Below, one piece after another: positions 1 to 64,000 of a stretch of DNA of 64,000 bases (positions within the stretch are counted from its first letter, which is position 1; each line of letters opens with the position of its first letter). A program made the translations under genes and the position numbers. This stretch comes from Natronococcus amylolyticus DSM 10524. GTDB taxonomy: Archaea; Halobacteriota; Halobacteria; Halobacteriales; Natrialbaceae. The stretch covers positions 17,763-81,762 of the forward strand of contig NZ_AOIB01000036.1 in assembly GCF_000337675.1 (NCBI RefSeq), read 5' to 3'. Under the pieces are notes generated by a model. That model saw only the letters and a list, made by a program, of their open reading frames with translations, searched no databases and had not been told where the DNA came from.

Positions 1-468
1 TCGGGCCGGCAGGTCGAACACCAGGGCGCCGCCGCACAGACCCGCAGCACGCTCGGCACGGCATCGCGGTCGCCGATGATGTACCTGGAGCTCCATCCCG
101 ACGTCGGCGGCGACCTCGGCGTCGACGACGGCGAGTGGATCGTCGTCGAGACGCCCCACGCCGAGATGGTCGTTCAGGCCAACGTCACCGAGCGGGTCGC
201 CCCTGATCACGCGTTCGCCCCCTACCACTGGAGCGGCATCCTCGAGGGGGAGAGTATGCTGGAGACGGTCCCCGAGGGGCTGGGACCGCTGGTGATCGGC
301 GAGTCGATCAACGCCGGGACGGCGCCGGCCTACGACCGCGAGACCCAGATGCAGGAGACGAAGGTGACGTTATGTCGCGTCCGGGTGGCTGACGACGGCG
401 AGATCCCGGAGCTGTCGGATCGGCAGCTTCAGTGGCAAGAACAGCGCATGAGCCGCCACAAGCGATAG
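1..468 (+). CDS. Molybdopterin oxidoreductase catalytic subunit, C-terminal fragment
   Basis: The frame is open from the first base and ends at TAG 466-468, so this is the 3' end of a gene that starts outside the window. About 155 residues are visible. They match the C-terminal molybdopterin-dinucleotide-binding barrel of the DMSO reductase/formate dehydrogenase superfamily: a YLELHPDVGGDLGVDDGEW segment, a VTERVAPDHAFAPYHW segment, and a 'SINAGTAPAYDRETQMQETKV' type tail. The ferredoxin and NrfD genes downstream fit a membrane-anchored three-subunit complex. The substrate (formate, sulfur compound, DMSO/TMAO) cannot be told because the catalytic domains are missing. Confidence 0.85.
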   Translation, partial: SGRQVEHQGAAAQTRSTLGTASRSPMMYLELHPDVGGDLGVDDGEWIVVETPHAEMVVQANVTERVAPDHAFAPYHWSGILEGESMLETVPEGLGPLVIGESINAGTAPAYDRETQMQETKVTLCRVRVADDGEIPELSDRQLQWQEQRMSRHKR

Positions 469-477
469 GTGAAACCG

Positions 478-1080
478 ATGAGCACACACCAATCAGACGG
501 AGGAACGGCCCGGGTAATCCCGAACTGGGAGTCCTGTATCGACTGCGGCGCCTGCGAGGTCGCGTGTCAGCGAACGTGGGACCTGCCGCCCGAAAGCGAC
601 CGGATTCAGGTCGTCGCGCTCGCCCACGGCACGGAGGACGAGACGAACAAGCCGATGCAGTGTTACAACTGCGCCGAAGCGCCCTGCGTCGAGGTCTGCC
701 CGACCGACGCGCTTCGGTTTCGAGACAACGGCACCGTCCGGGTGGACGCGGGGATGTGCATCGGCTGTCACTACTGCGGCGTCGGCTGTCCGTTCGGCGC
801 CCCCCAGTACCCCGACGCCGAGGTCCCCGAGGCCGAGGAAGCGTCGCCGCTGGGCGCCCGCGGGAACGGCCTGATGGACAAGTGCACGACCTGTGAGCCA
901 CGCCAGGAGCAGGGCCTCGAGCCAGCCTGCTCCTCGGAGTGTCCGACTGACGCGTTGCTGTTCGGCACGCCCGACGAACTCTCGGAAAAACTCGAGGAAG
1001 ACCACGTCTCGACGCCGTTCTCCGACGAGGCTGCACGGATCGTCTTCGGAGACGACGCGGACGAAATCATGGGGGAGTGA
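478..1080 (+). CDS. Ferredoxin-like [4Fe-4S] electron-transfer subunit (DmsB/NrfC/FdnH type)
   Basis: A 200-residue iron-sulfur subunit carrying electrons between the molybdenum subunit and the membrane subunit. Sixteen cysteines form four cluster motifs: C20/23/26/30, C62/65/70/74, C94/97/100/104 and C136/139/151/155, two of them followed by the usual CPTDAL. The gene lies 9 bases after the catalytic subunit stop. An in-frame GTG at 469 is possible, but ATG 478 is preceded by AGGTGA at a suitable distance and is preferred. No Tat signal is visible, as expected for a subunit that travels with its partner. Confidence 0.9.
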   Translation: MSTHQSDGGTARVIPNWESCIDCGACEVACQRTWDLPPESDRIQVVALAHGTEDETNKPMQCYNCAEAPCVEVCPTDALRFRDNGTVRVDAGMCIGCHYCGVGCPFGAPQYPDAEVPEAEEASPLGARGNGLMDKCTTCEPRQEQGLEPACSSECPTDALLFGTPDELSEKLEEDHVSTPFSDEAARIVFGDDADEIMGE

Positions 1081-1086
1081 TACACG

Positions 1087-2223
1087 ATGGCAACAGAAAT
1101 CGCGTTCGAACTTCCGTACACGGAGTGGAACTGGCGAATCGGCGTCTACATCGCCATGATCGGGATCGCCGGCGGGGCGTACCTGACCGGCTACGTCGCG
1201 GACCTCCTCTCGGCGAGGAGCAACGCGAGCGAGCACGGTCGGATCGCCAAGTACGGCTACCTCGTCGGACTGCTCGGACTAGCGATCGGCCCGCCGGTCC
1301 TGCTGTCGCACCTCGCGACGCCGTTCCGGGCGATGCTGATCCCGCTGACGATGACGAACCTCGGCTCGTGGATGGCCATCGGGGCGTACATGCTGCTCGG
1401 GTTCGGCCTGGGCTCGTTCCTGATGTTCGTCTGGGTCGCGTTCGGGGCGAGCCGACCGCACTCACCGACCGTCGCCGAGGGGAGCGAGGGAACGCTCGCG
1501 GCCGACGGCGGACGGGACGTCGCCTCCGACGGCGGAGCCGAGGACGGACCCGCCAGGGCTGCAACGGGGGGGACGACCGGCGGGATCCGGGGCATCCTCG
1601 AGCGTCTCGGACTCGTAGACCGGCTCGACTCGCTCGCCGACTACACCCGCCCCTCGGAGCCGATCCGCCTCGCGCTCGGGGGCGTCTTTGCGATCTTCGC
1701 CGCCGGCGTCCTCGTCTACTCGGCGATGGCGTACGGCTCCGGGGCGACCGAACGGGTCGCGCTGTGGGACAAGACGTTCCTGGTTCCGGTCCAGATTTTC
1801 GGCGGGCTCGGCGCGGGGCTGGCCGTCTCCGTCGGGCTGACGGCGGTCGCCGACCGGTCCGTCAGCCCGACGATCCAGAACTACGCGCTCGGCGCCGCCG
1901 GACTGCTGGCGGCGACGCTGGCGGCGGTGCTCGCGACCGTCTTCCTGCTACCGGAGCAGGTTCCCGCGGCCGAGCCGGCGGTACAGAACCTGCTGACCAC
2001 TCACGCGACGCTGTTCGTCGGCGTCGTCGTGATCGCCGGGCTGATCGTGCCGATCCTGCTGTCGGTCGGAACGGTCGTCGGCCAGCGTCGCGACGCGGTC
2101 TCGGCGACCGCTGCGGCGACGTCCTACGCCATCGCCGGGCTGCTGGTGATCGCCGGTAAGGTCGCCCTCGCGCTGGCGTACCTGCTCGCAGCCGAGTTCA
2201 CGCCGATTCCGCTCCCGGTCTGA
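1087..2223 (+). CDS. NrfD/PsrC-family membrane anchor subunit
   Basis: A 378-residue polytopic protein, mostly hydrophobic helices, beginning with the WNWRIGVYIAMIGIAGGAYL segment typical of NrfD/PsrC quinone-interacting subunits. It should anchor the iron-sulfur and molybdopterin subunits and exchange electrons with menaquinone. A hydrophilic insertion at about residues 120-165, rich in Gly, Asp and Ala, separates two groups of helices. It starts 6 bases after the ferredoxin stop, and a GGGGGAGTGA stretch precedes the ATG, so the three genes are probably one operon. Confidence 0.85.
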   Translation: MATEIAFELPYTEWNWRIGVYIAMIGIAGGAYLTGYVADLLSARSNASEHGRIAKYGYLVGLLGLAIGPPVLLSHLATPFRAMLIPLTMTNLGSWMAIGAYMLLGFGLGSFLMFVWVAFGASRPHSPTVAEGSEGTLAADGGRDVASDGGAEDGPARAATGGTTGGIRGILERLGLVDRLDSLADYTRPSEPIRLALGGVFAIFAAGVLVYSAMAYGSGATERVALWDKTFLVPVQIFGGLGAGLAVSVGLTAVADRSVSPTIQNYALGAAGLLAATLAAVLATVFLLPEQVPAAEPAVQNLLTTHATLFVGVVVIAGLIVPILLSVGTVVGQRRDAVSATAAATSYAIAGLLVIAGKVALALAYLLAAEFTPIPLPV

Positions 2224-2317
2224 CCTCCATCCGCTACCTCGGCTGTGGGTGCGAGCGTGGATGGAGTTCCGGCTGTAACCCGAACGGATAGGCAACCCGA
2301 CACCGTAGCCCCCGGTG

Positions 2318-3094
2318 ATGACGTCTCCTCGAGATGACTGGGACGCGACCGCCTACGACGACGACCACTCGTTCGTCTACGAGTACGGCAGGGACCTGCT
2401 CGAGCTCCTCGAGCCGACCGCCGGCGAGCGTGTACTCGACCTCGGCTGTGGAACGGGGGAGCTGACGGCGGCGGTGAGCGACGCGGGCGCGACCGCCGTC
2501 GGGATCGACAGCTCCGCCAAGATGATTGCGACCGCCCGCGAGACCCACCCCGATTGTTCGTTCGTTCGCGCCGACGCGACGACGTTCGCTTCCGACGAGC
2601 CGTTCGACGCCGTGCTCTCGAACGCGGCCTTACACTGGATCGACGACCAGGATGCCGTCCTCGAGACCGTGCAGAACGCGCTTCGGCCGGGCGGCCGGTT
2701 CGTCGCGGAGCTAGGCGGGACGGGTAACGTCCGAGCGATCGTCGACGCGCTCGAGGCCGAACTCGCTGACCGCGGATACGACGCCGACCACCCCTGGTAC
2801 TTCCCGTCGATCGGCGAGTACGCGCCCCGGCTCGAGGCCCACGGGTTCGAGGTGCGCTCGGCGGAACTGTTCGACCGACCGACGGAACTCGAGAACGGTG
2901 CGGACGGCCTCGCGAACTGGATCGGGATGTTCGGCGACGAATTCTTCGAGGGGGTTCCCGACGCCGAGCGTGACGCAATCGTCGAGGGGGTCGAGGACCG
3001 ACTTCGTCCGACGCTGTTCCGCGACGGCTCGTGGGTTGCCGACTACCGTCGGCTTCGCTTCGTCGCGGTTGCGGACGCCCTCTCAGGAGAATAG
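2318..3094 (+). CDS. Class I SAM-dependent methyltransferase
   Basis: A 258-residue protein with the SAM-binding motif I at residues 38-48 (RVLDLGCGTGE), followed by the acidic-residue strand (AVGID) and the NAALHW motif typical of the trans-aconitate methyltransferase/UbiE-like group. The substrate is unknown. A GTG lies directly before the chosen ATG and could also serve as start. It stands 94 bases after the NrfD gene on the same strand and may be a separate unit; nothing ties it to the oxidoreductase. Confidence 0.8.
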   Translation: MTSPRDDWDATAYDDDHSFVYEYGRDLLELLEPTAGERVLDLGCGTGELTAAVSDAGATAVGIDSSAKMIATARETHPDCSFVRADATTFASDEPFDAVLSNAALHWIDDQDAVLETVQNALRPGGRFVAELGGTGNVRAIVDALEAELADRGYDADHPWYFPSIGEYAPRLEAHGFEVRSAELFDRPTELENGADGLANWIGMFGDEFFEGVPDAERDAIVEGVEDRLRPTLFRDGSWVADYRRLRFVAVADALSGE

Positions 3095-3152
3095 TGGTGG
3101 TGTGCAGAAGAGGCTACTTTGTTAAATAGTCACCTATTGCAGCTGTTCGGAA

Positions 3153-3338
3153 TTAGGTACCTACCGAGGAGACGAGCAGATACCCGACGTAGACGAGGAG
3201 CGCGAGCACGGCCAGCGAGACGATCGTGCTCACGATCCACGTCACGAGCCCGAACACGAGCGCGATAAGCTCGAGCACGAGCCAGAGGACGACGATGCCG
3301 GCGACGGCGAGGCCGACGATCCGCAGTGGACGTGTCAT
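3153..3338 (-). CDS. Small two-helix membrane protein
   Basis: A 61-residue hydrophobic protein starting MTRPLRIVGLAV with two predicted transmembrane stretches (about residues 5-22 and 28-55) and ending SSVGT. The frame extends upstream to 3419, but that part is Arg/Lys-rich and reads as non-coding, so the internal ATG at 3338 is preferred. No family is recognised. Tiny membrane proteins of this kind are common in haloarchaea. Confidence 0.55.
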   Translation of the reverse strand: MTRPLRIVGLAVAGIVVLWLVLELIALVFGLVTWIVSTIVSLAVLALLVYVGYLLVSSVGT

Positions 3339-3920
3339 ACCCGAAAATACCGCATGAGCCGATATGAGTGTTTTCGCCGATCGACGAACCACGCGGGCCA
3401 GACCCATCGGCTTGCGCAACCGACGAAAGCGAACTTGGCCCGGTCCCGAGACGAGTCGACAGCCCGTTCCAATCGTGCTGTGCGTTTCTAGTACATTGTT
3501 GGAAATAGGTAGAACTGCTCGTGCTGAGCTCAGGGTAACACTACCGATCAGCTCAGTAGTTACCTATTACACCTCTTCCTCGGAGCGGGTTCTCGAGAAC
3601 AGGCGGCGTGCGACAGGGAGAGGTTTTGACGAGGCCCGTTCCGGATCGGAGCGGACGAGAGAGAAACCGAACGTATACCCTTCTATTCCGAGCAGCAGTC
3701 TAGCATCGTTTCTAATAACTTGAAGAAATTACCTGATTACGGATAGTTTTCGAATCGATCGGTGAACCCGAAATGTCAGTTTGTCAATCACTCCACTCAC
3801 CCAGGCGGACGGAGCTTGTCGATTGCACACGGCGGCCGTCCCGGTCGCGTGGAACACAATCGAGCCCTCGTCCGGGTGACGAACCGCTACGTTCAAGCCC
3901 GCGATCGAGAAAGCATTCAT
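3339..3920. other. Intergenic region with no convincing gene
   Basis: About 580 bases between the small membrane protein and the aldolase. I see no coding signal in either strand. ACCTATT/AATAGGT words recur on both sides of the small membrane gene (near 3130, 3507 and 3562), which could be operator-like or chance. The 3' part should hold the aldolase promoter. Confidence 0.4.
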
Positions 3921-4574
3921 ATGCCCCAATCGAACGCCGTCGAACGACAAATCGGCGACAGCGGCGTCGTCGCGGTGCTCCGCGGGATCGACGAGGATCG
4001 GATCACCCCCGTCGCTCGAGCGATCCACGACGCCGGAGTCGGCGCGATCGAAGTGACCGCCGACGGAACTCGCGTTCGCGAGAAGGTCGCGGCCGTCGAC
4101 CGCGAACTGCGCGACACCGACGCCGTCGTCGGTGCGGGGACCGTCCGCGACGCCGCGACGGCGGCGTCGGTCGTCGACGCGGGGGCGACGTTCGTCCTCG
4201 CGCCCGACTGCAACCCCGACGTGATCCGAGCGTGCAACCGTCACGGCGTCGTCTCGATCCCCGGCGTCACGACGCCGACGGAGGCCGTAACGGCGATCGA
4301 GGCCGGTGCCGACATCCTGAAACTGTTTCCGGCAGCGACCGTCGGTCCAGACCACGTCGGCGCGCTGCAGGGTCCGCTCAGAGACGTTCGCGTCGTGCCG
4401 ACCGGAGGTGTCTCCGTCGACAACGTCGCGTCGTTTTTCGACGCGGGAGCGTTCGCCGTCGGCGTCGGCAGCGCGATCGTCGACGACGACGCGATCGCGG
4501 ACGGCGACATGGCTCGGGTCCGGGAGACCGCCACCGAGTTCGTCGCCGCGGTCGAGTCTGCTCGGTCCGGGTAG
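3921..4574 (+). CDS. KDPG/KHG-type aldolase
   Basis: A 217-residue class I aldolase of the bacterial Eda family, which cleaves 2-keto-3-deoxy-6-phosphogluconate to pyruvate and glyceraldehyde 3-phosphate. Visible landmarks are the VLRG start of the barrel (R21), the catalytic Glu in AIEVT (E44), GAGTV (71-75), the Schiff-base lysine in ILKLFPA (K134), and the phosphate-binding PTGGV (160-164). The frame is open further upstream, but family length and the ATG after AAGCATTCAT support this start. It fits the semi-phosphorylative Entner-Doudoroff route of haloarchaea. Confidence 0.9.
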   Translation: MPQSNAVERQIGDSGVVAVLRGIDEDRITPVARAIHDAGVGAIEVTADGTRVREKVAAVDRELRDTDAVVGAGTVRDAATAASVVDAGATFVLAPDCNPDVIRACNRHGVVSIPGVTTPTEAVTAIEAGADILKLFPAATVGPDHVGALQGPLRDVRVVPTGGVSVDNVASFFDAGAFAVGVGSAIVDDDAIADGDMARVRETATEFVAAVESARSG

Positions 4575-4892
4575 GGACGCCGCTACTCGAGCGCCCTCGC
4601 TGTTCCCTCGAGCGACCTCATGCGGGCTCGAGCGAGCCGTCGAGCGATTCTCGGACCGTCGGACGACAGCCCGGCCGCCCGCCGAGGAGTGATTCTATAC
4701 ACCCATATGACTGTAAACAGCCGGCTGAGCGGTACACCGGAAAACACGACCTGTTCGACCACCCACATATAATGGGACGATGTTAGGAAGCGAACGACGC
4801 CTCGAGTCGTCGCCCGCCGACCGGTTCCCGACGGGTCCCCCGTTCGCGTTCGTAATATCAAACGCTTTGTCGTCGTACTCGAGACCTCCCGT
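4575..4892. other. Intergenic region, no gene seen
   Basis: About 320 bases between the aldolase and the MFS gene. It contains locally AT-richer stretches (near 4690-4720 and 4850-4865) that could carry the MFS promoter. I see no coding region. Confidence 0.4.
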
Positions 4893-6194
4893 ATGGACTA
4901 CTGGTCGTCGCCGAGGAACCGTCGCTGGCTGCTATGGGGGATTCTGGCCGTCTCCTTCCTGCTGGTCAACGTCTACCGGCTCTCGACGGCCGTACTCGCC
5001 GACGACCTGATGGCGGCGTTTCGGACGACCGGCGGGCAGCTCGGCACGCTCCACGCCGTCTTCTTCCTCGTCTACGCCCTGATGCAGCTGCCGACGGGCA
5101 TCCTCGTCGACCGGATCGGTATCCGTCGAACGGCGGCGATCGGCGCGGTGACCATGAACGCCGGCGCGCTCTGGTTCGCGCTCGCAGAGGGGTACCCGTC
5201 TGCGCTGGGCGGTCGGCTGGTGATCGGACTCGGCGGCAGCGTGATCTTCGTCTGCATGCTGCGGTTCTGTGCCAGCTGGTACCGCGTCGACGAGTTCGGC
5301 ACGATGAACGGCCTGAGCTTCGCCGTCGGCGGCGTCGGCGGCGTGCTCGCGACGACGCCCCTGGCCGTGCTGGTGGACGCGACCGGCTGGCGAACCTCGC
5401 TGTCGATGCTCGCGGCCGTCGGACTGGTCGCTGCCGTCGTGACGGCGCTCGTCGTCCGAGACTCGCCGGAACGTGCGGGGTTCGAACCGATCGAGGGGGT
5501 TCCCGAGCAGTCCCGGCTCACGCTGGGAGAGGTCCGGACCCACGGCGCCACCGTCCTGCGCGATCGGTGGACGTGGGTCGTCAGCGTCCTGCTGTTCTGT
5601 ACGGGCGGGGTGAATCTCACGCTGTTCGGCCTCTGGGGGATCCCCTACGTCGTCCAGGTGTACGACACCTCGGTGACCGTGGCGTCGCTGTGTACGCTGC
5701 TCGGCGGCGTCGGGAGCGCCGTCGGCCCGCCCGCGTTCGGCTGGCTCTCCGACCGCCTCGAGCGCCGAACCGAGTTCATCGTCGGCGGCGGGCTCCTCTA
5801 CACCGGTGCGCTCGCGCTGCTCGCGATCGTCGGCGACCCCCCGCTCGTGGTCGTCGGAGCCGTCTTCTTCGTGGCCGGCGCGCTGCTGGGGACGTTCGTC
5901 CTCACCTACCCCCTGATCAAGGAGCGCCACTCGAGCCGGGCAAGCGGGATCTCGCTGGGCGCGATCAACGGAGCCTCGTTCTTCGGCGCCGCCGTCTTTC
6001 CGACGGCGATGGGGTGGGTGCTCGACGCCTACTGGACCGGGGAGTTCGTCGGCGGCGTCCGCGTCTACACGGTGACGGGGTACCGGGTCGCCTTCGGGAT
6101 CGCCGCCGTCGCGGGGCTCGTGACGATTGCCTGTGCGATCTGGCTTCACCGTCGAGCTAACGCCGTCAACGCCGTCGACGCCATCGACGCGTGA
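4893..6194 (+). CDS. MFS transporter
   Basis: A 433-residue permease with about twelve hydrophobic helices. The loop between helices 2 and 3 carries the MFS signature (PTGILVDRIGIRRT), and the central loop (about residues 190-215) separates two six-helix halves. A second signature-like loop, GWLSDRLERR, lies in the second half. The substrate is not evident; the sequence style fits organic-anion or sugar-phosphate type carriers. The nearby aldolase could hint at sugar acids, but that is weak inference. Confidence 0.85.
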   Translation: MDYWSSPRNRRWLLWGILAVSFLLVNVYRLSTAVLADDLMAAFRTTGGQLGTLHAVFFLVYALMQLPTGILVDRIGIRRTAAIGAVTMNAGALWFALAEGYPSALGGRLVIGLGGSVIFVCMLRFCASWYRVDEFGTMNGLSFAVGGVGGVLATTPLAVLVDATGWRTSLSMLAAVGLVAAVVTALVVRDSPERAGFEPIEGVPEQSRLTLGEVRTHGATVLRDRWTWVVSVLLFCTGGVNLTLFGLWGIPYVVQVYDTSVTVASLCTLLGGVGSAVGPPAFGWLSDRLERRTEFIVGGGLLYTGALALLAIVGDPPLVVVGAVFFVAGALLGTFVLTYPLIKERHSSRASGISLGAINGASFFGAAVFPTAMGWVLDAYWTGEFVGGVRVYTVTGYRVAFGIAAVAGLVTIACAIWLHRRANAVNAVDAIDA

Positions 6195-6215
6195 GTGGGG
6201 TCAGCCGCTCGAGAA

Positions 6216-7226
6216 TCAGGCGTCGTACGCTTCCTGAGCGAGTCGATGGAGCTTGTGAACGGTGTGTTCGTTCGGTCCGAGCTGGGCCTGCGCGAGCGCG
6301 CCGGTCCGCAGCCCTGCCCACTGGCGTTCGACGAGTTCGAAGTCCTCTTCCTGGAGCTGACGGCTCGTGCGGACGAACTCTCGTTCCTCCTCCGAGATGT
6401 CGCCGTCACGGAAGTAGTAGTCCGCAATGAGCCGGAAGCGGCCGGTGTCGATCGGATCGATGATGTAGGTGCCGTAGCCGTCGGCGGTGCCGTACATGTT
6501 GACCGTGAAGTTCGGCCAGAAGTAGTGGAACTGGGCCTCGCGCTCGTCGTGAATGCGGAGTTCGTCCTCGATGTCCTCGTCGTGGGTGTAGTGGAGCACC
6601 CAGTGGTAGTCGTTGACCTCGAGTTCGGAGTCGGTGAGCTCGATCCCCTTGATCCAGTCCTGGTGGTTGGCCTGGCAGTGGTCGCACTCGGAGTAGTTAC
6701 CCGCGAACACCTTCCAGTTGCACTCGACCTCCGAGACGACCCGGCAGCCGTGCTCGTACTCCTCGAGGGGCAGCGACTCGAGTCGCTCCTTCAGCACACC
6801 GGCCTGTTCGGAGAGCGACATCGGCTCGTCGCTCAGGTTGACGAAGTAAAGCGGTCCGATGCTGTCGACGCGGACCGACTCGGCGTGCTCGAAGTCGGCG
6901 AGGTCGACGCGGCCGGGATCGGTCATCGACGTCTCGTCGACCACCGGCGAGCCGGTTCGCGCCGAGAAGTTCTCGAAGACCTCGACGTCGCCGTCCGTTC
7001 CGCGGACGACGACGAGGTCGCGACCGCCGACGTTCCGGGTGAAGAACTGTCCCGGCTCGGCGATGCAGCTGGCGTGGCCGGCGTACACCCAGTACCGCCC
7101 GAAGACCTTGTCCTTCTCCATCTCGAAGGTCTCGGGCTCGGTGAAGTACTTCGCCGGCAGCGCGTTCGACTTCTCCGTGATATCCGGGCTGACTGGCTTT
7201 GTCCGAGCGTGCTCCCACTGTGTCAT
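6216..7226 (-). CDS. Rieske-type oxygenase subunit lacking the Rieske cluster (mononuclear-iron half kept)
   Basis: A 336-residue homologue of the alpha subunit of glycine-betaine/choline-type Rieske monooxygenases. The N-terminal fold is recognisable (VFGRYWVYAGH, EPGQFFTR, MTDPG), but the Rieske ligands are absent. The expected C-x-H at residues 88-90 reads S-A-R, and the segment that should hold the second C-x-x-H is deleted. The catalytic domain keeps the mononuclear-iron motif N177-Y-S-E-C-D-H183-C-Q-A-N-H188 and a C-terminal acidic ligand candidate in EEDFELVERQ. The start at MTQW is chosen because its 2-kb upstream paralogue starts identically. It cannot be self-sufficient in electron transfer. 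Confidence 0.85.
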   Translation of the reverse strand: MTQWEHARTKPVSPDITEKSNALPAKYFTEPETFEMEKDKVFGRYWVYAGHASCIAEPGQFFTRNVGGRDLVVVRGTDGDVEVFENFSARTGSPVVDETSMTDPGRVDLADFEHAESVRVDSIGPLYFVNLSDEPMSLSEQAGVLKERLESLPLEEYEHGCRVVSEVECNWKVFAGNYSECDHCQANHQDWIKGIELTDSELEVNDYHWVLHYTHDEDIEDELRIHDEREAQFHYFWPNFTVNMYGTADGYGTYIIDPIDTGRFRLIADYYFRDGDISEEEREFVRTSRQLQEEDFELVERQWAGLRTGALAQAQLGPNEHTVHKLHRLAQEAYDA

Positions 7227-7280
7227 ATACTCACTATGATGATAGAGTTCATGAAAGAAGTTAACTAGGTATATTGCGCC

Positions 7281-7292
7281 CATTTATATGAC
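7281..7292 (-). promoter_or_regulatory. Candidate TATA box for the Rieske-less oxygenase subunit
   Basis: On the minus strand this reads CATATAAATG, about 55-65 bases before the MTQW start codon. The paralogous oxygenase gene has a TATA-like element at nearly the same distance, suggesting similar control of both genes. Confidence 0.45.
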
Positions 7293-7560
7293 GGGTGGTT
7301 CTCGACAGCGCTGGTCGCGTTCCCGCTTGGCCTGGAGTCGCCCGGCGTCGCCTTCGTCCGTCGAGCGAGCATTGCCGACGGTGTCGTGACTCAGGTTCGA
7401 AATCCACCGACTGACCGCCGTTCCCGGCGGTACTGGGAGCCAGTCGTGGCCGCGTCAAGAAGAGGTCGTTCGGGCGGTCGTCTTCGCAGTGTAGGACGGT
7501 CGTTCGTCGACAGTAGGAGGGGCCGGAAGCCGATACACCGCCGACCGGGGGTTTCCTCGA
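7293..7560. other. Intergenic spacer between the two divergently evolving oxygenase units
   Basis: Spacer between the zinc-finger protein stop and the promoter of the Rieske-less subunit. I see no gene in it. Confidence 0.35.
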
Positions 7561-7944
7561 TCAGAACGCACGTAGGTGGTCGTCTTGTGGTTCGTACAGT
7601 CCGCCGCCCATTCGGATCTCGTGGATCTTTTCGAGCGTCTCGCCGATCGACAGTCCCTGCTCGCTCATCGCCGCTGCGACGGCGCCGATCGGAACCCCGT
7701 TCTCGTACTCCGCCTCGAGCTGGGTCACGACGTCTTTGAGCGTGTAGACCTCCTTGAGGTCGTCCTCTGTCACCGCGTCCACGAGGTCGGGTCCGATTCG
7801 GGTGAACTCCACGTCGTGGCCCGTGACACTCGAGTGGCGGCGGTAGAACTCGACGATCTCGTTCGGGTCCTCGCTGTGCAGATCGACGTCGCAGTCGGGA
7901 CAGCTCGCGGCATACGTTGAGTGTTGTTGTTGTTGTGTGCTCAT
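7561..7944 (-). CDS. Zinc-finger protein with MCM-like C-terminal winged helix
   Basis: A 127-residue protein starting MSTQQQQH. Residues C15, C18, H37 and H43 form a C-x2-C...H-x5-H zinc-finger arrangement. The C-terminal 60 residues (LEAEYENGVPIGAV...GGLYEPQDDHLRAF) resemble the extreme C-terminal winged helix of archaeal MCM helicases, which ends in a similar YEP-x-x-x-HLR motif. No helicase domain is present. The start lies only 7 bases after the Rieske-bearing oxygenase stop, so the two are co-transcribed. A DNA-binding regulator is likely; a structural role in the oxygenase is possible but has no direct support. Confidence 0.7.
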   Translation of the reverse strand: MSTQQQQHSTYAASCPDCDVDLHSEDPNEIVEFYRRHSSVTGHDVEFTRIGPDLVDAVTEDDLKEVYTLKDVVTQLEAEYENGVPIGAVAAAMSEQGLSIGETLEKIHEIRMGGGLYEPQDDHLRAF

Positions 7945-7951
7945 GGATCGA

Positions 7952-9031
7952 TCACGAGTTGGACTCCTGTGCGAGCCCGTGGAGGTCGTGGACGGTGTGT
8001 TCGTTCGGTCCGAGCGTCCGCTCGAGGGTGCTGGCTCCGTCCGCGTCGCGGCGGCGTTCGGCCAGTTCGATCGCTTCGGCCCGACGCTGGCGGCTCGTGC
8101 GGACGAACTCTCGTTCCGCTTCGGTGCCATCGCCGTCCCGAGCGTAGTAGTCTACGATCAGCTGACAGCGGCCGGCGTCGACCGGGTCGATAATACACGT
8201 CGCGTACCCGTCGTCGCCGTCCACCTCGATCGTGACGTTCGGCCAGCAGTAGTGAATCTGCGCTCTCCCATCGTCGTCGGTCGAACTGAGCGACCAGCAG
8301 TGGTCGTCGGTCTCGAGGTCGGTCTCCGCGGACTCGACGCCCGGAAGCCGATCCTGACGGTCGACCGCGTCCAGGAGGCTGCCGGCGACCGTCTTCCAGT
8401 TGCACTCGACCTCCTCGACGACCCGACGCTCGTGGTCGGCCGCCTCGAGGGACAGCGACTCGAGCCGATCCGCCATCGGACCGACCTGCTCGGACAGCGC
8501 CGGCGGGTCGTCGCTCAGGTTCACGAACAGCAGCGGGCCGACGCTGTCAATGTGAACGTCGTTCAGGCCGTTGGTCTCGCAGTCGAACTCCTGGACGTCC
8601 TCGTTCTCGAGGTCGGGGTTCAGGCTCGCGTCCTCGAAGCTCTTCGGTGTGCTCCGGAGCTCGCCGTCGAGGTCGTACGTCCAGAGATGGTACGGACACT
8701 GGATCCGGTTCCCACCGCCGGGATCGGTCATCGGCGTATCCTCGACCATCTTGGAGCCGCGATGGGCACAGACGTTGTCGAACGCCTTGCTCTCGCCGTC
8801 GTGACCGCGGACGACGATCAGCTGCCGGTCGCCGACGGTTCGGGTGAAGAACTGTCCCGGTTCGGCGATGCTGTTGGCGTGGCCGGCGTAGATCCAGTCT
8901 CTGCCGAAGACCGTCTCCTTCTCCGTCTCGAAGGGATCGGGGTCGGCGAGCTGATTGGCCGACGAGGTGCTCGACTCGTCCGTAACGTTCTCACTCACCG
9001 CGGCGGCTTGTGAGTCGTCCCACTGTGTCAT
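7952..9031 (-). CDS. Rieske-type oxygenase subunit lacking the mononuclear-iron triad (Rieske cluster kept)
   Basis: A 359-residue alpha-subunit homologue, clearly paralogous to the subunit at 6216-7226. The Rieske ligands are intact: C88-A-H90 and C112-P-Y-H115, with the LWTYDLDG continuation. In the catalytic domain the region matching the partner's NYSECDHCQANH reads SLLDAVDRQDRL, so both iron-binding histidines are gone. The C-terminal acidic ligand (partner EEDFEL) reads AEAIEL, so it is also gone. The protein should transfer electrons but not activate oxygen. The MTQW start follows the paralogue, and the frame upstream of it reads as non-coding. Confidence 0.87.
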   Translation of the reverse strand: MTQWDDSQAAAVSENVTDESSTSSANQLADPDPFETEKETVFGRDWIYAGHANSIAEPGQFFTRTVGDRQLIVVRGHDGESKAFDNVCAHRGSKMVEDTPMTDPGGGNRIQCPYHLWTYDLDGELRSTPKSFEDASLNPDLENEDVQEFDCETNGLNDVHIDSVGPLLFVNLSDDPPALSEQVGPMADRLESLSLEAADHERRVVEEVECNWKTVAGSLLDAVDRQDRLPGVESAETDLETDDHCWSLSSTDDDGRAQIHYCWPNVTIEVDGDDGYATCIIDPVDAGRCQLIVDYYARDGDGTEAEREFVRTSRQRRAEAIELAERRRDADGASTLERTLGPNEHTVHDLHGLAQESNS

Positions 9032-9088
9032 ATGGCACCACCAACACAGGATATACTGAAAGTCGTTCACCCGTGCTATTGAACACCA

Positions 9089-9099
9089 ATATATACCCC
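9089..9099 (-). promoter_or_regulatory. Candidate TATA box for the Rieske-bearing oxygenase operon
   Basis: On the minus strand the sequence reads GGTATATATTG, about 60 bases before the oxygenase ATG at 9031. It would drive the oxygenase and zinc-finger genes together. Confidence 0.5.
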
Positions 9100-9245
9100 C
9101 ATGAAGGTGACGCCTCGAACCGACCCGGTTCTCAAAGGAGTCGAAACCGGCTCGTAGCGCACGAGCCGAGAGAGAACGGTGATGTGAGGACGGGAGAGAA
9201 GAACTCGGTCGACGGTTGCGGACCGGTGTCGATCGGCGAGCGACG

Positions 9246-10457
9246 CTACGGGACGGCCGACTGCCGATCGCCGGAGTGGGCATCCCCGGCGCGTCGCTCG
9301 GATCGGTGCTGGTCGCTGCCGCGGATCCGCTCGGCGATCTCCTCCCGAGACGGCCCCTCCTCCGGCGTTCTCGAGGCGTAGACGCGTCTGACCACGAGAT
9401 CGATCAGATCGAGTTCCTCGAGCAGCTCCCGGGTCCGGTCGCGCTCGAGGTCGAGCGCTCGAGAGACGTCGTACAGCGTCATCGCCGACTCGACCGCGTC
9501 GATCAGTCCCTCGACCTCGACGTCGTCCGGAAGACCGATCCCGTCCGCGACGAGGGGCCGCTCTGGGATGTCCTCGACCGGGTCCGCGGTCCCGTCGGGA
9601 CGAGCAGGAGCCGGCTCCGCGTCGCTCGCGGTAGCGTCCGATCCCTCGGCAGCGGACTGGTCGTCCGGCTCGTCGACCGGTTCCGTTCGCTCTTCGGTCT
9701 CCTCGGCGTCGGCCACGTCGTAGGAGACGGGGTCGTGGACGCCGGCGTCGATCATGTACCGACGGACGGTCTCGGCTGCGACGTCCATCTCGAGGACGTC
9801 GGCCATCGCCGCGAACGTCTCGAACGACTCGTACAGACACTGCAGGTACTCGGCGTCGTCGTACGGCGGTAGCTCCTCGTTGCGCGCGTCCTCGAGGGCC
9901 CGTGAGAGTTCGGAGTCGATCGCGGACTCGGCTTCGGCTTCGCTCCCGAGTCGAGCGCCCGTCGATACCGGGCCGACTCCCTCCTCGTCGAGGGGGTCAC
10001 CCGTCTCGAGCGAGCCGTCGGTTTCGGTCGGTTCCGTCCCGGCGTCCGATTCGGCCGCTGAACCCGCCGGCGGCTCGGCTCGAGCCGACGTCGCCTCCTC
10101 CTCGAAGCCGATCGCGAACGTCACGACGACGTCGCCGTCGGCGGTCACGCGGGCGTCGTCCCTCGTCACGACGACGCCGTCCGGCGCGTACTCCGCTATC
10201 GCGGGCAGCGCCGAGCGGGAGAACTCGAGGGAGAGCCCCCCGTCGTCGTCCAGGCGTGCCGTTTCGGGCGTCGTGCTGGTGTCCGATTCGGCCGCCGTCC
10301 CGTTACACAGCGGGGCGACGACGTCGACCGAGACGCTCGGAGCGGTCGCGTCCGCCCGCCCCGAGATCGTCGCGTCGACCTGCCGGATCACGCCGCCGTC
10401 CGCCTCGTACCGGTCTACTATTTGCGAGAGTGTATCAACCGAGTCACCGATCCTCAT
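9246..10457 (-). CDS. Candidate haloarchaeal transcriptional regulator with two helix-turn-helix-like segments
   Basis: A 403-residue acidic protein of no family I can name. The N-terminal 150 residues form an alpha/beta region (MRIGDSVDTLSQIV...) that may be a sensor. After an acidic low-complexity linker comes a segment resembling a transposase/repressor HTH (YLQCLYESFETFAAMADVLE...TVRRYMIDAGVHDP). A second acidic linker is followed by another HTH-like segment (MTLYDVSRALDLERDRTRELLEEL). It lies divergent to the dehydrogenase gene and beside the oxygenases, so control of the betaine island is a reasonable guess. ATG 10457 is chosen; upstream sequence in frame looks non-coding. Confidence 0.6.
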   Translation of the reverse strand: MRIGDSVDTLSQIVDRYEADGGVIRQVDATISGRADATAPSVSVDVVAPLCNGTAAESDTSTTPETARLDDDGGLSLEFSRSALPAIAEYAPDGVVVTRDDARVTADGDVVVTFAIGFEEEATSARAEPPAGSAAESDAGTEPTETDGSLETGDPLDEEGVGPVSTGARLGSEAEAESAIDSELSRALEDARNEELPPYDDAEYLQCLYESFETFAAMADVLEMDVAAETVRRYMIDAGVHDPVSYDVADAEETEERTEPVDEPDDQSAAEGSDATASDAEPAPARPDGTADPVEDIPERPLVADGIGLPDDVEVEGLIDAVESAMTLYDVSRALDLERDRTRELLEELDLIDLVVRRVYASRTPEEGPSREEIAERIRGSDQHRSERRAGDAHSGDRQSAVP

Positions 10458-10774
10458 GATATGCTTACGATTGGACTCGGGTCGGGGTAATACTGAGTGG
10501 GGAATACTCCGTCCCTTCATATAGCTCGAGGCTGAGTTCCGGGAAGCGGACGTGAGGACCGAGAATCCGCGAGCGAGCGAACTGGATCCGACGGGCCGTT
10601 CGGTCGGGCCCTCGGTCGTCTTCGACGGAACGACGACGGCCGACGACGGCATCGCGCGGTCGTCGGGACTGCCGGGTCGTCCGAAACACTATCTCTCAGT
10701 TTTCGTATCGTTCGTTGGACGATCCGGGACGGCGACAGCTATATTTGACCCCCACCAGCATATCGAGGTGAGTA
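10458..10774. other. Divergent promoter region, regulator / dehydrogenase
   Basis: About 317 bases between two divergent genes. A TATA-like element lies near 10739-10747 for the dehydrogenase. No coding region is seen. This is the natural place to look for an operator of the betaine island. Confidence 0.5.
10739..10747 (+). promoter_or_regulatory. Candidate TATA box for the first dehydrogenase
   Basis: CTATATTTG is centred about 32 bases before ATG 10775, which would give a very short leader. A GAGGTGA ribosome-binding-like sequence sits at about 10764-10770, so translation could use either mode. Confidence 0.5.
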
Positions 10775-13342
10775 ATGAATACACACGACAGTCTGCCGGC
10801 CGAGGCCGACACCGTCGTCGTCGGGGCCGGAATCGTCGGCTGCAGCACGGCCTACCACCTGACCGAGTTCGGGCGTGAGGACGTCGTCGTCGTCGACCAG
10901 GGGCCACTCCCGACCACGGGCGGCTCCTCGAGCCACGCGCCGGGGATCATGTTCCAGACCGCCGAGGACAAGGTGTTGACCAAGTTCGCGAACTACAGCC
11001 GCAAGCTCTACTCGCAACTCGAGGACGAGGACGGGAACCAGCTCTACAGCGAGACGGGCGGGATCGAAGTCGCCCGGAGCGACGAGCGGATGGACTTCCT
11101 CCAGCGCCGGGTCGAGTACGGCACCGCGTGGGGCGTTCCGGACCCCCAGCTCCTCTCGCCCGAGGAGGTCGAGGAGAAGCTGCCGCTGGTCGACAGCGAC
11201 GTCATCCAGGGCGGCTACTACTCGCCGACCGACGGCCAGGTGTCGGGTGTCAAGGCCTGCGCCGCGCTGGCGAGGGCGTCGATGGATCGGGGCGCGAGGT
11301 TCGTCCCCCACACCCGGACCGAGGACGTCGCGGTCGAGGACGGCGAGGTGCAGGCCGTCGTCACCGAACACGGCGAGATCGAGTGTAACGAGGTCGTGAT
11401 CGCGACGAACATCTGGGCGCGCCAGCTTGGCGAACAGCTCGGAGTCCACCTGCCCGTGACGCCGGTCGAACACCAGTACACGATCACCGAGTCCCTCGAG
11501 GAGCTGTCGGACGACCAGGACGTCACCCAGGACCCGGTCTACGAGAACTACCGCGAAGTCTCCGGCGAGAAGGCAGACCGCCTGCTCGCGAACCCCGACC
11601 GACCGATCCTCCGGGACCAGGACAACGCCCTGTACTTCCGGACCCACGGCGACGCCTACGGGATCGGCTCGTACAACCACGAACCGCTCGTCCCCGACCC
11701 ACAGGAGCTCGGCGGTAACGAGGAGGGCGGCGAGCAGGGCTCGATCCACGAGTTCTCCGACTACCACCTGAACAACGCGACCCACCCCGATCGGCCGGAC
11801 AAGGCACCCCGCCAGGCCAGCGACGAGCTGTTGCCCGCGACCGCGGGGAAAGAACTCGAGCACAAGTACAACGGGATGTTCGCGGAGTCGCCCAACGGCC
11901 TCCCCGTGATGGGGCCCGTCCAGGAGTACGACGGGCTCTGGACCGCCGCGGCTATCTGGGTCACCCACGCCGGCGGCGCGGGGCGAGCGCTGGCCGAGTG
12001 GATGGAGACCGGCGCGCCGAAGCTCTCCGACGGACGGATCGACCTCTCGCACTGTAACGTCAACCGGTTCCAGCCCCACGAGGGCAGCTGGGACTTCGCC
12101 CGCGACATCGGCGGCGAGGAGTACCGGATCGTCTACAACATCGTCCACCCCAAGTGGACCTGGACGGACTACCAGCGCGACATCCGCCGCAGCTCGGTCT
12201 ACCACAAACTGCAGGAGCTCGACGCCGAGCTGTGGGCCGAGGCCGGCTGGGAGGAGGCCCAGTGGTTCGATTCGAACGCCGACTTGCTTGCACGCTACGG
12301 CGAGGACGTTCCCGAGCGGGACGGCTGGGAGGCGAAGTACTGGTCGCCGATCGAGGGCGCCGAGTCCCTGCACGTCCGCAACGAGGTCGGCATCCACGAT
12401 ATGACCTCGTTCAACAAGATGGAGGTCAGCGGGCAGGGCGCCGGCGAGTTCGTCCAGTACCTCTGTACCAACGACATGGACATCGACGTCGGGCAGGTGC
12501 GCTACACCCTCATGTGCAACGAGGAGGGTGGCGTGCGGGCCGACATCACCGTCACCCGGACCGACGACGATCGCTACCTCGTGCTCACCACGGGCCGGGA
12601 GGTCGGGCAGAACCACGTCGCCTGGGTCAAGAAACACGCCCCCGAGGACGTCACGGTCCGGGAGGTCACCTCCGAACTCACCTCGTTCGTCCTCACGGGG
12701 CCGAACGCCCGCGACGTGCTGAGCGAGGTAACCCGAGCCGATCTCTCGGACGACGCCTTCCCGTACTTCACCTCCCAGGAGATGTTCGTCAAGAACGTCC
12801 CGGTGCGGGCGCTGCGAGTCTCCTACGCCGGGGAACTCGGCTGGGAGCTGTACACGCCAAGCGAGTACGGCGGACGGCTCTGGGAGCACCTCTGGGAGGC
12901 CGGCCAGGACCACGACCTCCGGCCGTACGGCAACGGCGCGCTCGACTCCCTGCGCATCGAGAAGGGGTTCCGGCTGTGGGGGGAGGACCTCCACACCGAG
13001 CACAACCCCTACGAGGCGGGGCTCAGCTTCGCCGTCGACCTCGAGACGGAGTTCATCGGGAAGGAGGCCGTCGTCGAGGCCGCCGAGGGCGAGCGGATCG
13101 ATCACAAGGTAGCCTGTCTGACCCTCGATGACGAGGACGCGGTCGTCTTCAAGAACCGGCCCGTCCTCGACGGCGACGAATCGTTGGGGTACGTTCACAG
13201 CGCCGAGTACGGCTACACGGTCGGCGCCTGCGTCGCCTACGCCTACCTCCCGCCGGAGTACGCCGAGCCCGGCACTGAAGTCGAGATTCTCCACGAGGGC
13301 GAACGCTACGCGGCGACGGTTCAGGACGGACCGCTGCTGTAG
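10775..13342 (+). CDS. FAD-dependent dimethylglycine/sarcosine dehydrogenase fused to GcvT domain (copy 1)
   Basis: An 855-residue two-part enzyme. Residues 1 to about 400 are a DAO-type FAD oxidoreductase with the dinucleotide motif GAGIVG (17-22) and a histidine in SSHAPG (H54), placed where relatives attach FAD covalently. From about residue 440 it is a GcvT-like tetrahydrofolate-binding aminomethyltransferase (HDMTSFNKMEV, NEEGGVRADI, GELGWELY near 687) ending in a C-terminal barrel. The family demethylates dimethylglycine or sarcosine and passes the one-carbon unit to tetrahydrofolate. Context with oxygenases, BCCT and GlyA supports betaine catabolism. Which N-methyl substrate it uses is unknown. 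Confidence 0.88.
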   Translation: MNTHDSLPAEADTVVVGAGIVGCSTAYHLTEFGREDVVVVDQGPLPTTGGSSSHAPGIMFQTAEDKVLTKFANYSRKLYSQLEDEDGNQLYSETGGIEVARSDERMDFLQRRVEYGTAWGVPDPQLLSPEEVEEKLPLVDSDVIQGGYYSPTDGQVSGVKACAALARASMDRGARFVPHTRTEDVAVEDGEVQAVVTEHGEIECNEVVIATNIWARQLGEQLGVHLPVTPVEHQYTITESLEELSDDQDVTQDPVYENYREVSGEKADRLLANPDRPILRDQDNALYFRTHGDAYGIGSYNHEPLVPDPQELGGNEEGGEQGSIHEFSDYHLNNATHPDRPDKAPRQASDELLPATAGKELEHKYNGMFAESPNGLPVMGPVQEYDGLWTAAAIWVTHAGGAGRALAEWMETGAPKLSDGRIDLSHCNVNRFQPHEGSWDFARDIGGEEYRIVYNIVHPKWTWTDYQRDIRRSSVYHKLQELDAELWAEAGWEEAQWFDSNADLLARYGEDVPERDGWEAKYWSPIEGAESLHVRNEVGIHDMTSFNKMEVSGQGAGEFVQYLCTNDMDIDVGQVRYTLMCNEEGGVRADITVTRTDDDRYLVLTTGREVGQNHVAWVKKHAPEDVTVREVTSELTSFVLTGPNARDVLSEVTRADLSDDAFPYFTSQEMFVKNVPVRALRVSYAGELGWELYTPSEYGGRLWEHLWEAGQDHDLRPYGNGALDSLRIEKGFRLWGEDLHTEHNPYEAGLSFAVDLETEFIGKEAVVEAAEGERIDHKVACLTLDDEDAVVFKNRPVLDGDESLGYVHSAEYGYTVGACVAYAYLPPEYAEPGTEVEILHEGERYAATVQDGPLL

Positions 13343-13649
13343 TTCGACCTCGAGCGGTTTTTCGACTCGCTATCGACGCGTAGTGACGTCTCCTGGCTCT
13401 CGAGTGGTCAGTTCGACACGGTACGAGGTCCGAAACGGCCCGGAACCGCACTCCTTCGGACCGATGCTATGGGAGTGGAGGCGTGGAAGAACGACACGCC
13501 TCCCTTCGTATGGCAGCGACACCCCTCAACAGGTGTCACCTCGACGTTGACATCCGATCTCAAAGTAGGTGCAGGTGGAATACTGGTGGTGTTTATGCCG
13601 CGCGAGAGTTCGGGAATCGCGGTCAAGAAGCCGTCTCGGCGATGAAACG
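13343..13649. other. Non-coding spacer after the first dehydrogenase
   Basis: About 300 bases with no convincing gene between dehydrogenase copy 1 and the folD remnant. It may contain eroded coding sequence from the missing folD N-terminal part, but nothing is recognisable. Confidence 0.35.
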
Positions 13650-13915
13650 CCGAACATTGCCCTCGGGATCGTGATCGCGGCCGCCGGCTACCCCCAACTG
13701 ATCGACGGCTCGATGATCGGCGACAAGCGGTCGTGATCGACGTCGGCGTCAACCGCGTCGATGCAGATACGAAGAAGGGGTACGGACTCGTCGGGGACGT
13801 CGAGTTCGAGAGCGCGAAGGCGAGAGCAGACGCCATACCCCCCGTTCCCGGCGGCGTCGGCCCAGTGACGATTGCCATGCACCTCTACAACACGGTGAAG
13901 GCCGCGAGTATCTAG
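13650..13915 (+). pseudogene. folD: folD remnant (methylene-THF dehydrogenase/cyclohydrolase C-terminus)
   Basis: The last 60 codons (from 13733) encode a classical FolD C-terminus: [33 protein letters not shown] and YNTVKAA. Just upstream, in a different frame, 13671-13730 reads [19 protein letters not shown], which is the preceding FolD segment. The two join through a one-base deletion near 13729-13733. The N-terminal two thirds are missing. FolD interconverts methylene- and formyl-tetrahydrofolate, so this is a decayed member of the same pathway as its neighbours. The left limit is approximate. Confidence 0.85.
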
Positions 13916-14134
13916 ATGGACGTTCCGGTTTCGCTGCCGTAGTCACGGTCGTCGAACGGCGTCCTCGAGCGACTAACCTTGGGACGCAATACGTGTCTGG
14001 ATGATGACTGTTTGTGGACTGTCGATCAACACTGTCCCTTCGTCGCCGGAGTGGGCCCGCAGTACCCGGATTGAAGACCGCGTCCGCCCTCTCACCGATG
14101 CACTTATGATACCCACTGTACCACGGTGTGGTAT

Positions 14135-16684
14135 ATGAGCACAGACAGCCCGCCCTCGAGTGCCGGGACGGTGATCATCGGTGCCGGGGCGGTCGGGTGC
14201 AGCGTGGCTTATCACCTGACCGAACTCGGTGCCGACGACGTCGTCGTCCTCGACAAGGGACCGCTGCCGGTGACCGGCGGCTCCTCGACCCACGCGCCGG
14301 GGATCATGTTCCAGACCTCGCCGTCGAAGCTCCAGACGAAGACGGCCCACTACACGACTCGACTGCTGAAGGAAGCCGGCGTCTACAACGAGACCGGCGG
14401 AATCGAGCTCGCTCGCTCGGAGGAACGGATGGATTTCCTCCAGCGCCGGGTCGAGTGGGCGAAATCGTACGGGCTCCCCGAGCCGGAGCTGCTCGAGCCC
14501 GCGGAAGTCACCGACTACCTGCCGCTGGTCGACGAGGAGGAGATCCTCGGCGGCTACTACTCGCCGACCGACGGCCAGGTCGCCGGCACCGACGCGCTCC
14601 AGTGGTACCTCGAGACGACGCCGGCGTCGTTCCACGGCCACACCGAGGTGACCGATATCGAGGTCGACGGCGGGGAGGTGCAGGCGGTCGTCACCGACCG
14701 CGGGCGCATCGAGTGTGACCGCTGCGTGCTGGCAACGAACAACTGGGCCTACCAGACCGGACAGCTCGCTGGCGTCGACCTGCCGATCGCCCCGGTCGAA
14801 CACCAGTACGTCGTCACCGAACCGCTCGAGGAGCTGCGAGGCAACGAACGGGCCGACGACGCCGTCACCGGGCTCGAGATCCCGGGCGATCGAAAGATCA
14901 CCGAGTCGATGGCCCAGCCGCCGGACCGCCCGGTCGGCCGGGATCAAGACAACTCGTTATACTTCCGAACCCACGGCGAGGGGTACGGGCTCGGCTCGTA
15001 CAACCACGAGCAGCTCGTGGTCGACCCCGACGAGATGGGGTCGAACTCCGAGGAGAGCCAGGCCTCCGTCCACAGCTTCACGGAGAAACACTGGAGGAAG
15101 GCGACTCACCCGGATCGGGAGAAGTCGCCGAAGCAGGCGTTCGACGAGCTGCTTCCTGCGACCGAAGGCAGAGAGTTCGACGCTACCGAGAACGGAATCT
15201 TCGTCTACACGCCGGACGGGATGCCCGTACTGGGCGAGACCGCGGCGGTCGACGGGCTCTGGACCGGGCTCGCGATCTGGTGGACCCACTCGGGCGGCTA
15301 CGGCAAGATCCTCGCGGAGTGGATGGAAACGGGCGTCCCCCGACTCCCCTCCGGCCCCGTCGACACGAGCGGAATCCACGTCGAGCGGTTCGAGCCTCAC
15401 GCAGGAAACAAGCAGTACTTCATGGACCGTGGCGGGATGCGCTACCAGCAGGTCTACAGCATCGTCGAGCCCCGCTGGCAGCCCGCCGACCGCCGCGGGC
15501 TCCGGACGAGTCCGTTCTACCACCGTCAGCAGGAACTGGGTGCGGAGTTCTACCAGAGCGGCGGCTGGGAGACCCCGCAGTGGTACGAATCCAACGCCGA
15601 CCTCCTCTCGACGTACGAGGACCGCATCCCCGACCAGGACGGCTGGCAGGGGGTCAACCGCTCCCCGATCGAGGGCGCCGAACATCTCCACACCCGCGAG
15701 AAGGTGTCGATGTTCGATATGACGACGTTCAGTTCGATCGTGGTCGAGGGCAGCGACGCCGGCGCGTTCCTCCAGCGGGTCTGTAGCAACGATATGGACC
15801 TCTCGATCGGCCAGGTTCGCTACACCACGATGTTGAACGAAGGCGGGACCGTCCTCGCGGACCTCACCGTCGCTCGCCTCGACGACGAGGAGTACGTGGT
15901 GACCACCGGTGGGGGGAACTCGCCGGGGATCCACGGCTCCTGGCTCGAGCGCCACGCCCCCGAGTCGGTGTCGGTCACGGTCGAGGAGTCCGCGAGGAGT
16001 ACGATCGGCCTCTGGGGGCCGAACGCGCGACTGCTCCTCCAGCGGGCGACCGACGCGGATCTCTCGAACGACGAGTTCTCCTACTTCAGCGGAAAGCGGA
16101 TCTACGTCGGCGACGTCCCCGTCATCGCCCTGCGGCTCTCCTACGTCGGCGAACTCGGCTGGGAGCTGTGGGCGCCGACGGAGTACGCGGGGAAGCTGTG
16201 GGACACCCTCTGGGAAGCCGGCCAGGATCTGGGCGTCCGACCGATGGGCGCCGGGGCCGTCGAGTCGATGCGCCTCGAGAAGGGGTTCCGGCTGTGGGGG
16301 ACGGACGTCGATACCGACGTCAACCCCTACGAGGCCGGGCTCCCGTTCGCGGTCGATCTCGACACCGACTTCATCGGGAAGGAGGCGCTCGTCGAGGCCA
16401 AAGACGAGGGGATCGACAACCGGGTCGCCTGCCTCACCCTCGACGACTCGAGCGACGTGATGCTGAGCGGCCGTCCGGTCTCGAAAGACGGCGCCACTCT
16501 CGGGTACGTCCAGGCCGGCGACTACGGCTACAGCATCGGCGAGTCGATCGCGTACACCTACCTGCCGAGCGAGTACGCCGAGACGGGCACGTCGGTCCGA
16601 ATCGAGTGCGAGGGGCAGAGCTACGACGCGACGGTTCGGGACGAGCCGCTGTTCGACCCCGGCCGCGATAAAATAATCCGATAG
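14135..16684 (+). CDS. FAD-dependent dimethylglycine/sarcosine dehydrogenase fused to GcvT domain (copy 2)
   Basis: An 849-residue paralogue of the enzyme at 10775-13342 with the same two-domain plan. It has GAGAVG (16-21), a STHAPGIMF motif with H53 at the expected flavin-attachment site, then the GcvT-like half with MTTFSSIVVEG, NEGGTVLADL, GELGWELW and a final barrel domain. A GTG at 14126 is in frame, but ATG 14135 gives an N-terminus like the paralogue's. It is 17 bases upstream of the dehydratase and probably co-transcribed with it. The two copies may handle dimethylglycine and sarcosine separately (inference). Confidence 0.87.
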   Translation: MSTDSPPSSAGTVIIGAGAVGCSVAYHLTELGADDVVVLDKGPLPVTGGSSTHAPGIMFQTSPSKLQTKTAHYTTRLLKEAGVYNETGGIELARSEERMDFLQRRVEWAKSYGLPEPELLEPAEVTDYLPLVDEEEILGGYYSPTDGQVAGTDALQWYLETTPASFHGHTEVTDIEVDGGEVQAVVTDRGRIECDRCVLATNNWAYQTGQLAGVDLPIAPVEHQYVVTEPLEELRGNERADDAVTGLEIPGDRKITESMAQPPDRPVGRDQDNSLYFRTHGEGYGLGSYNHEQLVVDPDEMGSNSEESQASVHSFTEKHWRKATHPDREKSPKQAFDELLPATEGREFDATENGIFVYTPDGMPVLGETAAVDGLWTGLAIWWTHSGGYGKILAEWMETGVPRLPSGPVDTSGIHVERFEPHAGNKQYFMDRGGMRYQQVYSIVEPRWQPADRRGLRTSPFYHRQQELGAEFYQSGGWETPQWYESNADLLSTYEDRIPDQDGWQGVNRSPIEGAEHLHTREKVSMFDMTTFSSIVVEGSDAGAFLQRVCSNDMDLSIGQVRYTTMLNEGGTVLADLTVARLDDEEYVVTTGGGNSPGIHGSWLERHAPESVSVTVEESARSTIGLWGPNARLLLQRATDADLSNDEFSYFSGKRIYVGDVPVIALRLSYVGELGWELWAPTEYAGKLWDTLWEAGQDLGVRPMGAGAVESMRLEKGFRLWGTDVDTDVNPYEAGLPFAVDLDTDFIGKEALVEAKDEGIDNRVACLTLDDSSDVMLSGRPVSKDGATLGYVQAGDYGYSIGESIAYTYLPSEYAETGTSVRIECEGQSYDATVRDEPLFDPGRDKIIR

Positions 16685-16701
16685 GCCGTCGAGAGCAGAC
16701 C

Positions 16702-17949
16702 ATGAACGAATCACGAAAACGCGAACCCGAAATCCAGTACGAGGACATCGAGCGAGCACGCGAGCGACTGACCGACGAGACGGTCGTCAAGCGCACGCCG
16801 ATCGAGCGCTCCACGTCCCTCGAGGAGCTGGTCGACGCGGAGGTCTACCTGAAGATGGAACACCTCCAGTGGACCGGCTCGTTCAAGACCCGCGGGGCGT
16901 ACAACCGGATCAGCCAGGCCGTCGCCGACGGCGCCGACGAGTTCGTCGCCGCAAGCGCCGGCAACCACGCCCAGGGCGTCGCGCTGGCTGCGACCAGGTG
17001 TGGCGCCGACTCGACGATCGTTATGCCGAGACATGCCCCCCAGGCGAAGATCGACGCCACCCGGAGCTACGGCGCGACGGTCGAACTCGTCGGCCAGGAC
17101 TTCCAGGAGGCGATGGCCCACGCGAAGGAGTACGCCAGCGAGGACGACGAGGTCGAGTTCGTCCACGCCTACGACGATCCCGCGATCGTCGCGGGACAGG
17201 GAACTCTGGGAATCGAGATGTACGAGGACCTCCCCGAGGTCGACACCGTCGTCGTCCCGATCGGCGGCGGCGGGTTGATAAGCGGGATCTCCACGGCGCT
17301 CGACCACCTCTCACCCGAGACGCGAGTCGTCGGCGTCCAGGCGACAGGCGCCGAGACCGTCCACGAGAGCCTCGACAAGGGCGTCCCGGTGACGCTCGAC
17401 GACGTCGATACGATCGCCGACGGGATCGCCACCGGTGGGATCTCCGAACTGACGCTGGGGCTCATCGAGGAACACGTCGACGAGGTCGTCACCGTCACCG
17501 ACTCCCAGATCGCCCGCGCGATCTTGCTGTTGCTCGAGCGAGCGAAGCAGGTCGTCGAGGGCGCGGCCGCGGCGTCGGTCGCGGCGCTGCTGAGCGACGA
17601 TCTGGATGTCACGGGCGAGACCGTCATGCCGCTGCTGTGTGGCGGCAATCTCGACATGACGATGCTGCAGACGGTGTTGATCCACGCGCTCACCGGCCGA
17701 GGCCAGATCCTGCGCCTGCGCGTGAAGATCGACGACATGCCGGGGAAGATGAACGAGCTCTCGGGGATCATCGCCCACCACGGAGCGAACATTCAGACCG
17801 TCCGCCACGACCGCGCGGTCGAATCGCTGAACGTCGGCGAGGCCTACCTCGTCTTCCAGATCGAGACGAGCGGGATCGAACACGCCGCCGCGATCATCGA
17901 CAGCATCGAAGCGGAGGGGTACGACGTCGAAGACGTCAACCGCGAATAA
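16702..17949 (+). CDS. Serine/threonine dehydratase with C-terminal ACT domain
   Basis: A 415-residue fold type II PLP enzyme. The PLP lysine is K62 in GSFKTRGA, the phosphate-cradle glycines are in PIGGGGLISG at about residues 186-195, and an ACT domain begins near residue 335 (RLRVKIDDMPGKMNELSGI). The family deaminates threonine to 2-oxobutyrate or serine to pyruvate. Next to dehydrogenases that yield glycine and methylene-tetrahydrofolate, and with glyA nearby, serine deamination to pyruvate is the likely role. It follows copy 2 of the dehydrogenase by 17 bases. Confidence 0.88.
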   Translation: MNESRKREPEIQYEDIERARERLTDETVVKRTPIERSTSLEELVDAEVYLKMEHLQWTGSFKTRGAYNRISQAVADGADEFVAASAGNHAQGVALAATRCGADSTIVMPRHAPQAKIDATRSYGATVELVGQDFQEAMAHAKEYASEDDEVEFVHAYDDPAIVAGQGTLGIEMYEDLPEVDTVVVPIGGGGLISGISTALDHLSPETRVVGVQATGAETVHESLDKGVPVTLDDVDTIADGIATGGISELTLGLIEEHVDEVVTVTDSQIARAILLLLERAKQVVEGAAAASVAALLSDDLDVTGETVMPLLCGGNLDMTMLQTVLIHALTGRGQILRLRVKIDDMPGKMNELSGIIAHHGANIQTVRHDRAVESLNVGEAYLVFQIETSGIEHAAAIIDSIEAEGYDVEDVNRE

Positions 17950-18148
17950 GCGGAGACGCCCTCGCACCGAACACGATTTGCGAACGCTACGGGCGACGAT
18001 AGCAGACGCCCGTCGAACCAACACGAACGTGAGATACTAACACGCATGATACGCCAGCGTACCGAGCGAACGGGACGACGCATCGAACGACGAACCGAGC
18101 GAGCGGGCCGAGACCCGGATCGACCCGGAGACAGAAGGGTGAGAGCGC

Positions 18149-19789
18149 GTGGCCGGCTCTGAGTCGACCGGGCCGCTGGCGCGATTCGCCGAGGAACTCG
18201 ACGTCGCCGTCTTCACCGTCGGCTTCGTCATCGCGGCCGTGTCGGTACTGGCGTTCGTGATTCGGCCCGAGGCCGCGTCGAGCCTGATGGCCGACGCGAA
18301 CGACGTTCTGTGGACCGCCGCCGGCTGGTGGTACCTGGTCGCGATGTTTATCCTCGTCGCGTTCGTCGGCTTCCTCATCTTCGGGCCGTGGGGAAACATC
18401 AAACTCGGCGACGACGACGAACGGCCGGAGTTTGCCTTCCCGGCGTACTTCGCGATGCTGTACTCCGCCGGAATCGCTGCCGGAATCGTATTCTGGGGGC
18501 CCGCCGAGGCCATTTTCCACTACGACGCGGTATCGCCGTTCGTCGACGCCGAGTCCCAGTCCTCCGGCGCCGCGGTCAGCGCGATCCAGTACACCTTCTT
18601 CCACTGGGGCGTCTCCGCGTGGACCGCCTACGTCGTCATGGCGCTGCCGATCGCGTACTTCGCGTATCGGTACGACGCGCCGCTTCGGATCTCGACGGTG
18701 ATCGCACCGTGGGTCGGCCTCGAGAATCTCGACAGCCCGCTCGCGAAGTCGATCGACATCCTCGCGGTGTTCGCCACGATCGGCGGCGTCGCGACGACGC
18801 TCGGGCTGGTCGGAAGCCAGTTCCTCGTCGGCATCGAGTGGACCACCGGTGCCAGCGTCGGCGACGCGGGTACCGTGGTGGTGATAACCGGCCTCACGGT
18901 CGCGTTCACGATCTCCGTCGCGCTCGGGGTTCGAAAGGGGATCCGACGGCTCTCCTACTTCAATATGGGGCTGTTCGCGCTCGTGACCGTCGCGACGTTC
19001 CTGCTCGGACCCACGACCCAGATCATGTCGATGGGGACCCAGGCGCTCGGCGCCTACATCAACCAGTTCATCACGATGAGCTTCTACACTGGATCCGGCG
19101 CCACGGGAGGTGCGGGCGTCGCGGAGTGGGTCGGCGACTGGACGATCTTCTACTGGGCCTGGTGGTTCTCCTGGACGCCGTTCGTCGGCCTCTTCATCGC
19201 GCGGATCTCACGGGGCCGAACGGTCCGGCAGGTCGCCGTTACGGGCGTGATCGCCTCGACCGGAATCACGGTTCCCTGGTTCGCAACGATGGGCGGAACG
19301 GCGATCTTCCTCCAGGGAAACGATCGGGCCGACATCCTCGCTGTCGTCAGTGAACTCGGCGAGGCGGGGTCGGGCTACCCGCTGTTCGAGGCGCTCCCGC
19401 TGGGCGGCGTGTTGACCGTCCTCTTTCTGGTGCTCGTGACGACGTTCCTGATCACGTCGGCCGACTCCTCGACGCTCGCACTCGGCATGCTGACCACCGG
19501 CGGCGTCGAGGAGCCCTCGACGATCAACCGCGTCATCTGGGGCTTTCTCATCGGGGCGCTGGCCTCCCTGCTGATGGTTACCGGTGGCGTCGACGCGCTT
19601 CAGCAGGCCGCGATCATCACCGGCGGCCCGTTCTCGATCATCGCTCTGCTCGCCGTGATCTCGATGATGTCCGCGTTCGGAGCTCGCAGACCGCTGTTCC
19701 TCCGCGAGGAGGACGACGTCTCGCTCGGCTCGACCGACCTCGAGGGAACCCGCACGGAACCCGAGACCGCGGATCCGTCCGACGACTGA
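18149..19789 (+). CDS. BCCT-family betaine/choline/carnitine transporter
   Basis: A 546-residue polytopic carrier. The tryptophan-rich BCCT signature is clear (FYWAWWFSWTPFVGLFIARISRGRT-like, shown in part as WAWWFSWTPFVGLF), with the expected twelve helices and a hydrophilic C-terminal tail. These carriers import quaternary ammonium compounds with Na+ or H+. It starts at GTG 18149 behind GGGTGA at good spacing. Its position beside the demethylation genes suggests it brings in the betaine they consume, though osmoprotection is possible too. Confidence 0.9.
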   Translation: MAGSESTGPLARFAEELDVAVFTVGFVIAAVSVLAFVIRPEAASSLMADANDVLWTAAGWWYLVAMFILVAFVGFLIFGPWGNIKLGDDDERPEFAFPAYFAMLYSAGIAAGIVFWGPAEAIFHYDAVSPFVDAESQSSGAAVSAIQYTFFHWGVSAWTAYVVMALPIAYFAYRYDAPLRISTVIAPWVGLENLDSPLAKSIDILAVFATIGGVATTLGLVGSQFLVGIEWTTGASVGDAGTVVVITGLTVAFTISVALGVRKGIRRLSYFNMGLFALVTVATFLLGPTTQIMSMGTQALGAYINQFITMSFYTGSGATGGAGVAEWVGDWTIFYWAWWFSWTPFVGLFIARISRGRTVRQVAVTGVIASTGITVPWFATMGGTAIFLQGNDRADILAVVSELGEAGSGYPLFEALPLGGVLTVLFLVLVTTFLITSADSSTLALGMLTTGGVEEPSTINRVIWGFLIGALASLLMVTGGVDALQQAAIITGGPFSIIALLAVISMMSAFGARRPLFLREEDDVSLGSTDLEGTRTEPETADPSDD

Positions 19790-20013
19790 GCGGGCGTCGC
19801 GCCGCTCGTCCCGTTCGCTCGGCTTCCTCCCGACCGCAAGAACTCGAACGGCGAGTACGGCGAGTGCTCTCGAGAGTCCCTTCCTGAGCGAAAAGGCCGA
19901 TGCGATACCGCCAACGTGTCGTCGATCCCACCGCCGAGATGTGCTCGAGTTTGTCTTGCCATCGACGGTCTGGCTCCGAACGGTGTTTCGTCGAGAGAAA
20001 ACGGGCCGTTGTG

Positions 20014-21264
20014 CTACTCGTAGATCGGGTATGCCGTACAGAGTTCGTCGACCTGTGAGGCCACACGATCGGTGACACCCTCGTCGTCAGGCGCGTCGAG
20101 TACGTCGACGATACAGTCGGCGACGGTCTCCATCTCCGCCTCCTCGAGCCCGCGCGTGGTGAGCGCCGGCGTGCCGACGCGGATCCCGCTCGTGACCATC
20201 GGCGATCGGGTCTCGCCGGGAACGGTGTTCTTGTTGACGATGATGCCGGCGTCGCTCAGCAGCGACTCGGCTTGCTTGCCCGTGAGGTCGGGATGGGAGT
20301 CCCGGAGGTCGACCAGCAGGAGGTGTTTGTCGGTGCCGTCGCTGACCAGCGAGAGTCCTCGCTCGACGAAGACATCGGCGAGTCGCTTCGCGTTCGCGAC
20401 GACCTGTTCGGCGTACTCGTCGAACGCGTCGGTTCGAGCTTCCGCGAAGCCGACGGCCTTGCCGGCGACGTTGTGCATCAGCGGGCCGCCCTGCGCGCCG
20501 GGGAACACCGCCGAGTCGATGTCGTCGGCGAACTCCTCGTCGCACATGACGATCCCGCCCCGCCCCGCGCGGATCGTCTTGTGCGTGCTCCCGGTGACGA
20601 ATTCGGCGTGTTCGACGGGCGAGGCGTGGACGCCGGCCGCGACGAGCCCGGTTACGTGAGCGATGTCCGCCAGGTGGAGCGCGTCGACGGCGTCGGCGAT
20701 CTCCGCGATTCGCTCGTACTCGAACTCGCGGGGGTACGCCGAAGAACCGCTGACGATCAGCTCCGGATCGGTCTCGCGAGCCTGCCGCTCGAGGTCGTCG
20801 TAGTCGATGTAGCCGGTGTCGGGATCGACCTCGTACTGGTCGACGTCGTAGAGCTGTCCGGAGAAGTTGACGCTGTGGCCGTGGCTCAGATGGCCGCCGT
20901 GAGACAGCGACAGCGAGAGGATGCTGTCGGCGGGCTCGAGGACGGCAAAGTAGACGCTCATGTTCGCCTGGGTCCCGCTGTGGGGCTGGACGTTGACGTG
21001 GTCCGCGCCGAAGAGCGCTTTCGCCGACTCGATCGCGTCCTCCTCGACCGTGTCGACGTGCTGGCAGCCGCCGTAGTACCGGCCGCCGGGGTAGCCCTCG
21101 GCGTACTTGTTCGTCAGCGCGCTGCCCTGGGCCTCGAGGACGGCCTCCGAGACGTGGTTTTCCGAGGCGATCATGCCGAGCGTCGACTCCTGTCGATCGC
21201 GTTCGCGGTCGATGGCCGTCGCTACGCTCGGTGAGATGCTGTCGAGTGGCTGGTCGAACGCCAT
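20014..21264 (-). CDS. glyA: Serine hydroxymethyltransferase
   Basis: A 416-residue PLP enzyme interconverting glycine plus methylene-tetrahydrofolate with serine. The PLP lysine is K229 in STHKTIRAGRGG, the same number as in the E. coli enzyme. N-terminal IASENHVS, YAEGYPGGRYYGG and HVNVQPHSGTQAN are all standard. In this island it can combine the glycine and the one-carbon unit released by demethylation. It is convergent with the BCCT gene and followed upstream by purU on the same strand, 163 bases away. Confidence 0.96.
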   Translation of the reverse strand: MAFDQPLDSISPSVATAIDRERDRQESTLGMIASENHVSEAVLEAQGSALTNKYAEGYPGGRYYGGCQHVDTVEEDAIESAKALFGADHVNVQPHSGTQANMSVYFAVLEPADSILSLSLSHGGHLSHGHSVNFSGQLYDVDQYEVDPDTGYIDYDDLERQARETDPELIVSGSSAYPREFEYERIAEIADAVDALHLADIAHVTGLVAAGVHASPVEHAEFVTGSTHKTIRAGRGGIVMCDEEFADDIDSAVFPGAQGGPLMHNVAGKAVGFAEARTDAFDEYAEQVVANAKRLADVFVERGLSLVSDGTDKHLLLVDLRDSHPDLTGKQAESLLSDAGIIVNKNTVPGETRSPMVTSGIRVGTPALTTRGLEEAEMETVADCIVDVLDAPDDEGVTDRVASQVDELCTAYPIYE

Positions 21265-21427
21265 ACTACGAGTAGCGAGAACCCGGAGTAAGTATCTTGC
21301 GAGCGTGAGTGTTCAAACACAATACGTAAGATGAATGATCGTGCGTGGTACGACCGAGGACGAAAGTGGACGACTCTCGGGCGAGGTCGACGGACGTAGG
21401 TCGCGGAGCGAAAGAACGAAATCGACG

Positions 21428-22405
21428 TCAGTCGTCGGCAACGGCCGTCCCCTCGCGGTCGTCGGCGACGAGCGACTCGCGCTCGTCGACCGGGGCCTCG
21501 GGGTTGGCCCGATCCAGCGCTGCGGGTGCGCCGAGCTGAGTCGCATCCCGGTCCGGTTTCTCGACCATGGCCCGGCCGTCACCGATGACGAGTTCGTCCT
21601 CGAGGTGGAGCTCGATCGCCTCGAGCAGGGCCTCGGCCTCGAGGGGCTGGCCGCGCGCCTTGAGGTCGGCCTCGGCCGCGTCGGCGGGAACGTTGAACGC
21701 GCGCTGGGTGATGATCGGTCCCTGATCGAGATCTGTGGTCACGTAGTGGGCGGTGACGCCGGCGACCCGGACCCCCTTCTCCAGGGCCTGGCGGTAGGCC
21801 GCAGCGCCGGGGAACGCCGGCAGGAGGCTCGGGTGGACGTTGATAATGCGATCCTCGTACCGGAAGACGACCTCCGGGGAGAGGATCTGGATGTACCTGG
21901 CCAGCGCGACGAGGTCGGTGTCGTACTCCGCGAGCAGCTCCAGGAGCTCGTCCTCGTCGGGCGAGCCGCTCTCGTCGCCGACGTCGTGGAACGGGACGTC
22001 GTACTCCGCGGCGAGGGGACGCAGATCATCGTGGTTTCCGATGACGACGCCGATATCCGCATCGAGTTCGCCCTCGTCCCAGGCCTCGAGTAACGCCTCC
22101 AGACAGTGGCTCTCCTTCGTGACCAGGACGGCGATCGACTGGTCGTCGCAACTCGAGGGGAAGCGTACCCGAACGTCGGCGTCGAACTCGTCGCCGAGTG
22201 CCTGCAGCTCCGATCGCAGGACCGACTGCGAGACGGTCATTCCATCGGTGTCGACCCGGGCGTTCACCCGGAAGGTGCCGTCGCGGACGGCCTGATCTAG
22301 CTCGAGCAGTTCGACGTTACGATCGTAAAGCGCGGTGGTCAGCTCCGCGAGTACTCCCGACTCGTCCGTCCCGATAAGGGTGATCTCGGTGCTCTCGCGG
22401 GTCAT
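21428..22405 (-). CDS. purU: Formyltetrahydrofolate deformylase
   Basis: A 325-residue protein with an N-terminal ACT domain (residues 1 to about 80, TEITLIGTDESGVLAELT) and a formyltransferase-fold hydrolase domain holding NVHPSLLPAFPG and HYVTTDLDQGPII with the catalytic His/Asp set. It splits 10-formyl-tetrahydrofolate into formate and free tetrahydrofolate, relieving a one-carbon overload. The frame is open upstream, but the stretch before MTRESTE is Arg/Ala-rich non-coding sequence. A C-terminal acidic tail of about 40 residues is extra. Confidence 0.92.
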   Translation of the reverse strand: MTRESTEITLIGTDESGVLAELTTALYDRNVELLELDQAVRDGTFRVNARVDTDGMTVSQSVLRSELQALGDEFDADVRVRFPSSCDDQSIAVLVTKESHCLEALLEAWDEGELDADIGVVIGNHDDLRPLAAEYDVPFHDVGDESGSPDEDELLELLAEYDTDLVALARYIQILSPEVVFRYEDRIINVHPSLLPAFPGAAAYRQALEKGVRVAGVTAHYVTTDLDQGPIITQRAFNVPADAAEADLKARGQPLEAEALLEAIELHLEDELVIGDGRAMVEKPDRDATQLGAPAALDRANPEAPVDERESLVADDREGTAVADD

Positions 22406-22934
22406 CGCTGCCGATTCCCTCCGTCGTCGGCGTTTACTCGCTGCTGGCGCTGCTGGCGCTGCAGTCGCTCCTCGCCTCGAGGGGCCTGCCTGTAGTGTGA
22501 CATCTACTGACGTAGTTCCGGTTCGCCGATAATGAACGTTGGCTCTCCTGAAATCACCGAGAGAGGATGTGCTTCGGAACGCTCGTCGTTTTCGGTATCT
22601 GATAGCTTGTGAACCGACGGAGGTCACCGAACAGGACCGACACGGGTTTGGTATCGACCGCAGTCGCCTCCTTCACTCTCGAGAACAGTACTGAACCCGA
22701 CGCTAAACTTCTGGATGTTTATTAAACTGGATAGAGCCAGGAGGCCAAGTGACCTATTCTGCAGGGAAGATACCACAATAGTAGTTAAGTTTTACAACAC
22801 CTGAGGTCGGCCACGAGGAACGATCGGCTCCGAGCCAACCGCGTTCGCACACCGAACGCTGTGGATCCGCCAGCGGGCTCGAGGCGGACCCAGCCACCCA
22901 GTACGCATATAGTCGCCGTCGTCGAACGCTGTCC
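22406..22934. other. Intergenic region at the edge of the AT-rich island
   Basis: About 530 bases without a convincing gene. Near 22436-22462 there is a short GCTGCTGGC-type tandem repeat directly upstream of purU. Base composition drops toward AT in 22700-22800. It probably carries the purU promoter and the start of an accessory region. Confidence 0.4.
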
Positions 22935-23135
22935 ATGGATACGGACCGGTTACTCGAACTCGTTCCCCACTACGTTGCGATGCTACTGCTGGTGTTTCTC
23001 GTGCTCGGTATCGTGCGAACGCTCGTCGGCGACGTTGGCTTCTGGGTCGATCTCGCGATCATCTTCGTCCTCGTCTTTCTGTATCGGCCCGCCGTTCAAG
23101 CCCTCGGTATTGCTCCCAGCGCGTGGGAGGAGTGA
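22935..23135 (+). CDS. Small membrane protein
   Basis: A 66-residue protein starting MDTDRLLELVPHYVAM with two hydrophobic helices (about 13-30 and 36-50), then a short tail ending AWEE. No family is recognised. GC content is still chromosomal here. Confidence 0.5.
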   Translation: MDTDRLLELVPHYVAMLLLVFLVLGIVRTLVGDVGFWVDLAIIFVLVFLYRPAVQALGIAPSAWEE

Positions 23136-23959
23136 GACAGCTCGAGGGGACGGAAATTCGTCTGCGCCCGTCCTCCGGTTTCCGGGCGACACGGACAAAA
23201 CGGTGAAGCCTCGGGGTCGTTCGAGAGAGCTTCGCTCTCCCGTGACTGAGCGGAGCGAAGCTAAGCGGGAACGAAGTTCCCGCGAGGCCAGCGGAACGTA
23301 CGTCCCGCCAGACTCCGCGAGGTCCGCGAGACCTCCGGTCTCGCTTGATGACGAGAATCTACGATTCCCGAACCACTTGGCCCCCGAGGTACTCCACCTG
23401 CCGAGACGGTACCGGATACGAAACGGACGTCGGAAGCGACTGTCCCCTAACGTGCCGCTCGGATCGCGCCGGTCGCAGCATCGTTATCGACCGACATCCG
23501 TCGTGTGTACTCGTTCTCGGATTCGATAGACGGTAATCGTATCGAGCACCGGATGAAGTACCACGCTAAGAAACGAGCCGACGGCAGCGGCCAGTCAGGG
23601 AGCGTAGAAGCGGACGGACGAGAGTCCGGTACCGTGGAAGAACCGCCGACAGAGATCTCCGTCTCGAGACGGTTCGATACGGCCGCCGCGATCAGCGCAC
23701 CCGAAACCGCCACTGCGAAGCCGCAATCACCTCGAGCCGGGGTACCTTGGGATTGATCCACGAGGATCGGCGCAGAACTTCGGAGGATGGATTTTGACAA
23801 ATCACCAAAATAGTGATGTTTCTATATTCGGACATACGTGATTGGTAGGGAATGAAACCGATTAACACCAGTTCTGAATCAAAGACAATCAGAATGTGAT
23901 GTAGGTGAGTGAATGGAAGTGGAGGAAACTTATTAGTGATAGAGTTATAACTATTACAT
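23136..23959. other. Long gene-poor region with hairpin cluster
   Basis: About 820 bases. The first 200 carry the hairpin cluster listed separately. Around 23530-23760 the minus strand gives short hydrophobic peptides in two frames (for example GFAVAVSGALIAAAVSNRL then LSVVLHPVLDTITVYRI), which could be a decayed membrane gene, but I cannot name it. From about 23790 the sequence becomes AT-rich and non-coding up to the next small gene. Confidence 0.4.
23225..23344. repeat. Cluster of short perfect hairpins
   Basis: Four inverted repeats occur in 120 bases. 23225-23239 is a 6-bp stem with loop TTC. 23265-23283 is an 8-bp stem GCGGGAAC with loop GAA. 23291-23308 is an 18-base near-palindrome around ACGTACGT. 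23326-23344 is an 8-bp stem GCGAGACC with loop TCC. All are visible directly. They could be terminators, an RNA structure, or a genomic repeat family. Confidence 0.7.
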
Positions 23960-24178
23960 ATGAGTCAGAACAAATCTGACGGTGGGAAATTCGTTGCTTC
24001 AATTCACCGCTCAATACTTGGTGCGCTACTTGCAATAGCCGGAATTGTAGGTCTCGCTGGGGTAATGGAAGCGGTTACCGGAGGGCATCTGTTGTTTGGT
24101 GTTGTTGGAATCGTAGTTGCTGGAATCGCAGTCTATTGGATATATTACCTGTTTATGGAAGGTTTGCAAGAACGGTAA
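23960..24178 (+). CDS. Small two-helix membrane protein
   Basis: A 72-residue protein starting MSQNKSDGG with two glycine/valine-rich transmembrane helices (about 18-38 and 45-66) and a short charged end (MEGLQER). AT content is much higher than in the flanking chromosome. No family is recognised. Confidence 0.55.
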   Translation: MSQNKSDGGKFVASIHRSILGALLAIAGIVGLAGVMEAVTGGHLLFGVVGIVVAGIAVYWIYYLFMEGLQER

Positions 24179-24243
24179 GACAGATTGCTATCTACAGATG
24201 CGAACTGGACAATATTTATCAATTCTCAAACTGACACTATTGT

Positions 24244-24420
24244 ATGGGAAGTTCGGGCGAGTCAGATCGACGCATTATCTTTTTCAGCGTAGCTATGGCC
24301 ATCGCTGGAGGTGCCATGCTAGTGAGGATTCTACAGGGTGATGGTGATGTTTGGGCAACAATCAGTGTGATTGGGGCATTTGTAGTGGTGGCAATAGGGG
24401 TATATCAGTTTGCGTATTAA
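24244..24420 (+). CDS. Small two-helix membrane protein, 58 residues
   Basis: An open frame of 58 codons, MGSSGESDRRIIFFSVAMAI onward, ending VYQFAY and TAA. It has two hydrophobic helices (about 11-29 and 39-56), an arrangement like that of the preceding small gene 65 bases upstream, so the two may be related or act together. It has no recognisable family. Confidence 0.5.
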   Translation: MGSSGESDRRIIFFSVAMAIAGGAMLVRILQGDGDVWATISVIGAFVVVAIGVYQFAY

Positions 24421-24518
24421 TATCTATGAGATTGAACAGTACGTCCTTGTTTCCTACATAACAGATTTCGCTTTGCTAATCATGGAAACCGACACTGCCG
24501 ACGCTGATCAGTACCTTA

Positions 24519-25253
24519 TCACAGCTTCTTGTATGTAAGATCTTTTGAAGACACATATTCACGAATCAGTTCACCAAGTTCCCAAGTGCGATGTACGTCT
24601 GCTAAATTATGCTGAAGTATCGGAAGGAATTCTTCGCGTTTGTAGTGCTCAACAGCACTCCCAGAGTCCTCGAACGGATCATACGGCTCGCCCTGATACC
24701 AAATGTGATCCACACTTTCGGAAGTAGTCTCTATCGGAACCTGATCAACTTCATTGAACAAGATTTCATGCGATCCGACGAGCGTATTTACATCTGAGCC
24801 ATTACCGTAGGCGGTGTGTTGCGTGTTGAGACGTTTTTTGACTGGTTCAAACACATCTGCGAATTGGAGGTTGTTGAATACCCAGTTGAGATCGTTCTTG
24901 ATACATCGAGTGCGTAGAAATGGAAGGTCAAAGCCACCAGACCATGAGTCCGCATTGTACGCAATGATCCGATTGTAGTCTCTATCGAACTTCTCAAAGA
25001 TGATTTTCTGTAATGCTTTCAGAAGATGCCGTTCATTTTCTACTACGGTCACTGAAATGGGAACGCCTCCGCTTACACTTTCAAGTCGTTGTTCGCTTTC
25101 CTGAGACGACAGTGTACTTCCATCAGTATTGATTACGAGTTCTGCTCGTCCTGTCGGGAACCAAAACCCGGAGACCGTGATCTGGTCTGACCACCCGAAC
25201 CCTGTTGTTTCGATGTCCCATGCGACGTGTGTCCGATCTATTTCTTGAATCAT
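24519..25253 (-). CDS. DEDD-type 3'-5' exonuclease (RNase H fold)
   Basis: A 244-residue protein with exonuclease motifs I (WDIETTGF, D13 and E15), II (IIAYNADSWSGGFDLPFL, with N100 and D109) and III (HNLADV, D219), in the order of DnaQ/polymerase proofreading and YprB-like RNase_H_2 nucleases. It acts on nucleic acid 3' ends; no polymerase domain is attached. An in-frame TTG at 25283 is an alternative start. It lies in the AT-rich island near an Orc1/Cdc6-type protein, consistent with a plasmid- or virus-derived replication or repair gene, or a defence nuclease. Confidence 0.75.
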   Translation of the reverse strand: MIQEIDRTHVAWDIETTGFGWSDQITVSGFWFPTGRAELVINTDGSTLSSQESEQRLESVSGGVPISVTVVENERHLLKALQKIIFEKFDRDYNRIIAYNADSWSGGFDLPFLRTRCIKNDLNWVFNNLQFADVFEPVKKRLNTQHTAYGNGSDVNTLVGSHEILFNEVDQVPIETTSESVDHIWYQGEPYDPFEDSGSAVEHYKREEFLPILQHNLADVHRTWELGELIREYVSSKDLTYKKL

Positions 25254-25390
25254 CACAACTGTATCATCAGGAAGAGATAACAAAACAGACGGGGCGAAAT
25301 TTCCGGAAGATCAAGCATGTACCTACAGTATCTCATCACCAATATTCAGTGCAAAGCTGAAATCTGTCGAAAAGGAGATGGGTTAAAGAT

Positions 25391-25621
25391 CTATTTGAAA
25401 TGTTCTTTAATTTGATCGTAGTATCCCAAAACCGTCAAACACCCCAGTATAATACTCCCCGTGCTAACTAGTGTTCCTACGATTGGTCTTCGAAGTCTCC
25501 GTGATCCCATGGGTTCCAATGACAAAGGGTTACCGTGGACGAAGATAAGATACAACAGGAGTACCACCCCTATGAGAATCATATAGACACCATAGGTTTT
25601 GTCCCCTTCCAAACTAACCAT
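25391..25621 (-). CDS. Small membrane protein
   Basis: A 76-residue protein, MVSLEGDKTYGVYMI onward, with two hydrophobic helices (about 10-28 and 48-67) separated by a basic loop (GSRRLRRP). It is the third small two-helix membrane protein in this island. Function unknown. Confidence 0.55.
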   Translation of the reverse strand: MVSLEGDKTYGVYMILIGVVLLLYLIFVHGNPLSLEPMGSRRLRRPIVGTLVSTGSIILGCLTVLGYYDQIKEHFK

Positions 25622-25759
25622 ATTTAATATATGAATTCAACATTTAAAAGTATGAGGTTTTAAACAGGACTGTTGCTCTATGTGATATATTCGTATGTTT
25701 TCTTCTTCAGCAATTATCTATGTCCGACAGCAAGGACACACATTTTCAGTTATCACTGG

Positions 25760-26764
25760 TTAGGAAGAGGTATTATACGTTCGTCCTCGGTTTTCGCCGT
25801 TAGCAACAACAAGGTTGTAGTGCTGCATCTTCTTCAGATAGTACCGCATCATTCGTCTTGTCTTCGGCTCATCAGCCCGATCCCGATAGGATTCATACAG
25901 TCGACCAGCCGAAATCTCTCCCTCCTCGGTCAGAATATCATAGAGTATCCGTTGATCCTCTGTAAGTTTCTCTACGTTTTTCTGCTTGATTTCCGTTTTC
26001 GCTTCCGGTACTGCTTCATCAATATACTCGTCCGAAATAGCCCGCTCATTGTCTTGTGAAGCCAGTCGTGCAGCTCTCCGAAGCACTCCTATTGCAACGC
26101 GAGAATCGCCTTTAGACGCGACAGCAATGCGCTCTAACTGATCACGAGTGACTGTATCTGGTTCCAACCCCCAGTGCACTCTGTCTTCAAGTATGGATAC
26201 GATCTCACCGCTCCGGTACGGTTTGTAATGGATGCGTGTTATTGTCTGTAAACGGCTTTTGAGACGGGTATCCAACCGAGAGAACAGATCTGCCTCTTGA
26301 TTCGCTATGAGAACCATTTCGATGTTTGGTGTGCGGTATATGTTGTAGAGTACGTCGGTGGTTTCGAGTTGATCTGCTTCGTCAAGAACGACTATGTAGG
26401 GTGGGCCGTCGTAGTTGTGTAGTCGGTCACGGAGTTTGTCGGTGGGTGTGGATTGGCGGTGGATGTCGAGTGTTTGGTCAATGCCTTCGAGGATGCGGTA
26501 GAGGGTTTGGAACTGGGTGTGGTCTTTCCAGCAGTTGACGTATTGTGTGTTGAGGTCGATTACGTTTTCGTGGAGTTGGTTGAGGATGTATTGTGTAGTG
26601 CAGGTTTTTCCGACGCCTGGGGGTCCATGTAGGAGGGTGGTTTCTCCTGGTTCGCCGTTAGTGAGTGGTTTGAGGGCGGCGGAGAGTGTGGTGAGTTCGT
26701 TATCGCGGTGAACGAGGTCTTTGGGTACGAATTCGGTTTGGAGGACTCGTGCGTCTGTTATCAT
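25760..26764 (-). CDS. Orc1/Cdc6-family AAA+ ATPase
   Basis: A 334-residue initiator-type ATPase. Walker A is GPPGVGKT (47-54), Walker B is IVVLDEAD (124-131), sensor 1 is IANQ (153-156), and a sensor-2-like GDSRVAIGVLRRA follows. The last 80 residues form a winged helix (LTEDQRILYDIL...RRMMRYYLKKMQHYNLV). It resembles accessory or plasmid Orc/Cdc6 proteins and may define an extra replicon or an integrated element. Base use is split: the 5' half is GT-rich, the 3' half more mixed. Confidence 0.85.
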   Translation of the reverse strand: MITDARVLQTEFVPKDLVHRDNELTTLSAALKPLTNGEPGETTLLHGPPGVGKTCTTQYILNQLHENVIDLNTQYVNCWKDHTQFQTLYRILEGIDQTLDIHRQSTPTDKLRDRLHNYDGPPYIVVLDEADQLETTDVLYNIYRTPNIEMVLIANQEADLFSRLDTRLKSRLQTITRIHYKPYRSGEIVSILEDRVHWGLEPDTVTRDQLERIAVASKGDSRVAIGVLRRAARLASQDNERAISDEYIDEAVPEAKTEIKQKNVEKLTEDQRILYDILTEEGEISAGRLYESYRDRADEPKTRRMMRYYLKKMQHYNLVVANGENRGRTYNTSS

Positions 26765-26919
26765 AACGCATACTTCAACAGCATCCTAAATAAGTGGAAG
26801 TGGTGAATTTCCGCTTTTCCGATTCAGTTATTAGTACTCCGTAGTCCGGTTTCTTCATTGAGAAAGTTATCTGAAACTCGCTTTACGTAGAGAGAATCCG
26901 TAGAACGATACGATAGGGA
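26765..26919. other. AT-rich spacer upstream of the Orc1/Cdc6 gene
   Basis: No gene is visible. Such spacers next to orc genes often carry origin repeats, but I cannot recognise a repeated origin-recognition-box motif here by eye. Confidence 0.3.
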
Positions 26920-27015
26920 TCAGATTAATCCGAGCCCATTGACGATAATGAACAGAGAAATAACAATCCCGAGTATCCCTGCTATACGGCCCAGTTGAGC
27001 TTTAGTCAGGTTCAT
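26920..27015 (-). CDS. Very small single-helix membrane peptide, 31 residues
   Basis: An open frame MNLTKAQLGRIAGILG...NGLGLI followed by TGA. It has one clean hydrophobic helix (about 11-31) after a short polar N-terminus. An AT-rich ATATAAAT element lies upstream on the minus strand (near 27040). Size makes the call uncertain. Confidence 0.4.
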   Translation of the reverse strand: MNLTKAQLGRIAGILGIVISLFIIVNGLGLI

Positions 27016-27144
27016 ATTTATACTGTCGTTCGGCAGACATATAAATCTACTCGGTTTGGAGCCGTTCAGTGCGCACTCTATACGTAACGTGCGACCAATT
27101 TGGATTCACATTCCAGACGATATACTACCAACTACTACCAGCAG

Positions 27145-27624
27145 TCATTCATCCTTGTCTACTCTTCCTTGTTCTTCCTTTGCAGGGTCCGTAGTGGTGT
27201 ACAGCGTAGGTGCAATCGGAATAAATTCATCATCCGCATATTCTTTGTCCATTTCTTCATAACCATCTACAATAGTGTCTAACACATTGTCACGCGCATC
27301 ATCGAATCCTTTACGCGCATCTCTTAATTCGTAATGATAGTGAACTAAGCCAATATGCTCCATATTCATCAATAAATACCTTCCCCTGTTCGTCAAAATA
27401 TACGCATGTGATTTTCCCTTCTCTCCATCAACTACTTCAGTGTCAACTAGTGACAAATATTCTGCCCGTTTCAACCTTTTAGTTAATGTTCCTTGACTAA
27501 TGTCGAGTGCATCATCTAATTCGTTGAAACGAGACCCATTATATCCCATCTCACACACCATTCGTATTGACCCTTTTTTCCACAGAAACCCTCTAACATC
27601 TCCTGACATTAATCTCTGATTCAT
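27145..27624 (-). CDS. Winged-helix transcriptional regulator
   Basis: A 159-residue protein. Residues 15-95 form a winged helix: ELDDALDISQGTLTKRLKRAEYLSLV is the recognition region and HAYILTNRGRYLL the wing. The rest is an acidic alpha-helical C-terminus. It resembles haloarchaeal PadR/ArsR/HxlR-like regulators. Its targets are unknown; its neighbours are the small membrane genes and the transposase. Confidence 0.7.
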   Translation of the reverse strand: MNQRLMSGDVRGFLWKKGSIRMVCEMGYNGSRFNELDDALDISQGTLTKRLKRAEYLSLVDTEVVDGEKGKSHAYILTNRGRYLLMNMEHIGLVHYHYELRDARKGFDDARDNVLDTIVDGYEEMDKEYADDEFIPIAPTLYTTTDPAKEEQGRVDKDE

Positions 27625-27769
27625 ATTGCAACATATTAAATTCTACAGTACACTCTAATTTAGCGCACGCTCTCACCTTTTTGATTAAATACACCCATCA
27701 ACTACCCCGATTACCGGAAATCGGAAACTCCGCACTTAAATCTTAGTTTAAAACCAGAGGACATCTACC

Positions 27770-29464
27770 ATGAAACCATCAAACCACGATTCTCATCTTA
27801 ACGACCTAATCGAGCAGACAGAAGAGCGCTGCCAAGTCCGCGACCATATTTCGAAAGTAATTGCTGATCTCGAATTTTCAGACGAAATGTTCACAGACCA
27901 GCATAATGGATCTGCTTTCTACGATTTTGAGGGAATGGTACGCATATTCCTTTACAAAGAAGTTCGCGGCCTCAGCCAACGAGAAACTGCACGACACTTG
28001 GAGCAATGGCCACACATACTGATGAAATTCGGGCTGGACCGTTCTCCAAGACAAGCAACACTGTCACACACGCGCAAAAAACGTTTTTCACGCACGGACT
28101 GGCTATTCCTGCGTGATGCTGCATCTCAAATCCAGAAAATCGCGGAAGAACACGGTCTGATTCATGCTCCAAACGACTCTCCACCAATTTCACCGGACGA
28201 AATTCAGGACGGTGGGCTAACTGAGAAAGAAATTCGACGGGCCACGCAACTCGCCCGGAAACACGTATTCAAACCGTTCAGCACAGGACGTGCTGAGAAC
28301 GCAAAATACGACGATAACATTTTCTGGGAGATGCAGGCCTACTTGTCGATGGTTAGATGTGGGACTGCACAAGGCGGTCGGCGCTTTGCTCGGATGAGCA
28401 AACGAAGCGAGACACCACATGGCGACACACACGAAAGAACAATAAAGAAAATTGGTGCTCCTAATCCCCAAACCAGTCTCAAAGAATGGAGTGATGGATC
28501 AGACACGGTGAATTGGAAACGGATTCGGAAACAGTTACTTGATCCGTTCGATGACGCTATTGAACATCTCTTAGAGGAATCCACACTCAAAAACGATATT
28601 CGGGAACCAGTTAACGTCGCCATTGACATTACACCATGGCAGTTCTATCCCTCTCCATGGAAGGACAGAGACCGGGATCTTCCGAAGGAAGACTATCCAG
28701 AAATGGTTGCAGGGTTGAAGGAGAGAGGTGTTCGTGGATATGAGTTTGCGACGTTAACTGTAGTAGGAGCAAACACCCCGATTATTCTTGCTGTTGAACC
28801 AGTTAAACGTCACTCTGCATGGGAAAATGATGGCGTTGGATCAACACCAGTAGCGGATGTAGTAGAGCGGCTTCTGAATAAGGCGCAGCAGTATGTTGAG
28901 ATCAACAAGGTGATGGCAGATCGGGAGTTTGACACCCATCTTGTTCGAGATACAATTCATTGGAAAGGAATGACCTACTTGATTCCGAAGCGGTTCAGTG
29001 CCTCGAAGGATTCCGAGAACGCTGAAAAAGTCGAGCAACATCCTTACGCAGATGTGGCAGTCGAACAAGATGTTCCGCTTTCAGTTGATGGCAGAACACA
29101 TGAAGTGAATTTCATGTATGTCCCGTCAAAATCGGGTGAGGGTTCTGCACTGTTCACAACAAATGCAGATGTAACTCCGGATCGGGCACAAGGTTTGGTG
29201 GCTCAGTACCGGGACCGATGGATGATTGAGAACGAGTACAAGTCGATCAAAGCGGATTTCCTGCCGGTCACCTGCTCGAAAGACTACCGCATGCGGATGT
29301 TCTATTTTATTGCGGCTACTCTGATGTACAATCTGTGGCGGTTAACGAATCTTGTTCTTCGGGACTTGGTGGATGCGGATCTTGGTGAGTCTCCACCAAT
29401 AACAGCCGGAGAATTTGTGGAGTTGATGGCAGTTTTTGTTGAGCCGCAGAAAGAATACGGGTAA
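27770..29464 (+). mobile_element. DDE transposase of an IS4-like element
   Basis: A 564-residue transposase. The DDE triad is D286 (VAIDITPW), D384 (VMADREFD) and E487 (RWMIENEYKSIK), the last being the YREK-like region of the IS4 superfamily. An N-terminal HTH-like region (LSQRETARHLEQWPHIL) precedes a linker. The reading frame is intact. I cannot find convincing terminal inverted repeats or target duplications in about 130 bases on either side, so the element's ends are undefined. Confidence 0.8.
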
Positions 29465-29724
29465 CTGATTGTTGTTATCGCGTTCATTTTTTGAGTAGTT
29501 GCATCGCTCGTTAGCACTTCTTATTTTCGTCAACAACCAACTGTATTTTATATTAGTAAATAATTTTAAATTCGTATCTTCTCTGACCTGATTTCTCAGA
29601 TAAACAGAATTGGTTGGCGGACTGGTTTTCGTTTGTCAACCGGGTAAACTCCGAAGTTGTGATCGGCGTTTCGCCGCCGTTTTTGTATCGCGATATGCCG
29701 TTTACCACTCGATTTCTCGGAAGC
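29465..29724. other. AT-rich spacer ending the accessory island
   Basis: No gene is visible. Composition returns to the GC-rich chromosomal type at about 29640-29700, giving an approximate right edge for the island. Confidence 0.4.
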
Positions 29725-30309
29725 TTAGTCCATCGATCCAGTGTCGATGATCCGATCGAGGAGTTCGTCCTCCGAGAGCTCCTCCGCTTCGTAGGCTTCG
29801 AGCCACTCGGATTCGATGTAGAAGTCGGCGAGGCTCGTGCCACCGTGCTCGACGTCCCACTCGACGGTCGAGACGGTGCCGGTAAACTCGTCGACGTCGT
29901 CGATAGCCCCGACGAACGCCCGACCGGCGTCCTCGAGGTCGTCCTCGAGGGCCTCCTGGTCGAGGGAGTGTGCCTCCATCCGAACGGTAACCGTCTCGTC
30001 GTCACGGGTCACCTCCTTGAGCGAAATCTCGTCACTGTCGATGGTAAACGAGTCGTCCTCGAAACCGGGAATCCGGTCCTCGACTGGGTCGTCGTTTTCG
30101 TCCTCGTCGTCTTCATCGTCTTCGCCGTCCTCCTCGGAAAGTTCGTCGGTCGGTGTGTCGTCGGCGTCGTCGGAATCGTCCTCGAGTGTGTCGTCCATCT
30201 CGTCGGCGTCGTTCGGTTCGTCCGACTCCTCTCCGTCCGCGCTTCCACACCCTGCTATCGTCGTCGTGAGTGCGGCGCCGGCTCCGAGAAGGATTTTCCG
30301 TCGGTTCAT
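29725..30309 (-). CDS. Secreted acidic lipoprotein
   Basis: A 194-residue protein with an N-terminal signal MNRRKILLGAGAALTTTIAG followed by lipobox cysteine C21. Next comes a very acidic Asp/Glu-rich linker (about 25-80) typical of haloarchaeal cell-surface lipoproteins, then a small domain without a known family. The RR pair suggests Tat export. It is probably anchored outside the membrane. Confidence 0.75.
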   Translation of the reverse strand: MNRRKILLGAGAALTTTIAGCGSADGEESDEPNDADEMDDTLEDDSDDADDTPTDELSEEDGEDDEDDEDENDDPVEDRIPGFEDDSFTIDSDEISLKEVTRDDETVTVRMEAHSLDQEALEDDLEDAGRAFVGAIDDVDEFTGTVSTVEWDVEHGGTSLADFYIESEWLEAYEAEELSEDELLDRIIDTGSMD

Positions 30310-30667
30310 GGTGTCCCCTTCGTTCGAGAACGTGGTTAGTAATAGTCACATAACCGAGAAACGGGACGTTGTGGATGCCGAAACTGTCCGTGACCTACCG
30401 GCTCAGGTCGCGTTCGTTGTGGCAAACTTCGATGGGAGAGCGATAGCCGTCGGTTAGTTATCCGTTCCGCTGTCCGCGACCGGATCCCAAAAATTCTGGA
30501 TCGCTTGCCGTCCCGTCAGCCGGCGACGATCGACCGTTAGATCTGTCATAAACCGTCTGATAGGTAGCAACGAACTACTATTAGTCGAATATCCTGAACT
30601 AGTCGTATACTAACCTTACACCGTCTCACAAGCTTTAATACGGCGTCTGAGGGAGAGAATATGTTGA
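30310..30667. other. Divergent promoter region before the glycan locus
   Basis: About 358 bases between the lipoprotein and the sugar transferase. CTTTAATA at 30633-30640, 28-35 bases before ATG 30668, is a good TATA candidate. I see no gene. Confidence 0.5.
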
Positions 30668-32140
30668 ATGTTACTACGCTGGGGATATCGCGGTGCCGCA
30701 GCCACAGGGACGCTGCTGCTCGCACTCGCGGCGGGGTTCGTCGCGGGTATCCTCACCGGTGTGCCGACGACGCTCGGGGAGAGCCTTCTCGCCGCGGCAC
30801 TCGTCGGTGGGGTCGTCAGCGTCGCGTTGACCCCGCTGTACGTCTCCCGACCACGCTCGGTAACGACGGTGCTTTCGGAGAGTTGGCGACAGATCGGTAT
30901 CGCCTGCCTCGTTCTTATCTCCCTCGCGGTCACTGGCGTCCCTATCGCCCCCGCAGTTTCGACGACGCTCGTCTCTGGTACCATCCTCGCACTCGCGCTT
31001 CCTGCCTGGTACGCACACTGTCGTCGTCGTGACCGCCCCGAACGCGTCCTGATCGTCGGCGACGAGCCCACGCTGATCAAATCCTCGGTCCTCTCGCTTC
31101 CCGTTTCGCCCCTCGGCTTCCTATCACCGGTACTGACCGAGCAGTCGATCGAGATGTCGTATCCCGGTAGCTCGGTACCGGACCGACATTCCGACGACGA
31201 ACAGGTTCTTAGAACCGACGGCGGCCTCCGGACGGATGCCCAGCTCAACCGACTCGAGCTGATCGCCGGAACCAAGCGCCTCGGCGGGCTCTCGCGACTC
31301 GAGCGAGTCGTCCGGGAGCGCGACGTCGACACCGTCGTGCTCGCGTTCGCTCACGGCGACCGCGAGGAGTGTTTCGGCGTCCTGCGGACGTGCCGGGAAC
31401 AGGGCGTCGACGCGCTCGTCCATGACTCGCTCGCCGACCGTGTTCTCGAGGACGAACCCGTCGGCGACGCGTTGGTGCGCGTCGACCTCCAGCCGTGGCC
31501 GTGGTACGGACGGCTAACGAAGCGAGCGTTCGATCTGACCTTCGCAACGGTGGGACTGCTCGTACTGGCGCCGATAATTCTGCTCGTCGCGGTGGCGGTC
31601 AAACTCGACTCTCCCGGTCCCGTCCTCTACAACCAGGTCCGAACGTCGACGCTGGGGCGGACGTTTACCCTCTCGAAGTTCCGGAGTATGGTCACCGACG
31701 CCGAAAGCGACGGTGCCGAGCTGAGCGACGAGGACGCCGGCGGCGTCGATCCCCGCGTCACCGGGGTCGGTCGAGTCCTCCGGAAGACTCACCTCGACGA
31801 GATCCCACAGCTGTTTTCAATTCTCAGCGGCGAGATGAGCGTCGTCGGTCCGCGACCCGAGCGCCCCGAGATCGACCGGGAGATCGAAGCCGACGGCATC
31901 GACTGGTCGAGGCGCTGGTTCGTCAAACCGGGGCTCACCGGTATCGCACAGATCAACGATGTGACGGGGTTCGAACCCGCGAAGAAACTCGAGTACGACC
32001 TCGAGTACGTACGACGACGGTCGCTGTGGCTGGACCTCAGGCTCGTCGCCGTCCAGATCTGGTCGGTCACGGTGGACGTCGTCGACCTGTTGTCTGAACG
32101 CTTAACTAAGGACGGCGACGAAGAGTCGAGTAGCAGCTGA
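30668..32140 (+). CDS. Polyprenyl-phosphate sugar phosphotransferase (WbaP/WcaJ-like initiating enzyme)
   Basis: A 490-residue membrane protein. The N-terminal part has about four hydrophobic helices and a nucleotide-fold-like middle. From about residue 284 it has the bacterial sugar transferase domain: KRAFDLTFATVGLLVLAPII, SPGPVLYNQVR, KFRSM, LRKTHLDEIPQ, MSVVGPRPERPE and KPGLTGIAQIND. The family moves a sugar phosphate from a nucleotide sugar onto a lipid phosphate and so starts glycan assembly. It heads a large locus, and its stop overlaps the epimerase start. Confidence 0.92.
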   Translation: MLLRWGYRGAAATGTLLLALAAGFVAGILTGVPTTLGESLLAAALVGGVVSVALTPLYVSRPRSVTTVLSESWRQIGIACLVLISLAVTGVPIAPAVSTTLVSGTILALALPAWYAHCRRRDRPERVLIVGDEPTLIKSSVLSLPVSPLGFLSPVLTEQSIEMSYPGSSVPDRHSDDEQVLRTDGGLRTDAQLNRLELIAGTKRLGGLSRLERVVRERDVDTVVLAFAHGDREECFGVLRTCREQGVDALVHDSLADRVLEDEPVGDALVRVDLQPWPWYGRLTKRAFDLTFATVGLLVLAPIILLVAVAVKLDSPGPVLYNQVRTSTLGRTFTLSKFRSMVTDAESDGAELSDEDAGGVDPRVTGVGRVLRKTHLDEIPQLFSILSGEMSVVGPRPERPEIDREIEADGIDWSRRWFVKPGLTGIAQINDVTGFEPAKKLEYDLEYVRRRSLWLDLRLVAVQIWSVTVDVVDLLSERLTKDGDEESSSS

Positions 32141-33072
32141 TGTCAGGTCAACGACCGGAGCCGCCGACGGGAGAGACGATTCTGGTAACAGGTGGAGCGG
32201 GGTTTATTGGTAGTCATCTCGTCGACGCGCTCGCCGACGAGAACGACGTTCGCGTGCTCGATAGCCTCTCGAGTGGTCGCCGTGACCGCGTTCCGGAGGG
32301 CGTGACCCTCGTCGAGGGCGACCTTCGGGACGAGGACGCCGTCGCGCGAGCGACGGACGGGATCGATCTCGTCTTCCACGAGGCAGCCCTCGTCAGCGTC
32401 GAGCGGTCGGTCGACGATCCCGTGGAGAGCCACGCGGTCAACGTCGACGGGACGCTGACGCTGCTCGAGCGGGCCCGCGCCGAGGACGCCCGGGTCGTAC
32501 TGGCCTCGAGCGCGGCGATCTACGGCCACCCCGAGTACACGCCGATCGACGAGGACCACCCGGCAGAACCGAGTTCGCCGTACGGGTTGGAGAAGGCGAC
32601 CGTCGACGAGTACGCCCGGCTCTACCACGAGCTGTACGGTCTGCCGACGGTGTCGCTTCGGTACTTCAACGTTTACGGCCCGAGACAGGTCGGCGGCGAC
32701 TACAGCGCCGTTATCAGCATCTTTCTCGAGCAGGCCCGGGCCGACGAACCCATTACGATCGACGGCGACGGCGCCCAGACGCGGGACTTCGTCCACATCT
32801 CGGACGTCGTGCAGGCGAACCTGCTCGCGGCGACGACCGACGCCGTCGGCGAGTCGTTCAACGTCGGTACCGGGTCGTCGGTGACGATCCGGGAACTCGC
32901 CGAGACGATCCGCGAGGTCGTCGGCTCGGACTCGGAGATCGTTCACGGGGAGCCCCGACCCGGCGACATCGAACACAGTCAGGCAGCGATTTCGAAGATC
33001 CGAACCGAACTCGGCTACGAACCGACGGTAGGCCTCGAGGAGGGGCTCTCGCGGCTCGTGGAGAACGACTGA
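32140..33072 (+). CDS. NAD-dependent sugar epimerase/dehydratase (GalE-like)
   Basis: A 310-residue SDR protein with Rossmann motif GGAGFIG (18-24) and catalytic Y148-x3-K152 (PYGLEK), followed by RYFNVYGPRQ. The family converts UDP-sugars. It overlaps the transferase stop by one base (TGATG), so they are translationally coupled. A second epimerase at 42317-43303 is a distant relative. Confidence 0.88.
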   Translation: MSGQRPEPPTGETILVTGGAGFIGSHLVDALADENDVRVLDSLSSGRRDRVPEGVTLVEGDLRDEDAVARATDGIDLVFHEAALVSVERSVDDPVESHAVNVDGTLTLLERARAEDARVVLASSAAIYGHPEYTPIDEDHPAEPSSPYGLEKATVDEYARLYHELYGLPTVSLRYFNVYGPRQVGGDYSAVISIFLEQARADEPITIDGDGAQTRDFVHISDVVQANLLAATTDAVGESFNVGTGSSVTIRELAETIREVVGSDSEIVHGEPRPGDIEHSQAAISKIRTELGYEPTVGLEEGLSRLVEND

Positions 33073-33084
33073 GTGGATTCAGGA

Positions 33085-34215
33085 ATGTCGCTCGAACTAC
33101 CCGACGCGGATCGACCGATGCGAATCCTTCGAGTGGCACAGAAGAGCTATCCCGACGTCAACGGCGGCGGCGCCTACCACGTCCACGCGATGAGCCGGGA
33201 TCAGGCCGCGATGGGCCACGACGTTACGGTCCTGACGGTGCGACGCGACCCCGAACTCCCCCACCTCGAGAAGCGAGACGGCTACACCGTCGTTCGATAC
33301 GATCCGACGGTCAGCCCGCTGGGCAACGACCTCTCGGTCGGCGTCGCACGGTACCTGCACGACGCCCGCGGGTTCGACGTCGTCCACGCCCACTCACACC
33401 TGTACTTCTCGACGAACCTGGCGGCGCTGAAGCGTCGGCTCGGGGGGACGCCGCTGGCGATCACGAACCACGGGCTGTACTCCCAGACGGCGCCCGAACG
33501 GGTGTTCGAGTGGTATCTGAAGACTGTCGGCCGGTGGACGTTCGACCAGGCCGACGTCGCGTTCTGTTACACCGACGTCGGCGAGCGCCAGCTCCGCGAG
33601 TTCGGCGTCCAAACGCCGATCGAAGTCGTCCCGAACGGGATTGACACCGAGCGATTTCGGCCTGAGGGTCCCGAAAGCGACCTGCTCGAGTCGTCGGGAC
33701 CGATCGTGTTGTTCGTTGGTCGACTGGTCGAGGGAAAGCGACCGCAGGACGCCCTGGCGGCCGTCGAACGCATGCGTGAGACGTACCCCGACGTGACGCT
33801 GTACTTCTGCGGCGAGGGGCCGCTCCGCGAACGCCTCGAGGAGCGAGCCGCCGACCGGCTGGGCGACGGCGTCGAGTTTCTGGGCCACCTCCCCTACGAG
33901 GAGATGCCCCGCGTCTACCGGTCGGCGGACGTGCTCGTCCTCCCGAGTCGGACGGAGGGCGTCCCCAGAACCGTCCTCGAGGCGATGGCCTCGAACGTTC
34001 GCGTCGTCTGTTCGGACCTCGAGCAGGTCGCTGCGGTCGTCGGCGACGGCGGGAGCGTCGCTCCCGTCGGCGACGTCGAGGCGTTCGCCGACGGGATCGA
34101 AACGCAGCTCTCGCGCTCGAGTGCCCGGAGCGACGGTGGTCCCGGACCGGAGTACGACTGGCGGTCGACCGTCGAGCGGACCACGAGCGTGCTCCGGGAA
34201 GTCAGCCGCCGGTGA
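33085..34215 (+). CDS. Glycosyltransferase family 4
   Basis: A 376-residue retaining glycosyltransferase. N-terminal ILRVAQKSYPDVNGGGAYHVH binds the acceptor, and the C-terminal half shows FVGRLVEGKRPQDAL and the donor motif EGVPRTVLEAMA with the E-x7-E pair. ATG 33085 is chosen; GTG 33073 and ATG 33118 are in frame. It follows the epimerase directly, so it likely adds a sugar to the lipid-linked glycan. Confidence 0.85.
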   Translation: MSLELPDADRPMRILRVAQKSYPDVNGGGAYHVHAMSRDQAAMGHDVTVLTVRRDPELPHLEKRDGYTVVRYDPTVSPLGNDLSVGVARYLHDARGFDVVHAHSHLYFSTNLAALKRRLGGTPLAITNHGLYSQTAPERVFEWYLKTVGRWTFDQADVAFCYTDVGERQLREFGVQTPIEVVPNGIDTERFRPEGPESDLLESSGPIVLFVGRLVEGKRPQDALAAVERMRETYPDVTLYFCGEGPLRERLEERAADRLGDGVEFLGHLPYEEMPRVYRSADVLVLPSRTEGVPRTVLEAMASNVRVVCSDLEQVAAVVGDGGSVAPVGDVEAFADGIETQLSRSSARSDGGPGPEYDWRSTVERTTSVLREVSRR

Positions 34216-34329
34216 TTCCCCACCCTACTCGCTCACCGCTGACGCGGTTCGCTCCTCGAAGCTAAGAGCGACGAGTACCGTACGCGAGCGAACAACTAAG
34301 AGCGCATACGCTTTTCGAGGTAGTAAGGC

Positions 34330-35544
34330 GTGCATAGAAACCGGCTCGGAAGTGTTCGGGACGTCGCGTACGAACTTTGGAGTGACGGCCGCGGCTGGAT
34401 TCTGGTCGGCGTCGCCAGCGGCTGGTTTCTATCCCTGGGCGTCCGATTGATCTTTCCCGCACTCCTCCCGTCTATTCGGGAGACGTTCGACGTCAACCTG
34501 GCGGTTCTCGGGTTGCTCGTCACGGTGCTCTGGACGGCCTACGCACTCGGACAGTTCCCCGGAGGGATCGTCGGTGACCTGTTAGGCGAGGGGAACGCGC
34601 TGGTCATCAGCACCGTCTGCTCGGGAATCGCGATCGCCGCCGTCGCCGGCGCGACGACGCCGGTGATGCTGTTCGTCGCCACCGCGGTCTTCGGGTTCTC
34701 GACCGCGCTATTCGGCCCCGCGCGGTTCACGATTCTCTCGGCTATCTACGAGCGGCGGGACGGCACCGCCATCGGCCTGACGCTCTCGGCCGGCGAGGCT
34801 GGTAACGCCGCCCTCCCCGTCGTCGCCGGCGTCCTCGCGGGGGTGCTGTCCTGGCGGGTAGGTTTTGGTATCACTGTTCCGCTGTTTTTCCTCGTTGCGG
34901 TGCTGATCTTCTGGGCGATCCCCGGCCGGGTCTCGACGGCAACGGACGGCTACTCGCTGACGGTGGCGACGTTCCGGGAGGTGATCGACGGGATCGCGGA
35001 TCGACTGATCCTGCTGATTACGAGCGTCCACCTCGTGCTCTTTTTCGTTTACCAGGGGTTCACCGGGTTCTACCCGATCTACCTCGTCGAAATGAAGGGG
35101 CTATCGCCGACCGCCGCCGCGGCGTTTTTCGGCTGGTTCTTCGTCGTCGGCATCGCCGTCCAACCGGCCGCCGGAGCCGGCGGCGATCGGTTCGGCTACC
35201 GGCCCATGCTACTGATCGTCGCCGGCGTTTCGACGGTCGTGTTGCTCGCGCTTCCGTTCGCCGAGACGCTCGGCTCGCTCCTCCTGGTCACGACGGTCGC
35301 CAGCGTGCTCCTCGGGGCGACACCGCTCACTCAAACGTACCTCGTCAACGAACTTCCCTCGAGCGTCAAAGGGACTGGCCTCGGTCTCCTCCGAACGGGG
35401 TACATCGCGCTCGGGGCAACGGGACCCCTGATCATCGGGACGTTCGCGGAGTGGGGGTACTTCGACGGCGCCTTCCTCGGACTCGGGGCCATCGCCGGCG
35501 CTAGCCTTCTGCTGGCGCTACTCCTGCCGACTGCCGGCTCGTAA
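34330..35544 (+). CDS. MFS transporter
   Basis: A 404-residue permease with about twelve helices. GQFPGGIVGDLLGE fits the helix 2-3 loop, and GDRFGYRPM the matching loop of the second half. GTG 34330 gives the start; no closer ATG is suitable. Substrate unknown. It lies at the edge of the glycan genes but has no obvious role in them. Confidence 0.82.
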   Translation: MHRNRLGSVRDVAYELWSDGRGWILVGVASGWFLSLGVRLIFPALLPSIRETFDVNLAVLGLLVTVLWTAYALGQFPGGIVGDLLGEGNALVISTVCSGIAIAAVAGATTPVMLFVATAVFGFSTALFGPARFTILSAIYERRDGTAIGLTLSAGEAGNAALPVVAGVLAGVLSWRVGFGITVPLFFLVAVLIFWAIPGRVSTATDGYSLTVATFREVIDGIADRLILLITSVHLVLFFVYQGFTGFYPIYLVEMKGLSPTAAAAFFGWFFVVGIAVQPAAGAGGDRFGYRPMLLIVAGVSTVVLLALPFAETLGSLLLVTTVASVLLGATPLTQTYLVNELPSSVKGTGLGLLRTGYIALGATGPLIIGTFAEWGYFDGAFLGLGAIAGASLLLALLLPTAGS

Positions 35545-35780
35545 CCGCCGTTCCGAACGACCGATAGATTCAGCGGTATCCAATCGTATCCATCCAGATC
35601 AAACGAATCTAAAATCGACCGGGAGAAACGAATCCGGTCGCCGTGATCAGTACATACTCTGTCGCCAGTACGCCTCTCTGGACAGCTATCAGAAGAATTG
35701 ATTGCCGCTCCTTTGCTCACTCGAGCCGGACGTAACACGAGTTTCACGCAGTGTGCGGAAAGTCGACCCACCACCGGCTG

Positions 35781-36515
35781 CTAACCGTGGTGTCGTTCGC
35801 CCTCGAGGCGCTCGAGAACCGTCGCGACGGCGTCCTCGAGGTCTGCCTGCGACTCGTTGTCGACGCGGAGCAGGTCGACCGACGGTTCGTCGGCGACGGC
35901 GTCCGCGAGCGAGCGTTCGATTCGATCCTTCCGTTCGAACGCCTCGCTGACGCCGTGACCGTCGCCAGCGGGACTGACCCGTGTGTCGCCGTCCGCGCGA
36001 CTCGCGAGCCGTTCGCGGACCGTCTCGGGCGCGACGTCGACGACCACGACCACCGATGGACCCGCCCGCGAGAGCGCGTCGACGGCCAGTTCGCACAGCG
36101 GGGTCGTTCGATCCCGTTCGGCGCCGAGTCCGACCGACCAGGCGGCCTGTACCAGCCCCTGGTCGAGCACCTGCAGCTCTCCGGACTTTCGGGACTCGAG
36201 CACGCCGGTCACGTACAGCCAGTTGAACGTCGTCTTCACCAGCGCTCGAGGGGAGGGCTGACCGCTTTCGGCGATCGCTCGAGCGGCCGCGAGCGCTTGT
36301 CGGGGCCGCCGGCACGTTCCGGTGGCGGCGTACCCGCTCTTGGCGAGATACCGTCGCGCGCTCGAGACTCCGTGGGCGAGTTCGTACGTCGGTTCCGAGA
36401 CCGGTCGTCCCGTCGCCGCCAGCCGCTCGGTCAGTCGGCGGGCGATCGTCGACTTTCCCGCTCCGGGAACGCCGAAGAACTCCACCGTCGCCGTGCCGTC
36501 TGCGGACCCCGTCAC
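35781..36515 (-). CDS. P-loop kinase-like NTPase of the glycan locus (type 1)
   Basis: A 244-residue protein with Walker A GVPGAGKS near residues 15-22 and helices like those of adenylate-kinase/sulfate-kinase folds (VVVVVDVAPETVRERLASRADGD). GTG 36515 is chosen, since no ATG lies between the upstream glycosyltransferase stop (36562) and the P-loop. A related protein lies at 45998-46756. Such P-loop proteins occur in archaeal glycan loci, but substrate and product are unknown. Confidence 0.7.
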   Translation of the reverse strand: MTGSADGTATVEFFGVPGAGKSTIARRLTERLAATGRPVSEPTYELAHGVSSARRYLAKSGYAATGTCRRPRQALAAARAIAESGQPSPRALVKTTFNWLYVTGVLESRKSGELQVLDQGLVQAAWSVGLGAERDRTTPLCELAVDALSRAGPSVVVVVDVAPETVRERLASRADGDTRVSPAGDGHGVSEAFERKDRIERSLADAVADEPSVDLLRVDNESQADLEDAVATVLERLEGERHHG

Positions 36516-36561
36516 GGTCGGATCGTCCGACGTTCGGGCAAAAGCGGTTCCGGTTCGATCC

Positions 36562-37659
36562 CTACGACGACTCGAGCAGCTCCCGGTACAGCTTGGCGTA
36601 GGCGTCGGCGGTCCGCTCGAGGGGGAACTCGGTTCGCGCGCGGTCGGACGCCCGCTCGGCGAACTCCCGGCGCAGCTCGTCGTCCCCGAGCAGCCGTCGC
36701 AGGCGGTCGGCGAACGCGGCGGGCTCCGTCGGGGTCGCGTAGGCGCCCGCCTCGCCGACGACCTCGTGCAGGACGGGAACGTCGCTGACGACGACCGGAA
36801 GCCGACAGGCCATCGCTTCGACGAGGGCGACGCAAAAGCCCTCCGACAGCGACGGCTGGACGTAGAGGTCGCTCGCGGCGAGAATCCGGTACACCTCCTC
36901 GCGGTCGACGAAGCCCGTGAACTCGACGCGCGCTCGGACGCCGAGCGAGTCGGCGACCGACTCGAGGTCCTCGCGCAGGGGACCGTCACCGACGATCGTC
37001 AGCCGACTCTCGGGGTAGTCGTCGGCGAGCGACGCGAACGCCCGGAGCAGCGTCGACTGGTTCTTCGTCTCGCTCAGCCGGCCGACCGACGTGATTCGCG
37101 GCCCCTCGCCCTCCCGAGAGTCGCGGGGCTCCTCGAGCACGCGGTCGATCCGATCGACGTCGATCCCGTTGTAGATCACCGAGCACTGCTCGTCGTCCAG
37201 TCCGAGCCGTTCGAACCAGTACAGGGACTCGAGGGTCCGCCTCGAGTTTGCAACGACCCGGTCGGCCCGCGGGAGCGTCGCGGCGTTGACCAGCACTTGC
37301 GGGAGCGAGTAGTGACGCTCGTGGTCGGCGTGTTCGGTGTCGACGATTCGCGTCCCGCGGGGGGCGAGCAGCCGGGCCAGCGAGCCGACGAAGTTGTGGT
37401 GGGTGTGGAGGACGTCGTAGGACCTCGTCCGCAGGACCCAGCGAAGGTGGGCTATTGCGGTCGGATCGAGACGCGAACTCGCGTTCAGCGGCACGAACTC
37501 GACGGCCGACTCCGGCGCCATCGCCGTCTCCTCGACGGCGGCGTCGTAGTAGGAAACGATCGTCACCTCGATCCCGTCGATCGCCGCCAGCGCCTCGCAG
37601 AGTTCGTAGGAGAAGGTCGTCGGCTTGACGTGCGTGAGGACGGCGAGGACGCGAACCAT
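36562..37659 (-). CDS. Glycosyltransferase family 4
   Basis: A 365-residue protein with an N-terminal acceptor domain (LTHVKPTTFSYELCEAL, YDVLHTHHNFVGSLAR) and a C-terminal donor domain (GRLSETKNQSTLL, EGFCVALVEAMAC). The lone YNGIDVDRI segment is typical. It is 46 bases upstream of the P-loop gene and downstream of the GT2 gene, all on the minus strand. Confidence 0.87.
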   Translation of the reverse strand: MVRVLAVLTHVKPTTFSYELCEALAAIDGIEVTIVSYYDAAVEETAMAPESAVEFVPLNASSRLDPTAIAHLRWVLRTRSYDVLHTHHNFVGSLARLLAPRGTRIVDTEHADHERHYSLPQVLVNAATLPRADRVVANSRRTLESLYWFERLGLDDEQCSVIYNGIDVDRIDRVLEEPRDSREGEGPRITSVGRLSETKNQSTLLRAFASLADDYPESRLTIVGDGPLREDLESVADSLGVRARVEFTGFVDREEVYRILAASDLYVQPSLSEGFCVALVEAMACRLPVVVSDVPVLHEVVGEAGAYATPTEPAAFADRLRRLLGDDELRREFAERASDRARTEFPLERTADAYAKLYRELLESS

Positions 37660-37709
37660 TGCTCGAGGGATTTCCGATCGGACGGGTAAAGGCTTCGGTG
37701 CGGACGGCG

Positions 37710-38666
37710 CTACGCGGACCCGGACCGGACGGCTTCCCCGTACTCGAACCCGCTGGAGTCGCGCCTCGAGCGCAGGTACCGCGTCGCGGCGATCGCCGAT
37801 CGAACGACCGCGGGGTGGGTGTAGGAAAGCGCCAGCAGCGCCGCCCTACGTTTCGTCGGCTCCGCGTAGAGGGCGGCCTTGAGGGCGCTACGGGCGCTTC
37901 GGAGTTCGTCGTGATCCAGGTACGCCCGCCCCGCTCGCTCGGCGACCGCCGCCGTCGCCGGCTCCCAGTAGCCACGCTCGCGGATCAGCGACTCGTGTTT
38001 CTCGAGCACGGCTCGGTAGTCGCGGGTCACGGCTTCGGGCGAACTGGACATGCTCTCGTGGGACGTCCGAAAGCAGAGGTGGTCGTCGACGGCGCCGACG
38101 TGCCAGCGCTGGCAGAGGCGAATGTAGAGGTCCCAGTCCTGTTTCGTCGGCAGGTTCTCGTCGAACCCGTCGGCCTCCTCGAGTGCGGCCCGTCGGGCGA
38201 GCACGCGGGAGGGCGAGCCGAGCAGGTTCTTTCGCAGCATAGCGTCGGAGAGGTCGCCGCTGGGTGCGTCACGTTCGACGTGGATAACCTCCCCGTCGGG
38301 GGTTACCGACACGGAGAGGCAGGTGACGAGGCCGACCCGGTCGTCCGATTCGAGGCGTCGGACCTGCCGTTCGATCTTCGTCTCGTGCCACCGGTCGTCG
38401 TCGTCGAGGAAGGCGACGCACTCACCCGAGGCGCGCTCGATCCCCGTGTTCCGCGCCGCGGAGAGCCCCCGGTTCTCCTCGTGTTCGATCCCGACCACCC
38501 GCTCCGGGTACTCGTCGACGACGGCCCCGAGGTAGTCGGTCTCGGAGCCGTCGTCGACAACGATCACCTCGAGATCGTCGTACGTCTGGGCCAGTGCAGT
38601 TTCGACGGCGCCCTCGAGGAAGGCGGGACGTTCGTAGGTCGGGATCACTACACTGACGGTCGCCAT
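37710..38666 (-). CDS. Glycosyltransferase family 2
   Basis: A 318-residue GT-A enzyme. It has VVIPTYERP (7-15), VVDDGSETD (37-44), ARNTGIERASGECVAFLDDDD with a metal-binding acidic cluster at 88-91, and TKQDWDLYIRL further on. The start MATVSVVIP is chosen because the frame upstream reads as non-coding. The C-terminal region lacks membrane helices, so it is probably cytoplasmic and membrane-associated. Confidence 0.88.
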   Translation of the reverse strand: MATVSVVIPTYERPAFLEGAVETALAQTYDDLEVIVVDDGSETDYLGAVVDEYPERVVGIEHEENRGLSAARNTGIERASGECVAFLDDDDRWHETKIERQVRRLESDDRVGLVTCLSVSVTPDGEVIHVERDAPSGDLSDAMLRKNLLGSPSRVLARRAALEEADGFDENLPTKQDWDLYIRLCQRWHVGAVDDHLCFRTSHESMSSSPEAVTRDYRAVLEKHESLIRERGYWEPATAAVAERAGRAYLDHDELRSARSALKAALYAEPTKRRAALLALSYTHPAVVRSAIAATRYLRSRRDSSGFEYGEAVRSGSA

Positions 38667-38817
38667 ACCGGTGAAATTTCCCTCGGCGCCTTCAGCGTGT
38701 CGCTTCCGCGAGAGGTTGCAAGCGTTCGCGAGACGGGGTCGACTGCGACCACCGAGAGCTATACGGCTGGGGTCGCTACTCGAGCCGTAACCGCCGCGTG
38801 CCGACGCGGTCCGACCC

Positions 38818-39489
38818 ATGATCGACAGGAACCTGCTCCGGCTGAAGCTGCGAGACGCCCTCCCGCGATCGATCACGGGGCCGACCGTTCCGCCGTTCGT
38901 GATCTGTCGGGTCGATCCCCGCGAGATCCGGACGTACCTCGAGTACACCGTGTTGCGAAAGTACCGCTCGGCGGGCCGGATCGAGCCCGGGGAGTGGGAC
39001 CTGCAGGCGAAGCCGCTGTCCGAGAGTCCGAAGTACCGGCTGCTTCGGGGGTACTACGAGGGGAGCGTCCGCAAGGGCGACCTCACTCCCGAGCGACTGC
39101 GCGAGGCCGGCTACCCCGAGCGCGAGGCCCGCTCCTACGCAGCGTCCGGGTACGGGGCCTACCTGGACGAGCTGTTCGCGTCGATCCGGGAACGGGGGAT
39201 CGAACTCGAGTACGACACCGCCCAGGCGGAGCGAACCGCCGACCGGTACGATCAGGTAGCTGTCAACGTCGGCCGTGAGGGGGCGCTGATCTTCAACTCC
39301 TGTGGGTTCCACCGGCTGGTGGCGTCACAGCTGGTCGGGCTCGAGGAGATACCGGTCCGGATCAACGCCGTCCACGACCGCTGGTGGCGGGCTCACCGCG
39401 ACACGGCGAACCCGTTCGACGAACACCCGAAGCTAACCTACGTCGGTCGAATCCCGATCCGGTGGCGGGACGTGCTGGCGCGAGCCTGA
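38818..39489 (+). CDS. Hypothetical protein with ParB/sulfiredoxin-like C-terminal segment
   Basis: A 223-residue protein I cannot name. Residues about 130-185 (DQVAVNVGREGALIFNSCGFHRLVASQLVGLEEIPVRI) resemble the ParB/Srx core, in which a D/N-G-x-H-R loop leads into a helix and V-x-V strand. In the glycan locus it may be a nucleotide-dependent enzyme rather than a partition protein. Its strand opposes its neighbours on both sides. Confidence 0.55.
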   Translation: MIDRNLLRLKLRDALPRSITGPTVPPFVICRVDPREIRTYLEYTVLRKYRSAGRIEPGEWDLQAKPLSESPKYRLLRGYYEGSVRKGDLTPERLREAGYPEREARSYAASGYGAYLDELFASIRERGIELEYDTAQAERTADRYDQVAVNVGREGALIFNSCGFHRLVASQLVGLEEIPVRINAVHDRWWRAHRDTANPFDEHPKLTYVGRIPIRWRDVLARA

Positions 39490-39505
39490 CACCTACTCGA
39501 GGCGG

Positions 39506-40969
39506 TCAGAACGGCGCCGCCGAACGGAGCTGCTGGCGCTCGAGCAGGCCGATCGAGACCGTCGCCCCGAGCCAGACGGCCGTCCCGAGGGCGACGACCG
39601 CCGCGAGCGAGACGACGCCGTCGACCATGGGCGAAAGCGGTAGAACGACGAGGGACATGACCGCCGTGACGGCCCCGACCTTGGCACAGCGACGACCGAT
39701 CGCCCGCCAGTCGAGGTCGAGCTCGAGGTGGATGAGGTAGACGTTCACCGTGACGTAGGCCGCGTACGTGCCCGCCGTCGAGATCGCCGCACCGGCGATC
39801 CCGATCGTCGGAATGAGCGCGAGGTTCAACAGGAGGTTCGCGACCGCCGCCGCCCCCTTCGCGTACGCGCGGTGTTTCGCCCGGCCGAGGTAGTCGAGCC
39901 CGCCGCTGGTGACGTAGGAGACCGCCTGCGCGACGAGGTAGATCGTCAGGAGCTGCAGGACGATCGCACCCCCGGCGTACTCGGGGCCGAAGACGAGCGC
40001 GAGCGTCGGCTCGGCGACGATCGCCAGCCCGGCCGCCGCGGGAACGTAGAACACGAGGGTGGCCGTCAGCGCCTCGCCGTAGAGCCGCGAGGCGGTCTCG
40101 AGGTTTCCCCGTTGGAGCTGTTCGCTGTAGCGCGGCGAGATCGCGAAGCCGAGCGAGTTCGCGGGCGACTTGACGAACGTCAGGAGCTGCTTGGCGACGA
40201 CGTAGTAACTGACCGCGAGCGGCGTCAGGAACGCCCCGATGAGGACGACGTCGACGCGCTTGATGATCGTGCTTCCGTTCTCGGTCAGCGTGATCGGGAG
40301 CGCGTACTCGGCGATCCGGCGGCGGAGTCCCGTCTCGAGTTCGCCCCGCTCCGCGCGCGAATAGAGCCGGTAGATAACCGCCGCGAACAGCGCGGCGCCG
40401 AGCAGCGAGCTGACGACGTAGCCGACGAGCGCACCGACCGCGCCGAGACCGGCGAGTACGAGCCCGATCGCGACGATAGGACGGACGACCGCCTCGACGA
40501 GCGTGATGTATGCGGCCCACTCGATCTCCTTGAACCCCTGACAGAGGTTTCGCCCGGAGTTGACGAGCCCGTGGCCCGCGACGTACAGCGCGCCGACCAG
40601 CAACAGCTCCTCGAGCCCGGGTTCGCCTAAAAGCGCCGCGAGCGGTTCGCGGGCGACGATCAGGGCGACGGTTACGGTCCCGAGGGTGACCGCGAGCGCG
40701 AGCGCGACGGTCTCGACGATGTGGGGAATCTGGCCGGCATCGCGCTCCTCGTACTCGGTGAGGTAGCGGGCGGCGGACTTGCCGAGTCCGAGCCGACCGA
40801 TCACCGTCACGATTGCGAAGACGGAGATCGCGAGGTACAACAGCCCGTACTCGTTGGGCTCCAGCAGCCGGGCGAGGACGACGACCAGGAGGCCGCTCGA
40901 GAGGTTCCGGACGACCTGCGAGGCGAAGTCGGCCTTGAGCCCGGACACGATCTTCGCTGCGAGCGCCAT
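39506..40969 (-). CDS. Polysaccharide flippase (Wzx/MATE-type)
   Basis: A 487-residue protein with about fourteen hydrophobic helices. The N-terminal VSGLKADFASQVVRNLSSGLLVVVLARLLEPNEYG region is typical of Wzx/RfbX-like exporters. It moves lipid-linked oligosaccharide units across the membrane. It is 33 bases downstream of the ligase gene on the same strand, so flipping and polymer transfer are likely coupled. Confidence 0.88.
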   Translation of the reverse strand: MALAAKIVSGLKADFASQVVRNLSSGLLVVVLARLLEPNEYGLLYLAISVFAIVTVIGRLGLGKSAARYLTEYEERDAGQIPHIVETVALALAVTLGTVTVALIVAREPLAALLGEPGLEELLLVGALYVAGHGLVNSGRNLCQGFKEIEWAAYITLVEAVVRPIVAIGLVLAGLGAVGALVGYVVSSLLGAALFAAVIYRLYSRAERGELETGLRRRIAEYALPITLTENGSTIIKRVDVVLIGAFLTPLAVSYYVVAKQLLTFVKSPANSLGFAISPRYSEQLQRGNLETASRLYGEALTATLVFYVPAAAGLAIVAEPTLALVFGPEYAGGAIVLQLLTIYLVAQAVSYVTSGGLDYLGRAKHRAYAKGAAAVANLLLNLALIPTIGIAGAAISTAGTYAAYVTVNVYLIHLELDLDWRAIGRRCAKVGAVTAVMSLVVLPLSPMVDGVVSLAAVVALGTAVWLGATVSIGLLERQQLRSAAPF

Positions 40970-41002
40970 CTCGGCGTTCGTTCCGAGCAGGGCGGAATAA
41001 GG

Positions 41003-42211
41003 CTACTGATCGACGCCGCCGGAGTCGGGGGTCTTGCCGAACGTCCGGGAGAGCGGTATCGTCGTCTTCCCAGACGGGTCGACCAGCGCGAACCCGACGA
41101 ACGTCGCGAGCATCAGCGACGGCGTGGACAGCCCGCCGAGCGTGAACGACTCGGTCAGCATCTGCAACGCGAGCAGCGTCAACGCGGCGAGGACGAACCC
41201 GTTCCACGACGGATCGTTCCGCGCCCGCACCTTCTGCAGGACCGAAGCGACCGCCCCGGCGAGTGCGAGGACGTACACGCCGCCCACGAGGTATCCCGCG
41301 TTCAACACGATCGCGACGAACGAGTTGTGGGTCGGGACTCCGGCGTCGAATCCGGCGCCGATGAGGGGGCTCTCGGCGGCCTGCGAGAGGGCGATCCCCC
41401 AGAACACGAGGCGCTCGCTCCCGCCGCGTTCGATCACGAGCGCGAGGTAGGATGCGCCGAGATCGGTCAGGAGAAACGCCGACGCCGAGATCGCGCCGAC
41501 GGCGGCGAACGCGAGCCCGGCTATCGGAGCGCGAACGAACAGCAGGACGGCCGTTCCCGCCCCGAACGACAACAGCGCCATCGTCGCGTCGCTCAGGACG
41601 AGCCCCGTCAGCGTCACGAGCAACGCGGCGCCCCAGGGTCGGCGCCGCGACTCGAGGAGCGCCCACAGCGCGCCGAGGCTCGCGACCGCGGCCGCGAACC
41701 CGAAGGCGTTGGAGTTGCCGTACACCGACGCGACGCGAAGGCCCGGTCGGCCGAGGACGCTGTTGCCCGTCCACGGAAAGTTCGCCGCGGTGACCGTCTC
41801 GAGGCCGAGGAGGCCGATGCCGAGCAGGGTGAGCGCGGTGACGGCGCCGACGAGCCCGCCCACGAACTGCCTCGGGCGTGCGAGGAGCAGCGGGGGGCAG
41901 ACGTACCACAGCGTAATGCAGACCACGGGTGTGAGCAGGATGTAGGGCACGAACGACGTCGATCCCGTGAGGCCAAACTGGACGACCAGCCCGACCCAGT
42001 AGAGGCCGAAGAGCGCGACGACCGGCCACTCGAGCGAGGCGCCGGTCAGCCGGCCGTCCTCGAGTCCGTACAGGGCGCCGAGCGCGAAAATCGACAGCAG
42101 GATACTCCCGGAGATGACGTAGCCGACGGCGGAATCGACGAGCCACGTGGTCGGGGCGAGCCCCGCGACGCTGAGTGCAGCGCCGACGGACGCTGCGGCC
42201 GTCTTCGCCAT
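41003..42211 (-). CDS. O-antigen ligase/polymerase-like membrane protein 1
   Basis: A 402-residue protein with about ten to twelve helices and a large loop near residue 290 with GAGFDAGVPTHNSFV, which matches the conserved H-N-x-x-x loop of WaaL/Wzy ligases. It likely joins or extends surface glycans at the outer face. It is the first of four such genes in this locus. Confidence 0.8.
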   Translation of the reverse strand: MAKTAAASVGAALSVAGLAPTTWLVDSAVGYVISGSILLSIFALGALYGLEDGRLTGASLEWPVVALFGLYWVGLVVQFGLTGSTSFVPYILLTPVVCITLWYVCPPLLLARPRQFVGGLVGAVTALTLLGIGLLGLETVTAANFPWTGNSVLGRPGLRVASVYGNSNAFGFAAAVASLGALWALLESRRRPWGAALLVTLTGLVLSDATMALLSFGAGTAVLLFVRAPIAGLAFAAVGAISASAFLLTDLGASYLALVIERGGSERLVFWGIALSQAAESPLIGAGFDAGVPTHNSFVAIVLNAGYLVGGVYVLALAGAVASVLQKVRARNDPSWNGFVLAALTLLALQMLTESFTLGGLSTPSLMLATFVGFALVDPSGKTTIPLSRTFGKTPDSGGVDQ

Positions 42212-42316
42212 GGCTCAGTAAGGGGAGGCCCGTTTCCTTTACCTTTTCTTCGGAAGCTTACAGCCGCTCGAGTAGAGCTGTAGGGTATACGGCACGGATC
42301 GCTCGGGCCGGTCGGA

Positions 42317-43303
42317 TTACGAGTCCAACACCAGCGGCTCGTACCAGTGCCGGTTCCGACGGTACCAGTCGATGAACCGCGAGACGCCCTCCCGGATCGA
42401 CGTCGACGGCTCGTACCCCAGCAGCTCGCGGGCTTTCGAGACGTCGGCATGAGTGTGTTCGGCATCGCCCGTCCGTCGCTCGGCGTACTCGAGGCCGAGC
42501 GAGGGGTCGATCTCGTCGCGAACCAGCGCCGCCAGCGTCCGGACGTCGATAGTATCGGTGCTCCCGACGTTTACGATCTCGCCATCGGCCGAGTCGTCGG
42601 CCAGCAGCTGCCGGTTGACGCCGACGACGTCGTCGATATACGTGAAATCCCGCGTCTGGGTGCCGTCGCCGTAGACGACCGGGGGCTTCCCGTTCAGACA
42701 GCGCGAGACGAAGTTCGAGATCGCCATGTTGGGACGCATCCGCGGGCCGTAGACGGTGAAGTACCGCAGCGAAACTGTAGGGAGGCCGTACACCTCGTGG
42801 TAGACCCGGGCATACTGTTCGGCGGCCAGCTTCGAGACGCCGTAGGGGCTGACCGGCGTCGTCGGGTGATCCTCGTCGTAAGGGAGGTACTCCGGTTTGC
42901 CGTACACCGAGGAGGAACTCGCGAGGACGACACGCTCGAGGTCGGTCTCGCGGGCCGCATCGAGGACGTCCAGCGTGCCGTCGACGTTGATCGAGTTCGG
43001 CTTGCGCGGATTGTCGACGCTCGTTCGAACGCCCGCCTGGGCCGCCTGGTGGTAGACGACGTCCGCGTCGCCGACCAGTTCGTCGACGAGGGTCGCATCT
43101 CGAACGTCGCCCTCGAGAAGGGCGTAGGCGCCGTCGCTTTCCGCCGCAGCCGCTCGGCCGAGTTCGACCGTTCGTTCCTTGATCCCGGTGTCGTAGTAGG
43201 GATCCAGGTTGTCGAGCACCGTCACGTCGTGTCCCGCTTTCGCGAACGACTCGGCGAGGTGCCCTCCGATGAATCCGGCGCCGCCGGTGACGAGAACGCG
43301 CAT
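42317..43303 (-). CDS. NAD-dependent UDP-sugar epimerase
   Basis: A 328-residue SDR protein with GGAGFIGG (7-14), Y154-x3-K158 (PYGVSK), RYFTVYGPRMRP and GDGTQTRDFTYIDD. It resembles UDP-glucuronate/UDP-glucose 4-epimerases. The first ATG in frame would add 12 residues, but MRVLVTGG is the normal start. Gene lies 105 bases upstream of ligase 1 on the same strand. Confidence 0.88.
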   Translation of the reverse strand: MRVLVTGGAGFIGGHLAESFAKAGHDVTVLDNLDPYYDTGIKERTVELGRAAAAESDGAYALLEGDVRDATLVDELVGDADVVYHQAAQAGVRTSVDNPRKPNSINVDGTLDVLDAARETDLERVVLASSSSVYGKPEYLPYDEDHPTTPVSPYGVSKLAAEQYARVYHEVYGLPTVSLRYFTVYGPRMRPNMAISNFVSRCLNGKPPVVYGDGTQTRDFTYIDDVVGVNRQLLADDSADGEIVNVGSTDTIDVRTLAALVRDEIDPSLGLEYAERRTGDAEHTHADVSKARELLGYEPSTSIREGVSRFIDWYRRNRHWYEPLVLDS

Positions 43304-43500
43304 CGTTCGCCAACAGACCGCCGACTCCCAAAAACACATCGGACTTTTTATGTGTGAGTGCGGATCTGCCGACCGGTTAGCCGGGTACGCCGATTCGTCG
43401 ATCCTCGAGCGGAAGCGACGAGCGAACGGCGCGGTTCGCGGTCCGATGTTTGGCAGCCCCGTGCGGGGAACGAACCGCCGGGATATAGTTACTGGCTCAG

Positions 43501-43510
43501 TTATTTATTC
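43501..43510 (+). promoter_or_regulatory. Candidate TATA box for ligase 2
   Basis: TTATTTATTC lies about 27 bases before the GTG start at 43533, the spacing expected for a leaderless haloarchaeal transcript. Confidence 0.5.
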
Positions 43511-43532
43511 GTCGCCGATAATTACTCGAGAC

Positions 43533-44954
43533 GTGAGTGCTGTCGAACGGGAGCCGGGGACGTTGTTCGCCCAGAGATGGGACCCCCAGCGCCTCGTGAA
43601 CCTGTTCATTTACGGTCTGTTCGGCCTGCATCTGATTCTGGTGATTCTCGCGTACTCGACGGACGCCGTCGCGGCGTGGCAGCTGGCGGCCTTTGCCGTC
43701 CTGCTCGGAACAGTCTGTGGCTGTCGGCTCGTCGCGAACGCCTACCAGGAGTTCGATCAGCTCCAGGCGGGGCTGCTCTCGGTGCTCGGCATCTCCTTCG
43801 TCGTCCTCGGCGTGATCTACCAAAGTTCCTCGCCCGGGTTCGGTCTGGGTCCGAGCCGTCCGCTCGCGATCGCGATCGTGTTCGTTCTCGCCGTCTCCTT
43901 CTTTCTCGTCGTCACCGACGCCAGACGGTACACGGCGGGCCAGTGGGCCGCCGTCGGCTGTTTTGCGGTTCTGACCGGGATCTACCTCGCCCACACGCTC
44001 GCGTACGATCCCTCGAGTTCGCAGTCGCGGTGGCCGCTGTGGGCCGCGGTCGTGATGGGAACGAGCCTCTTCGTCGTCCCGCGGCTCGTTCCAAAACGGA
44101 TCTTCCTCTGGTTTCTCCCCCGGCTGGCGGCGGTCGCCGTGATACTCGGTCTCGGAACGTACGTCGTCGGCGAGTACAGCCTGTGGGCGTTCGAGGTTCG
44201 TCAGTGGTCGGGGACTCCGTCGGTGCCCCTGATCGAAACCGAACGCTCGACGATCCAGTCGTTCTTCCCGAACCCCAACTCCCTCGGGCTGGTCTCGTTC
44301 GCCGGTCTCGTCGCTGCGGTCGTCGAACTCCACCGCTCGGTCGTCGCCCGTCGACCGCTGGGAGCCGCACTCGCGGTTGCGCTCGCCGGCCTCTGTGGGG
44401 CCGGCGTCTTCCTCTCGAACGCCCGGGCGGCGATGCTCGCCTCGGCGATCGTTCTCGTGATCTACGCCGCCTACGTCGCTGGCGGCCGCATCGCCGTCCC
44501 CGTCGCCGCCGTGGCGAGCACCGTCGGTGTCTTCGGACTGCTCGCTGCAATGTACGCGGACGTGGTCGACATCTCCACGTCGGGTCGGTTCGAACTCTGG
44601 ACCGCGAGTCTGCGGGCGATCCGGGACGGCCCCCTCCTGTTCGGCCACGGCAGCGGTCCCGCGAACCTCGTCATCGAACCCTATCTCGAGGGCGAGACGG
44701 CGCCGTTGCCACACAACTCCTACCTCGAGGTGATGATCCAGACCGGCTTCGTCGGTGCCCTCGCCTACGGCGGGCTGATCGCCGGCAGCGTCGCTCGCGG
44801 GCTGGCCGCCTACCGCGACGTCGACGTCGCGATGCTCGCGTTCGTCGTCGGCTGGGCGATCCACCTATTCTTCGAGTCCTACACCCTGTTCGAGTGGTCG
44901 ATCGGCGGCGTGCTGGCGTCGATGGCGATCGGCTACCTGCTCTTTGGCGACTGA
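43533..44954 (+). CDS. O-antigen ligase/polymerase-like membrane protein 2
   Basis: A 473-residue membrane protein starting VSAVEREPGTLFAQRW with about twelve helices. A loop near residue 370 (GHGSGPANLVIEPYLEG...LPHNSYLEVMIQTG) fits the Wzy/WaaL HNSY motif. A GTG start fits the leaderless promoter; the longer open frame upstream reads as non-coding. It is paralogous to the gene at 49587-51029, with identical stretches at both protein and DNA level. Confidence 0.82.
   Translation: MSAVEREPGTLFAQRWDPQRLVNLFIYGLFGLHLILVILAYSTDAVAAWQLAAFAVLLGTVCGCRLVANAYQEFDQLQAGLLSVLGISFVVLGVIYQSSSPGFGLGPSRPLAIAIVFVLAVSFFLVVTDARRYTAGQWAAVGCFAVLTGIYLAHTLAYDPSSSQSRWPLWAAVVMGTSLFVVPRLVPKRIFLWFLPRLAAVAVILGLGTYVVGEYSLWAFEVRQWSGTPSVPLIETERSTIQSFFPNPNSLGLVSFAGLVAAVVELHRSVVARRPLGAALAVALAGLCGAGVFLSNARAAMLASAIVLVIYAAYVAGGRIAVPVAAVASTVGVFGLLAAMYADVVDISTSGRFELWTASLRAIRDGPLLFGHGSGPANLVIEPYLEGETAPLPHNSYLEVMIQTGFVGALAYGGLIAGSVARGLAAYRDVDVAMLAFVVGWAIHLFFESYTLFEWSIGGVLASMAIGYLLFGD
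43903..43950 (+). repeat. 48-base direct repeat, copy A
   Basis: This stretch within ligase 2 (coding VVTDARRYTAGQWA) is identical base for base to 49957-50004 in ligase 3. Both copies are on the same strand, 6,054 bases apart. Confidence 0.85.
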
Positions 44955-45021
44955 AGAGACCGGAGCCGAGCGCGCGGACGATTCCTCGAGCGCATCAGTG
45001 ACCGAACGGTTCCGGAAGCTC

Positions 45022-45750
45022 TCAGGTCGAACCCGGGACGAGACGGTCGTATACGCCGTACACCCGTCGTCGGATTGCCGGGTGTTCGACGAGCCACCAG
45101 CCGACCAGTCCGACGGCGGTCCCGGCGAGCGCGAGGAACGCCCGATCGTTGACCCCGGTGGCGACCGCCGCCGCGAGCGCGATTCCGAGCGCCGCGAGGA
45201 ACGCCCGCAGCGGTCGGTCAAGCGTGAGCCGGCCGACCGTGGCAAGGTAGACGGCGCCGAACACCACAGATGCGACGACATCGACGAGGTAGTGCACACC
45301 TAGTGCGAGCCGGGAGACGGCGACGAGGGCGACGATCGCTCCGGCGATACCGATTCGAACCGACCGCCGGCCGCGCGGGAGCCACAGCGCCAGCGCGCCC
45401 CAGAAGACCGTGGCGGCCATCGTGTGCCCGCTCGGAAAGCCGAACTCGCTGGGCTCGATCACGTGGTACTCCGCGGGTGGACGCGGAAGCGCGAACACCG
45501 ACTCGAGCAGGACGACGAGCGAGAGGCCGCCGAAGATGGTCGCGATGAGAGAGACCGTTCGGTCGGAACACAGCGGCTCCTCCCGTCGGCCGCGCCGAAT
45601 CGACGAGCCGACGTCGACGAGGTAAAACAGCACCAGTGCGGGGGCGACGAACAGGAGGTCCCCGAACAGCGTCGCCGCGACGAACGCCTCGAGGGACCAC
45701 TCCGGAAGGATCGTTCGGAGTGCCTCCATCACGCCGAGGCTACGGCTCAC
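45022..45750 (-). CDS. PAP2-family phosphatase
   Basis: A 242-residue membrane protein with the three-part phosphatase signature: FALPRPPAEYH (K/R-x6-RP-like), FPSGHT, and SRLALGVHYLVDV. Six helices are visible. In glycan loci such enzymes recycle polyprenyl pyrophosphate after sugar transfer. A GTG at 45750 or the ATG at 45729 could start it. Confidence 0.87.
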   Translation of the reverse strand: MSRSLGVMEALRTILPEWSLEAFVAATLFGDLLFVAPALVLFYLVDVGSSIRRGRREEPLCSDRTVSLIATIFGGLSLVVLLESVFALPRPPAEYHVIEPSEFGFPSGHTMAATVFWGALALWLPRGRRSVRIGIAGAIVALVAVSRLALGVHYLVDVVASVVFGAVYLATVGRLTLDRPLRAFLAALGIALAAAVATGVNDRAFLALAGTAVGLVGWWLVEHPAIRRRVYGVYDRLVPGST

Positions 45751-45997
45751 GGCGACCCGCGGACGCCGCGATCGGTCGTCCGCTCACCCCTCGAGTCCGG
45801 GACGCGGAGACCGCCCCGCGTCGATACACAGCCCATCATCGGTTCTCGGCGCGTGCGTTACAGCATACCTGCTAGCTCTAATTCAAAAGGCTATCGAGTC
45901 GTCGGACGCGGGGATCGGAGTCGCATCGAACGCCTCCCACCCCCGAGCGCCGGCCCTCGAACTCGAGTCGGTGTCAGTATCGGTCGCGAGCGAGCGA

Positions 45998-46756
45998 TCA
46001 ACCGCTCCCGTCGCTTCGCAGTGCCCGATCGACGGTTGCGACGGCGTCCTCGAGACGCCCTTCGTTCGGGACCCTGACGACGGTGATCGAGTCGTCGGCC
46101 TCGGCTGCCTCGACGACTTCCGAACAGGCTCGCTCGTGTCGCTCCTGTGCGTCGTCCATCCTTGCGACGCCGTGTCGCTCCGAGAGAGACTTCTCCCGGC
46201 TGCGCTGGCGCCGGAGGCAGACCGCCGTCGGCGCGGTGACGTAGACGAGCGTCTCCGGCGTCGGCACGCGATCGAAGTACGCCTCGAGAGAGAACCGGTC
46301 TCCACCCCGCCAGAGAGTCGAGACGGCCCCCATCGCAAACCCCTCGTCCATACAGAACCGTTCGTCCGACCGGACCGTCTCGACCCCAAGCTGGTAGCGC
46401 TCTGCGATGTTCCTGAGCAGCGACGCAGCCTGGTCGGGTTCTTGAGAGACCGCTTGTCGGGCGCCGACCATCGCGTCCGGAAACGACGGCTGCTCGAGCA
46501 GGAACGACGAGAACAGCCGTTTCCGAATCGGGTGCTGCAGAACGAGCGTCTCGACGTACGAGCGCGGACGCGACGGCAGCAGTCGGTACGCCAGCCGAGT
46601 AGGGCCGTCGTAGCGATCCTGGATCAGTCGCTCGAGACCGTTCTCGTAGAGTCCACCGTAGTACCGCGGATCGGACGTGAGTCGTCCGTGTACCGCCGAC
46701 TTGCCCGCTCCCGGTGGGCCGAGAAACTCGACGTGTGAGCGGTCGGTCGGCGTCAT
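45998..46756 (-). CDS. P-loop kinase-like NTPase of the glycan locus (type 2)
   Basis: A 252-residue protein with Walker A GPPGAGKS (13-20) and a kinase-like helical lid region with an RRQRSREKSLSERHG basic stretch. It resembles the type 1 protein at 35781-36515 only in the P-loop, overall size and placement. ATG 46756 is chosen since it lies just after the ABC stop (46762-46764). Role unknown; a carbohydrate or nucleotide kinase is possible. Confidence 0.68.
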   Translation of the reverse strand: MTPTDRSHVEFLGPPGAGKSAVHGRLTSDPRYYGGLYENGLERLIQDRYDGPTRLAYRLLPSRPRSYVETLVLQHPIRKRLFSSFLLEQPSFPDAMVGARQAVSQEPDQAASLLRNIAERYQLGVETVRSDERFCMDEGFAMGAVSTLWRGGDRFSLEAYFDRVPTPETLVYVTAPTAVCLRRQRSREKSLSERHGVARMDDAQERHERACSEVVEAAEADDSITVVRVPNEGRLEDAVATVDRALRSDGSG

Positions 46757-46761
46757 TCGAA

Positions 46762-48567
46762 TCACTTGCGCGACTGGATCGCGTACAGGTCGGCGTACTG
46801 CCCGCCCCGGTCGATCAGATCGCCGTGTTGGCCGGCCTCGACAACCTCGCCGTCCGAAACCGTGTAGATGCGATCCGCGTTCTCGACGGTCGAGAGCCGA
46901 TGGGCGATCGCGAGCATCGCGTAGTCCCGATCCATCCCCTCGATCGCCGCCTGAACCTCCTGTTCGAGACTCGAGTCCAGGTCGCTCGTCGCCTCGTCCA
47001 GAATGAGGAGTTCGGTGTCCTCGAGCAGCGCTCGGGCGAGCGAGACGCGCTGTTTCTGGCCGCCCGACAGCCGCGTGCCGTCGTCACCGAGGACGGTGTC
47101 GTACCCGTTCGGGAGATCGTCGAGGAACTCGTCGATCTTCGCGATCGAACACGCCCGCTCGATCTCCGCCTGGGTCACGTCCCGGTTACCGATCGTGAGG
47201 TTGTACCGCAGCGTGTCGTTGAAGATGAACGGGTCCTGGCGGACGATCGAGATCCGCTCGCGCCACTCGTCGACGTCCATCTCGCCGATGGGAACGCCGT
47301 TGGCGCGGATCTCGCCGCGGTCGACCTCGTACAGCCGAGCCAGCAGCGAGACGATCGTCGACTTGCCGGCGCCCGACTGGCCGACGAACGCGACGAACTC
47401 GCCCTTCTCGACCTCGAAGTCGATCCCCTTGAGCACCCGTTCGTCGCCGTCGTAGGAGAACTCGACGTCGTCGAACTCGACGTGGTTGACTGTGTCGGGC
47501 ACCTCGCGAGTCGGCTCGTTGACCTCCTCGCGGTTCTCGAGGCCCTCGATGAACTTCTGGGTCCGGACGAGGTGGGGAAGGTCGTTCTCGACCTTGTAGT
47601 AGTACTCGTTGAGCGCGCTGACCTTGGGGCCGAGTTGCATCATCGCGAAGAGGAACACGCCGAGGGCGCCGATCGACAGGTCGGCGAACGTGAGCGCGAG
47701 GTAGATGAGAACGAACACGGAGACCGCGACGCCGAGGTTGTAGAAGTTGTCGATCGCGGCCTCGTTGCGTCGGAGTTTGATTCGCGCGGTCGTGTACTGG
47801 TCGACGGCGTCGAGGAAGTTCCCGCGCAGCTCCCCGGCGAGCCCGAAGATCCGCACGTCGCGGATCCCCTGCGTGCCGGCCTGGGCGGCCTCCTGTCGGC
47901 GCTCGTTGGCGTCGGCGACCTCGTCACCGAGGTCGTATCCGCCCTCGAGCACGCCTCGAAGCAGGACCGTCAGTCCGCCGAGGATGGCGATCGCGATCAG
48001 CGTCAGCGTCGGCGCCATCACCAGCGCGATCGTCAGGTACGCAAGCGAGAGAAAGAGCTGCTCGAGGACCTTGATTACGCGCCGGATCACCCGTCCCGCG
48101 TAGTAGGTCTGGGTGACGATCGCGTTGAGGATGTCGTCGGAGCCCTCCTCGTCGAAGTATTTGACCTCGGCGTCGAGGGCGTTGTCGAACGCCCGCACCT
48201 GCAGATCACGAATGTAGTAGGTCCGCAGCGCCTCGCGGAACCAGCCGACGAGGAAACTCGCCGTGTACCGCACCGTCATTACGACGGCGACGCCGGCCAC
48301 CACGAATCCGAGGGTAAACGGGACGCCGAGGGCGTCGTAGGCGACGACGAACGCTTCCATCAGCCCGTCGGCCTCGGCGACGGGATCGTCGGCTTGGACG
48401 ATCTCGATGATCGGGAGGATGAAGCTCAGTCCGATTCCCTCGAGAACCGCAGCGAGCAGCCCGAGGCCGACGATCAGCGTCGTGAACTTCGGGCTGAACC
48501 GGGCGACGTCTAGCAGTGCGTCGATCTTGTCGCGCCGAGAGATATGCTCGGCATCGTCAGTAGACAT
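46762..48567 (-). CDS. ABC transporter, fused membrane and ATPase domains
   Basis: A 601-residue half-transporter with an N-terminal six-helix membrane domain (about 1-340), then an ATPase domain: Walker A GQSGAGKST near residue 400, signature LSGGQKQR near 500, and Walker B LILDEATSDLD. Such MsbA/PglK-like proteins flip lipid-linked sugars or lipids. Together with the Wzx at 39506 the locus has two export routes. It sits between the P-loop gene and a nucleotidyltransferase on the same strand. Confidence 0.92.
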   Translation of the reverse strand: MSTDDAEHISRRDKIDALLDVARFSPKFTTLIVGLGLLAAVLEGIGLSFILPIIEIVQADDPVAEADGLMEAFVVAYDALGVPFTLGFVVAGVAVVMTVRYTASFLVGWFREALRTYYIRDLQVRAFDNALDAEVKYFDEEGSDDILNAIVTQTYYAGRVIRRVIKVLEQLFLSLAYLTIALVMAPTLTLIAIAILGGLTVLLRGVLEGGYDLGDEVADANERRQEAAQAGTQGIRDVRIFGLAGELRGNFLDAVDQYTTARIKLRRNEAAIDNFYNLGVAVSVFVLIYLALTFADLSIGALGVFLFAMMQLGPKVSALNEYYYKVENDLPHLVRTQKFIEGLENREEVNEPTREVPDTVNHVEFDDVEFSYDGDERVLKGIDFEVEKGEFVAFVGQSGAGKSTIVSLLARLYEVDRGEIRANGVPIGEMDVDEWRERISIVRQDPFIFNDTLRYNLTIGNRDVTQAEIERACSIAKIDEFLDDLPNGYDTVLGDDGTRLSGGQKQRVSLARALLEDTELLILDEATSDLDSSLEQEVQAAIEGMDRDYAMLAIAHRLSTVENADRIYTVSDGEVVEAGQHGDLIDRGGQYADLYAIQSRK

Positions 48568-48640
48568 CTCGGAGGTAGTAACGCATCGCCGTCGGAATCG
48601 TATAGTCCCGTCGGAACCTGCCGCGGTCAGTCCCGGGCGG

Positions 48641-49378
48641 TCAGTCGGAGCTGGCTTCGGCCGGTACTTTCTCCTCGAGGCGCCGTTCGGCCTCGTCGCG
48701 GTCCTCGGGGTAGCCGACGTCGATGCGCCAGCCGTCCAGTCCGATCGCGTCGATAGTGCGTCCCGACTGGATGAGCAGGTCGACAGCGTCGCTGATCTCG
48801 TACTCGTCGCGGTCGGAGGGCTGGACCAGGTGACAGGCGTGGAAGATCGCCGGCGTGAACGTGTAGAACCCGGTCATCACGAGATTGGATGGTGGGTCGT
48901 CGGGCTTCTCGACGACGTCGGTGATCTCGCCGTAGGCGTTCGTATCGCAGACGCCGTAACGCGAGGCTTCGTCCCACGGGACTTCCTCGACGAGGAACGC
49001 GGCGTCGGCGCGTTCCTCCTGCTGGCGGCGAACGACGTCCTCGAGGTTCGCCTCGAAGACGTTGTCGCCCAGGATCAGCATGAAGTCGTCGTCGATGTGT
49101 TCCTCGACGCACAGCAGCGCGTGGGCGAGGCCGTTCTGTTCGCGCTGGTGGGCGTACGTGATCGGCACGCCGCGATACTCGTCGCCGTAGTGGTCGATGA
49201 TCTTCTCCTTGAGGTAGCCGACGACGATGACGAACTCGCTCGCGCCCAGCTCGACGAGGCGGTCGAGACAGTGGGTGATGATCGGCTTCTCGTCGACCTC
49301 GACGAGTCCCTTCGGCTTGTCTTCGGTCAGCGGCCGGAGTCGCGTTCCCTCTCCGGCGGCGAGTACGACGGCTTGCAT
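48641..49378 (-). CDS. Sugar-phosphate nucleotidyltransferase (glucose-1-phosphate type)
   Basis: A 245-residue protein starting MQAVVLAAGEGTRLRPLTEDKPKGLVEVD, the classical NTP-transferase signature, with a second acidic metal site in LILGDNVFE. It makes an NDP-sugar from a sugar 1-phosphate and NTP. A GTG two codons upstream is in frame. A close paralogue lies at 60181-60885. It supplies activated sugar to the nearby glycosyltransferases. Confidence 0.9.
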   Translation of the reverse strand: MQAVVLAAGEGTRLRPLTEDKPKGLVEVDEKPIITHCLDRLVELGASEFVIVVGYLKEKIIDHYGDEYRGVPITYAHQREQNGLAHALLCVEEHIDDDFMLILGDNVFEANLEDVVRRQQEERADAAFLVEEVPWDEASRYGVCDTNAYGEITDVVEKPDDPPSNLVMTGFYTFTPAIFHACHLVQPSDRDEYEISDAVDLLIQSGRTIDAIGLDGWRIDVGYPEDRDEAERRLEEKVPAEASSD

Positions 49379-49586
49379 TGACACTAACTGGTGAGTCTCT
49401 CCTTACAATAACGTTCTGGTACGGACCGGTATTTATTTTGTATAGTTCGGCCGCAAGACGAGCACTGCGTGGGCTCAGAACGGCTTCGATCCACTGTCGG
49501 GTCAGATCCGATCTGGCCTCGAAGTCGCGAGGTCGTCCGTGCGAATAGGAGCAAATATTTGTTCCCGACTTCGAATCTGTAGGACA

Positions 49587-51029
49587 GTGAGTACCGCTGA
49601 GCGAGACTCGGCGACGTCTCCCGCCCGGAGCCCGGAAGCCGATCGACTCCTCGAGGGCGCGGTCTACGGGCTGTTCGCGCTCTACCTGTTTCTGGTTCTC
49701 GTCGCACAAGTGACCGACGCGGTCCCGGCGTGGCAGCTCTCGGTGGCTGCGATCGTCCTCGGCGCGGTTCTGGGAACTCGGCTCGCCGTCGTTAGCTACG
49801 ATCGTCGGACACACCGGTGGGCGGCGATCCTCTCCGTGTTCGGAATCACGGGCGCCCTCGCCGGCCTGCTCTACCAGACCAGTTCGCCAGGGTTCGGAGT
49901 GGGCTCGAGCCGAGTGCTCGCGATCGGTCTTGCGGTCGTCGTTCTCCTCTCGTTCGTTCTCGTCGTCACCGACGCCAGACGGTACACGGCGGGCCAGTGG
50001 GCCGTCGTCGGCTGCTTTGCGGTGATCGTCGGCGTCTACCTCGCACACACGCTCGCGTTCGTTCCCTCGAGTACGCAGTCGCGGTGGCCGGTGTGGGCGG
50101 CGGTCGTGATGGGGGTGAGCCTCTTCGTGGTTCCTCAGCTCGTTCCCGGGCGGGTGTTCCTTCGCGTCCTCTCGGTGTTCGCCGCGACCGTCGTCGCGCT
50201 CGGACTGGCAACGTACGTCGTCGGCGACTACACGCTGTGGCTCTTCGAGGTCGGCCGGTACACCGCGTCTTCGCCCAGCGTTCCCGGGTTCGATCCGGAT
50301 ATCCTGACGCTGCAGTCGGTCTTCCCGAACCCGAACGGGCTGGGCCTGCTGTCGTTCGCCGGCTTCGTCGCCGCGAGCGTCGAACTCCACCGTTCGCTCG
50401 ACGAACGGCGACCGATCGGCACGCCCGTCGCCGCGGTGCTCGCGGTCACCTGTGGGATCGGCCTCTTCCTCTCGAACGCTCGAGCGGCGATGCTCGCCGC
50501 GGCGGTTGCGACGGCGATCTACGCCGCCTACGCCGTCGGCGAGCGTAAGCTCGTTCCGGTCGCGGTCGCGGCGACTACCCTCGGCGTGTTCGGAGTCATC
50601 GCCGCGATGGCGCTCGAAGTCGTCGGCATCTCCGCGACGGGTCGGTTCGAACTCTGGGCCGCGAGCCTGAGCGCGATCAACGACGGTCCCCTCCTGTTCG
50701 GTCACGGTAGCGGGCCGGCCAGCACCGTCATCGAGCCCTATCTCCCGGGCGAGGGGGCACCGACGCCACACAACTCGTATCTCTCGGTACTCATCCAGAC
50801 CGGGCTCGTCGGCGGGCTCGCCTACGTCGGGCTCGTCGCCGGCAGCATCGTCGCGCGCACGGTCGCCTACCGCGAGGTCGACGTCGCGATGCTCGCGCTC
50901 GCCGTCGGCTGGGCGATCCACCAGTTCTTCGAGTCCTACACGATGTTCGACTGGTCCGTCGGCGCGGTGCTCGCGACCGCCGCGATCGGCTACCTCGTCT
51001 TCGGACACCGAGCGGAGCCGCGCCAGTAG
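49587..51029 (+). CDS. O-antigen ligase/polymerase-like membrane protein 3
   Basis: A 480-residue membrane protein, VSTAERDSATSPARSPEADR onward, clearly paralogous to ligase 2 in length, helix layout and loop (GHGSGPASTVIEPYLPG...TPHNSYLSVLIQTG). GTG is chosen as start by match to the paralogue. Together the two copies bracket the PAP2, P-loop, ABC and nucleotidyltransferase genes. Confidence 0.82.
   Translation: MSTAERDSATSPARSPEADRLLEGAVYGLFALYLFLVLVAQVTDAVPAWQLSVAAIVLGAVLGTRLAVVSYDRRTHRWAAILSVFGITGALAGLLYQTSSPGFGVGSSRVLAIGLAVVVLLSFVLVVTDARRYTAGQWAVVGCFAVIVGVYLAHTLAFVPSSTQSRWPVWAAVVMGVSLFVVPQLVPGRVFLRVLSVFAATVVALGLATYVVGDYTLWLFEVGRYTASSPSVPGFDPDILTLQSVFPNPNGLGLLSFAGFVAASVELHRSLDERRPIGTPVAAVLAVTCGIGLFLSNARAAMLAAAVATAIYAAYAVGERKLVPVAVAATTLGVFGVIAAMALEVVGISATGRFELWAASLSAINDGPLLFGHGSGPASTVIEPYLPGEGAPTPHNSYLSVLIQTGLVGGLAYVGLVAGSIVARTVAYREVDVAMLALAVGWAIHQFFESYTMFDWSVGAVLATAAIGYLVFGHRAEPRQ
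49957..50004 (+). repeat. 48-base direct repeat, copy B
   Basis: Identical to 43903-43950, same strand. The bases flanking the 48-base run differ between copies. Confidence 0.85.
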
Positions 51030-51082
51030 CGGCGGGTCGATTCGCGAGGACCGGTGAGAAAAGCGTCCCGTCCTCGAGTTCG

Positions 51083-52324
51083 CTACCGCGCTTTCGAGGG
51101 GGCCGATACCGATCGAAGGGAGCTGATTCGTCGACTCCCGACGGCGTAGGCCATCACGCCGACGATCGCAAACAGGAACCGGTTGTCGTTCAGGTCACCG
51201 GTCACCATGGCGTTCACGAGCATGTAAGCGAAGAGGACTCCGAGAACGACGTGGGTCGTCTCCTCGTACTCGAGCCAGTCCCGGGCGGCGTTCAACAGCG
51301 CGTAGCCGAACAGCGCACCGAGGAGGACGAGCCCGACGATGCCGAGTTCGAACAGCACCTCCAGGACGATGTTGTGCGGGTAGTAGCGGGTGTCGTAGCC
51401 CGGATCGATCAGCACCGGCCAGGCACCCAATCCTTCGCCGAAGAGGAGCATGGCCGGGTTCAGGGCGTCGAACGTGTTCGTCCAGTAGCCAAAGCGAAGA
51501 CCGAGCGAGCGCCCCGGGCCGTCGGCCAGCGTGAGCAGTCGCTGGATGCCCCGCAGTTGCCGAGCGACGGTGGCGAACCCGATCAGCGAGACGAGTCCCA
51601 CAGCGCCGTACCCCGCCAGCGCGATCCGGCCGTTCGGCAGCGTTCCGAGAACGATTCCCGCGAGAACGAGCAGTCCGATCGAACCGGCGACGGCGACCGT
51701 CGGCCCGCGAGCCCCGCTCACGAGCAGGGCGTAACTCATCGTGACGGCGCCGAAAAGCGCCGCGATCGTGAGCGTTCGATCCTCCCTCGAGAGGACGAGG
51801 TAGCCGACCGCGAGCAACAGTCCCAACCCGATCGCCCGACCGGTTATGAGGTAGTTCGTCCCGAACGGAGAGAGCTCGCCGCCGCCAGCCCGCTGGTATC
51901 GGTACAACATCTCGAGGGCGGTGACGAACCCGACCCCCGCCGTGGCGAACCCGGCGTACCGGAGCCGGCGAGACGACGTCGCGACGACGACCGCGCCGGC
52001 ACCGAGCGCCAGCCCGGTGACGCCGACCAGCCGCAACGACTTGAAGAAGTAGTACTCGGTGCTCGGAGTCCAGAGTCCGGAGAGAACGGCGTAGCCGGCG
52101 AAGAGACCGAACAGCGTGGGGATGACGACCGACGGGAGCGTGAGTTCGAGTCGCCCGGTGGCGACCAACAGCGCGGAGAGCCCGACGGTTATCCCGCCGA
52201 GCAACACCGTCAGATCGATCGGCGACCACTCGAGGTACCAGGCGCTTTTGTACACGCCGGAGAAGACGAACGCCACGTAGCAGACGGCGACGGCGGCATC
52301 GAGATCCTCGTCGTGGAGACGCAT
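51083..52324 (-). CDS. O-antigen ligase/polymerase-like membrane protein 4
   Basis: A 413-residue membrane protein with about eleven helices and a loop (GLGAWPVLIDPGYDTRYYPHNIVLEVLFELG) that matches the WaaL/Wzy HN motif. It is more distant from ligases 2 and 3 than they are from each other. It lies 63 bases downstream of the GT2 gene on the same strand and may be its operon partner. Confidence 0.8.
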   Translation of the reverse strand: MRLHDEDLDAAVAVCYVAFVFSGVYKSAWYLEWSPIDLTVLLGGITVGLSALLVATGRLELTLPSVVIPTLFGLFAGYAVLSGLWTPSTEYYFFKSLRLVGVTGLALGAGAVVVATSSRRLRYAGFATAGVGFVTALEMLYRYQRAGGGELSPFGTNYLITGRAIGLGLLLAVGYLVLSREDRTLTIAALFGAVTMSYALLVSGARGPTVAVAGSIGLLVLAGIVLGTLPNGRIALAGYGAVGLVSLIGFATVARQLRGIQRLLTLADGPGRSLGLRFGYWTNTFDALNPAMLLFGEGLGAWPVLIDPGYDTRYYPHNIVLEVLFELGIVGLVLLGALFGYALLNAARDWLEYEETTHVVLGVLFAYMLVNAMVTGDLNDNRFLFAIVGVMAYAVGSRRISSLRSVSAPSKAR

Positions 52325-52386
52325 CTATGGGTAGTATTTGAGTGTCGGTGATGTGTCTTGCCAATTCGAAACCGGTAGGTAGCCCG

Positions 52387-53289
52387 TCATCGGCCGATGA
52401 GACGCTTCACCAGCCGTTTCGCGTCCATCCCGGCGGCGAACGTTCGCGGCGTCACGCAGGTCGCCAGATGGACGTACGGGAACGGGTTCGTCGGGTGGAG
52501 CCTGATCGCTCTGGCGAGCTCCCGTCGCGCTGTCGCCATCTCGCCGCGTTTCGCGTGGGTCAACCCCAGCAGATAGTGATGGTGGGCGTGTCGGCGGTCG
52601 GTCAACACGTCGCCGTGGCGCTCGACGAGCTGGGTCTTCCCCTCGCGTCTCGCCGCGACGTCGAGCGAGATCGAGTCCGCCCGACGGTAGTGTCTCGCCA
52701 GGATCGTGCCCAGTCCGTAGAGGTCGTACTCCCGAGCCAGCCGCAGGTAGAACTCGTAGTCCTGTGAGGAGGCCATCGCCTCGTCGAGGTCGCCGACGGT
52801 GTCGAAGACGGACGCGCGAACCGTCGTCGTGATGAAGCTGCCGGGGACGTTCGCCTCGCCGAGAGCCGACCGCGTCACGCGGCCCTCGTGGGTGGCCTCC
52901 GGACCAAGGTACTCCTCGCCCCGGTAGATGTCGTAGCCGTGGAAGACGCCACCGTAGGTCTCGGGCAACGACTCGAGGGCGGCGACGCAGGTCTCGAGCT
53001 TGCGCGGGTAGTACTCGTCGTCGGAGTCGAGGAATGCGACGTACTTCCCGGAAGCCGCACGGATCCCCTCGTTTCGGGCGACGTTCGCCCCGTTGTTGCC
53101 CTCGAGCCGGAGATACTCGATTCGGTCGTCGTCGTACCCCTCGACGACGGCCGCGGTGTCGTCGGTCGAGCCGTCGTCGACGATCACGTGTTCGAACCCC
53201 CCGTAGCTCTGTGCGAGGACGCTCTCGATCGCTCGCGGAAGCGTCTCCGCCCGGTTGTACGTCGGCGTGATAACTGAAACGGTGGTCAT
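52387..53289 (-). CDS. Glycosyltransferase family 2
   Basis: A 300-residue GT-A enzyme with VITPTYNRAETLPRA, VIVDDGSTDDT, ARNEGIRAASGKYVAFLDSDDEYYP (metal-binding D88-x-D90-D91) and a C-terminal helical region without membrane segments. Its ATG overlaps the upstream gene's stop by four bases (ATGA), so translation is coupled. Confidence 0.9.
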   Translation of the reverse strand: MTTVSVITPTYNRAETLPRAIESVLAQSYGGFEHVIVDDGSTDDTAAVVEGYDDDRIEYLRLEGNNGANVARNEGIRAASGKYVAFLDSDDEYYPRKLETCVAALESLPETYGGVFHGYDIYRGEEYLGPEATHEGRVTRSALGEANVPGSFITTTVRASVFDTVGDLDEAMASSQDYEFYLRLAREYDLYGLGTILARHYRRADSISLDVAARREGKTQLVERHGDVLTDRRHAHHHYLLGLTHAKRGEMATARRELARAIRLHPTNPFPYVHLATCVTPRTFAAGMDAKRLVKRLIGR

Positions 53290-54479
53290 TCGTACTCGTC
53301 GTCGGTTCGTGCAGTTTCGTCGGTCGGTCCTGCGATGCCGTCGGTGCCCGGGGACCCGGTCAGCTGTGCGTACGCAGCGAGCAGTCGGTCCCGCTCGGCC
53401 TCCCAGCTGTACTCGGAGACGACCGCCTCGCGCCCGGCGTCGCTCATCGCCTGCCGGGCATCCGAATCCTCGAGCAGGCGTTCAATCTCCGTCGTCGCCC
53501 GCTCGAGGTCGCGTTCGGGAACGGAGACACAGTAGTCCGAATCCGCGTAGGGCTCGAGCGACGGCACCTCGGTCAGCACGACGGGGAGGCCACAGTAGAG
53601 GTACTCGAAGAACTTCGTCGGGACGTTGCGCTCGAAGCGCGCCTCGTCGACCAGCAGCAGGCCGATGTCGGCCGCCGAGAGATAGGAGAAGATCTCGTCG
53701 TAGTCGACGTAGCCAAACAGCCGAACGTGCTCGGCGATCCCCTCACGTTCCATGTACCGGCGAGCCTCGCGCTCGATCTCCTTGTCCTGAAACGGCCCGA
53801 GTAGCCAGAGCCCGACATCGAGCCCCCGCTCACGAAGGCGGGCGGTAACCTGCAGCATGTTCAACAGCCCCCGTTCCCGGTCGAGTCCGCCGACGTAGGC
53901 CAGCACGTGCTCGTGGGAGCGCTCGAGGTCGATCCGGTCGGTCTCGATCCCCGCGACCTTCGGCAAGTTCCGAATCGTCTCGACGGGCGTACTCGTTCGC
54001 GAGGCGAGGCTCTCCCGGGTGGCGTCGTCGGCCGTGACGACGAGGTCCAGCGGTCGGGTCAGCGCTCCCTGGATCGCCGGAAACACCCGCTGCAGAACGG
54101 GTTTGACGGGATCGGGGATCCACTCGCGGACGCGGATCGCATCCGCGTAGTCCTCGTGAACGTCGTAGACGACCCTCGCGTCCGTAGTCAGCGACAGCAG
54201 GACGCCGATCGGCAACAGTTCCGGATCGTGGACGTGGTAGACGTCGGCGTCCTCGGCTCGAGCCTCGCGGAACAGCGTCGGCAGGTTGCGCCAGCGCTCG
54301 AGTCGGGTGTTGACGTTGCCGACCGAGCGCACGTCGACGCCGTCTCGGACGATCGACTCGTCGTGGTGGACGAGTAGCGTCGTCCGGTAGCCCGCGGCCG
54401 ACAGCGTCTGTAGTTGTTTGTGGAAGATGCGCGGATCGAACGGGTAGTGGACGGACGAGAGGTGGACGACGTGGGTCAT
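53286..54479 (-). CDS. Glycosyltransferase family 4
   Basis: A 397-residue protein starting MTHVVHLSSVHYPFDPRIFHK. It has a donor-site region (YVGGLDRERGLLNML, LLVDEARFERNVPTKFFEYLYCGLP) where the usual E-x7-E is replaced by NVPTKFFEYL, common in bacterial capsule GT4s. Acidic tail at the C-terminus. ATGA overlaps join it to genes on both sides. The start MTHVVHL is chosen because the frame upstream overlaps a different, well-supported gene. Confidence 0.85.
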   Translation of the reverse strand: MTHVVHLSSVHYPFDPRIFHKQLQTLSAAGYRTTLLVHHDESIVRDGVDVRSVGNVNTRLERWRNLPTLFREARAEDADVYHVHDPELLPIGVLLSLTTDARVVYDVHEDYADAIRVREWIPDPVKPVLQRVFPAIQGALTRPLDLVVTADDATRESLASRTSTPVETIRNLPKVAGIETDRIDLERSHEHVLAYVGGLDRERGLLNMLQVTARLRERGLDVGLWLLGPFQDKEIEREARRYMEREGIAEHVRLFGYVDYDEIFSYLSAADIGLLLVDEARFERNVPTKFFEYLYCGLPVVLTEVPSLEPYADSDYCVSVPERDLERATTEIERLLEDSDARQAMSDAGREAVVSEYSWEAERDRLLAAYAQLTGSPGTDGIAGPTDETARTDDEYE

Positions 54480-55660
54480 GGTTCGGTCTCTTCGTTCTGG
54501 CTCGAGTCTCGAGCGGTCGTATTCCAGGTGACGATGTTCTCTCGCCGGAGGAAGTTCCACAGGCCGACGAGCATGCCGTAGTTCGCGACGAGGAAGAAGT
54601 GGGGAACGTGGACGAGCGTCGGCGGCGAGAGCGAGGTTCGGTCGAGGGCGGCGCCGGCGAGGGCGAGGGCGTAGAACGTCAGCTGCGCCCCGAGCAGCGC
54701 CAGATAGATTGGGCTCGTCGAAACGAGGACGAGCGCGAGGTTCGAGAGGAGGGCGACGGCAAGCAGAATCGGCGAGAGCCACCGGAGCACCTTGTGAGAG
54801 AGGAGCTGGAAGGAAAACACCGGGTAGCGAACCGGGTTGAGCAGCCCGGCGTTGTTCGCGACGGTGTGCCACGATCGGGTGACGATTCGACTCCGACGGT
54901 CGAGTTCGTCGTCGACCGTCTCCTCCGTGCTCTCCCAGGCGACCGCGTCGGCGGTGTACGCGACCCGCTCGCCGTTCGCGACGATCGCCAGCGGCTCGGC
55001 GAAGTCGCTGATCGCGCCCCGCCGCAGGGGGACGTACGACGAGTTGCGGACTGCGTAGATGGCGCCGTTTCCGGTCACCGACGAGCCGACCGCCGACTCG
55101 AGACGTTTGATCAGCGACTCGTAGCGCCAGTAGATCGACTCGCCGTCGACGTCGCTCGAGTCGCGGTACTTGAGCTCGCCGACGACACAGCCCACGTCGG
55201 GGCCGAACGACGCCACCAGCTCGCGGATCGCGGCGGGTTCGTACATGCTGTTCGCGTCCGAGAAGACGACTATCTCCTCGTCGACGGCGTCGGCGACCCG
55301 GTTCTGACACTCGGTCTTGCCGACCCGCCCCTCGATGCGGACGAGGTCGACCCCCTCGTCGGCGTAGGAGCGAACGATCTCGTCGGTCCGGTCGGAAGAG
55401 GCGTCCGAGAAGACGACGATCGAGAGCCGGTCGTCGGGGTACTCGAGCTCGAGGCTGTTCTCGATCTTTTCGGCGATAATATCTTCCTCGTTGTACGCTG
55501 CGATAACGAGTGCGACCGAGGGAAGCGAGTCGGGGACCGACGAGTCGGGAGTCGGGGTCAGTCTCGCCAGCAGCGCCAGCAGCGGAATGTAGAGGAAGTA
55601 CGAGTGGACCAACAGGAGAACGGCGACGAGGAGAAGGGCCAGGAGCGTGAGTTCGAGCAT
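54476..55660 (-). CDS. Membrane-bound family 2 glycosyltransferase
   Basis: A 394-residue protein with an N-terminal transmembrane helix (about 4-30), a GT-A domain (ALVIAAYNEEDIIAEKI, VVFSDASSDRTDEI, IVVFSDANSMYEP) and C-terminal helices (about 290-360). It resembles poly-sugar synthases such as the hyaluronan/IcaA type. It is the first gene of a three-gene operon with the next two glycosyltransferases, joined by ATGA overlaps. Confidence 0.88.
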   Translation of the reverse strand: MLELTLLALLLVAVLLLVHSYFLYIPLLALLARLTPTPDSSVPDSLPSVALVIAAYNEEDIIAEKIENSLELEYPDDRLSIVVFSDASSDRTDEIVRSYADEGVDLVRIEGRVGKTECQNRVADAVDEEIVVFSDANSMYEPAAIRELVASFGPDVGCVVGELKYRDSSDVDGESIYWRYESLIKRLESAVGSSVTGNGAIYAVRNSSYVPLRRGAISDFAEPLAIVANGERVAYTADAVAWESTEETVDDELDRRSRIVTRSWHTVANNAGLLNPVRYPVFSFQLLSHKVLRWLSPILLAVALLSNLALVLVSTSPIYLALLGAQLTFYALALAGAALDRTSLSPPTLVHVPHFFLVANYGMLVGLWNFLRRENIVTWNTTARDSSQNEETEP

Positions 55661-55840
55661 GGTGGCGAAACGGACTGTTCAGTGGCGGATCGAAACGAGT
55701 ATCCTGCCTCCGATTTGCGCCAGCGCCGAGTTCAACCTTCCGACATGGATCGAGCGTCACAGCGCTTCACGGGCCCTTACATTGCAAGCTCGGTGTGGCG
55801 AACTCGTCCGCACGAGACCGGATCGTGAACACAGACTCCG

Positions 55841-56677
55841 TTACGCTGGCGGGATCAGCATCACGTTCCCGGTTGCTCGAGCGACGAGATCCTCGGAGAC
55901 GCTGCCCAGCAACAGTCGACGGAGGCGGCTGTGCCCCCGGGAGCCGACCAGTACTGTCGTTGGGTTCACCGCAGCTTCCGTGGCGAGAATCTCGTCGGCG
56001 GGGTCGCCCTGCCTGACGACGATCTCGGCGTCGATCCCCCAGTCCTCGAGCCGTGCCGCCAGCTCTCCCAGTCGCTGCTCGGGGTCGACGCCCTCGGGAA
56101 GAGCGGGATCCTTCGGCGTGGCCACGTGGACCAGCGTTGCCTCCTGCGTGGCGTGTCGGAGATAGGAGAACGCCTCGAACGCCCGCTCGGCGTTCTCGGA
56201 GAAGTCGGTCGCGTACAGCATCCGCTGGAAGAGGTGCTGTTTGAGGACGACGGGATCGTCGACGCCGCGCTCGATCCGGTTGACCAGCAGCGGCGTCTCG
56301 GTCGTGCGCGCGAGGTTGCGCGCCGTCGACCCGATGACGCGGTTCTCGAGCGGGCTCTTTCCGCGGGAGCCGACGACCGTGAGACTCGCGCCGATCGTAC
56401 TTGCGATGCCGATGATCCGCCGGTGGGGGGTCCCGCGGACGACGTGGACCTCCACGTCGAACCCAGCGGCTTCGATGACCCGTCGGTACCGTCGAATCGA
56501 ACGCTCTCGGCGCTTTTCGAAGTCGATTCCGGGCATTCCCGAGTGAACGTTCGACGGGACGACCGTGACCAGGTGGATCTCGTCGATCCCGATCCGGCCC
56601 AGGCAGTCGAGGCAGGTCTCGTTCTGTATCGTCGCCTCGCTGGCCGCCGAGAGATCCGTCGCGAGCACCGCTTTCAT
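55841..56677 (-). CDS. Universal stress protein with two UspA domains
   Basis: A 278-residue protein with tandem UspA folds. The ATP-binding glycine motifs are VGSRGKSPLENRVIGSTA in the first and VGSRGHSRLRRLLLGSVSE in the second. Domain length is about 135 residues each, as usual. It may be a stress-response nucleotide-binding protein; its partner is unknown. It is divergent to the TauE operon. Confidence 0.88.
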   Translation of the reverse strand: MKAVLATDLSAASEATIQNETCLDCLGRIGIDEIHLVTVVPSNVHSGMPGIDFEKRRERSIRRYRRVIEAAGFDVEVHVVRGTPHRRIIGIASTIGASLTVVGSRGKSPLENRVIGSTARNLARTTETPLLVNRIERGVDDPVVLKQHLFQRMLYATDFSENAERAFEAFSYLRHATQEATLVHVATPKDPALPEGVDPEQRLGELAARLEDWGIDAEIVVRQGDPADEILATEAAVNPTTVLVGSRGHSRLRRLLLGSVSEDLVARATGNVMLIPPA

Positions 56678-57035
56678 ACCCCTAGTACGGACCCGGTGCT
56701 ATAATATTGTTTGGTGGAACCAATACCGATTACATGAAAGCCGACCGAACGATCGACGAACCGACGACCGATGGGCAAGCGCGACGGACCGGTGCGACCG
56801 GAACCCGTCCCGATTGAGACCGCGCGAGCGCCGCACTCGAGCACCATCGAGCTGCCGGGCCAGCGATCCTATATCCTCATAACGTATCCAAATATTCTCG
56901 TTGGATATCCGTGTGATTCTCTGCAGTAATATTGTTCTTAGTTCCCAAAAGCGTTATACACTCATCCCGGGTAGTGAGTAGTGAGTGGAAATCCATGACA
57001 CGCACACAACTCATATCGAACGGAGGTCGAGACGA
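56678..57035. other. Divergent promoter region, UspA / TauE
   Basis: About 358 bases with AT-rich patches near 56700-56745 and 56880-56960. A GTTATACACT-like element near 56952-56961 may be the TauE promoter, and a TATAATATTG element near 56699-56708 lies close to the uspA start. I see no gene. Confidence 0.4.
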
Positions 57036-57188
57036 ATGATCGAATCCGCCGGTCTCCCACCCGTCGTACAGGCGACGGCCCTCGTTGGCGTCGTCTTCGT
57101 GCAGGCCGTCGTCCTCTACGCCGGCTACGGCGTCCTCGAGCGACTCGTCTCGCCGTTGATCGATCGAGTTGCAAACACGAGCGCGTAA
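57036..57188 (+). CDS. Small single-helix membrane protein preceding TauE
   Basis: A 50-residue protein starting MIESAGLPPVVQATA with one hydrophobic helix (about 8-32) and a short amphipathic end. A GGAGGTCG ribosome site lies just upstream of ATG 57036. A short gene of this kind regularly sits before TauE-type exporters in haloarchaea, which suggests an accessory subunit (from memory of gene neighbourhoods, not checked). The gap to TauE is 3 bases. Confidence 0.6.
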   Translation: MIESAGLPPVVQATALVGVVFVQAVVLYAGYGVLERLVSPLIDRVANTSA

Positions 57189-57191
57189 TCG

Positions 57192-58226
57192 ATGGAACTC
57201 CTCGGCCTCTCCCCAGCACTGCTGGCGCTGTTCGTAAGCTTCGGCTTCATGGTCGGCGTGCTGTTCGGGTTTTTCGGGATGGGCGGGTCGTTCCTGATCA
57301 CCCCGACGCTACTGATACTGGGCTATCCGGCGCCCGTCGCGATCGGCAGTGGACTTGCGTTTTACTTCGGCACGTCCGTCATCGCCGTACTGAAACACTA
57401 CGACGTCGGACAGGTCGACTACAAACTCGGCGCTGTCCTCTTCGTCGTCCTCTCGATCGGAATCGAACTCGGGAGCCGGCTCGTCTTCGGCCTCGAGGCC
57501 CTGGGAGTCGCCGAACTCGTCACGGGCGTCGCGTACGTCGTTCTGCTAGCGGGGATCGGACTCCTGTTTCTGCGGCGGGCCTACAGGCTCGAGGAGGTCA
57601 CTGACGATGACGACGATGGAGTCAGTGACGAGGAGATTCCCCCGATTGCCCGAAAGATCCAGTCCTACGAGGTGGCGCCGATGCTCTCGCTGAGCTCCGG
57701 CGGACGAGCCTCGCTGTGGACGATCCTCGGTTCCGGCGGCGGCGTCGGCCTCGTCTCGGGGCTGATCGGCGTCGGTGGCGGGTTCATTCGGATGCCCGCG
57801 ATCTACTACCTGATCGGGACGCCGCTGACCGCCGCCGTCGGAACGAGCCTGTTCGCCGGACTGTTCTCGGGTGCGTTCGGCACCTTCACCTACGGAATGT
57901 CCGGCGGCGTCGACCTCACGGTCGTCTCCCTGCTGTTGGTGGGCAGCGCGCTCGGCGCGCGGATCGGATCGGCCGCGACCGCGATCGTCGAGGAGGACGA
58001 CGTGATCATCTACTTCGGGATCATGATGCTGCTCGCCAGTGCCGGGATCGGACTCAGCGAACTCGGGAACTGGCTGGGTGTGGGTTCGCTCGACGCCCTC
58101 AGCGTCGTCCTGCTCGTCGGTTCGTCGTTCGCCGTTGCCTCGATCATCCTCTATCAGGTTCTCGCATCGAGCGGAAGAGCCGAGACGACGGCCCGGCCGA
58201 CGTCGGACGGCGACGACCGACGGTAG
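57192..58226 (+). CDS. TauE/SafE-family sulfite/anion exporter
   Basis: A 344-residue membrane protein with two TauE repeats: GFFGMGGSFLITPTLLILG in the first and GGGVGLVSGLIGVGGGFIRMP in the second, each leading an array of helices. The acidic loop DDDDDGVSDEE at about residues 137-147 lies between the halves. The family exports sulfite or related anions. It is translated 3 bases after the small membrane protein. Confidence 0.88.
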   Translation: MELLGLSPALLALFVSFGFMVGVLFGFFGMGGSFLITPTLLILGYPAPVAIGSGLAFYFGTSVIAVLKHYDVGQVDYKLGAVLFVVLSIGIELGSRLVFGLEALGVAELVTGVAYVVLLAGIGLLFLRRAYRLEEVTDDDDDGVSDEEIPPIARKIQSYEVAPMLSLSSGGRASLWTILGSGGGVGLVSGLIGVGGGFIRMPAIYYLIGTPLTAAVGTSLFAGLFSGAFGTFTYGMSGGVDLTVVSLLLVGSALGARIGSAATAIVEEDDVIIYFGIMMLLASAGIGLSELGNWLGVGSLDALSVVLLVGSSFAVASIILYQVLASSGRAETTARPTSDGDDRR

Positions 58227-58599
58227 CCTCGAGAGCAGCACCGGCATGGGGTTCGCTGCTCTCGGAGCTCCGGATTGTCGACGGAGCCGAGATTCGACGG
58301 GACGACGGGTACTGCGGCCGTCGTCGGAGCAGGTTCGCTCGACCAGCCAGGCGCGAACCGCCCCGGATCGTTCGCTCGTAGCCTACGGCCCGAGTGCGGA
58401 ATCTGACTTTTGTGGATATTGCACAATTATAACGAGCTATCGGCCGAGAGCTCGAGCTCGAATCCGATTCCATACGTCGTATAATAGCCTCGTCCGTGTC
58501 TATATCTCGGGAAAGATTCGTTCTATACGACTTTGCGTTCCTCTATATTGCACACTACTCACAAAACCTTTAAGCACCTCTGGTCCGTACGTGAACGTG
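58227..58599. other. Promoter region of the thioredoxin genes
   Basis: About 373 bases. It holds two copies of ATATTGCACA (58416-58425 and 58545-58554, 129 bases apart) and a TATA-like CTTTAAG at about 58568-58574, 26-32 bases before ATG 58600, so a leaderless transcript is likely. No gene is visible. Confidence 0.5.
58416..58425 (+). promoter_or_regulatory. Repeated 10-mer near the thioredoxin promoter, copy 1
   Basis: ATATTGCACA occurs here and again at 58545-58554. The second copy sits just upstream of the TATA-like element, a typical activator or operator location. Function is inferred. Confidence 0.3.
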
Positions 58600-58959
58600 A
58601 TGACAACCGACGCAACTAGCTCCCCGACGGACCGACCGACGAACGAACCGCTCTACGTCGACGGCGAGGACCACCTCGAGGCGATCGTGAGCGAACACGA
58701 CGTCGTGCTCGTGGACTTCTACGCCGACTGGTGTGGTCCCTGCCAGATGCTCGAGCCCGTCCTCGACGGGCTGGCTGCCGAAACGGCCGCGACGATCACG
58801 AAAGTCGACGTCGACAGCAACCAGCAACTCGCCGCGACGTACGGCGTCCGCGGCGTCCCCACGCTGCTCGTGTTCGCCGACGGCGAGCAGGTCGAACAGC
58901 ACACCGGCGCCCTGCCGGCCGACCGACTCCGCAGCCTGATCGAGCGATACACCGAATGA
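58600..58959 (+). CDS. trxA: Thioredoxin
   Basis: A 119-residue protein with the classical active site C45-G-P-C48 (FYADWCGPCQM), the strand VLVDFYADW, the cis-proline RGVPTLLVF, and a 25-residue N-terminal extension (MTTDATSSPTDR) that is normal in haloarchaea. It reduces disulfides. Its stop overlaps the trxB start (ATGA), so the pair forms one transcript. Confidence 0.95.
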   Translation: MTTDATSSPTDRPTNEPLYVDGEDHLEAIVSEHDVVLVDFYADWCGPCQMLEPVLDGLAAETAATITKVDVDSNQQLAATYGVRGVPTLLVFADGEQVEQHTGALPADRLRSLIERYTE

Positions 58960-60011
58960 GCGAGGGAACGAACACGGTCGTTCGTGACGTCACGATCGTC
59001 GGCTCCGGCGTCGCCGGCCTCTCGGCCGCCGTCTACGCCGCGCGGGCCGACCTCGAGCCACTCGTCCTCGAGGGGCCCGAGCCGGGCGGCCAGCTCACCC
59101 TGACGACCGACGTCGAGAACTACCTCGGGTTCCCCGAGGGCGTCGGCGGGATGGAGCTGATCCAGCGCGGGAAGGAACAGGCCGAGCGCTTCGGCGCCGA
59201 CTTTCGCCACGGAACCGTCGAGGACGCGGCGCTCGAGGATCGCCCGTTCGAACTCGAGCTTGCGGACGGCGACGTCGTTCGGACGCGGGCGCTGATCGTC
59301 GCGACTGGCGCCAGCGCCCGCTGGGTCGGCGCCGACGGCGAGGACGAGCTGATGGGCTACGGCGTCTCGACGTGTGCGACCTGCGACGGCGCCTTCCACC
59401 GCGGCGACGACGTCCTCGTGATCGGCGGGGGCGACTCGGCGATGGAGGAGGCGCTGTTCCTCGCGAAGTTCGCCGACTCGGTGACGGTCGTCCATCGGCG
59501 CGACGAGCTGCGCGCCTCGGACATTATGGCCGAGCGAGCCCGTGACCACGAGCGCATCTCGTTTCGCTGGAACGCGGAGCTGCTCGAGATCCACGGCTCC
59601 CGGGAGGAGGGGGTCACCGGCGCGACGCTCGTCTCCCATCCCGACGGCCACCCGACCGAGAAGCTCGATGCGAGCGCGGCGCCACGGGCCGCGAACGGGA
59701 TCGTCGAGGAGACCGTCGACGTCGGCGGGATCTTCTACGGCGTCGGCCACGTTCCGAACACCGAGTTCCTCGAGGGCACCGGCGTCGAGCTCGCCGATTC
59801 GGGCCACCTGGAGACTCTCGAGGGGATGACGACCGAGACCGCGATCGAGGGCGTCTTCGGCGCGGGCGACGTAATGGATCCCGACTACCGCCAGGCGGTG
59901 ACCTCGGCGGGTACCGGAAGTATGGCCGCCCTCGACGCGGAGGCGTGGCTCGAGTCACAGTCCGTTCGTTCGGGGTCTCGAGCCCTCGTGGGACCGACCG
60001 CACAGTCGTGA
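58956..60011 (+). CDS. trxB: Thioredoxin reductase
   Basis: A 351-residue flavoprotein with FAD motif GSGVAG (16-21), the redox site C140-A-T-C143, and NADPH motif GGGDSAMEEA near 157-166. The reductase transfers electrons to the preceding thioredoxin. It overlaps trxA by four bases. The C-terminal tail of about 20 residues past GTGSMAAL is slightly longer than usual. Confidence 0.95.
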   Translation: MSEGTNTVVRDVTIVGSGVAGLSAAVYAARADLEPLVLEGPEPGGQLTLTTDVENYLGFPEGVGGMELIQRGKEQAERFGADFRHGTVEDAALEDRPFELELADGDVVRTRALIVATGASARWVGADGEDELMGYGVSTCATCDGAFHRGDDVLVIGGGDSAMEEALFLAKFADSVTVVHRRDELRASDIMAERARDHERISFRWNAELLEIHGSREEGVTGATLVSHPDGHPTEKLDASAAPRAANGIVEETVDVGGIFYGVGHVPNTEFLEGTGVELADSGHLETLEGMTTETAIEGVFGAGDVMDPDYRQAVTSAGTGSMAALDAEAWLESQSVRSGSRALVGPTAQS

Positions 60012-60025
60012 AAACGGTGGGGGAG

Positions 60026-60079
60026 TTGCAGCCGACCGAGCTGCATGGGGTGCGGTGTCGATGACTCCACCGGCTGCAA
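60026..60079 (+). terminator. Long inverted repeat and T-rich tract after trxB
   Basis: TTGCAGCCG at 60026-60034 pairs with CGGCTGCAA at 60071-60079 across a 36-base loop. An AT-rich stretch with TTTCTCTTTTTC follows at about 60108-60119. T-runs act as terminators in archaea; the long stem may add structure. Confidence 0.5.
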
Positions 60080-60180
60080 TTCAAAATAAAAACTATTGTA
60101 ATAAATACTTTCTCTTTTTCTTACTAATTTGACGAACGAAAGCCTACGGCTTTAACTGAGCGAGTGCGATACCGGTTCGC

Positions 60181-60885
60181 ATGAAGGGAGTCGTCCCCGC
60201 GGCCGGGAAAGGAACGAGGCTGCGTCCGCTGACCGACGAGAAACCGAAGGGGCTCGTCGAGGTCGACGGACAACCGATCCTGACCCACGTCTTCGAGACG
60301 CTGCTCGAGGCCGGCGTCGACGAGCTCCTCGTCGTCGTCGGCTACCGCAAGGAGGCGATCGTCGACCGCTACGGCGACGGCTACGCGGGCGTGCCGATCA
60401 GCTACCTCCACCAGCGCGAACAGCGAGGGCTCGGTCACGCGGTCTCGCTGGCGGAACCGCACGTCGACGGCCCGTTCGTCGTCCTCAACGGCGATAACGT
60501 CTTCCGGGGCGGGATCGGGCCCGCCCTCGAGCGCGTCGAGTCCACGGACGCGGAGGGCGCGCTGCTCCTCGAGGGGGTCGACCCGGAAGCGGCCCGGGAA
60601 ACCGGCGTGGTCGACGTCGAGGACGGCCAGGTCAGGGAGATCGTCGAGAAGCCCGACGACCCGCCCTCCCGGCTGGTGACGACCGGCTGTTACGTCCTGC
60701 CACCGGAAATCTTCCACGCGCTCGCGCTCGCCCAGCCGTCAGACCGCGGCGAGTACGAACTCAGCGAGGCCGTCGGCCTGTTGACCCGGGCGGGTCGACG
60801 TATCGACGCCGTTCGGCTGCCGGGCGACCGGATCAATATCAACGCGCCCGGGGACGTCGAGCGGGCCGAACGGCTGCTCGACTAG
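60181..60885 (+). CDS. Sugar-phosphate nucleotidyltransferase
   Basis: A 234-residue protein with KGTRLRPLTDEKPKGLVEVD near the start, then FVVLNGDNVF and EKPDDPPSRLVTTG. It closely resembles the protein at 48641-49378 in signature and length, but lies outside the glycan locus. It probably supplies an activated sugar; the substrate is undetermined. Confidence 0.88.
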   Translation: MKGVVPAAGKGTRLRPLTDEKPKGLVEVDGQPILTHVFETLLEAGVDELLVVVGYRKEAIVDRYGDGYAGVPISYLHQREQRGLGHAVSLAEPHVDGPFVVLNGDNVFRGGIGPALERVESTDAEGALLLEGVDPEAARETGVVDVEDGQVREIVEKPDDPPSRLVTTGCYVLPPEIFHALALAQPSDRGEYELSEAVGLLTRAGRRIDAVRLPGDRININAPGDVERAERLLD

Positions 60886-60900
60886 GAGAGCACCGAGCGA

Positions 60901-61466
60901 TCAGAGCATCGAGCGATCGAGGTAGAGTCGCTCGAGGCCGACGTCGCGAGCGTGGTCGACCACCGCGGCGTACTCCTCGGCGGTGATCGGACGGTCGATC
61001 TCCGCGTAAAACTCCTCCTCGGCCGCCTTGTAGTGGGGTTGGTACTGCGCCATCACGTCGACGAACGTCCCCGTCGAGATCTCGGCGGCGAGAAACTCGA
61101 GCACCCGCTTCGCGCTCTCGACGTGATTGGGCATGACGAGGTGGCGCACGAGGAGCCCGCCCGGCGCGAGCCCGGTGTCGTCGAGCCGGAGGTCCCCGAC
61201 CTGTCGATGCATCTCCCGCAGCGAGTCGGTGACGTTCGACCAGTAGTTCGGCGCCTTCGAGTACCGCGCCGCGGCGGCGTCCTCGCCCCACTTCACGTCG
61301 GGCATGTATACGTCGACGATCCCCTCGAGTCGCTCGAGGATCTCGGGTCGTTCGTACCCGCCACAGTTCCAGACGATCGGCAGGTCCAGTCCGGCCTCGG
61401 TGGCGATCCGGACGGCCTCGACCAGATGCGGGGAGTGGTGGGTCGGCGAGACGAAGTTGACGTTGT
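60901..61466 (-). pseudogene. Radical SAM protein (PflX/COG1313-like), C-terminal part of an interrupted gene
   Basis: Reading from NVNFVSPTHHSPHLVEA through VWNCGGYERPEIL, YMPDVKWG to the stop near 60901, this is the downstream two thirds of a radical SAM protein of the PflA-like family. The upstream part, with the cluster-binding cysteines, is at 61895-62276. A roughly 430-base foreign element separates them. Rejoined, the gene would be about 315 codons in frame, the normal family length. Confidence 0.85.
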
Positions 61467-61894
61467 AAGTTACCCACGACTGAAGTCGTGGGCTTTCCCC
61501 CGCGAGGGGTTTCGGCCCACGCTTCGTCCGCCGTCACGGGCGGGTTGTACGGCAGAAGGTCAGTCACACGGAGGGGTTTCCTGCGTGGTTTTCCGACCCG
61601 TGGTCTGCGTCCGAATCTGCCTCACACCGCTTTAATTATCGGTGGACTCTCACCGCTTCATAGTCGGGTAATCCGACCAGAGGGGCGCTGTATCATCCGT
61701 CCCCGACTTCAGAGCCTACCTACAGAGGCCCCTCCACGGCCGACACATTTGGTCGACCGGGAGTGGAATCTAATTGTGGTTCCACTGACACTTAATGGTA
61801 GCGGTGGCGAAACCAGCCGTGCTATCGGCGGCGGGATCAGAGGGACTGTCGGATTCCTCCCACGACTACAGTCGTGGGCTTCCTCCTCGAATCG
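61467..61894. mobile_element. Non-autonomous IS200/IS605-derived element inserted in the radical SAM gene
   Basis: Both ends carry the same 9-bp stem hairpin CCCACGACT..AGTCGTGGG: 61473-61492 (loop GA) and 61859-61878 (loop AC), each followed by CTT(T)CC. This is the end structure of haloarchaeal IS200/IS605 (TnpB-type) elements, which insert without target duplication. TTAC precedes the left hairpin. No intact tnpA or tnpB is seen. A second stem, CCCC/GGGG around 61497-61509, lies beside the left hairpin, as in right-end RNA scaffolds of TnpB elements. Ends are known to within about 6 bases. Confidence 0.75.
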
Positions 61895-62276
61895 TGTGAC
61901 AGCCCTTCGCCTCGAGCTCGAGGGCTATCTCGGCGATCTCCGCGGGCGTCGCCGGCTCACCGCGGGCCTCGTGGCTGGTCTCGAAGTTCTGGCAGAAGAC
62001 ACACTTCATGTTGCAGTTCGCGAGGAAGATCGTCCCGCTCCCGTTGTGACCGCGCAGACAGTCCTCCTCGCCGAAGTGCGGGAAGTACGTCGAGACGTAC
62101 GCCGTGTCGTCGACCTGGCAGGTACCGACGCGGCCCGCGGTTCGGTCGACCCCGCAGTCGTACGCACAGAGGTCGCAGTCGGCGTAGCGCTCCCAGAGGT
62201 CGTCGACCCGCGCCTCGAGGGTCTCGGGCGGAAGCGAGCGCGCGTTCGGCGTCGTCGCCGGTGAACCGGATCCCAT
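61895..62276 (-). pseudogene. Radical SAM protein (PflX-like), N-terminal part of the interrupted gene
   Basis: The intact start codon lies at 62276. The fragment has CDLCAYDCGVD and the radical SAM motif C88-x3-C92-x2-C95 (CNMKCVFC). It runs in frame to GCH, where sequence from the inserted element begins (HTIRGGSPRL and a stop). The normal product would be a glycyl-radical-activating-like enzyme of unknown target. The upstream two cysteine pairs (C34/C37, C41 and C53) suggest an extra metal site. Confidence 0.85.
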
Positions 62277-62663
62277 GTGAGAACGTATCGCTATCGGGTG
62301 GCAAGTCCTTGTTGCAAGGTGTCACGGGCCGCGAGATTCGGTGCTATCTATCGATCGATAGGTCGGAGTCCTCCCGAAACGATCCTCGAGAGTCCAGATC
62401 GGACTCGCCGCGAGGTTCGCTATCGCGGAATCCATCATGATCGTTCCCGCATACGCAGGCAGAACCCCCAACTCCGAAAGCGGACTATCCGTACACGTAC
62501 ACGAAATAACATTTAGGGCGACGAACGACCGCCCCGACGGGTCGTCGCGATCGTCGATTCCGTCGGAGGGGCGTTCGATTCGGTAGCTATCGGACGAAAA
62601 TCGACCCGAGAGAGTCCCCGATCGGGTCGGTGCGACGGCGTCAGGGGACGGACACACCAGACA
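62277..62663. other. Intergenic region before the Tct transporter
   Basis: About 387 bases divergent between the radical SAM fragment and tctC. TATCGATCGATAG near 62347-62359 is a short palindrome. A TATA-like motif is not obvious. No gene is seen. Confidence 0.4.
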
Positions 62664-63689
62664 ATGGCACTCACAGATCTCGGTAGACGGGAGTTTCTCG
62701 CGGCCGGCGTCACGGGACTCTCGGTAACGGCAGCGTACGGCGCCGAAGCGTTCGGCGTCACCGAACGGTTCGACGAGGCGAGAGTTACAGCGGTCGTTCC
62801 CTGGGCCCAGGGCGGGGGAACCGACCGGGCGATGCGGATCACGACGCCGGCATGGTCCGATCGGCTCGGCATCGAGTTCGTCGTCGAGAACTACCCCGGC
62901 GGTTCGACCCAGGTCGGCGGCGAGGAGCTGTACAACGCCGACCCGGACGGGACCACGGTCGCGATGTGGAACATGCCACAGATGCAGGCGACGTGGCTGT
63001 TCCAGAACGCCCCCTACGGGATGGAGTCGTTCGACTATCTCGGCACGCACCACTGGGACCCGACGATGTGGTTCGCCCCGCCGGACCGACCGTACGACGA
63101 CCTCGAGGAGTTCGTCGAGTACGCCCGCGAAGACGGCGCGACTGTCGGAATCACCTCGGCCATCGGAAACACGGCGCTGTCTGCGCTGCTGGTCGAGGAC
63201 ACCTACGACCTCGAGCTGACGGTCGTCAACATGGAGGGCGGAGCGGAGGTCCGCCAGGCCGTCCTCGCCGGCGACGTCGATGCGGGCGTCAACCAGCCGT
63301 GGGCGTTTAACCCTGACCACGTCGACGACGTGCTCGCGCTGGGATCACACACCGCCGAGCCACAGGAGCTGTGGCCCGATACGCCGTCGTTCGCCGATCT
63401 CGGTCTCGAGGAGGTTCCCCTCGTCGAGGAAGGACTCGGCCAGTGGAAGCTCATGGTGGTTCCCGGCGGGCTCCGGGAGAACCACCCCGAACAGTTCGAG
63501 CGCCTCGCCGAGACCTACGCCGCGGCTCTCGAGGACGAGGCGTTCCTCGCCGAGGCCGAAAACCAGGGCGGACTCGACGAGATCCTCGAGTACCACGGCC
63601 CCGACGACACCGAGGCCGAAGTCGAGGAGACCTCACAGTTCATGGAAGCGTACGCCGACGTGGTCGAGAACTTCATCTACGATCGATAA
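62664..63689 (+). CDS. TctC/Bug-family solute-binding protein
   Basis: A 341-residue protein with a Tat-like start (GRREFLAAGVTGLSV, twin Arg at residues 8-9) and the Bug fold: VVPWAQGGGTDRAMR, VVENYPGGSTQVGGEELYNADPDG, and MNMEGGAEVRQAVLAGDVDAG-type core. It should bind an organic acid outside the cell and hand it to the TctAB permease. The gene for the small permease follows at once. Confidence 0.88.
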   Translation: MALTDLGRREFLAAGVTGLSVTAAYGAEAFGVTERFDEARVTAVVPWAQGGGTDRAMRITTPAWSDRLGIEFVVENYPGGSTQVGGEELYNADPDGTTVAMWNMPQMQATWLFQNAPYGMESFDYLGTHHWDPTMWFAPPDRPYDDLEEFVEYAREDGATVGITSAIGNTALSALLVEDTYDLELTVVNMEGGAEVRQAVLAGDVDAGVNQPWAFNPDHVDDVLALGSHTAEPQELWPDTPSFADLGLEEVPLVEEGLGQWKLMVVPGGLRENHPEQFERLAETYAAALEDEAFLAEAENQGGLDEILEYHGPDDTEAEVEETSQFMEAYADVVENFIYDR

Positions 63690-63694
63690 CGACG

Positions 63695-64000
63695 ATGACG
63701 AGAATCACGCCGCCGACGATGACGATGAGTACCGGTTCGCGAACGCTCGAGGTCGATACGGGCGAGCTACTGTTTCCGGGGCTCGTCCTGGCGTTCTGCC
63801 TGTTCTACTACTGGAATACGCGCGCGCTGCCCGAGCTCTCGATGCTGTACGCGGGGCCACTGCTGTACATAACCATCGCGCTTGCGGTCGTGACCGTGGC
63901 GGTCCAGGCCGTCTCCGTCGGCAACGGTACCGACGACGATGGCAGCGACGACGGCGACACCGGCGTCGAGAGCGCGGCGGCCGCGTTCGACCCCGACACC
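63695..64000 (+). CDS. TctB-like small permease subunit, 5' part
   Basis: The frame runs to the window edge (102 codons). It begins with a short polar stretch, then two hydrophobic helices (LLFPGLVLAFCLFYYW and LLYITIALAVVTVAVQA) followed by an acidic Asp/Gly linker. It starts 5 bases after tctC, as expected for the TctB subunit of a tripartite tricarboxylate transporter. ATGs at 63719 and 63725 are alternative starts. The rest, with TctA, lies beyond the window. Confidence 0.75.
   Translation, partial: MTRITPPTMTMSTGSRTLEVDTGELLFPGLVLAFCLFYYWNTRALPELSMLYAGPLLYITIALAVVTVAVQAVSVGNGTDDDGSDDGDTGVESAAAAFDPDT

Follow-up and report, generated by a model that had tools for sequence, protein, structure and literature searches.

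Kunugi et al. reportedly found in 2013 that the chlorophyllide a oxygenase of Micromonas (MpCAO) carries its Rieske motif on one chain and its iron motif on the other, and that both chains are needed. To our knowledge, green algae are the only earlier lineage in which the two metal sites of a Rieske oxygenase are divided between paralogues. MpCAO is described as consisting of two polypeptide chains (PMC9615114), and a search of the open-licence literature for split or Rieske-less oxygenases returned only this enzyme and NdmC among the matches listed, with no report of a prokaryotic Rieske oxygenase split between paralogues. NdmC, the oxygenase subunit of the methylxanthine N7-demethylase NdmCDE, is described as having no Rieske cluster and receiving electrons from the cluster of another protein (PMC4408171). 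The nearest solved or curated relatives found for the proteins described here were the group V enzymes CntA, a carnitine monooxygenase, and GbcA, a glycine betaine monooxygenase. CntA is a homotrimer whose subunits each contain both metals; these are described as lying 44 Å apart within a subunit and 12.2 Å apart across neighbouring subunits (PMC7948474/PMC10952381).

The window, a stretch of 64,000 nucleotides from Natronococcus amylolyticus DSM 10524, contains two Rieske oxygenase alpha paralogues on the minus strand: protein A (6216-7226, 336 aa) and protein B (7952-9031, 359 aa). Both frames are intact on translation and start with MTQW. In a 72-row alignment, A has S and R in place of the C88 and H90 of its relatives and lacks the segment bearing C112 and H115 through a 41-aa deletion (336 vs 377 aa). 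Its iron triad and bridging glutamate are all present (E180, H183, H188 and D295, in the numbering of a 22-row alignment). B keeps C88, H90, C112 and H115, and its iron motif has an internal gap of four residues, neither histidine and an A in place of the C-terminal acid. Conserved residues are widely lost from this dead half of B. The domain searches followed the same division, with PF00848 matched by A (E 2.1e-19) and PF00355 by B (E 2.7e-18), while the other domain fell under its cut-off in each protein. A was also the sole PF00848 match in a genome-wide profile search of the window genome. The Rieske C-x-H/C-x-x-H ligands and the 2-His-1-carboxylate site with its bridging glutamate, which group V carries on a single chain, are thus found here only in the pair, the former in B and the latter in A. 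These ligand assignments agree with the initial annotation, to which the alignment adds the bridging E180.

In PDB sequence comparisons both proteins matched CntA best, and GbcA was the best NCBIfam match. Y178, E180, C181 and C184 of A align with Y203, the bridging E205 and the C206/C209 pair described for CntA (PMC7948474, PMC10952381). A therefore has the active-site tyrosine and Cys-x-x-Cys of some quaternary-ammonium enzymes, a motif shared with CntA and GbcA. Y178, C181 and C184 are invariant in the 22-row alignment and have no counterpart in B. The GbcA model cut-off of 670 bits was reached by neither A (75.5 bits) nor B (110.9 bits), and two intact haloarchaeal relatives were also under it (140.4 and 131.4 bits). 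The oxygenase fold is still predicted for B in a structure model with a pLDDT of 71, for which CntA was the best PDB match (E 5e-21). The model of A was poor (pLDDT 53.6) and was set aside uninterpreted.

The alignment comprised 19 A rows, 6 B rows and 47 full-length rows, after removal of duplicates (L001, L064-L066), a fragment (L063) and a distant row (F_L067). In all 19 A rows the first cysteine is replaced by S and the deletion is identical; the histidine is replaced by R in 18 and by N in one. Chance or an assembly artefact was rejected on the strength of this shared deletion and of the A-type sequences among the database homologues (see below). Two further A sequences outside the alignment also read S-A-R, one from G192 (L056-L059), where the partner is split over contig ends, and the other from Haloterrigena salina (L072), where A is interrupted at an assembly gap and the partner-type copy is broken (L038). 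C-H-C-H is present in six of six B rows and the iron histidines in none, whereas all eight ligand positions are present in every full-length row (47/47). The possibility that the B ligands had been displaced was rejected, since no B row has an H-x4-H beyond residue 160; they were lost, as the initial annotation had held. The loss of the C-terminal acid is not uniform, being seen in four of six B rows, and N. jeotgali and G132 retain the acid and have one histidine near the old iron motif. The reciprocal loss of metal ligands between A and B is confirmed.

Each protein keeps the binding residues for one metal centre only, and so A and B likely degrade the osmolyte glycine betaine only when assembled together. 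We consider it probable that these reciprocal paralogues would work only in combination, forming a mixed Rieske oxygenase with the cluster of B feeding the iron of A, and that they arose by duplication, loss of the cluster in A and then loss of iron in the partner. Electrons would cross the subunit interface from the [2Fe-2S] cluster of B to the iron of A, where glycine betaine is predicted to be demethylated. A bridging glutamate is known to serve in transfer from a neighbouring cluster. We infer the oligomer, the electron path and the substrate; the mixed enzyme is likely a glycine betaine monooxygenase. A point against this reading is that a three-membered head-to-tail ring of A and B would contain at most one productive B-to-A contact in any mix.

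Such an enzyme resembles MpCAO in being carried by two polypeptides, with Rieske ligands on one chain and iron ligands on the other. The initial annotation's view that no such case had been described does not hold, given the two-chain MpCAO (PMC9615114). MpCAO is eukaryotic and biosynthetic and acts on a chlorophyll substrate, whereas A/B is archaeal, is likely to serve glycine betaine catabolism and has apparent intermediates among its relatives. The likeness to NdmCDE lies in an oxygenase subunit without a Rieske cluster, but there the cluster is fused to a reductase, and here its carrier is a paralogue of the oxygenase whose iron site is ruined. Neither a reductase nor a GST domain, features of the NdmCDE type, was found in A, B, the small protein between them or seven neighbouring proteins scanned, but elsewhere the genome does encode an FAD oxidoreductase that ends in a Rieske domain (L004). 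A and B keep one metal site each, and in this they differ from CntA.

The distribution of the pair was narrower than the general archaeal pair that had been proposed. Among nine Natronococcus genomes, six have A and B, one has A with a full-length partner, one has a single full-length gene and one has none. Across all genomes in which A was found, a partner is present in 21 of 21, of which 6 have B and 15 have a full-length gene. That A was never found alone supports the initial interpretation, but a general archaeal pair is not supported, since the partner has both metal sites in 15 of the 21. Orthologues with all ligands, which the initial annotation had named as refuting evidence, exist for B, and there are none among the A rows. 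Two database searches listed 128 homologues (the best 120 of 155 matches and the best 120 of 123), of which 16 are A-type (15 of exactly 336 aa and one partial) and 5 are B-type, all named Natronococcus. General reciprocity in archaea was rejected on this last count. A hidden full-length copy in the six reciprocal genomes was also rejected, as no further homologue was among the matches listed at E <= 1e-20.

The surrounding genes point to a neighbourhood of glycine-betaine-type catabolism, which supports the interpretation first proposed. Between B and A lies a small HVO_B0008-family protein (7561-7944, minus strand, 127 aa; PF25214 and PF25215), which is likely accessory; of 54 genes of the full-length or B type, 49 had it detected immediately downstream. 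On the plus strand are an FAD oxidoreductase-GcvT fusion (10775-13342; DAO, FAO_M, GCV_T and GCV_T_C), likely a dimethylglycine/sarcosine demethylating enzyme, and a second fusion paralogue identified by domain search (14126-16684). In the flanks examined, 15 of 19 A genes have a relative of the first fusion nearby. These are followed by a threonine/serine ammonia-lyase (16702-17949, plus; TIGR01127, above its cut-off), a BCCT betaine/carnitine/choline transporter (18149-19789, plus; PF02028, E 1e-149) and a serine hydroxymethyltransferase (20014-21264, minus; PF00464). The best NCBIfam match of the transporter was the glycine betaine BCCT model, under its cut-off. Such a neighbourhood is no proof of betaine use, because the growth of H. 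walsbyi is described as not enhanced by betaine despite a dimethylglycine-oxidase-like gene and a BCCT transporter (PMC3102087).

No reductase and no Rieske domain were found in the seven neighbouring proteins scanned. A reductase next to A was therefore rejected among these proteins, and the one FAD_binding_6 match is on another contig. Four other Rieske-type proteins are present in the window genome, including the FAD oxidoreductase L004 and small proteins resembling Rieske ferredoxins, and these might feed A. A could then act independently of B, with a ferredoxin or a different Rieske protein reducing its iron, much as the extra Rieske domain of NdmD supplies NdmC, where the cluster is described as sitting on the reductase (PMC4408171), and B would have another role or none. 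We consider this unlikely, since B adjoins A in all six genomes, keeps its ligands in all six and has a constrained Rieske half (dN/dS 0.24), no neighbour scanned has a Rieske domain, and in relatives the gene next to A encodes a full oxygenase whose Rieske half is homologous.

Constraint was compared by half, using medians of 15 pairs each for A and B and nine single full-length genes for comparison. Median dN/dS in A was 0.31 for the N half and 0.13 for the iron half, and in B it was 0.24 for the Rieske half and 0.58 for the dead half. The single genes gave 0.24 (N half) and 0.19 (catalytic half), so the pattern in A alone is not special: the catalytic half of intact relatives is also the tighter one. 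Only B shows a reversed pattern. In both B and A, constraint is stronger in the half that still has its metal site, which, with reciprocal loss in six of nine Natronococcus genomes, fits the split functions initially proposed. The fast evolution of the dead half could also mean that B is decaying towards a pseudogene, and that the pair does not function as an enzyme or that this route of betaine use has been abandoned. In the closest B pair (the window and A-GB1), this half is near neutral: its 20 changed codons compare with an expectation of 23.4 +/- 2.4, and 218 of 2000 shuffles were as low. Decay is nevertheless quite improbable, given that all six B frames are open and that the Rieske half is constrained in five of five tested pairs and the dead half in four of five. 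Moreover, A itself lacks cluster ligands, and its active site seems in use because its iron half is conserved (dN/dS 0.13). We give hardly any credence to the idea that the two act apart, B serving other enzymes as a free Rieske electron carrier and A, an iron protein, catalysing some other reaction; the wide loss of conserved residues from the dead half of B would suit it, but B is predicted to keep the fold and occupies the gene position of the oxygenase partner, and A retains the quaternary-ammonium active-site set and bridging glutamate.

The history of the proposed mixed oxygenase can apparently be followed in its relatives. In a tree of the N-terminal 100 residues, A forms one clade (100/99) and B another (99/96). 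In the catalytic-half tree, the A proteins of G263, Halegenticoccus, Halostagnicola and G360 each pair with the partner from their own genome, and the sequences of G022/G056 fall together in a single mixed clade. Between A and its own full-length partner, dS was 0.10-0.61 in the catalytic half and 0.46-3.1 in the N half (12 of 15 such genomes). Identity in nine genomes was 79-100% over codons 31-60, 54-72% over codons 61-120 and 75-100% from codon 151. In genomes with a full-length partner, most of both genes thus appears to be kept alike by gene conversion, with a divergent island at the cluster-binding region. Because this island persists despite conversion, the loss of the cluster in A is probably maintained by selection.

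These relatives suggest an order of events, from a single full-length enzyme to A with a full-length partner (15 genomes) and then to iron loss in the partner, in Natronococcus only. A full-length homo-oligomeric enzyme would have been duplicated, and one copy (A) would have lost its cluster ligands with the 41-residue deletion while staying beside an intact partner, the catalytic halves being held alike by conversion. The partner would then have lost its iron site in the ancestor of the six Natronococcus and become an electron-transfer subunit (B). We would give even odds to a broader reading, in which living relatives show each step from a homotrimer to an obligate two-protein machine. Selection would hold a Rieske-less subunit against conversion by its intact twin, and in one genus the twin would then lose its iron site, so that electron donation and catalysis would each fall to a specialised protein of one shared fold. 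Cluster-free subunits may be useful, for example if they restrict how many electrons reach each active site, and the pair would end as a mixed ring in which roles alternate.

A/B is a new, archaeal and likely catabolic variant of the split Rieske oxygenase. If the interpretation is correct, this would be the second known lineage, after green algae, to divide the two metal sites of a Rieske oxygenase between paralogues. Since close relatives still have the intact, half-split and fully split forms, the transition from a homomer to an obligate heteromer is directly testable, as is the number of clusters needed per oxygenase trimer. With one metal site per protein, A/B would be a natural system for measuring inter-subunit electron transfer.

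The two Rieske oxygenase alpha subunit paralogues are encoded on the minus strand, A at 6216-7226 (336 aa) and B at 7952-9031 (359 aa). The initial annotation had described reciprocal loss of metal ligands in this pair, and this was borne out by direct observation in a 72-row alignment of 47 full-length, 19 A, and 6 B rows. All 47 full-length rows carry the cluster ligands C, H, C, and H and the bridge and iron residues E, H, H, and D. In every A row (19/19), S replaces the first cysteine, the second cysteine-histidine pair is absent through one common 41-residue deletion, and the iron site is complete. The six B rows all have the four cluster ligands and lack both iron histidines, and the iron-site acid is also gone in four of them. 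Of the 128 database matches listed, 103 were complete, 16 were of the A type, and 5 were of the B type; of the remaining 4, three were incomplete and one had two changed positions. The second Rieske position was not R in 5 of the 16 A-type homologues listed (N, Q, H, and E twice) and, therefore, this residue is variable while the S is constant.

A homologue at E <= 1e-30 was found in 72 of 391 genomes of the class, 16 of which had the A form. Five more A genomes were identified via other loci (L008, L010, L012, L014, and L017), for a total of 21. The suggestion that A and B depend on each other held to the extent that a partner was observed with A in every case (21/21), but this partner was B in only 6 genomes and a full-length homologue in 15. 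The ligand table takes in 14 of the 15 full-length partners. The partner in genome G192 is split over contig ends, with all motifs present in its pieces. In Haloterrigena salina (G356), an assembly gap (N) interrupts A (locus L072, 1893-3000). This genome has two partner-type copies, one of which (locus L038, 9980-11104, on the same contig as A) has a broken frame and lacks the region bearing most cluster ligands; these defects are either draft-assembly errors or real decay. Six of the nine Natronococcus genomes are reciprocal, with A and B, while G263 has A with an intact partner, G297 has one full-length gene alone, and G400 has no homologue at E <= 1e-20. Haloarcula amylovorans (L016) has a partner-type full-length gene, but A was not found in its genome and the small protein usually encoded downstream of such genes was not detected. 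This full-length enzyme without A provides a natural control.

Constraint was compared using dN/dS from Nei-Gojobori counts of non-independent pairs within the single genus Natronococcus, giving medians over 15 pairs of 0.31 (N half) and 0.13 (iron half) for A and 0.24 (Rieske half) and 0.58 (degenerate iron half) for B. The controls gave 0.24 and 0.19 for the N and catalytic halves of nine single full-length genes, 0.11 and 0.05 for 12 intact partners (usable pairs 46 and 58 of 66), and 0.24 and 0.06 for 12 A proteins of intact-partner genomes. Thus, the Rieske half of B is as constrained as in single enzymes and its dead iron half is about three times looser, while the pattern in A differs from that of intact enzymes only in degree. 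In a random-placement test with five B pairs and 2000 shuffles each, changed codons fell below all shuffles in 5/5 pairs for the Rieske half and in 4/5 for the dead half. The exception was the closest pair, with 20 changed codons compared to 23.4 +/- 2.4 expected and 218 of 2000 shuffles as low. The B alleles look mosaic: the window's B is 93-98% identical to that of A-GB7 up to codon 180 and 53-84% thereafter, and in the comparison with loci L007 and L008 the front part is 93-99% and the back part 53-84% identical, suggesting recombination near codon 180 plus fast divergence.

In a tree of the N-terminal 100 residues, A forms a single clade (100/99), as does B (99/96), which lies amid intact partners. 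The catalytic-half tree (60 rows) instead groups the A of G263, Halegenticoccus, Halostagnicola, and G360 each with its own-genome partner, places G022 and G056 in one mixed clade, and unites B with the A proteins from its own Natronococcus group, a grouping flagged for long branches by the program. For the 12 of 15 genomes covered, A and its own partner differed at a dS of 0.10-0.61 over the catalytic half and of 0.46-3.1 over the N half, compared to 1.3-2.0 between the catalytic halves of A from different genomes (three comparisons), although values above 1 are rough. Across nine genomes, A was identical to its own partner at 72-82% over codons 1-30, 79-100% over 31-60, 54-72% over 61-120, and 75-100% from codon 151, with codons 121-150 lying within the deletion in A. 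Partner-to-partner identity between genomes was flat at 74-89% (two profiles). Therefore, gene conversion seems to homogenise both flanks of codons 61-150, while that region, which includes the cluster ligands at 88-115, remains different. The simplest reason would be selection for a cluster-free A.

The minus-strand gene order is B, an HVO_B0008-family protein (127 aa, 7561-7944), and A. Among 54 oxygenase genes of full-length or B type, 49 are followed directly downstream by a small gene of this family, whose product may be a dedicated partner of the oxygenase. Directly upstream of B, a minus-strand gene (9249-10454) encodes a protein with no Pfam family above cut-off; its relatives at 200 bits or more occur at 21 loci including the window, and each of these has A, B, or a full-length gene of the partner type. 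Two neighbouring paralogous FAD oxidoreductase-GcvT fusions (10775-13342 and 14126-16684) perhaps split dimethylglycine and sarcosine between them, and relatives of these lie close to 15 of the 19 A genes with available flanks. Other flanking genes encode an MFS transporter, a threonine/serine ammonia-lyase, a BCCT transporter, a serine hydroxymethyltransferase, and what we take to be a PurU-like protein. This set is what conversion of glycine betaine to serine and pyruvate would need. Separately, 30668-55660 holds a long series of genes presumably for glycosyltransferases, epimerases, and membrane-polymerase-like proteins, which probably make up a surface polysaccharide cluster. Betaine use by some haloarchaea has been proposed from such genes, and the same report notes that H. 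walsbyi, a carrier of one of these genes, did not grow better with betaine (PMC3102087). A glycine betaine demethylase appears in the list of the Haladaptatus cibarius genome paper (PMC4571117).

The predicted structure of A was too poor for use. The B model (mean pLDDT 71, pTM 0.74) was mostly at 69-94 in the catalytic half and only about 48-62 over residues 91-150, and its best PDB match was the carnitine monooxygenase CntA (E 5e-21, TM 0.65, rmsd 6.8). Conserved in A are a tyrosine, the bridging glutamate, and two paired cysteines, which are reported to matter in CntA for recognising the substrate, for passing electrons between subunits, and for activity (PMC7948474, PMC10952381). The metals of CntA are described as 44 A apart within one subunit, with electrons reaching the neighbour over 12.2 A aided by E205 (PMC7948474). 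Since each protein has the ligands of one metal site, such geometry would place the B cluster beside the A iron. The sequences themselves show the ligand pattern, the co-occurrence, and the constraint. The best explanation, which we consider quite probable, is that A and B work only together as a mixed Rieske oxygenase, with the B cluster donating electrons to the A iron; we infer this assembly and electron path, and glycine betaine as the likely substrate. Our confidence is slightly lowered by the constraint controls and by other Rieske proteins in the window genome. There, PF00848 is matched by A only, and the four other Rieske matches, read by eye, are two small Rieske ferredoxin-like proteins, a longer Rieske-domain protein, and an FAD oxidoreductase with a Rieske end. 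By enumeration, productive B-to-A contacts would number at most one in a three-membered ring and three in a six-membered ring.

The chlorophyllide a oxygenase (CAO) of Micromonas reportedly has its Rieske motif on one chain and its iron motif on the other, both being needed, a finding attributed to Kunugi and colleagues in 2013. The published account of this enzyme places it on two chains, with a trimer of dimers proposed (PMC9615114), and the demethylase subunit NdmC is described as using the cluster on its reductase, having none of its own (PMC4408171). The claim that no reciprocal split had been described, therefore, does not stand, given this algal precedent. In contrast to Micromonas CAO, A and B are archaeal and likely catabolic. 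As far as the papers listed by our search of the open-licence literature show, what is new is this archaeal, likely catabolic setting of the split, together with the surviving intermediates and an island maintained against gene conversion.
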